A stretch of 23,841 nucleotides of DNA from a virus, in IMG/VR virus record IMGVR_UViG_3300042313_000018, positions 1 to 23,841 of that record; one strand, 5' to 3'. The translations under genes were made by a program, and so were the position numbers. The notes below the pieces were generated by a model. That model had not been told where the DNA came from, did not search any database, and saw only the letters and a list, made by a program, of their open reading frames with translations. Below, piece after piece: positions 1 to 23,841 of this stretch (position 1 is the stretch's first letter; every line of letters starts with the position of its first letter).

Positions 1-164
1 CAACAGATTTGGACATACTCTTCTTGCGAAGTCCAGCCTCTCTTATTCCACAACAATCTCCTCGCTTGGTTTACAGCTTTGACTCCGCGCTCATACGAAC
101 ACGTTCCACTGTCTCCGACGAAACCCTTAACGAGTTCCACCATCTCTTCGAGGGTATCAGCCAT
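1..164 (-). CDS. Partial virion-module protein, N-terminal 54 residues
   Basis: An ORF reads from ATG at 164 off the left edge, so only the N-terminal 54 residues are present. The visible part begins MADTLEEMVELVKGFVGDSG and continues with a charged, probably helical stretch (NQARRLLWNKRGW). I do not recognise a named family. Position, downstream of the nozzle-like and fibre genes on the same strand, suggests another virion or tail-completion protein. The start is supported by the palindrome 170-185 and by the stop codon of the upstream 52-aa gene at 186-188, which leave only a 21-bp gap. There is no Shine-Dalgarno sequence. Reality of the ORF is likely; function is inferred from context only. 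Confidence 0.6.
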   Translation of the reverse strand, partial: MADTLEEMVELVKGFVGDSGTCSYERGVKAVNQARRLLWNKRGWTSQEEYVQIC

Positions 165-169
165 AGGGA

Positions 170-185
170 TTATCGTTACCGATAA
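170..185. promoter_or_regulatory. Dispersed palindrome copy 1 (TTATCG-N4-CGATAA)
   Basis: TTATCGTTACCGATAA has perfect 6-bp arms around a 4-base centre, extended to 7 bp by the flanking A and T. On the - strand it follows the TAA stop of the 52-aa gene with no gap and ends 5 bp before the next ATG at 164. It belongs to the family at 2694, 7778, 14047, 16662 and 23606. It could be a protein-binding operator or an RNA hairpin. Confidence 0.6.
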
Positions 186-344
186 TTACTTTTGGTAGCC
201 TTGCTTGGGAGTGCCAGCAGTCGTGTAGATGCTTGGCTTTTTGGCTCCAAGGTTTGGCATATTACCCATACCTTCGCCGATTTTGCCGCGAGTTGGTGCG
301 CCGCCAGAGACGAGCTTTGGGTCTGTTCCTTTTAGTGGTGTCAT
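186..344 (-). CDS. Small glycine/lysine-rich hypothetical protein (52 aa)
   Basis: A 52-residue ORF from ATG at 344 to TAA at 186-188, starting MTPLKGTDPKLVSGGAPTRG and ending TAGTPKQGYQK. It is basic and rich in Gly, Pro and Lys, with no membrane segment and low predicted structure. It fills the gap between the 173-aa fibre gene and the truncated gene at the left edge. The upstream sequence is A-rich (CAAACAAAATAAACAT) with no Shine-Dalgarno, as for most neighbours. No function is recognised; a small virion-associated protein is plausible. Confidence 0.6.
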   Translation of the reverse strand: MTPLKGTDPKLVSGGAPTRGKIGEGMGNMPNLGAKKPSIYTTAGTPKQGYQK

Positions 345-367
345 ATGTTTATTTTGTTTGTGATGGC

Positions 368-889
368 TTATGGTGTTGAGGAATGAACCGCCATCCAGTT
401 CAAGCTCGTAATTTCTGCAATGTTGTTATCAACGCGAATTGTAAATCCTGATGCGTTTTGTGAAATAATCGTGTAAAGCGGGGTTGTTAATGGAGTTCCA
501 GAACCATAAATAGGAGTCAACGAGATTCCATAAATAGCAGTTGGAAGAGGAGAACTAAAAGTAATTCCAATAGATGTTGTATCTCCAGCCGCTATTCCTG
601 TTTGCGTTCCGTAACGAACTTTAACAGTCGGAATTGCAGCAACAGTTGTTTCCAATGTATCGACTCGCGTATCAAGTGCGGTAATCTGTGTTTGCTGGTC
701 AGCAAGGTCTTCATTAATTTGAGCAACTTGCGCTGGAGTTACATCACCAAGTCCCGGAACATTGATAGTTCCATTAGTAAGAACTTCATCAATGAATACT
801 TGAAATACATTCTGCCAGTTACCAGTTGGACAGAAGTCATCTGGAACATTTGGAAATGTAAGTGCTGGCGATGACGATTGATTGTCCAT
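368..889 (-). CDS. Short fibre-like protein with lectin-like C-terminus (173 aa)
   Basis: The N-terminal third (FPNVPDDFCPTGNWQNVF) resembles a particle-attachment segment seen in small phage fibre proteins. Residues about 50-88 form a short coiled coil (INEDLADQQTQITALDTRVD), as expected for a trimer. The C-terminal half is beta-rich (VRYGTQTGIAAGDTTSIGIT, then FTIRVDNN) and looks like an H-type lectin or receptor-binding sandwich. It starts 3 bp after the stop of the nozzle-like gene, so translation is probably coupled. No Shine-Dalgarno is present. Fibre assignment is by architecture; the binding target is unknown. Confidence 0.6.
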   Translation of the reverse strand: MDNQSSSPALTFPNVPDDFCPTGNWQNVFQVFIDEVLTNGTINVPGLGDVTPAQVAQINEDLADQQTQITALDTRVDTLETTVAAIPTVKVRYGTQTGIAAGDTTSIGITFSSPLPTAIYGISLTPIYGSGTPLTTPLYTIISQNASGFTIRVDNNIAEITSLNWMAVHSSTP

Positions 890-892
890 AGT

Positions 893-2899
893 TTAATTGA
901 CGATATTGTATTCCCAATATTTTTCTTGGCAACACAAAAATGGTTCACATTCTTGATTTTCTTCTGGGCAATCACCAACTGGAGAATCATCGTTGTTCTT
1001 GATATTTGCCATTAACCTTACTCGGTCAACTGTAGCTGCTCCGGTTAGGTTGACTTTGATCTGGAACTCGCTTCCCTCTACTGATGGGATGCCTGCCAAG
1101 TCATTGCACTCACTTGGGTCGGGCGTGTTAAACTTGTAGCGTTTGTAGCGATTACCACCTCGTTGCGGGAAGCATTCGGTTACTTTAGGTGAACATGGAT
1201 CGCAACCAAATGTCGTAGGAACTTTTAGTTCTGACCAGCAAGGATTAGAGTCAGCACGGAAATCAACATAGCTATTTACTTCCCCCTTAATCTCACTCAT
1301 CCACATTTCTCCACCAGTAATCTTTTTGCGGAGGAACTTGTTGGTAGCCCCACTTCGGTTGAAGTCATACCTACCAGTTGTGAAGAAGGATTCAATTTGT
1401 CTTGTTCCATTCGGGCCATAGTCATCACCTTGAGCTATGGTAAACTCGTAAAGTCGGTTCTTATTGTCTGCGTCAAATGAGAATCCAAATCCACGCTTCT
1501 CACCTTGGATTAATGCAGACAAAAGTTGAGTTGGTCTGATGCCCGTCCAGATACCATTCCAACGAAATTGAAGTTGTGCGTCTGGTGCGGGTGAAGAAGA
1601 TTGGTCAAGGTCGAGAACCACCATCCCACGATGATACCTATTCAGTCCTTCTACACCTTCTGCGCGGTAGGTCTGTGGTGCTACTGTGCTGATAAGATAG
1701 TTGTTGAAGAACATTGTAGAAGCGAACTGCTTCATCCAAGGCGTATCATTTTCTACCCACTTGTTGACTTCTCTTGATAGTTTGCGAAGTGAGAAGTATC
1801 TGGCAAACTCAGATTGGCTATTAGAATAGAATGCCCAACCATCGTGTGATCTAAACCAAAGCTCAGAGTTGGCTAATCCAAGGTATGGCGATGTGCATCC
1901 GCGCCCAAGGAGTGAGATGCGCTGGATGTTTGAAGTGTTCCATTGGCTTCTTGGGATAGATACATCCATTGAGAATGCTCCGTTACCAGTAAGGATAACA
2001 AGCTCACCTTGTCCACGGAGGTTAGTTCCGATCTGTGGCATGACTTTCATCCCAGTAATATTCCCCATCATGGCGGGAGTCGAGAACGCACCGCCTTCTG
2101 CCCAGTATCCTATCTCTGTAAAGTTCTCTGTATTTTTTGTATCAGTAAATCCACCACCATAGATGATGTCAGATGCGTAGATTTGATTGAACTTGTCAGC
2201 TACAAAAACGCGCCCAAAAGCATACTCCATGATCGTTCCAATCGGCATCTTTGCCAAGTATGGATTCAATCGGTAGGCAGGTAGCTTGACTGTGCCTGTC
2301 CCTGTTCCCCTTTGAGTGTCTGTGATGACTGCTGTAAACTTAACTCCAATCGTATTGGATGGTGCGCCGATCAGCATGAAGTTTGTAGTTCCAACCGATA
2401 CAATCTCGCAGTAGTCTCCGTTTTGGATTTCACTTGCTGTCAGTGTTCCCAATACTCCGTCCCATGCTATAGCATTCTGGTAGCCATTTTGGATGTATGC
2501 CCGATCTTCAGCTTGTACGAAGAATGTGTGCATCATGCCCGGATCGTTGCCCTCGATGATCTTGTAGGCAAATGCTCGGTTGTTTACCATCTTCAGAAAG
2601 TAGATAATCCCAGATACCGATAGCAACATTCCATCGCTCGTTCTGAAGTTAGTCGCTCGATATGGATACGCACCTTGGAAGTTACCACCAAGAATATCGT
2701 TAACGATAGTCTCGGCTTCTCCATCTCCAGCAATAATCGGGATGTTTCGAATGCTTGGTCTGGTTCGGTTGATACCGCCTCGGAATGTTCTATTAACCGA
2801 CTCTGATACTACAGACTCTGGTAAATACGATGGATGAGTATCTGCGTCTTGCGCGATGATACTTGTGAATCCATCAAAGACTGATCCTTCTGCTGGCAT
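893..2899 (-). CDS. Probable tail nozzle / tail hub-like virion protein (668 aa)
   Basis: A 668-residue soluble protein made of repeated short beta elements and aromatic turns (for example GNFQGAYPYRATNFRTSDG, then FVQAEDRAYIQNGYQNAIAW), compatible with a beta-propeller-rich tail nozzle such as T7 gp12-like or P22 gp10-like proteins. Size and position next to fibre genes fit a short-tail component. The last 130 residues are Cys-rich (FGCDPCSPKVTEC, CNDL, DCPEENQECEPFLCC), which is unusual and suggests disulphides or metal binding. The start codon overlaps the stop of the upstream fibre gene (TAATG). One copy of the dispersed palindrome lies inside it at 2694-2709. Virion role is fairly secure; the nozzle call is inference from fold impression and context. 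Confidence 0.55.
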   Translation of the reverse strand: MPAEGSVFDGFTSIIAQDADTHPSYLPESVVSESVNRTFRGGINRTRPSIRNIPIIAGDGEAETIVNDILGGNFQGAYPYRATNFRTSDGMLLSVSGIIYFLKMVNNRAFAYKIIEGNDPGMMHTFFVQAEDRAYIQNGYQNAIAWDGVLGTLTASEIQNGDYCEIVSVGTTNFMLIGAPSNTIGVKFTAVITDTQRGTGTGTVKLPAYRLNPYLAKMPIGTIMEYAFGRVFVADKFNQIYASDIIYGGGFTDTKNTENFTEIGYWAEGGAFSTPAMMGNITGMKVMPQIGTNLRGQGELVILTGNGAFSMDVSIPRSQWNTSNIQRISLLGRGCTSPYLGLANSELWFRSHDGWAFYSNSQSEFARYFSLRKLSREVNKWVENDTPWMKQFASTMFFNNYLISTVAPQTYRAEGVEGLNRYHRGMVVLDLDQSSSPAPDAQLQFRWNGIWTGIRPTQLLSALIQGEKRGFGFSFDADNKNRLYEFTIAQGDDYGPNGTRQIESFFTTGRYDFNRSGATNKFLRKKITGGEMWMSEIKGEVNSYVDFRADSNPCWSELKVPTTFGCDPCSPKVTECFPQRGGNRYKRYKFNTPDPSECNDLAGIPSVEGSEFQIKVNLTGAATVDRVRLMANIKNNDDSPVGDCPEENQECEPFLCCQEKYWEYNIVN
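2694..2709. promoter_or_regulatory. Dispersed palindrome copy 2, inside the nozzle-like gene
   Basis: The 14-bp perfect palindrome TATCGTTAACGATA (2695-2708) matches the intergenic copy at 7779-7792 base for base. Here it is coding, supplying codons for Ile-Val-Asn-Asp. It may be an intragenic operator or a chance coding match; its identity to an intergenic copy makes chance less attractive. Confidence 0.4.
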
Positions 2900-3816
2900 T
2901 ATACAACAATACGAAGTTCACCAGTTACAGTTTTGTAAACGCTATTTACAACAAGCCCACCTGTAACTGCTGCTGCATTGTTTGCGTAAGTTGAAATATT
3001 TGTAATTGCAATTGATTTAGATGGAGCTGGTTCTATGTAAATATTTCCCAAAAATGATTTAATAACTCCATTTGTTCCATCTGTTGTTAAACGCAAATCA
3101 AAATCATCTAAAGTTGGACTTTTTATGTCAATAAATGGAACTCCGGGAGAATTACTGCCAACTTCAATATTTTGACTCATCAAAGTTACGCTTGCTTTAA
3201 TATTTCCAACAACATCAAGTTTTTCAGTAGGTGCTGTAGTTCCAATTCCTACTCTATTTCCAGCATCAGATTGAATATGAACATCTGCGCTTGGTGCATA
3301 TATTTTAATATTTTGACCAACTTTTGTAGTTACATATCCATTTAATCCATCCAGCGTTCCAACGCGCATATCATAATCTTCAGAAACTGGGCTTTTAAAA
3401 TCAATAAATGCGTCATTTGTATTTCCTACTTCAATATTACCTACATTCAAAATTCCAGTAGTAGTTATATCTCCAGAAGAATTTAACGATCCAGAATTTA
3501 TTGCTCCCGTAGTAGTCAATGGTTGGCTACCAAGATCAACTGGGCCAGATTGAAGAATGTTATTTACATTAGTAACAAACTCAACTTTACCAGTAGAATC
3601 TTTTCCAAGAACAGTGCTGTTCGCTCCGTTTGTCCAAGTCAAATTACCAGCACCATCAGTCTTTAGGACTTGCTGGGCAACTGGACTTTGAATCGTCTTC
3701 TGACAAGCGGCAGAGTCTTCTACTACCAATCGTTTCCCATTGGCAGTTGTTTCAAGTGGTTCACACAACAACGGAAAGTTCGTGTCGCATGGTGGGCAAG
3801 GTGTGCAGTAGCTCAT
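2899..3816 (-). CDS. Tail/head fibre protein with Cys-rich N-terminus and internal duplication (305 aa)
   Basis: The N-terminus carries MSYCTPCPPCDTNFPLLCEP, a Cys/Pro cluster also seen in spirit in the 101-aa protein at 7468-7773. The body is beta-repeat fibre sequence. Residues about 127-180 and 216-270 are a degenerate duplication, each starting NIEVG and carrying FIDxKSP followed by a D-rich turn. Between them lies the common fibre motif VGIGTTAPTEKLDVVGNIKA (about 189-208). The C-terminus ends in a short beta strand (VTGELRIVV). It is 3 bp downstream of the upstream spike gene and overlaps the next start. Fibre role is well supported by composition; its ligand is unknown. Confidence 0.65.
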   Translation of the reverse strand: MSYCTPCPPCDTNFPLLCEPLETTANGKRLVVEDSAACQKTIQSPVAQQVLKTDGAGNLTWTNGANSTVLGKDSTGKVEFVTNVNNILQSGPVDLGSQPLTTTGAINSGSLNSSGDITTTGILNVGNIEVGNTNDAFIDFKSPVSEDYDMRVGTLDGLNGYVTTKVGQNIKIYAPSADVHIQSDAGNRVGIGTTAPTEKLDVVGNIKASVTLMSQNIEVGSNSPGVPFIDIKSPTLDDFDLRLTTDGTNGVIKSFLGNIYIEPAPSKSIAITNISTYANNAAAVTGGLVVNSVYKTVTGELRIVV

Positions 3817-3818
3817 AA

Positions 3819-3912
3819 TTTAAATTGCTGAAATGATAAATGCTAATAGTTCTTCATAACGAATCCCATAACGATTTCCTGCGGGACGATATTCTTGGAT
3901 GATATTACCATC
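3819..3912. repeat. Direct repeat A, copy 1 (3' end of tailspike gene)
   Basis: These 94 bp match 5593-5686 with two differences by eye. They encode the last residues of the S74 domain (including YRPAGNRYGIRYEELLAFII) and the stop. Identity at the DNA level, beyond protein conservation, indicates recent duplication or gene conversion between the two spike genes. Confidence 0.85.
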
Positions 3913-5589
3913 TTCATCTTTTGTTTCTTGAATTTCATCCCATTTATCGTAGCAAAACATTCCATATTCATTTGCATTTAACCCTTGTTCGGCAAATGCA
4001 GATTCTACTTCTTGAGCAAGAATGCCAATATGAATCCTTGCTTTGTCTCCCTTTTTCTCTACAGCATCATTGAATTTAAATGAACGAATTAAAGATTTTA
4101 AACGATTTGCAACAAGTTTTTCTGCATTAGACAATTCTTTGATTTGTTGCTTTTCACGCTTATCAGAAGTATTGATTGTTGGAGTTACAGCAAAAATTTG
4201 AGTCCACCTTAAAACACCTTGTCCCAATTGATATAAATTATCTACTGATGGATATGTATTGCTTCCACAAAGAATTTGTCCTCCATCTAATAAAATACCA
4301 GAAGTTTGTCTTGTAATTATTTTGTTTATTCCTGATCCAAAGGTTGTTTCATACGGATACCCTCTTTTTGAATATCCAGAAAAACGAGTGCTTGTCTCAT
4401 TATTAGTTATTGGAGTTGTGCATTCATACATTCCACCAACAATCATGTTATCATCTGCTCCAGAGTCTATTAACATTCCAACGGAACCACCATCAAGAGC
4501 TAAGGAAGTAAGCCTGTTTTTTCTGGAAGTAGATTTAACATGAAATAATGTTGCTGTATTAAAAGCTTGGCCAATAGCTTCAATTTTTGTATTAGAAAAA
4601 CCACAACTTTGAGTATTATTTAATTCAATTCCTTTTCCATTTAAACCAGTAATATAAAATGTATTACTTGTAAAATTTGATTGAAAAAATGGCCCATCAA
4701 TAATAAGAGCATTTGTATTGCCCCAAACATGAGTATTTGAAATATTAACAAAAAGTGCAGCACCTATTCTTATTCCAATAGTATTATTGTAAATATTACA
4801 ATGACTAAAAATAATACCTTCGCATTGATGACTGATTGTTGTTAAAATTTTTACTCCAGTTCCAAATCCAAGAACTTCAACTCCATTTAACTTTGAACTA
4901 ATACATGAATCAATAATAATACCATCTCCGTCCGCTGTTCCTGAGTTAATAAAATTACAATTTGTAATATTTGATTGAAAACAATTAAATATTTCTAATC
5001 CTTTTGCCCATGAGTTTCCAGTAACATTGATATTTTCTAAAATACAATTCACTTCCCCAAGTGGTTGCCAAGGATTCCATAGTAATTTAATTGAAGTTAA
5101 TGCGCTTGTGCTTGTGGTAACAATTCCTATATTTTTTAAATCAACTGTTTGTGCAACATTTGCTATTACTTGAAAAGAAAAATTTAATCCATTTGTGCCT
5201 TGAGTGAATTTCAATATAGAAGAATAACAACTATTACCAAATATTTCAACATTTTTATTTGAACTTGTTAATTCACTTGAGCAAATATAAATTCCTTCTG
5301 GAATATAAACAACTTTCCCTGTATTTATAGCAGCTTGGATCGCCGCAGTATCATCAGCGACACCATCACCAACCGCTCCGAAATCCTTCACATTCATTAC
5401 ATCAGCAAACCGATTTGCCAATGTCCTTGCCGTAGTCGATCCAGTTGCAAGAGCCGTAGCACTCGATGCTGACCCTACAAAGCTGTTTGCCGTCACTACG
5501 CCAGCGTTGCTCACAGTCATCTGGTCAACGCCACCTACCCCGATGATTGCCTGTGTTCCGTCTGTGGATGCTTTAATGTTTGCGCTCAT
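3820..5589 (-). CDS. Tailspike, pectate-lyase-like beta-helix with C-terminal S74 chaperone (589 aa)
   Basis: Residues 50-85 carry a particle-proximal segment (GSTTARTLANRFADVMNVKD) that leads into FGAVGDGVADDTAAIQAA, the typical first turn of a pectate-lyase/glycosyl-hydrolase-28-like beta-helix. About residues 90-460 are Asn/Ile-rich helix rungs (for example NITNCNFINSG). From about 471 comes a peptidase S74 intramolecular chaperone: TSDKREK holds the Ser-Asp cleavage site and the Lys of the Ser/Lys dyad (Ser about 475), followed by RIHIGILAQEV. The chaperone is expected to trimerise the spike and cleave itself off. The body is markedly more AT-rich than the first 85 codons, suggesting domain exchange. 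A polysaccharide target is inferred. Confidence 0.85.
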   Translation of the reverse strand: MSANIKASTDGTQAIIGVGGVDQMTVSNAGVVTANSFVGSASSATALATGSTTARTLANRFADVMNVKDFGAVGDGVADDTAAIQAAINTGKVVYIPEGIYICSSELTSSNKNVEIFGNSCYSSILKFTQGTNGLNFSFQVIANVAQTVDLKNIGIVTTSTSALTSIKLLWNPWQPLGEVNCILENINVTGNSWAKGLEIFNCFQSNITNCNFINSGTADGDGIIIDSCISSKLNGVEVLGFGTGVKILTTISHQCEGIIFSHCNIYNNTIGIRIGAALFVNISNTHVWGNTNALIIDGPFFQSNFTSNTFYITGLNGKGIELNNTQSCGFSNTKIEAIGQAFNTATLFHVKSTSRKNRLTSLALDGGSVGMLIDSGADDNMIVGGMYECTTPITNNETSTRFSGYSKRGYPYETTFGSGINKIITRQTSGILLDGGQILCGSNTYPSVDNLYQLGQGVLRWTQIFAVTPTINTSDKREKQQIKELSNAEKLVANRLKSLIRSFKFNDAVEKKGDKARIHIGILAQEVESAFAEQGLNANEYGMFCYDKWDEIQETKDEDGNIIQEYRPAGNRYGIRYEELLAFIISAI

Positions 5590-5592
5590 GTT

Positions 5593-5686
5593 TTTAAATT
5601 GCTGAAATAATAAATGCTAATAGTTCTTCATAACGAATCCCATAACGATTTCCTGCGGGACGATATTCTTGGATGATATTGCCATC
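5593..5686. repeat. Direct repeat A, copy 2 (3' end of second tailspike gene)
   Basis: Partner of 3819-3912, same orientation, about 1.77 kb away. Recombination between the copies would delete or swap one complete spike gene. Confidence 0.85.
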
Positions 5687-7471
5687 ATTATCTTTTACTT
5701 CTTGAATTTCATCCCACTCATCATAGCAGTAAAATCCATATTTGTTAGGATCAAGACCATGTGATTTCATTATGTCTCCAACTTGTTGTGCCGATGCGCC
5801 AAAATGAATTCGTGCATTTTCACCTTTTTGGTCAATAGCTGAATTGAATTTGAACTTACGAAGATTTTGTTTTATTTCAAGAGCTGCTGATTTTTCTGCA
5901 TTTTCAATTTCTAAAAATGTTTTTTCTCTTGCATCAGAAGTATTGATTGTTCCTGTTTGAGCATATACAATTGTCCACCTGTTACTTGGTGAACCAAGCG
6001 AAGTTGTAATATCATCAGCCGCATTAAATATTGGTGTAGATAATCTAATATTTCCACCTACCAATGTTAATGTTCCTGTTCCAATAACAGAACTACCTCC
6101 AGATGCAATTATTCTTGAATCAAAAATTGAATTACCATTTGAATAAAAATCAATGTATGGCGTGCTTGCAACCGAAGTATTACCTATTTGAATATATGTG
6201 TTATTCCCATCTGGGCCAATGGCTAAAATTCTTTGATTTAATGAATTATATGAATTTAAAATATATCCATTTCCTTCAGATTTAAATGCTGATTTTTGAC
6301 CAATGGATTGAAACCCATGCCACCAGTCACCCCTTGCGATAAAGGCTGATTCACATTTATTTGGGCCTAAATTTACAGAATCAAATCCCCAAACTTTTGG
6401 ATTTGCGCCGGGCGCACTGGGATTTGCTTTATAGTTGAATGATCCAAGTTCAAATCCACAAGCCTGATTTGCGTGACCAGCAGCTGTTAAAGCAACATTA
6501 GCATTATGCGCCCAAACTTTTGTAAAAGCATTAACAATAAATCCAGTTCCATTTGTCGGAGTGCTTGGTGTTCCACCGCCACCAAATAAATACCAATCTG
6601 TAACAGTAAATTCTGTTCCATTTGCATTCCATGATTCTACAATTCCAGACCATTTAGCGGGGCTGTGTTTTGTATCTATAATCATTCCTTTACGGAATTT
6701 TTTTACTGCATCTGGAGATGGTATTGTTGCAGTTGTTACTGTTTTTGATGTATATGTTCCAGACGATGAATCAAGTGTTGCTGGAGGAGACGCATTATCA
6801 ACATATATTCCAACAGTGTCTCTATCTGCATAAAAAGCAAGATCAGATGGACTTGTTATTCCTAATATTTCAGCTTCAGAATCTGATGTTCCATTATTCT
6901 TAAAAGCCATTCCACAAGCAAAATCAGTTGATCCATGGTGTTCGTCTGTTTGCCTTTGGGCAGTCCTCCAAACCTCTCCATTTATATTATTTGGATTTGA
7001 TAAAATTGCAGCTTGGTTTAATTCCCATACAACTTCTTTTCCGTATGTATCAACCATAGTAGAAAGTTTATATGTGCCAGCAGGGACATAAATATAACAT
7101 ATAACTGCTCTTGGAACTCCAGTTCCTCTTGATCCATTGATATTGTTTGCTGCTGGTGCAGCTTGTGCCGCAGCACTAAATGCCGCAGTATCATCAACTA
7201 CTCCATCCCCAACCGCGCCAAAATCTTTGACATTTACTACATCAGCGAAACGATTTGCAAGCGAACGAGCGGTTGTGCTGCCAGTAGATTTAACAAGACC
7301 ATTGATATTTCCGCTTGCATCTACACTCAACAAATCCTGCGTAGTTGCGCCTGCATTGCCCCGCGCCAGCTTAATCGTGCCGTCTGGTGACGATGGCACT
7401 GCCAGAGTAAAGTTCTGCGTTGCTGTCGGTGATTGTCCTACTTGGACTGCGTTTGCTTTGATGAGACTCAT
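5594..7471 (-). CDS. Second tailspike, beta-helix start with C-terminal S74 chaperone (625 aa)
   Basis: The architecture parallels the neighbouring spike. An N-terminal segment rich in small residues is followed by GSTTARSLANRFADVVNVKD and FGAVGDGVVDDTAAFSAA (about residues 64-102). A divergent body of about 400 residues follows (for example FACGMAFKNNGTSDSE and WWHGFQSIGQKSAFKSEGNG). The S74 domain runs from about residue 508: TSDAREK contains Ser about 512 and the dyad Lys, then RIHFGASAQQV. The last 28 residues are identical to those of the other spike, whereas the bodies do not resemble each other. The start codon overlaps the stop of the 101-aa gene (ATGA). Receptor or capsule binding, possibly depolymerising, is inferred. 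Confidence 0.83.
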   Translation of the reverse strand: MSLIKANAVQVGQSPTATQNFTLAVPSSPDGTIKLARGNAGATTQDLLSVDASGNINGLVKSTGSTTARSLANRFADVVNVKDFGAVGDGVVDDTAAFSAAAQAAPAANNINGSRGTGVPRAVICYIYVPAGTYKLSTMVDTYGKEVVWELNQAAILSNPNNINGEVWRTAQRQTDEHHGSTDFACGMAFKNNGTSDSEAEILGITSPSDLAFYADRDTVGIYVDNASPPATLDSSSGTYTSKTVTTATIPSPDAVKKFRKGMIIDTKHSPAKWSGIVESWNANGTEFTVTDWYLFGGGGTPSTPTNGTGFIVNAFTKVWAHNANVALTAAGHANQACGFELGSFNYKANPSAPGANPKVWGFDSVNLGPNKCESAFIARGDWWHGFQSIGQKSAFKSEGNGYILNSYNSLNQRILAIGPDGNNTYIQIGNTSVASTPYIDFYSNGNSIFDSRIIASGGSSVIGTGTLTLVGGNIRLSTPIFNAADDITTSLGSPSNRWTIVYAQTGTINTSDAREKTFLEIENAEKSAALEIKQNLRKFKFNSAIDQKGENARIHFGASAQQVGDIMKSHGLDPNKYGFYCYDEWDEIQEVKDNDGNIIQEYRPAGNRYGIRYEELLAFIISAI

Positions 7472-7773
7472 ACGATTGTATAGGTGCTGCCTGATGGCAC
7501 TGTTAGTGTGACTCCGGGGTTTACTGTGATTGGCCCTGCTGACATTGCGTTGCGGTCAGTTGTGATTGTGTAGTCAGTTACCATTACTTGGTCATTCTCG
7601 TAGAATACTCCGAAGGTATTTCCACCAGTTGGAGCCTTGCCGCCCGTTGTGCCTCCAGCGGCCTCAACTGCGATACGAGCATAGTAAGCTGCACGATTTA
7701 CAATCTCATTCAATGCCGCCTCACTTGGGCCACATGGATTGCATTTAGAACTTCTGGAATTTCCGCAACTCAT
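7468..7773 (-). CDS. Small Cys-rich fibre module (101 aa)
   Basis: It begins MSCGNSRSSKCNPCGPSEAA, a Cys cluster, followed by a helical stretch (LNEIVNRAAYYARIAVEAAG) and a Gly-rich hinge. The last 45 residues (ENDQVMVTDYTITTDRNAMS, then PGVTLTVPSGSTYTIV) form a short beta-strand-rich tail typical of phage head or tail fibre ends. Its stop overlaps the start of the downstream tailspike by 4 bp, so the two are probably made together, perhaps as adaptor and spike. A perfect palindrome (7779-7792) lies 5 bp upstream of its ATG, and no Shine-Dalgarno is seen. The adaptor role is inference. Confidence 0.6.
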   Translation of the reverse strand: MSCGNSRSSKCNPCGPSEAALNEIVNRAAYYARIAVEAAGGTTGGKAPTGGNTFGVFYENDQVMVTDYTITTDRNAMSAGPITVNPGVTLTVPSGSTYTIV

Positions 7774-7777
7774 AGTT

Positions 7778-7793
7778 TTATCGTTAACGATAG
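7778..7793. promoter_or_regulatory. Dispersed palindrome copy 3, between endolysin and fibre module
   Basis: TATCGTTAACGATA at 7779-7792 is a perfect 14-bp palindrome in the 31-bp gap between the endolysin stop and the ATG at 7773. It sits where a ribosome-binding site would be expected and contains none. It separates the lysis cassette from the spike genes, a sensible place for control. Confidence 0.6.
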
Positions 7794-7804
7794 TTTAGTT
7801 TTAG

Positions 7805-8344
7805 TCAAGCGTTTTCCACCAGTAAATATGGAATCGTCTTTTGGTTATATCTATTCATTTCTGAATAGACGAGGTTAATGAACCCATCCCATTGCGAGGG
7901 GTAGATCGTCTGGCATCCTTCCGATGAAGTTGTTTTGTATCCCCCCTTATGGATGTTTATCGCAATCCCCATCGAATCACCTTCACCATCTCGCGTAACA
8001 GGGAGTTCTTCTTTTGCGTTAGCAGGTCGCAACGCTGGATAGCCACCTCCGGGTTTACTAATCCCATGATTGCCTTTACGAAACCTATGCACGCCCGTTT
8101 TAAGCACCGCAATACCCTTCTTGAAAACAGAAGGATCGGTATTAGCGTTAAACGTAGCGTGAACAGAAGGAGATAATAATATGATCGCATCGTCGTAGAT
8201 ACCCCTTTGATTGCCTGATGGCTGGAATGTCTCTGAGTAGTATCCACGAATCCCAACCAAACAAACCAAGTCCTCGATCCTCGCTTTGATTACCATTGCG
8301 AGAGTCTTTTCCTTGGCCTGCTGTGGTCTGGAGCTGGGAATCAT
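7805..8344 (-). CDS. Putative endolysin, L,D-transpeptidase (YkuD)-like (179 aa)
   Basis: The C-terminal half carries GIAINIHKGG (His132) followed by TTSSEGCQTIYPSQW (Cys144). This resembles the YkuD-type active site, in which a His is followed by a Ser/Thr-His-Gly-Cys motif; here Glu replaces the usual His before Gly-Cys and the His-Cys spacing is short. Known L,D-transpeptidase-fold enzymes act on peptidoglycan cross-bridges; cleavage rather than transfer is expected in a lysis enzyme. There is no signal peptide, so release would depend on a holin. The ATG overlaps the stop of the holin-like gene immediately upstream (TAATG). An alternative is an uncharacterised phage peptidase of the same fold. 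The lysis role is supported mainly by context. Confidence 0.6.
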   Translation of the reverse strand: MIPSSRPQQAKEKTLAMVIKARIEDLVCLVGIRGYYSETFQPSGNQRGIYDDAIILLSPSVHATFNANTDPSVFKKGIAVLKTGVHRFRKGNHGISKPGGGYPALRPANAKEELPVTRDGEGDSMGIAINIHKGGYKTTSSEGCQTIYPSQWDGFINLVYSEMNRYNQKTIPYLLVENA

Positions 8345-8514
8345 TATCCTTTACGAACTACATTGATAAGTCCCACAAGGCCGAGTCCCGCAATAATGAT
8401 GGACTCTTGAAGTTCTGGTTCAAGTTTAACTCCGACTGCCGTAGCAATAAGAATAATGCCGCGCCATGTGCTATTCTCTGATAGCCGTTGAAGTAGTATA
8501 TTTACAATTTTCAT
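8344..8514 (-). CDS. Small holin-like membrane protein (56 aa)
   Basis: Translation gives 56 residues starting MKIVNILLQRLSENSTWRGI. Two short hydrophobic segments, about 18-29 (WRGIILIATAVG) and 38-52 (SIIIAGLGLVGLINV), are separated by a turn rich in Glu and Pro, and the protein ends RKG. Length and two-helix pattern fit small class II holins. It lies directly upstream of the endolysin, overlapping its start, and its own ATG overlaps the stop of the lipoprotein gene. A Shine-Dalgarno-like AAAGGA sits ahead of the start inside the upstream gene. Another small phage membrane protein cannot be excluded. Confidence 0.65.
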   Translation of the reverse strand: MKIVNILLQRLSENSTWRGIILIATAVGVKLEPELQESIIIAGLGLVGLINVVRKG

Positions 8515-8669
8515 TTTTTTGTTCCTTTTGGTTCTGGAAGTTCATAAGTGATCCTTCCAAAGTCTGTCTGTAGAGAAATTCCAAGTGTTTCGCATCCGGT
8601 CAGAAATGCCATTGCGAGAAATGCAAGCGAAATTAAGATAAGTCCAAGTGCGATTTTTTCTGGTTTCAT
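8511..8669 (-). CDS. Small lipoprotein, possible outer-membrane spanin-like (52 aa)
   Basis: Translation gives 52 residues. It begins MKPEKIALGLILISLAFLAM, a lipoprotein signal sequence, and reaches the lipobox FLTGC with the acylated Cys at 26. The mature part is only 27 residues (ETLGISLQTDFGRITYELPE, then PKGTKK). Position inside a lysis cassette between two small membrane proteins suggests an o-spanin-like role in outer-membrane disruption. No recognisable inner-membrane spanin partner with a long periplasmic coiled coil is present, so the function is tentative. Overlaps on both sides (ATGA) show tight translational coupling. Confidence 0.6.
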   Translation of the reverse strand: MKPEKIALGLILISLAFLAMAFLTGCETLGISLQTDFGRITYELPEPKGTKK

Positions 8670-8842
8670 TGTTTACGAATTTTGTTAAACATATAAACTA
8701 TCGTCATAATTCCTGCAATTAAAGAAACAAATAATCCTCCAAGCCGCAAACCAGCCTCAATGTGTGGCATTAAACTAATCATGAATCCAGTAAAGCTGGT
8801 AGTTGTTCCGATAATTCCTGTGAATGTTGTGTTGTCGTTCAT
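8666..8842 (-). CDS. Small membrane protein of the lysis cassette (58 aa)
   Basis: Translation gives 58 residues starting MNDNTTFTGIIGTTTSFTGF. A strong membrane segment spans about residues 35-53 (GLFVSLIAGIMTIVYMF), preceded by a weaker hydrophobic or amphipathic stretch (about 8-26), and the tail NKIRKQ is positively charged. The layout could be a second holin, an antiholin or a pinholin-like protein. The start overlaps the stop of the 104-aa gene (TAATG), and its stop overlaps the lipoprotein start (ATGA). Which of the two small membrane proteins is the true holin cannot be decided here. Confidence 0.6.
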   Translation of the reverse strand: MNDNTTFTGIIGTTTSFTGFMISLMPHIEAGLRLGGLFVSLIAGIMTIVYMFNKIRKQ

Positions 8843-9156
8843 TATTCAATTTCTGGTTTTGATAAAAGTGTAATTATTTCAGACATTGGAATTACATCAA
8901 CAAAAAGAAAAAGTTCTTTTGGAAGTTGTGAAAATCCTGATGAATAAAGACCATTTTCACCAATTTCTGTTAAAAGATCAGCGCAGAGCATTTTCCGACC
9001 ATCGATGAGATCGACGGGCGAGGCGACATGGTTAGGGTTGCCATGCTCGGCTTGGACGGCGGTGAGTTGCGCGGCGAGTTCGGGAGAGAATACAAGCGCG
9101 AGGTCTTTCGTGGTCTCGTAGCTTACGGGCTGTGTGATGAGGTCGGCGAGTGTCAT
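8842..9156 (-). CDS. Hypothetical protein upstream of the lysis cassette (104 aa)
   Basis: A 104-residue soluble protein starting MTLADLITQPVSYETTKDLA, with the segment LVFSPELAAQLTAVQAEHGN and an acidic end (LLSKPEIE). I do not recognise the family. It is linked by 4-bp overlaps to the structural gene upstream and the membrane-protein gene downstream. The first half of the gene is clearly richer in G and C than the second half, with the change near 8990-9000, which hints at a mosaic origin. A small virion or chaperone-type protein for the preceding adhesin is possible but unsupported. Confidence 0.55.
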   Translation of the reverse strand: MTLADLITQPVSYETTKDLALVFSPELAAQLTAVQAEHGNPNHVASPVDLIDGRKMLCADLLTEIGENGLYSSGFSQLPKELFLFVDVIPMSEIITLLSKPEIE

Positions 9157-9935
9157 GGGATGGTGGCGGCGAGGGCGGTCATGAGGTTGGATACACGGGT
9201 GTTGAGCGCGGCGAGGTCTAAGGATTCCCCGATGGAGTAAAAAGCAAGACGCCCATTTGAGCGGTTACTAATCGCTCCATTAAGATTTGCGCCGTAAACA
9301 AAAATGTTGCCATTGTATGTTCCAGTAGATGCACTTGTAGAGGTTCCCGTCGCTCCAGCCCATCGCCAATTAGAACTATTGCTCGCAGTCCTTGAAACGC
9401 CCGCCAAGCTTGTGCCAGTTCTGTTTAATGGTGCGCCCGCCCCTGTATTTCTTATTGCAAAATTAACATTTGTCGAAATATGGCTATATACAGCCGGAGT
9501 TGGAGTTGTTCGCAACGCTCCTAAATAATACAAATTAATAACGGTTGCGGGTGTTGATACCCACACGGAAAGGCTGGCATTATTTTGAGGATCGGCATCA
9601 GCAGCGCGATTGCTGTTAAGATATTTAGTCGTTGTATTTCCAATCAGACCAGTTTTGCGGTTATAGTCGCCGGAAACGAAATTAAAATTGGTAGGAGCTG
9701 TGCCAACAAGCGGAACGAGTGCGCCTGAGAGCGTTCGCGCACCGGCGAGAATGCAAGAGGCTTTTATTGCGCTCCAGATTCCGTCGGATTTGCATCCAAT
9801 TACAAAATTATTTATTGCAACTTTTACTGTATTCTCTAATAATTGACCATCAACGGATTCAACAGCATTAATGTATGTTTTAGCATCTGCATCTAAAACC
9901 GTAATAAAAGAATATGGATTTGTTACGAATATCAT
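9153..9935 (-). CDS. Virion adhesin-like beta-sandwich protein (260 aa)
   Basis: The N-terminal 85 residues include DADAKTYINAVESVDGQLLE and a segment rich in small residues (ASCILAGARTLSGALVPLVG), then FVSGDYNRKTGLIGN. The remainder is Asn/Ser/Thr/Gly-rich beta sequence (for example WRWAGATGTSTSASTGTYNG) resembling the concanavalin-like sandwiches found in phage structural and receptor-binding proteins. The end (LDLAALNTRVSNLMTALAAT) is a helix. The start has one of the few plausible Shine-Dalgarno sequences here (AGAGGA, 8 bases before ATG). It overlaps its neighbours by 4 bp on each side. Fold and role are inferred. Confidence 0.55.
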   Translation of the reverse strand: MIFVTNPYSFITVLDADAKTYINAVESVDGQLLENTVKVAINNFVIGCKSDGIWSAIKASCILAGARTLSGALVPLVGTAPTNFNFVSGDYNRKTGLIGNTTTKYLNSNRAADADPQNNASLSVWVSTPATVINLYYLGALRTTPTPAVYSHISTNVNFAIRNTGAGAPLNRTGTSLAGVSRTASNSSNWRWAGATGTSTSASTGTYNGNIFVYGANLNGAISNRSNGRLAFYSIGESLDLAALNTRVSNLMTALAATIP

Positions 9936-10456
9936 GCTTGCGTTCCTCTGATAATTACTTTTAATCCAGTTGCATTTGCTGATCCAATTTGGTCAACATC
10001 AATAGTAATTTCAGCATCATCAGCAATGTTTGTGTCAGATATTACTGGAGATATTGCTGCTGTAGTAGATGTTTTTTCTCCATTATCTATTGTAATTTTA
10101 GTTGATAAAATTGATGCTCCATTTTTATTTATATCAACAGTAAATATATTTCCAGATATTTGAGCGGTTGTTAATGATGCACGAACACTGGTTACATTCA
10201 TAGCATAAGGCATTCTAAATGTAACTTTATTTGTCCCAGAAGTAATCAATGATACTTCGTCAGAACAAGCAATTAATAAATCCGCAGGGTTTGCTCCAGA
10301 ACCGCCAGTAAAATTCCATACAACACCAGTTCCGGGGTGTCTGAAATAAATCTTTTGATCCGTATGGTTTATTGCGCCTTCACCCAAGGCGAGATTTGCA
10401 GTCGTAGGAATATTCCCAGCAACAATTGATTTTTTTAATTTTATGACATTGGCCAT
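9932..10456 (-). CDS. Fibre-like protein with particle-binding N-terminal motif (174 aa)
   Basis: The N-terminus (VIKLKKSIVAGNIPTTANLA, then LGEGAINHTDQKIYFR) is the common fibre-base motif in which a basic strand is followed by a Pro, a GE turn and a Lys/Tyr-containing strand. Residues about 60-174 form a beta domain with YAMNVTSVRASLTTAQ, DINKNGASILSTKITIDNGE and DIDQIGSANATGLKVIIRGT, similar in pattern to a small domain recurring in tail proteins of aquatic phages. It follows a G-C-rich hairpin in the gap after the coiled-coil fibre. A short fibre or fibre tip is the likely role. Confidence 0.6.
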   Translation of the reverse strand: MANVIKLKKSIVAGNIPTTANLALGEGAINHTDQKIYFRHPGTGVVWNFTGGSGANPADLLIACSDEVSLITSGTNKVTFRMPYAMNVTSVRASLTTAQISGNIFTVDINKNGASILSTKITIDNGEKTSTTAAISPVISDTNIADDAEITIDVDQIGSANATGLKVIIRGTQA

Positions 10457-10472
10457 GATTTTAGGTGAGTTA

Positions 10473-10504
10473 TAAGGAGACGAGGTATTGACCCCGCCTC
10501 CTTA
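10473..10504 (-). terminator. Hairpin after coiled-coil fibre gene, possible leaky terminator
   Basis: In the - strand RNA, 13 bases (10504-10492, UAAGGAGGCGGGG) pair with 10485-10473 around a 6-base loop, using two G-U pairs. The same DNA on the + strand would have two A-C mismatches, so the fold belongs to the - strand. No U-run follows, only UAACUCACC, so it may be a weak terminator or an RNA-stability or processing hairpin. Confidence 0.55.
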
Positions 10505-10516
10505 TTTTGTTTGTTT

Positions 10517-11434
10517 TTAGTAGGTTCCGCCATCAATAACCGACTCAAGAGCGGCGATGCGGGATTCGTGATCCGCAACATCAGACTCAAGATCAGTTAG
10601 ACGTGCGCTAACTCCAACAGTTTCCAAGGTCGTGATACGATTGGAAAGGCTGGTGTCGGCAGTAGAGCGGGTGCTTGCCTCTGCATCAATGTTGTCTTGA
10701 AGGGTTTCATCAGCAGATTCCAAAGCGGTAACGGCAGTTGCGCGAGCGGAAGCTTCTGCGGAAACAGCGGCGATACGAGCAGTCTCTTCAGTAGAGATGT
10801 CGCTTTCGGCTGCTGTCACACGCGAGGCCAAGGCTGTCGCTGAAGTAACTACACCATCAATGCGGATACCGAGAGCGGTGTCGTCAGAGGCGCGTGTGCT
10901 GATCTCGGAAGCGAGAGCGGCGTTGTTAGATGTAACGTATCCAGCAAATGCTTGATCGTTAGTAGTATCAACCGAGTTGATAAGTGTAACGATCTCGGCA
11001 AAGCTGTCTTTGTCTGCATCAGAGGCAGAAAGGATTGCAGAAACGTCACCTTCAACAGAGGTCACACGCACGTCGAGTGCCGAATCAGCAGCTTCCAGTG
11101 TGGACTGGGCAGCAGCGATAGCAATGCCACGGGCGGTTGCTTCAGCAGCGATGTCGTCAGCGAGGTCGCTCTCAGCACCTTCGGCGCGAGTTACTTCAGC
11201 ACTGATGCTGTTAGTGAGCGTTGTGTCAGCGGATTCACGGGCCGAAGTCTCGGTCGCAACTGCGCTGGAAACAAATGTTTTCTTGGCGAAAACGTGTTCG
11301 CCACCGACTGCCAATACTCCTTCGGCTGTGCCGACGAAGAGTGACTTGTTAAGCACGTCCATTGCCAACTCGCCAGTCTGAAGACTAACGGGTGCGCCTG
11401 AACCGCGTTTGATTTTAATGATTGGATTACTCAT
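10517..11434 (-). CDS. Long coiled-coil fibre protein (305 aa)
   Basis: The first 45 residues (IIKIKRGSGAPVSLQTGELA, then MDVLNKSLFVGT) are the classic fibre-base motif. From about 50 to 295 the protein is an almost continuous Ala/Ser/Thr/Glu heptad coiled coil with repeated units such as AEATAR, TEETARIAAVSAEASARATA and DAEASTRSTADTSLSNRITT. The end is VADHESRIAALESVIDGGTY. Trimeric shaft assembly is expected. No receptor-binding head is attached, so another small gene product may form the tip. The upstream leader is strikingly A-rich with no Shine-Dalgarno. The gene is noticeably more G/C-rich than its neighbours. Fibre role is strong. Confidence 0.75.
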   Translation of the reverse strand: MSNPIIKIKRGSGAPVSLQTGELAMDVLNKSLFVGTAEGVLAVGGEHVFAKKTFVSSAVATETSARESADTTLTNSISAEVTRAEGAESDLADDIAAEATARGIAIAAAQSTLEAADSALDVRVTSVEGDVSAILSASDADKDSFAEIVTLINSVDTTNDQAFAGYVTSNNAALASEISTRASDDTALGIRIDGVVTSATALASRVTAAESDISTEETARIAAVSAEASARATAVTALESADETLQDNIDAEASTRSTADTSLSNRITTLETVGVSARLTDLESDVADHESRIAALESVIDGGTY

Positions 11435-11469
11435 ATTTTATTTTATTTTATTTTTTGTTTGTTGTTGTT

Positions 11470-11721
11470 TTACTCAAATTCGCCAGCATCTATAATTGAA
11501 ATTAACAACGCATACGATTGAGAGTCTATTGACCACCGCCATGGGAGTCCCGTATCAAGGGCGATGTAAAGCCTATTATTACGACCAGTAGTTGGAAATG
11601 ATCCTCTGTTTGGATATTCAACTATACTATCGTTAGGTAAAAGTAAATTAGGCGGAAGTATGATTTGCTTAGATGTAAAATCTAAGGTGTCAGAAAGTTG
11701 ATTTGATGTAAGCCTTGTCAT
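11470..11721 (-). CDS. Small fibre-associated module (83 aa)
   Basis: An 83-residue protein starting MTRLTSNQLSDTLDFTSKQI, with the recurring fibre motif RGSFPTTGRNNRLYIALDTG followed by a Trp-Arg-Trp strand (LPWRWS). That motif, in which a short Pro-Gly turn leads into LYIALDT and RW, is widespread at bases of phage fibres. The start overlaps the stop of the upstream 121-aa gene. GGAGGAAG upstream looks like a good Shine-Dalgarno although it also encodes the end of that gene. A fibre connector is the likely role. Confidence 0.6.
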   Translation of the reverse strand: MTRLTSNQLSDTLDFTSKQIILPPNLLLPNDSIVEYPNRGSFPTTGRNNRLYIALDTGLPWRWSIDSQSYALLISIIDAGEFE

Positions 11722-12086
11722 TAGAAACTTCCTCCATCTACTTCGCTTGAATTTGTCAAAGCTCCAATTTGTTCTGCTGTAAATGTTACAGATGATGGAA
11801 GTAAGATCAGTCTCGTAATGACGATTTTATCGCCAATCGGTAGTGCTGCATTCAATACCACTTTATTATTTGGTATGTCAAGTGTATAATCGCTACCCGG
11901 TTCTTGCGATACACCATTGATATAAACAAAAACACTACTGGGGCCATCCGATGTAGTTAGTGTTCCGGGCGCAATAAATTCAGTCTGGATGTCATCGCCA
12001 TCGTATCTGGTTGTCTGAAAATTTATCAGACCAGTCGAAGGAGCAATGTCCAACTTCCCTGTAAATGGATTGAATTTAAATGCCAT
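11721..12086 (-). CDS. Short fibre module with MAFKFNPFTG anchor (121 aa)
   Basis: It opens with MAFKFNPFTGKLDIAPSTGL, nearly the same as the start of the 523-aa fibre upstream, at both DNA and protein level. Residues about 25-95 hold the compact beta domain with QTEFIAPG, SSVFVYINGVSQEPGSDYTL and KVVLNAALPIGDKIVITR, a recurring fibre/adhesin module. The C-terminal TAEQIGALTNSSEVDGGSF ends exactly where the 83-aa module begins (overlapping stop and start). The shared N-terminus suggests both proteins dock on the same particle site. Confidence 0.65.
   Translation of the reverse strand: MAFKFNPFTGKLDIAPSTGLINFQTTRYDGDDIQTEFIAPGTLTTSDGPSSVFVYINGVSQEPGSDYTLDIPNNKVVLNAALPIGDKIVITRLILLPSSVTFTAEQIGALTNSSEVDGGSF
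12045..12086. repeat. Direct repeat B, copy 1 (fibre anchor coding)
   Basis: These 42 bp match 13731-13772 with about five differences by eye and encode the MAFKFNPFTG anchor. They mark an exchangeable N-terminal module. Confidence 0.75.
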
Positions 12087-12094
12087 ATTATACT

Positions 12095-12184
12095 TTAGAG
12101 TATTCCATTTCTGGATTTTTTGGCAATGTTTTTTAGTCGATTTATGACTTTAACTTTGCTTTTATTGTTTATGATGATTGCCAT
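12095..12184 (-). CDS. Candidate 29-residue basic mini-protein
   Basis: A short ORF fills almost all of the 114-bp gap between two fibre genes: ATG at 12184, TAA at 12095-12097. The peptide begins MAIIINNKSKVKVINRLKNI and ends AKKSRNGIL. It is strongly basic (nine Lys/Arg) and probably forms an amphipathic helix. It starts MA like its neighbours, 16 bp after one stop, and ends 8 bp before the next start. A leader with no coding role is the alternative; evidence is limited to fit and composition. Confidence 0.4.
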   Translation of the reverse strand: MAIIINNKSKVKVINRLKNIAKKSRNGIL

Positions 12185-12200
12185 GGGAATACGTTAAAAA

Positions 12201-13772
12201 TTAAGAGATAAATCTCCATGAAAACCAAGTATTAAGATCAAATGTATTTGCTAACGGTTTCGCAAAAGGAATGGCGGTTGCATAATTTCCTTGAGCGCGA
12301 AGATTTATTATATCTCCAGCAACAAGATAAAATGATGAACTTACGCTCTGTATATAATCTATTGTTGTTGAAACAACTGCAGTTTGTGCTATTGTTGCTT
12401 GTTCAGCTTCTGGTGAACGTGTAATGTCAATTGATGCCACTTTATTTGTGCCAACATTCCAAGTTGCACCATTTGCTGTTACGGATATGTTAAAATCTAA
12501 TTGATATAGTCCCGTTTGAACTACAACAAAATCAGCAGAACCTGCTGTATGTGTAATATATCCATTACTATTATTCCACGATCCATCAGCATCAAAAGTA
12601 ATATCTGTGCTGCCACTTACAAGATTTTGCTGTGTTGTTTTATAGTAAGTTGATTGATATACTTGCGATGCTATATAAGCTGTAGTTTGGATAGTTCCAT
12701 TACCAAATTTAATTCCGCTTGTATCAACTGATAGAGCAACAGTTGCATCTGGAGTAACGCCAACTCCTACTCTCCCAAGATTAGAAATAACAAAAGCAGT
12801 CGAGTCAGGGGATGTTTCATCTTCAACTCGCAATGATTCGCCAGTTCCTGTTTGAGTAATGCGAACGGCTGGAGATGTTCCTTGGGCAGTAAAAACTGCT
12901 GCCTCTCGCGTTCCTGTGTTTGATGCAGTAAAAACTGGAGAGGCATTTGATGTCACTCCAATTGTTTGCGGTTGATTAAATGTGTTGCTTTGACTTAATC
13001 CAGCAGCATTAATTGTGTTTCCATTTGTTCTCCACGCAAACTTGTTTTGATTAGTAATCCATAGATCGCCATCAACAAGAGTAGCTGGGCCGGGAGTTCC
13101 AATAGCATTGCCTATGTTTAGCTTTGAAGCGGTAAGATCAGCAGCGGCAATCAACTTGCCAGTCATTGTGTCGCCTGCTTTTAAAACATAAGCAGAAAGG
13201 TCTACAGAAGGAAGGGAAGTAGTAACTTGAGCAACATTTGCATCCTCAAAGTGCATTGTCATTGTTCTACCGCCAAGATTAAGCGCGTAAAATTTAACTA
13301 CAATTCGATCTGTAGCTAAAATATTTGTCGCTGGGACTGGGATGCTCCACAAATACAATTCATTTACAATTCCATCTGTAATTGTATGTGGATTAGAAAT
13401 ATTTGTTGCAATTAGCGTTTCTGTTCCAGCAAGATTACGCGAATAAATTTCACCATAAATTTTAGGTGTCCCACCATTGGAATTCATTGAAACATAATTT
13501 TCAAAATTCCAGTTGCCTGATGGGATTGTCGTAACATTTGGATTATTTAAAACTGTTGCAAATGACCCTACTAATTGTGTTCCTGCGCCAGTAGCTGTGA
13601 GCGTAGTCCCTGCACCAATTACTAAATTTTTAGACATCTCATAGTATCCAGAGATACTTGATGCATTTGAGCGATTGAAGTAATATATTGCCCCAAAAGC
13701 ACCGCCCCCACCGCCACCACTTGTTCCAGAAATGTCAAAATTCCCTGTAAATGGATTGAATTTGAATGCCAT
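12201..13772 (-). CDS. Large fibre protein with C1q-like C-terminal domain (523 aa)
   Basis: It starts with the MAFKFNPFTGNFDI anchor, then a hinge of six glycines (about 19-24). Residues about 30-185 form a beta domain (for example YYEMSKNLVIGAGTTLTATG). A fibre section with SAYVLKAGDTMTGKLIAAAD and VGVGVTPDATVALSVDTSGI follows. The last 130 residues (TDITFDADGSWNNSNGYITH, VQTGLYQLDFNISV, SSFYLVAGDIINLRAQGN, TWFSWRFIS) have the strand pattern of C1q/TNF-like trimeric jelly rolls, a common receptor-binding tip. No Shine-Dalgarno precedes the ATG. Fibre role is secure, the tip fold probable. Confidence 0.75.
   Translation of the reverse strand: MAFKFNPFTGNFDISGTSGGGGGGAFGAIYYFNRSNASSISGYYEMSKNLVIGAGTTLTATGAGTQLVGSFATVLNNPNVTTIPSGNWNFENYVSMNSNGGTPKIYGEIYSRNLAGTETLIATNISNPHTITDGIVNELYLWSIPVPATNILATDRIVVKFYALNLGGRTMTMHFEDANVAQVTTSLPSVDLSAYVLKAGDTMTGKLIAAADLTASKLNIGNAIGTPGPATLVDGDLWITNQNKFAWRTNGNTINAAGLSQSNTFNQPQTIGVTSNASPVFTASNTGTREAAVFTAQGTSPAVRITQTGTGESLRVEDETSPDSTAFVISNLGRVGVGVTPDATVALSVDTSGIKFGNGTIQTTAYIASQVYQSTYYKTTQQNLVSGSTDITFDADGSWNNSNGYITHTAGSADFVVVQTGLYQLDFNISVTANGATWNVGTNKVASIDITRSPEAEQATIAQTAVVSTTIDYIQSVSSSFYLVAGDIINLRAQGNYATAIPFAKPLANTFDLNTWFSWRFIS
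13731..13772. repeat. Direct repeat B, copy 2 (fibre anchor coding)
   Basis: Partner of 12045-12086 at the start of the 523-aa fibre gene, same orientation. Confidence 0.75.
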
Positions 13773-13773
13773 T

Positions 13774-14040
13774 TTACGGGTAAGATATTGTTATCTTCAC
13801 CAAATTTGTGTCATTAACAGTGGGTGGTTGAGTAGAATATAAAAGAGTCAATGTTGCTACTGTATTCCCGCCATTAAGATATTCAACAGTCTCAATGTTG
13901 TTTGTCGAACCATAATACGCAATGTCTATCTCATCATATGGCGGTATATCAAATCCAGCCACTTGTTTCAATGACTCATAGATATTATAATTCTGTTGGT
14001 CTGGAGCCAGATTAGTAAAGCAGTTTTGAGTGAGTGCCAT
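13774..14040 (-). CDS. Small virion-associated protein (88 aa)
   Basis: An 88-residue protein with an N-terminal helical part (LAPDQQNYNIYESLKQVAGF) and a beta-rich C-terminal half (YDEIDIAYYGSTNNIETVEY, then GGNTVATLTLLYSTQ and LVKITISYP). The C-terminal pattern, in which a tyrosine-rich turn is followed by a linking strand, occurs in small proteins of phage fibre clusters. It ends 1 bp before the start of the 523-aa fibre gene, so it may be its partner. A dispersed palindrome lies 6 bp upstream of the ATG. No named family is assigned. Confidence 0.55.
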   Translation of the reverse strand: MALTQNCFTNLAPDQQNYNIYESLKQVAGFDIPPYDEIDIAYYGSTNNIETVEYLNGGNTVATLTLLYSTQPPTVNDTNLVKITISYP

Positions 14041-14046
14041 AAGATT

Positions 14047-14062
14047 TTATCGGTTACGATAA
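14047..14062. promoter_or_regulatory. Dispersed palindrome copy 4
   Basis: TTATCGGTTACGATAA, with perfect 6-bp arms. On the - strand it directly follows the TAA stop (14063-14065) of one 88-aa gene and lies 6 bp before the ATG of the next. This is the same geometry as copy 1 at the left end of the window, 13.9 kb away. Confidence 0.6.
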
Positions 14063-14329
14063 TTAAAGAATGGGATTAAGAGCAGAATACAAAGCTTCGT
14101 TAGTAAGGAAGTATTGCTGATCTTCAGTTTTTTGCACAAAGCAATTTTCAGTAACTGGGGTGAGGCCACCAATGGTTGCGAGTCCAACATAGAATTGATA
14201 AAGTTTTGCGGCATCACTGGCAGCGTCATAGCAACCATAAGATGTCGGCGTAATTCCAGCGGCGGCAGCAATTGTTTGAACGAAAGGATAGGATTTATTG
14301 CGGTAGTCGATAGCGGTAAAGCAAGCCAT
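14063..14329 (-). CDS. Small hypothetical protein (88 aa)
   Basis: An 88-residue protein starting MACFTAIDYRNKSYPFVQTI, with Ala-rich helical stretches (TIAAAAGITPTS, CYDAASDAAKLYQF) and the end FLTNEALYSALNPIL. No membrane segment and no recognised motif. It sits between the decoration-protein gene, from which it is separated by a terminator-like hairpin, and another 88-aa gene. A minor virion or completion protein is plausible from position only. Confidence 0.55.
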   Translation of the reverse strand: MACFTAIDYRNKSYPFVQTIAAAAGITPTSYGCYDAASDAAKLYQFYVGLATIGGLTPVTENCFVQKTEDQQYFLTNEALYSALNPIL

Positions 14330-14346
14330 AATTTTAAAAAGGGGTA

Positions 14347-14375
14347 GGGTGAGGGAGTGTTAAGCTCCCCCACCC
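14347..14375 (-). terminator. Rho-independent-like terminator after decoration protein gene
   Basis: On the - strand GGGTGGGGGAG (14375-14365) pairs with CTCCCTCACCC (14357-14347) across a 7-base loop, 11 bp including one G-U pair. After six further bases comes a run of five U (14340-14336). On the + strand the same position would be an A-C mismatch. It lies 12 bp after the stop of the 204-aa gene. Confidence 0.7.
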
Positions 14376-14386
14376 AAGGTTTAGGT

Positions 14387-15001
14387 TTAGAAGTAAACGC
14401 CAACAACGTAGGCATTCACATAGAGTGCGCCAACACGTCCAGCGGTATCAGCACCGGAGACAACATCAACACCAGCATTAGCATAGGTGAATGTAGTTGA
14501 ATCAACAACGGTGACTTCAGCCTGCACATCATTGAACGAACTGTCGGTCATGCTGGCAATCGTGATAGTGTCGCCCGTGGCAAAACCATGAGCAGCACCA
14601 GTAACGATTGTAGCAACGCCCGAAGTGCGAGCGCGGGTAGCGGTAGCTTGACCAAGACCCACTGTGCTTTTCAGCAAGCGGAGTTTGCGGGAACCAGTAA
14701 CAACGTAAGGATTGGCGGCAATCGCAAGAGGATTGTAGCGGCCTTGGTTATCAAGAGCGTCGTTGATGGTAAGCGAACCAGTGATGTTTTCGCCAGTGGT
14801 TCCATTGTCAACGATCACAATTGGATCGGTGAGAGTGGTTCCGCGAGCGTAAGCAGTCTCAAGGATGATGCTGGTTGGAAAAAACTTGGTGTCTTGATCG
14901 TTGAGAACCAAGAGGTCAGCGTCTCCAGCAGCGAGGAGGTTAATAGCAATCGGGCCAAAAAGATTGACGCGATCATAAGCGAGTGGTCGTTTATTAGACA
15001 T
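14387..15001 (-). CDS. Probable head decoration / stabilisation protein (204 aa)
   Basis: This 204-residue protein lies directly downstream of the major capsid candidate, the usual place for a decoration protein. The N-terminal 115 residues (for example RVNLFGPIAINLLAAGDADL and SLTINDALDNQGRYNPLAIA) are beta-rich. Residues about 125-195 contain SGVATIVTGAAHGFATGDTI, FNDVQAEVTVVDSTTFTYAN and DTAGRVG, an embedded Ig-like/beta module widely found in phage structural proteins. Strong hairpins lie on both sides, so its dosage may be set separately. Composition is G/C-rich like the capsid. A tail-tube-type role is a less likely alternative. Confidence 0.55.
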   Translation of the reverse strand: MSNKRPLAYDRVNLFGPIAINLLAAGDADLLVLNDQDTKFFPTSIILETAYARGTTLTDPIVIVDNGTTGENITGSLTINDALDNQGRYNPLAIAANPYVVTGSRKLRLLKSTVGLGQATATRARTSGVATIVTGAAHGFATGDTITIASMTDSSFNDVQAEVTVVDSTTFTYANAGVDVVSGADTAGRVGALYVNAYVVGVYF

Positions 15002-15025
15002 ATTTTATATTTTATTAAAGGTTAT

Positions 15026-15053
15026 GGGGAGAGGCTTGAATAAGCCCCTCCCC
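15026..15053 (-). terminator. Strong hairpin after capsid gene, possible leaky terminator
   Basis: On the - strand GGGGAGGGGCTT (15053-15042) pairs with AAGCCTCTCCCC (15037-15026) around a 4-base loop, 12 bp with one G-U pair. The + strand version carries an A-C mismatch. It begins 8 bp after the capsid stop codon. It is followed by AUAACCUUUAAU rather than a clean U-run, so termination may be partial. Confidence 0.65.
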
Positions 15054-15061
15054 TATTTAAC

Positions 15062-16474
15062 TTAGGAAGGCACAACGATGTCACCTACACCAGCGCAGCT
15101 ATAGCAATCCTGAGTGTTCTCAGGAACGATGTAGCTCTGCACGGGGCAGCAAGAACCATAGAGGTTCTTGCTCTTCGGCATACGATGCAAGAAGGTGTGC
15201 ATGATGGTTGGGTCTTTGACCTGTGCGGCGAGACGGAACTGGGCTTGATAGAAGCCCGTTTTGCGCCAGCGGTTGCACTCCCAATCTGGATTCTTCCATT
15301 CCCAATCGCCAGCGTAGTTCTGGGTCATTTGTTGGGCTTGGCTGTATCCAGTCGAGGAAGGCATTGTCCACTTGCACATTGCTTTGTTCACCATAGCAAC
15401 CGAGATACCGAAGTCGGCATTGCGGTAAGCCTTGTTAGGAATGTAAGCGCATCCGTTTTCAAGAACAGTCTTGATGTAACGTGGAACGCGAACGAGACGC
15501 GCCCATGTCGAAGGATCAGCTTCGTTGAATGGAGCGAGTCCAGCGTTGAAGGCAGTGTCAGCGTTGAAACGAGCGGAGTTGATGTCGTAACCGAAGGCGT
15601 AGTCGCCGATGATACGATTGATTCCGAGTTTCAGACGGGTGAGACGTTCATCGAAGTCCGTGTTAGCATCCCAGTAACCATTGTTGCGCTTGGCTTGGAA
15701 GTAAAGCGCACGGCCAACTTGAGGATCGGGGATAACGATGTCGAGCAAAGGCTGACCAGTAGCGTCTTGGAGATCAAGGCGGAAAGCGTCATCTTCGTCT
15801 TGAAGATCAACGAGTGCGTCATCAAGCATATCGAGCGAGAGGTAAGCAATCTTGTTGAGATCAGCAGGAGCGAGCTTAACGCGAATCGCGCAAAGGTCGT
15901 AACCAGCTTCGTTGTTGACGGTGTGTTCTGGAACGAACCATGCTTGGTCATCGACCAATCCGCAGTAAGTTCCGTCATCCGTAGTGATACCCATCCATTT
16001 GTGTCCAGCACCACCGATGTAGTTGCTACGAAGGAACTCTTCGTGGACGTTCTTGGTGATACGGGCATTCGACTCCTCGAACTGAAGAATCTCTTCAGCA
16101 GGGAAAAGGCGGTAGAGAAGGCTCTCAACGCAAATCCAGTCAGTGGTCATCTCTTTACGGAGAAGCTCGAAAGTGTAGCTCTCAGTGCCGGGACGTTGAA
16201 TGACTTCTGGTTTGCTATCGCAAGAATCAGTCTCGCAATAGGTGTCGTTGATCGCACGGAAAGGGGTGCAAGGATCGTGGAATCCACGGCCAAAGCGAAA
16301 TGCTTTCTGTTCGGTTGTGTGGTTAAGAGGCCATGCTTGCTCCTCGAAACGTGTGAAGTATGCGCTATTAGTAACAAGCTTCTTCACATAGAGGTCGTTG
16401 AAATATTCGCGGCCCTCGCGGAAGAAACTGTCAATCTCAGCACATGAATTGAAATATAGCTGTTCTGATGCCAT
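15062..16474 (-). CDS. Major capsid protein candidate (470 aa)
   Basis: The gene follows a scaffold-like gene and precedes a decoration-like gene, and its product is the right size for a capsid subunit (470 aa). It begins MASEQLYFNSCAEIDSFFRE. Features include a Trp/Arg-rich N-terminal region (FRFGRGFHDPCTPFRAINDT), a long acidic helix (LSLDMLDDALVDLQDEDDAF) and a Cys-rich end (YGSCCPVQSYIVPENTQDC, YSCAG). No HK97-fold motif can be read directly. I chose ATG at 16474 because it follows an A-rich leader like its neighbours and gives an MA start. The frame stays open to ATG 16615 and TTG 16636, adding 47 or 54 residues, but that region looks like a structured leader. Confidence 0.65.
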   Translation of the reverse strand: MASEQLYFNSCAEIDSFFREGREYFNDLYVKKLVTNSAYFTRFEEQAWPLNHTTEQKAFRFGRGFHDPCTPFRAINDTYCETDSCDSKPEVIQRPGTESYTFELLRKEMTTDWICVESLLYRLFPAEEILQFEESNARITKNVHEEFLRSNYIGGAGHKWMGITTDDGTYCGLVDDQAWFVPEHTVNNEAGYDLCAIRVKLAPADLNKIAYLSLDMLDDALVDLQDEDDAFRLDLQDATGQPLLDIVIPDPQVGRALYFQAKRNNGYWDANTDFDERLTRLKLGINRIIGDYAFGYDINSARFNADTAFNAGLAPFNEADPSTWARLVRVPRYIKTVLENGCAYIPNKAYRNADFGISVAMVNKAMCKWTMPSSTGYSQAQQMTQNYAGDWEWKNPDWECNRWRKTGFYQAQFRLAAQVKDPTIMHTFLHRMPKSKNLYGSCCPVQSYIVPENTQDCYSCAGVGDIVVPS

Positions 16475-16536
16475 AATATTTAGTTTGTTTGATTGATTTT
16501 GGTTTTGGTTTAGTTTTGCACCGCTAACTATACCAT

Positions 16537-16655
16537 GAGGAATAGCAAGCAAGTGCTTGGTTTCCTCTGCTGGACTCAACCCAGAGTTTCTATCTGTCCA
16601 GAAATCGTTTTTCATGCGAGGTCGAAAACTCGCCAACCAGAGTGCGGTTGAGTCC
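16537..16655 (-). ncRNA. Possible structured 5' leader of the capsid gene
   Basis: In the - strand transcript, GGACTCAACC (16655-16646) can pair perfectly with GGTTGAGTCC (16581-16572), enclosing 64 bases that include a GCGAG/CTCGC hairpin. A second hairpin follows: GAGGAA (16567-16562) with TTCCTC (16542-16537), and an inner CAAGC/GCTTG stem with a 4-base loop. An A-rich unpaired stretch then leads to the capsid ATG. It matches no ribozyme or riboswitch consensus I know. The same bases are open in the capsid frame, so an N-terminal extension is the alternative. Confidence 0.4.
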
Positions 16656-16661
16656 CTAATT

Positions 16662-16677
16662 TTATCGTAAACGATAA
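16662..16677. promoter_or_regulatory. Dispersed palindrome copy 5, upstream of capsid leader
   Basis: TTATCGTAAACGATAA, perfect 6-bp arms. It lies between the terminator after the scaffold gene and the folded leader of the capsid gene, about 190 bp upstream of the capsid ATG. The remaining sequence 16678-16750 is A/T-rich non-coding DNA, where a promoter for the capsid transcript would be expected; I see no convincing consensus. Confidence 0.6.
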
Positions 16678-16750
16678 TTTCGGCTATCTCTTATGCGCCA
16701 CACTGCGATCATGTATTTACTATGTCAAGTAATATTTTTTAAAAAAGTTA

Positions 16751-16783
16751 GGGGGAGGTAGGACAAATAAATCTACCTCCCCC
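16751..16783 (-). terminator. Rho-independent terminator after the scaffold gene
   Basis: A perfect 11-bp stem (GGGGGAGGTAG with CTACCTCCCCC) around an 11-base loop is followed on the - strand by TAACTTTTTT. It lies 27 bp after the scaffold stop codon. On the + strand no T-run follows, so it acts on leftward transcription. Confidence 0.8.
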
Positions 16784-16810
16784 ATGACAACCAGAATTAG
16801 GAATGATGGG

Positions 16811-18097
16811 CTATGCAGTCAAGCGATTTTGCGGCGAAAACCTTGCGATTTTTGCAGCCAGTCCCTCTGTCATACTCATTCTTGGTTTCTGGGAATCCGA
16901 TGAACTTGGGTTAGACGAGATGCGTGATGATCCCTTAAGCTGTGCAATATACTCATCTTTTTCTTTAACCATCTCTTGATAAGCTTTGAGTTGTGCTTGC
17001 ACCTTTTGATATGCACGTCCTTGATGGATCAACCGATTCATATCTTCCACTGATGCTTGTTCACTCGTTTGTTGAGTTGCAGCAAGCGCAATGGCCTCGT
17101 CACGGGACAAGTCATACTTGATTCCCTTTTCCTTCATGTAGTCAACAATTGAATCTGGAATCGCAGTAGCGTTGTCGATTTCTTGTTGCGTGTTCTTGTA
17201 GCTTTCGCGCCATTGGTTCAGATACTTATTCCTTCCCTCTTGCTCTTTTTGCTTAGAGTTTTGAATTATATTCTGCTTGGTTTCTTCAAAGTTGACAAGA
17301 GCAGCGTGATGTCCTTGAGTTGCTTTGATGAAGCTGTTGACTTGCTCCGCGAATTGATACTGTTTGAATTGCGAGAGCGAGTTTGTGATTTCCTCGAACG
17401 CTTGGTCTCGATCTGTTTCTGCCGCTCTACGATCTTCTTCGGATGCCGCATTGAAGATGGAGGAGTTTGCATTGACAGCGCGGGAGAATACTGAAAGAAG
17501 CGTTGGATCGTTGGATAGCAATTGTCGCGCAGTATCGTAGGTATTCTTGATAGGATCGAGATAAGTTTTCTTGAAATCAGGATTGCTTGTGATGTCATGG
17601 AAATCCAATTTACTTCGGAGTTCCTTGATCTGTTCTGATAGTTGTTGCTCAACTTCAAGCTTCTCTTGGCTGGCTTTGTTGAGTTGTTCTTGGTAATGGT
17701 TCGCTTCTTTGGTCGATGTTGATTCGGATACCATTCGCTCAAGCTCTTGGATTTTCGTTTCAAACTTGGGGATTTCGTCCTTTTTGTATTTTTCAAGTTC
17801 TTCTTTGAGCTTGCGGTTTTCTTCGATTTGTCGTTCAACGAAGCCTTTTTTCTTACCTGTCCGGTCAGACGTGATTTCAGCTTCGGTAATTCCAGTTGGT
17901 TCTTCTGGTGGTTCTTCTTCATTGTATTTAGGTATTCCAAGATTAGGGTCGCCGATGTTGGTTGCGCTTGGCTTACCATCATCAGTTTGTTGTTTGCTGA
18001 ACTTCTTGAGGAAGTCAGATGTGTTACCTTTAATTGGAACTTGAGGTTTTGCCTTAAGTTCCTTGATTACTTCTGCTGTGTCGTTTGTGTCTGCCAT
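16811..18097 (-). CDS. Scaffolding protein candidate, coiled-coil rich (428 aa)
   Basis: A highly charged 428-residue protein without membrane segments. The N-terminal 80 residues are disordered and acidic/Pro-rich (EEEPPEEPTGITEAEI). Residues about 86-165 form a strong coiled coil (RQIEENRKLKEELEKYKKDE, ELERMV, EVEQQLSEQIKELRSKL), with further helices to about 385. The end is a Ser-rich linker and a basic tail (AKIARFSPQNRLTA), a plausible capsid-binding segment. Length, composition and position between portal and capsid fit an internal scaffold that leaves or is degraded on maturation. A clear terminator follows. No protease gene is visible in the window. Confidence 0.7.
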   Translation of the reverse strand: MADTNDTAEVIKELKAKPQVPIKGNTSDFLKKFSKQQTDDGKPSATNIGDPNLGIPKYNEEEPPEEPTGITEAEITSDRTGKKKGFVERQIEENRKLKEELEKYKKDEIPKFETKIQELERMVSESTSTKEANHYQEQLNKASQEKLEVEQQLSEQIKELRSKLDFHDITSNPDFKKTYLDPIKNTYDTARQLLSNDPTLLSVFSRAVNANSSIFNAASEEDRRAAETDRDQAFEEITNSLSQFKQYQFAEQVNSFIKATQGHHAALVNFEETKQNIIQNSKQKEQEGRNKYLNQWRESYKNTQQEIDNATAIPDSIVDYMKEKGIKYDLSRDEAIALAATQQTSEQASVEDMNRLIHQGRAYQKVQAQLKAYQEMVKEKDEYIAQLKGSSRISSNPSSSDSQKPRMSMTEGLAAKIARFSPQNRLTA

Positions 18098-18100
18098 AAA

Positions 18101-18346
18101 TTAGATTTCATCGAGGTCTGGATCAACTGTGCTGTCCGCTGGCTCTTTATGCCTTGCAGCAGACTTTGCTTTTTTGAATGCTCCTTGCTCTTCTGTTCCA
18201 ATAGCTTCAATAGTTTTGATTGCATGGATTAACGTGGTTACTCCTTCTGGTGGGTTTACGTTAAGTAGCAAGTATGCTTGTAGCTTGTTCCAGTCTTCGT
18301 GTGTGGTTATTGCTGCACATAGGGATTTTACTTTATCTGTTGTCAT
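18101..18346 (-). CDS. Small hypothetical head-module protein (81 aa)
   Basis: An 81-residue protein starting MTTDKVKSLCAAITTHEDWN, predicted mostly helical, with an acidic end (STVDPDLDEI). Its start overlaps the stop of the 195-aa gene and it ends 3 bp before the scaffold start, so all three are probably co-translated. No family recognised. Genes of this size between portal and scaffold often encode minor head components, but nothing in the sequence shows this directly. Confidence 0.55.
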   Translation of the reverse strand: MTTDKVKSLCAAITTHEDWNKLQAYLLLNVNPPEGVTTLIHAIKTIEAIGTEEQGAFKKAKSAARHKEPADSTVDPDLDEI

Positions 18347-18930
18347 TCTTTTGGTAGTTGTGTTTGAAGCCAGTCAGCCCAACGCTTTTGCATTGGAGTT
18401 ATTGTTCCTACTGATTCATCTCCAGCAATAATACGAGCTAAAAAATTTTGTTTTAGCGGAGTTTTATCTTGAATTTTACCATATTGCATTCCGGCAATTG
18501 ATTTTTCTTGTTCTGGAGTCAGATTAAATTTTGGAATAATTTGTTTTTCTTCAATGAATTTTTTAATAAATTCATTTTTATTTTCTCCAGAAATAACGCG
18601 AGGTGATTTAGGGGATTCGTCTGGTTGTGCAAAAAATGGAAGTTCTTGTGATTCTCTTTGTTTTGCAAACTCTACTGCTTTTCGTGTAATAGATTTATTT
18701 AAATCTGGATTTACAATATTTAATTTATCTGCTGGAGTAGAAAGAAGATATTTCAATTCATTATCATCAAGTGTTGGAACCATCGTAGGAATAAGTTTCT
18801 CCCCCGTTCCCCAATCAATGCCAATAGACAATTCGGTAGAAACATCTTTAGGATTATCAAGTCTTGGAATCGCACCAAGAAATCCTGTTCCCTTTATTGT
18901 ATTATCTGGCCGAAGATTATTTGCGTTCAT
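18343..18930 (-). CDS. Conserved-looking phage virion-module protein (195 aa)
   Basis: The first 100 residues hold a pattern I associate with phage structural genes: GTGFLGAIPRLDNPKDVSTE, then LSIGIDWGTGEKLIPTMVPT, DDNELKYLL and AVEFAKQRESQELPFF. The second half is charged and helical (NEFIKKFIEEKQIIPKFNLT) and ends RWADWLQTQLPKE. No catalytic motif or membrane segment is seen. The start overlaps the portal stop by 4 bp, and the stop overlaps the next gene. A minor head or internal virion protein is the best guess; the biochemical function is unknown. Confidence 0.55.
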   Translation of the reverse strand: MNANNLRPDNTIKGTGFLGAIPRLDNPKDVSTELSIGIDWGTGEKLIPTMVPTLDDNELKYLLSTPADKLNIVNPDLNKSITRKAVEFAKQRESQELPFFAQPDESPKSPRVISGENKNEFIKKFIEEKQIIPKFNLTPEQEKSIAGMQYGKIQDKTPLKQNFLARIIAGDESVGTITPMQKRWADWLQTQLPKE

Positions 18931-21434
18931 AGTGTTGCTGGAGGTGGTTCTTCTGTTTCCATCTCAACTTCTTCGGTTCCTTCTGGAGTCTCAACCTCTT
19001 CGGTTTCAGTCTCGGTTTCTTCCAGTTCCTCTTCTTCCATTTCTGGCTCTTCCATCTCTGGGGCTTGCTTTCCTTGCATTGCCGCCTGCTTGGATTTCTC
19101 CTTTTGAATCTCGGCGCGAGCTTTAGCTTTCTGAAGCGCAAGTTGAGTGATGCCTTGTTCTTTACGTTGCTCAGTGCGTTGAGCGTGACTGATCGAAGCC
19201 TTACCAACTGAAATATCAGCAAGTTTCTTCTTGGTATCAATCTCAATGCCAGATTTAGCAGCGAGGTATTGAAGTTTGATGTCTTCCTCGGAGTTAGGTT
19301 GACCTTGTTTTTGAGCTTCAGCTTGAGCCATTTCAACGTAAACTTGTTGAAGTTGATCTGCCATTCCTTGTGCTTCTTGCATTCCACCCATGAATTGTTT
19401 CAAGAAATCCTGCTTGGATTCATCCTTGGCGATATACTCAACGTGCGCCATGATATGACCACCTTTAAATTTAACAGAACGAACTGCAAGCGATAGGTCT
19501 GCCAGTTCTGGTTGACCACCTTGAACTGCTTGCATGGTCATCTGCAACTGCATCATCATATCTTGCAAGTGACCAACAGCGTGTTCGATATGCGGATCAG
19601 TTGGCAGCACAGGGAAGTTTTGTGGATTAACAAACGCATCTGTCATTCCAGCGTTTTCAAATCCGATTACGCGAGCAGTATCAGTAATCTTAGTTGGCTT
19701 GGTATTCCGGTAACGGGCTACGTTGTCTCGGCCAGATAGTGCTGCGATTGCGTCTTTAACTGCGTTCTCTTGCCCTTCGTTGGCTGGAGTAATTGCCGTA
19801 ATCTGCAATAGTTTCTCTGCCGTGATTAGTTTGAACGATGGACTACCTGCTCCGCTGATAAGATTGGAACGAATGCTGGTGATATTTTTAAATGCCGCAG
19901 CTTCTTTAGGAGTTCCAAGTTCTTCAAGAATCTCATAGAACTTCTTAACATACTCATATCCATCATCGCTGGATTTAGCACTTACAAAGCGTTTGTAGAG
20001 TTGTTTGAAATAAAGGGTTTGGCACTCGTTGAAACGTCGGATTTGCGTTCCAGATAGTTTTGCTGACTCAGCTGCATCCAATTCTGCCTCACCCTTCGTG
20101 CGTTGTTTTCCTCCAGCGGTAGGAGCGTTGATGCGATACTGACCCATGCCCCGATACATATCTCCCATGAAGAATTGCATGAAACTCATGCTTTCTGCTA
20201 CTGGAAGTTGGAAGCGGTTTTGAATGAACTTTGCGCCATCTGGCATTACGCTAATTGGCAACCATTCCATCTGCTTTAGCATCTTCGTTGAATCTGGCCC
20301 CTGCCCTTCGATCATCAACATGGAGTTAAGTCGGACAGCATCAACCAATGAGTTCATCGTGAAGTCATATTGGCGGCAGGCTACGAACGCTGATTCCGCT
20401 TGGCTCTTGATGTCTTGGAATAGTCCACTACCTACCGAGTCGGTAAGCATATACATAATTTCATCCCATGCGTTGAAGAGTCCAACCTTGAGCATCATAA
20501 AGCCATGCTGAGTCCTGATGTCATCTTCACTAATTTTACCCGCTCCCTTGATGTTGGAATTGATGTAATCAGCAATCGGTTGATAGTCTTGGAGGATAAT
20601 CGCCTTGCTAATCTTGCCATCGAACTCTCTCCAGTAAACTTCGTATAGGTCGATTTTTTGGTTAACGGAAAGTGACCAGTTGAATCCTGACTCACTGATC
20701 GTGCGGAAGAAATCCTCGCGTGTTTTACGATGGTTTGTAAATGCGCGATGGAATCGGATAGCGTCAATTGCTGCATCCACATTCCAACCCATTGCTTCTG
20801 CCGCCGCACGATTCTCAATCTTCTTGTAAAGCTCGTATGGAGTCAAACGGACACGCCTGACAAACTCCTCAAGGTTGCAAAAGTCGATCCTAATGTCGTC
20901 TGGAAAGAGAAGGTCAGAGAGGAAGACGTGTTCTGGCATCCATCCAAGTGGACTATCCCACATTCCAATTCCTTTTCCATACAACAACATTTCCTCAAGG
21001 TCTTGTTCTGTGTTGTAGAGGTATCCCGGCCACTCTCTGATTGCTTGGTCAAAGGCAATTGCAATGTTTTCTGAGTTAACGAGTCGTTCTTTTTCATTGC
21101 CGAATTTACTTTTGATTGTGCAGCAAGCTTGCCGTTCTGTAATTACATCGTAGTAACTCGACTTCTGGTTATCAACGATAAAACTAAGTTGACCATAATT
21201 GACATCCGATTGCCAAGGAAGTCGCTTTTCGGCAAGCTTGCTGTAACCCGTGGGGGGAAAAGATTTGTATGCCTTATAGATACGTATACGTTTGTTCTCG
21301 CGCCCGATATTTGCAAGTCGTAGATTATTTGCAATGTTCCAGCAATGCGAAGCGTTGGAGATTCGTGTTTCTGGTGGATTGCCATCTTGATCGAGCGTGG
21401 CAAGGGAAAATGAGTCGTTACCAATTGAGAGCAT
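18927..21434 (-). CDS. Portal protein (835 aa)
   Basis: A large protein next to the terminase and head genes. It begins MLSIGNDSFSLATLDQDGNP. The region around residues 60-180 (GYSKLAEKRLPWQSDVNYGQ, WPGYLYNTEQDLEEMLLYGK, GIGMWDS) matches the N-terminal wing of podovirus-type portals, followed by the mixed stem/clip region and MSFMQFFMGDMYRGMGQYRI near 420. Residues about 690-790 are Gln/Lys-rich coiled coil (the barrel-like tail), and the last 45 residues are almost entirely Glu, Thr and Pro. The 12-mer portal forms the DNA channel and terminase dock. Length is at the high end for portals because of the coiled-coil and acidic tail. No Shine-Dalgarno is seen. Confidence 0.8.
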   Translation of the reverse strand: MLSIGNDSFSLATLDQDGNPPETRISNASHCWNIANNLRLANIGRENKRIRIYKAYKSFPPTGYSKLAEKRLPWQSDVNYGQLSFIVDNQKSSYYDVITERQACCTIKSKFGNEKERLVNSENIAIAFDQAIREWPGYLYNTEQDLEEMLLYGKGIGMWDSPLGWMPEHVFLSDLLFPDDIRIDFCNLEEFVRRVRLTPYELYKKIENRAAAEAMGWNVDAAIDAIRFHRAFTNHRKTREDFFRTISESGFNWSLSVNQKIDLYEVYWREFDGKISKAIILQDYQPIADYINSNIKGAGKISEDDIRTQHGFMMLKVGLFNAWDEIMYMLTDSVGSGLFQDIKSQAESAFVACRQYDFTMNSLVDAVRLNSMLMIEGQGPDSTKMLKQMEWLPISVMPDGAKFIQNRFQLPVAESMSFMQFFMGDMYRGMGQYRINAPTAGGKQRTKGEAELDAAESAKLSGTQIRRFNECQTLYFKQLYKRFVSAKSSDDGYEYVKKFYEILEELGTPKEAAAFKNITSIRSNLISGAGSPSFKLITAEKLLQITAITPANEGQENAVKDAIAALSGRDNVARYRNTKPTKITDTARVIGFENAGMTDAFVNPQNFPVLPTDPHIEHAVGHLQDMMMQLQMTMQAVQGGQPELADLSLAVRSVKFKGGHIMAHVEYIAKDESKQDFLKQFMGGMQEAQGMADQLQQVYVEMAQAEAQKQGQPNSEEDIKLQYLAAKSGIEIDTKKKLADISVGKASISHAQRTEQRKEQGITQLALQKAKARAEIQKEKSKQAAMQGKQAPEMEEPEMEEEELEETETETEEVETPEGTEEVEMETEEPPPATL

Positions 21435-21446
21435 AGGATTTTATTT

Positions 21447-21462
21447 TTATCTTTTAGGATAA
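21447..21462. promoter_or_regulatory. Degenerate relative of the dispersed palindrome upstream of portal
   Basis: TTATCTTTTAGGATAA keeps the TTATC/GATAA arms but not the inner G and C. It lies 12 bp upstream of the portal ATG and overlaps the stop of the 125-aa gene, so it has the same placement as the true copies. It is listed as a weak member. Confidence 0.3.
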
Positions 21463-21831
21463 TGAATTCAAGGCATTTCTTCGTTTGTTACATGAACTAC
21501 ATCCGCGAGCCTTATGCTCAAGTTTAGTTCCAAGAACTTTATCTGTAGCCGCAGCTACTGTGTGAATAGCTTGGGCGATACGATCACCAAGACCATCGCT
21601 ATACCAACAACGATCACTTGGTTGCCGTTGGCAAGTTTGATCCTCTACCATTTGTTCGATGTTACTTGGAAGATCAACCCCATTGGATCGGTAGTCTTTT
21701 TGAATATTCTGAATAAGACTATTCCATGTGCTTCCATAAACTATCGCTGGATATACGACATCATTGCGCTTGATCTCATATCGCCAGAACCACCCTCCGA
21801 CAGGTGCGAGGTTTTTGTTTTTCAGTTTCAT
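21454..21831 (-). CDS. Hypothetical protein with C-terminal Cys motif (125 aa)
   Basis: A 125-residue protein with an aromatic N-terminal part (GGWFWRYEIKRNDVVYPAIV), a polar middle with several Cys (EDQTCQRQPSDRCWYSDG) and the end ARGCSSCNKRRNALNSL, where Cys-x-x-Cys sits in a basic helix. I do not know a named family. It is the first gene of the leftward run, divergent from the terminase, with 36 bp between the two starts. Packaging-adjacent position could suit a small-terminase or adaptor role, but no helix-turn-helix is visible, so no function is assigned. Confidence 0.55.
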   Translation of the reverse strand: MKLKNKNLAPVGGWFWRYEIKRNDVVYPAIVYGSTWNSLIQNIQKDYRSNGVDLPSNIEQMVEDQTCQRQPSDRCWYSDGLGDRIAQAIHTVAAATDKVLGTKLEHKARGCSSCNKRRNALNSLS

Positions 21832-21845
21832 CTTGCCTTTGCACG

Positions 21846-21874
21846 GAAAATATATTTTCTTATTGATATGTCAA
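21846..21874 (-). promoter_or_regulatory. Possible divergent promoter with A/T palindrome
   Basis: Leftward TTGACA (21874-21869) is followed after 16 bp by TATTTT (21852-21847), a sigma-70-like arrangement aimed at the 125-aa gene and the portal. The -10 overlaps a perfect 14-bp palindrome GAAAATATATTTTC (21846-21859) that fills the gap between the divergent starts. The leader would be only about 10 bases. The call is by consensus alone. Confidence 0.35.
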
Positions 21875-23718
21875 GAGTTTTTTCTTCAAACAAAGGTATT
21901 CGTCGCTACGGAATTCAATTCCCAGAAAACATGGATGATCTTGGAATTGAGTTATACTGCTACGCTATAAGCCGAGGAGAATACGGAAAAGATTATTGCA
22001 TCAAACAAAATATAAATCTTTCAGATTTTAAATTACTTTCCCCGTCTGAGCATTTTTTCAATGCAGTTAAACTCCAATGGCCGACTGAAGTTTCTATTTA
22101 CAATAGGGGATATACCAATACTCAGTTAATTAGAACCTTAGATGGACTTTGCAGTAACACTGATATTTGTTTGGCGGGAGCAGCTTCAATGGGAAAAAGT
22201 TTTCCAGTTGGTCTTTGGATTTACCTTGATTGGTGTGCCGCCCCGCACTGCACTTCGTCTTGGGTAGCTACTACTACTCTGGGTGCGTCCGAAGATCGCA
22301 TATGGGGTATCATCTCAAAACTCTATAAATGCGCTCGCGTTCAGATAGGTAAACTAATTGATTATCGTCACATGATTGTTTGGGGTGGAGCAACAAACGA
22401 TGAAGAAAAAGAATACGATAATGCTATCAAAGCTCTTGCATTTCCATCTGGTAATGAAGGTCAAAAGGCTGTTGATACCACCCGTGGTCGTAAGAATGAT
22501 CGAATTCGTCTTGCACTTGATGAGTTGCCAGAAATGGAAATGGGCGCGATTACCTCAAAAGTAAACTTAGGTGCAAACAACGATGTTACCTTTATCGGTA
22601 TTGGAAACCCATCTGCTGGTGATAATCCTCACACTCGTTGGGCTATGCCGAAAGACCAATCAAACTTTGATTCAGTCAACCCAGATATGGACAAGTGGGA
22701 GACTGAAACTGGAGTTTGTTTATTTTACAATGGTATGCGTAGCCCAAACTTCGCCGCGCCTGCCAATGAACCATCTCCGTTTCCGTTTCTTATGGATCGT
22801 AAGAAGCAGGAAATGATGCTGAAACTTTGTTATGGAGATGAGAATGCGATTGACTATGTTCGTAACGCTATTGGTTGGTGGCCGAAGACTGGGTTTGCTC
22901 AAACAATTATTACCGCTGATCTGATTCGTAATGCTGATACAAATGAAGAACCTATTTGGGATTCTGAAGGATTCACTAAAGTAGCAGGCTTTGATACTTC
23001 TTTTACAATTGGAGGTGACCGATGCGTTCTTACTATAGCTAAACTTGGTTTTGTTCGTGGCACTCGTAATCGCGTTATGTGGTTGGAAAGTCAGAAGGTA
23101 ATCCAACTATCCGCTAACGCTGCGGCTGAGTTTGAAATCCAACTGGCTACTGAAGTTGTAGCTTTATGCCGTGCCGCTGGTGTTCAGCCTCAGAAGTTTG
23201 GTATGGACGTGTCTGGTGATGGTGGACGAGTCGGACAAGCTATCATTCGTGAGTGGCTACGTTTTGACTCTACAGGAGTTTCAATTGCTCTTATATCATC
23301 TATGGGTAAACCTACTGACCGACTCGCGGCAGAGGTCGATAAACGCCCGTGTAAGGATGTTTACGATAGGTTGGTATCTGAGTATTATTACTCTTGTTAT
23401 CACGCCTTCAAGAGTCGTGTTATTTTTGGTGTTGATGCAGCATCTGAGTTGGCGCGGGAACTTTGCCTTCGTAGATACACAATCAAAAATAAGAAGATCG
23501 CCATTGAGACTAAGGATGATCTCAAGGGAAGAACAGGTTACTCGCCGGATTTGAGTGACAGTTTAATCTATGCACTCGAAATGGCGCGGCGTAATGGACT
23601 TGTTTTTATCGGAAACGATAAACCAGTTCCAACTAACCGATTTTGGGCGCGTGACGAGGTATCAATTGATACCACTCAAGACGATGACTACGGATCAGAC
23701 GATAACGGAGACTGGTAA
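21868..23718 (+). CDS. Terminase large subunit (616 aa)
   Basis: The ATPase half has a Walker A-type loop CLAGAASMGKSF (Lys about 110), a Walker B IRLALDEL (Asp-Glu about 218-219) and a coupling motif IGIGNP (about 243-248). The C-terminal nuclease half has the acidic positions of an RNase H-like fold: GFDTSF (about 376), FGMDVSGDGG (about 447) and DLSDSLIYAL (561 and 564). This motor cuts concatemers and pumps DNA through the portal. It is the only large gene on the + strand. The frame is open back to 21514, but I chose ATG 21868 because the extra 118 codons lie antisense to the 125-aa gene. The C-terminal tail is acidic (DTTQDDDYGSDDNGDW). Confidence 0.85.
   Translation: MSRVFSSNKGIRRYGIQFPENMDDLGIELYCYAISRGEYGKDYCIKQNINLSDFKLLSPSEHFFNAVKLQWPTEVSIYNRGYTNTQLIRTLDGLCSNTDICLAGAASMGKSFPVGLWIYLDWCAAPHCTSSWVATTTLGASEDRIWGIISKLYKCARVQIGKLIDYRHMIVWGGATNDEEKEYDNAIKALAFPSGNEGQKAVDTTRGRKNDRIRLALDELPEMEMGAITSKVNLGANNDVTFIGIGNPSAGDNPHTRWAMPKDQSNFDSVNPDMDKWETETGVCLFYNGMRSPNFAAPANEPSPFPFLMDRKKQEMMLKLCYGDENAIDYVRNAIGWWPKTGFAQTIITADLIRNADTNEEPIWDSEGFTKVAGFDTSFTIGGDRCVLTIAKLGFVRGTRNRVMWLESQKVIQLSANAAAEFEIQLATEVVALCRAAGVQPQKFGMDVSGDGGRVGQAIIREWLRFDSTGVSIALISSMGKPTDRLAAEVDKRPCKDVYDRLVSEYYYSCYHAFKSRVIFGVDAASELARELCLRRYTIKNKKIAIETKDDLKGRTGYSPDLSDSLIYALEMARRNGLVFIGNDKPVPTNRFWARDEVSIDTTQDDDYGSDDNGDW
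23606..23621. promoter_or_regulatory. Dispersed palindrome copy 6, inside the terminase gene
   Basis: TTATCGGAAACGATAA, perfect 6-bp arms around GAAA. It encodes Ile-Gly-Asn-Asp-Lys near the terminase C-terminus and lies about 60 bp upstream of the start of the small downstream ORF. As + strand RNA it would be a short hairpin with a GNRA-type tetraloop. Confidence 0.45.
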
Positions 23719-23827
23719 ATACTGGGCCAAGGCGTTACTCTTGGTCATGGTTTCAGTGACGGCCCCATGTATTGCCGCTTGGCTCTTTATGCCATTTAAA
23801 CAAGATTGCTTCAAAGCTCGCAATTAG
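23684..23827 (+). CDS. Candidate small membrane protein overlapping terminase end (47 aa)
   Basis: An ORF in another frame starts at ATG 23684, 35 bp inside the terminase gene, and ends at TAG 23825-23827. It begins MTTDQTITETGKYWAKALLL and has one membrane segment (about 17-36, ALLLVMVSVTAPCIAAWLF) and a basic Cys-containing tail (KQDCFKARN). Overlap with the preceding gene is typical of phage operons. The frame is open further upstream to 23570, but that would be antiparallel to no benefit and fully inside the terminase. No function assigned; the coding call itself is moderate. Confidence 0.45.
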   Translation: MTTDQTITETGKYWAKALLLVMVSVTAPCIAAWLFMPFKQDCFKARN

Positions 23828-23841
23828 CTGCATGACTCCAT

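Follow-up and report, generated by a model that had tools for sequence, protein, structure and literature searches.

Two adjacent tailspike genes that are alike near their N-termini and at their 3′ ends, and unrelated in between, raise the question of which parts of such proteins are exchanged between phages and where along the gene the exchange takes place. The swapping of spikes is a means by which phages track changing bacterial surfaces. The window analysed here is the complete IMG/VR record (23,841 bases), which is classed as linear and is probably a fragment; its features are listed in Table 1. We consider it very probable that in this pair of spikes a position-specific dock, a common joint, an exchangeable body and an S74 domain follow one another, that bodies are swapped at the joint, and that the tail of the S74 domain of spike A has been overwritten or exchanged. 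At the level of sequence, the comparisons reported below demonstrate the docks, the joint, the replacement of bodies across docks, the 5′ boundary of the swaps and the chimeric S74 domain.

Mechanistically, both genes would encode trimeric beta-helix tailspikes, a pair of receptor-binding depolymerases for which trimerisation and enzymatic activity are predicted. Each chain would lead from its own dock through the joint (ARxLANRFADV.NVKDFGA) into the exchangeable, probably enzymatic body and on to S74. Bodies would be replaced by homologous recombination, the presumed route, with the 5′ crossover within the joint and the 3′ crossover downstream, in the next gene or in the shared S74 end. At the end of the S74 of spike A, ~94-125 nt would have been overwritten by, or exchanged with, an S74 of the spike B type.

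Table 1. Features of the spike locus (positions in the window)
Feature	Position	Strand	Remarks
305-aa fibre	2899..3816	-	N-terminus (~80 aa) conserved, body variable
94-nt 3′ end, spike A	3819..3912	-	probable gene-conversion tract
Spike A	3820..5589	-	589 aa; transcribed after spike B; PF12708 beta-helix and PF13884 S74
S74 autocleaving chaperone (predicted), spike A	3823..4167	-	Ser475/Lys480 in TSDKREK; apparently chimeric, A-type head and B-type tail
Exchangeable body, spike A	4168..5373	-	residues 73-474; GC3 14%, joint end to stop
Joint, spike A	5374..5430	-	ARTLANRFADVMNVKDFGA; residues 54-72
Dock A	5431..5589	-	residues 1-53 of spike A; only in position-A spikes
94-nt 3′ end, spike B	5593..5686	-	counterpart of 3819-3912
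Spike B	5594..7471	-	625 aa; first spike; PF12708 start, S74, body like solved tailspike depolymerase 24qj
S74 autocleaving chaperone (predicted), spike B	5597..5938	-	Ser512/Lys517 in TSDAREK
Exchangeable body, spike B	5939..7213	-	residues 87-511; GC3 16%, joint end to stop
Joint, spike B	7214..7270	-	ARSLANRFADVVNVKDFGA; residues 68-86
Dock B	7271..7471	-	residues 1-67 of spike B; only in position-B spikes
101-aa protein, candidate adaptor	7468..7773	-	invariant N-terminal half; C-terminal half like cyanophage P-SSP7 gp17 C-terminus

In the direction of transcription, the minus strand has portal-sized, scaffold-sized and capsid-sized genes (named from size and order only) and then a fibre-rich stretch. 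After these come a conserved 179-aa gene, the gene of the 101-aa protein, spikes B and A in that order, the 305-aa fibre and a 668-aa tail protein. On the strand opposite to the spike genes there is a terminase-like gene. Searches of cultivated phages returned no match for the portal-sized, capsid-sized or 668-aa tail proteins. The tail protein also had no match in 84,980 genome species and so offers no host clue; its relatives are encoded in at least 210 viral-contig stretches, and those of the 179-aa gene in 169. Judged by its portal, capsid and tail protein sequences, the spike pair belongs to an uncultivated phage from a clade without a cultivated relative. Layouts were compared across complete loci, taken as the interval from the 179-aa gene to the tail protein, which yielded 63 distinct layouts (loci carry L numbers below) with one, two or three spikes and also dock-only stubs.

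The N-terminal docks are conserved and the bodies that they carry are not. Among 19 relatives the median pairwise identity of dock A (residues 1-46) is 87%, against 21% for the bodies attached to it; for dock B (17 relatives, residues 1-57) the values are 86% and 18%. The original prediction of a cassette with a constant dock and a variable body thus stands as far as the split between dock and body is concerned, but there are two position-specific docks, and the joint alone is common to both spikes. Relatives holding the same two bodies with uniform divergence along the genes were not seen; the opposite was found.

The joint has the consensus (A)R[TS]LANRFADV.NVKDFGAVGDG in both spikes, and the segment GSTTAR-LANRFADV-NVKDFGAVGDG, first noticed by eye, is present in both proteins. 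In the DNA it falls within a 104-nt repeat (5342-5445 and 7182-7285) of 76% identity. Its NVKDFGAVGDG portion is the ordinary start of a PF12708 beta-helix and is therefore not special by itself. Across the ~30 multi-spike loci compared, the spikes of nearly all pairs have the joint in common, which begins GCAAGGACATTGGC-like on docks A and D and GCTCGTTCGCTTGC-like on dock B. Codon identity of the joint between docks is 0.52 versus 0.38 expected; as this is only moderately raised, protein function may keep the joint, besides exchange.

The two bodies could not be brought into a meaningful global alignment, in line with the earlier claim that they are unrelated. In the clade's loci, 41 families were distinguished among 73 spike bodies, and relatives whose tail protein is 89-98% identical to that of the window nevertheless carry entirely different spikes. 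Other phage contigs encode relatives of the spike B body at 40-47% identity; this spike also resembles the tailspike of Pantoea phage AH01 (39% over 93% of the query) and matches the solved tailspike depolymerase 24qj in its body (E=4e-24). The body of spike A used as a query found no confirmed relatives in viral contigs, and a weak family at 34-35% among the clade's own spikes. PF12708 (Pect-lyase_RHGA_epim), present in 69 of the 81 spikes scanned, matches spike A with 67.1 bits and spike B, at its start only, with 41.7 bits. The structure model of spike A, with a mean pLDDT of only 58, is a beta-helix matching AlgE epimerases and the tailspikes of CBA120, Sf6 and Dettilon.

Similar bodies were found on different docks, which allowed the boundary of the exchange to be located. 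L027 (dock D, the MPLTK-type) and L052 (dock A) carry bodies that are 100% identical over 534 aa, and their DNA matches at 97% over 2,020 nt between flanks at 80-84%. The bodies of L014 and L137 are 95% identical over 477 aa, again on different docks, and lower similarity links L036 to L075 (dock B; 72%) and L011 to L081 or L074 (61%). In the first two pairs the DNA match begins at the joint's first base (L027:4931 and L052:7437; positions 4162 and 10455 in L014 and L137), while in L036/L075 and L011/L081 it begins 10-12 nt inside the joint. Because joint starts differ by dock, the opening codons in L036/L075 and L011/L081 remain dock-bound, and what follows them moves along with the body. At its 3′ limit, the homology of L027/L052 extends into the next gene, and that of L014/L137 runs through it. 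As the loci are metagenomic contigs, an individual swap might be the product of a chimeric assembly; the layout of L014 was seen in three datasets and that of L027 in one.

Composition changes at the same place. An estimate by eye of ~50% GC at the start of the spikes, followed by an A/T-rich body, agrees with our counts (50-51% in the first 90 codons; 31% in the body of A and 36% in that of B). Mean GC3 is 38% in dock plus joint versus 16% in bodies, with the core genes of the window at 44-54%, and both GC and GC3 of dock plus joint exceed the level of the body in 53 of 53 spikes. The contrast is strongest at third positions and hence reflects more than amino-acid composition. The low GC3 is consistent with an AT-rich pool as the source of the bodies; relaxed codon selection is an alternative that could account for it.

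Both S74 domains score above the PF13884 gathering cut-off of 22 bits (40.3 bits in spike A, 29.4 in spike B), and in each the catalytic Ser and Lys are spaced five apart. The same spacing occurs in MYRF, where S578 and K583 are reported to be equivalent to the endosialidase dyad (PMC3742443). Both domains would be expected to chaperone trimerisation and then to cleave themselves off. A constant S74 chaperone had been envisaged for such spikes; S74 occurs in only 13 of the 81 joint-bearing spikes scanned and is consequently one of several C-terminal modules. The near-identity of the 3′ ends is real, with 92 of 94 nt matching (mismatches at window positions 3835 and 3907) inside a 170-nt repeat of 87%. 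Its reading as a design of the system does not hold, since among the ~30 multi-spike loci compared only this genome has it.

The relationships of the S74 domain of spike A change along its length. Up to the last 36 residues it shares 48-52 of 81 positions with the domains of L142, L160 and L141, versus at most 42 of 80 with B-type domains; within the last 36, it shares 34 with spike B, 32 with L102 and 17-19 with A-type domains. Over the last ~94 nt of DNA, A and B are 96% identical, and the identity of either one to L102 and L103 is 84-87%. The run of sites at which A equals B at the 3′ end is longer than in all 20,000 permutations of the polymorphic sites (p<=5e-5). By these alignments the last ~36 residues of the S74 domain of spike A derive from the spike B lineage, which makes the domain a chimera, and gene conversion of its tail by B-type sequence is the likely origin of the twin 3′ ends. 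Alternatively, position A may once have had a B-type S74 that was replaced by a crossover within the tail, which is conceivable because L102 has a B-type S74 at that position. Sequence matches to solved S74 domains liken those of both spikes to the S74/CIMCD/ICA domain of endosialidases, the neck appendage 3gud and the T5 L-shaped fibre 4uw8, but here, unlike in those, one genome has two S74 lineages, the tail of one apparently converted from the other.

Near-identical ends could also arise without recombination if the S74 C-terminus were under strong constraint, and its GNRYG.RYEEL segment is indeed well conserved in many of the S74 ends examined. However, the codons of shared residues are identical in DNA in 28 of 30 cases in the tail versus 36 of 53 upstream. 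L102, moreover, matches the spike B protein at 74 of 80 positions upstream, yet is 87% identical to it in tail DNA, where A reaches 96%. On this codon-level identity and the tail DNA of L102 we reject plain constraint, which we regard as highly improbable. An artefact of metagenome assembly has to be considered for any metagenomic contig such as the window, but seems very unlikely as the source of the twin ends given the two mismatches within the tract, the gradual fall of identity beyond it (87%, then 70%) and the different DNA right after each stop codon.

Two further readings concern the locus as a whole. Had a single gene been duplicated in tandem, its bodies diverging fast and both ends staying under constraint, the gene order and the joint and S74 family common to both spikes would follow. 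The docks, though, are different sequences that recur at fixed positions in relatives, the S74 heads fall in two separate lineages, and the same positions in relatives hold unrelated bodies, often without S74; duplication predicts relatives whose bodies are homologous between the two positions and diverge by degrees, and none was seen among those compared. Simple duplication is rejected on its failure to explain the distinct docks, the two S74 lineages and the unrelated bodies, and appears very unlikely. The repeats might instead act as a switch, recombination at the joint or the 3′ end deleting or swapping spikes within one population. Whole-gene units are indeed flanked in frame by direct repeats, one of 94 nt (98%) and one of 104 nt (76%), and the varied spike numbers and dock-only stubs among relatives accord with such a switch. 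Against it, the 94-bp repeat is confined to this genome among the loci compared and so is not a general mechanism; we give an active switch little chance, and deletion or swapping driven by the 94-bp repeat is a possibility.

What the docks attach to is suggested by the gene upstream. Docks A and B were found in 18 of the 18 layouts in which the candidate adaptor has its 101-113-aa form, with both N- and C-terminal halves, and in none of the 45 layouts that lack it, counts that are phylogenetically non-independent, and dock B always stands ahead of dock A. In other layouts (e.g. L008, L034, L039 and L126) a joint and body follow directly on this protein's N-terminal half in one fused chain, so this half is probably a virion anchor. 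The C-terminal 46 residues of the 101-aa protein resemble the C-termini of marine phage tail fibres, with P-SSP7 gp17 at 54%. The structure model of the protein has a mean pLDDT of 43 and lends docking no structural support. The 101-aa protein is most likely a virion-fixed adaptor onto which docks B and A would plug, as their co-occurrence suggests; this could alternatively reflect shared descent of one sub-lineage instead of contact.

Spikes designed to be swapped at a joint are already known from other phages; new here are the phage group and the unusually many natural swaps. In Kuttervirus (Ackermannviridae), the receptor modules of TSP1-TSP4 have apparently been exchanged at a GTTAVSL motif (PMC8432352). 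As there, several spikes have position-specific N-termini, and near-identical receptor modules sit on different spikes, similar from one conserved motif at the boundary of dock and body; the same module on different docks from a shared motif onwards is what we find in this clade. The joint sequence differs, however, the bodies here start at the PF12708 start, and branching in Kuttervirus relies on XD (gp10-like) domains in TSP2 and TSP4 instead of a separate 101-aa candidate adaptor (PMC8432352). The locus also resembles the anchor-branch systems of K1-5, KP32 and KP34 in having an anchor or adaptor with second spikes on short conserved N-terminal peptides, an attachment that is putative here, and in its single-spike, two-spike and truncated-spike variants within one group (PMC6872550). 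Docks A and B are position-specific, conserved N-terminal docks of the anchor-branch kind. K1-5 gp37 and the KP32 anchors have T4gp10-like domains (PMC6872550), whereas Pfam matched none in the 101-aa protein, and we consequently do not file the arrangement under the T4gp10-type anchor-branch family. Receptor-binding proteins of E. coli phages likewise have conserved DNA motifs flanking their receptor domains, but their 3′ motif is non-coding and resembles a terminator (PMC10408124), and the 3′ homology here is coding (next gene or S74 end). The probably gene-converted twin S74 and the widely common joint are the less ordinary details.

The clade provides many natural experiments, in which a single dock carries different bodies or the same body recurs on different docks, and from these the point of exchange can be located to the nucleotide. 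They also give a rule for splitting spikes into dock, body and chaperone when metagenomic phages are annotated, and make it testable whether the pace of receptor switching is set by a short common joint rather than by the replacement of whole genes.

The reach of the joint is wide within the clade, where it links bodies to dock A, dock B, a third leader, the MPLTK-type dock and the N-termini of the 101-aa and 305-aa proteins, the last of these bearing a joint and spike body in L036 and L067. As a tblastn query the joint gave no matches at 1e-3 and, at E<=10, matches to Vibrio phages only, with E from 2e-3 upward. We take these as a lead, given 78-88% identity over 41 residues and their beta-helix or tail annotation. 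It is conceivable, if rather doubtful, that phages far outside this group use the joint as an interchange standard, with uniformly AT-rich bodies circulating in one pool and entering many phages at this single point; a ~41-residue joint stretch does precede the spike bodies of several unrelated Vibrio phages.

In all 53 clade tailspikes the exchangeable body has a lower GC3 than its dock, regardless of body family (mean 16% versus 38%), and GC3 is likewise low, at 19%, in the 305-aa fibre.

Dock-only mini-genes occur at three loci on other viral contigs (L018, L073 and L103), where the body is absent and a short C-terminal module, similar to the ends of other spikes, is joined straight onto the dock. 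The two dock-B mini-genes have a common 3' part. It seems that in these cases the body was lost and the dock retained in a capped form. At a further locus, L048, a spike with dock A lies in two overlapping ORFs, the second of which carries the S74 domain; this arrangement may be a frameshift, an assembly error or a true split.

The joint between dock and body was found again, at 78-88% identity, in the unrelated Vibrio phages 234P9 (L195), 2.275.O (L196) and pVa5 (L197), with four occurrences in the 349-kb record of 2.275.O. There is also a second dock-body cassette locus, encoding a 174-aa protein whose residues 1-53 are conserved at 96-98% among relatives, which beyond that point have unrelated and longer bodies instead.

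The last 46 residues of the putative 101-aa adaptor form a module that also terminates marine phage tail fibres (54% in P-SSP7 gp17, 67% in Vibrio phages). Because short uncharacterised or fibre genes follow the fibre bearing this module in cyanophages, it may mark a branch point. Adaptor variants of ~212 aa occur at L025, L035, L043 and L119, with collagen-like GxTG repeats separating the invariant N-terminal half from the C-terminal half. Both the adaptor (invariant C3, C11 and C14) and the 305-aa fibre (C4, C7 and C10) have cysteine-rich N-termini, perhaps reflecting a common mode of virion attachment.

Coordinates of the features in the window and at the compared loci
Feature	Location	Positions	Length
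305-aa fibre	window	2899-3816	305 aa
Putative adaptor	window	7468-7773	101 aa
Second cassette protein	window	9932-10456	174 aa
Relative of 174-aa protein	L018	32-1492	
Relative of 174-aa protein	L050	1815-3134	
Relative of 174-aa protein	L052	1663-2307	
Dock-B mini-gene	L018	4030-4296	88 aa
Dock-B mini-gene	L073	4298-4564	88 aa
Dock-A mini-gene	L103	5789-6046	85 aa
Dock-A spike, first ORF	L048	7159-7905	
Dock-A spike, second ORF	L048	7893-8924	
Terminase-like ORF	window	21514-23718	

The terminase-like ORF lies on the strand opposite to that of the portal-sized and capsid-sized genes.
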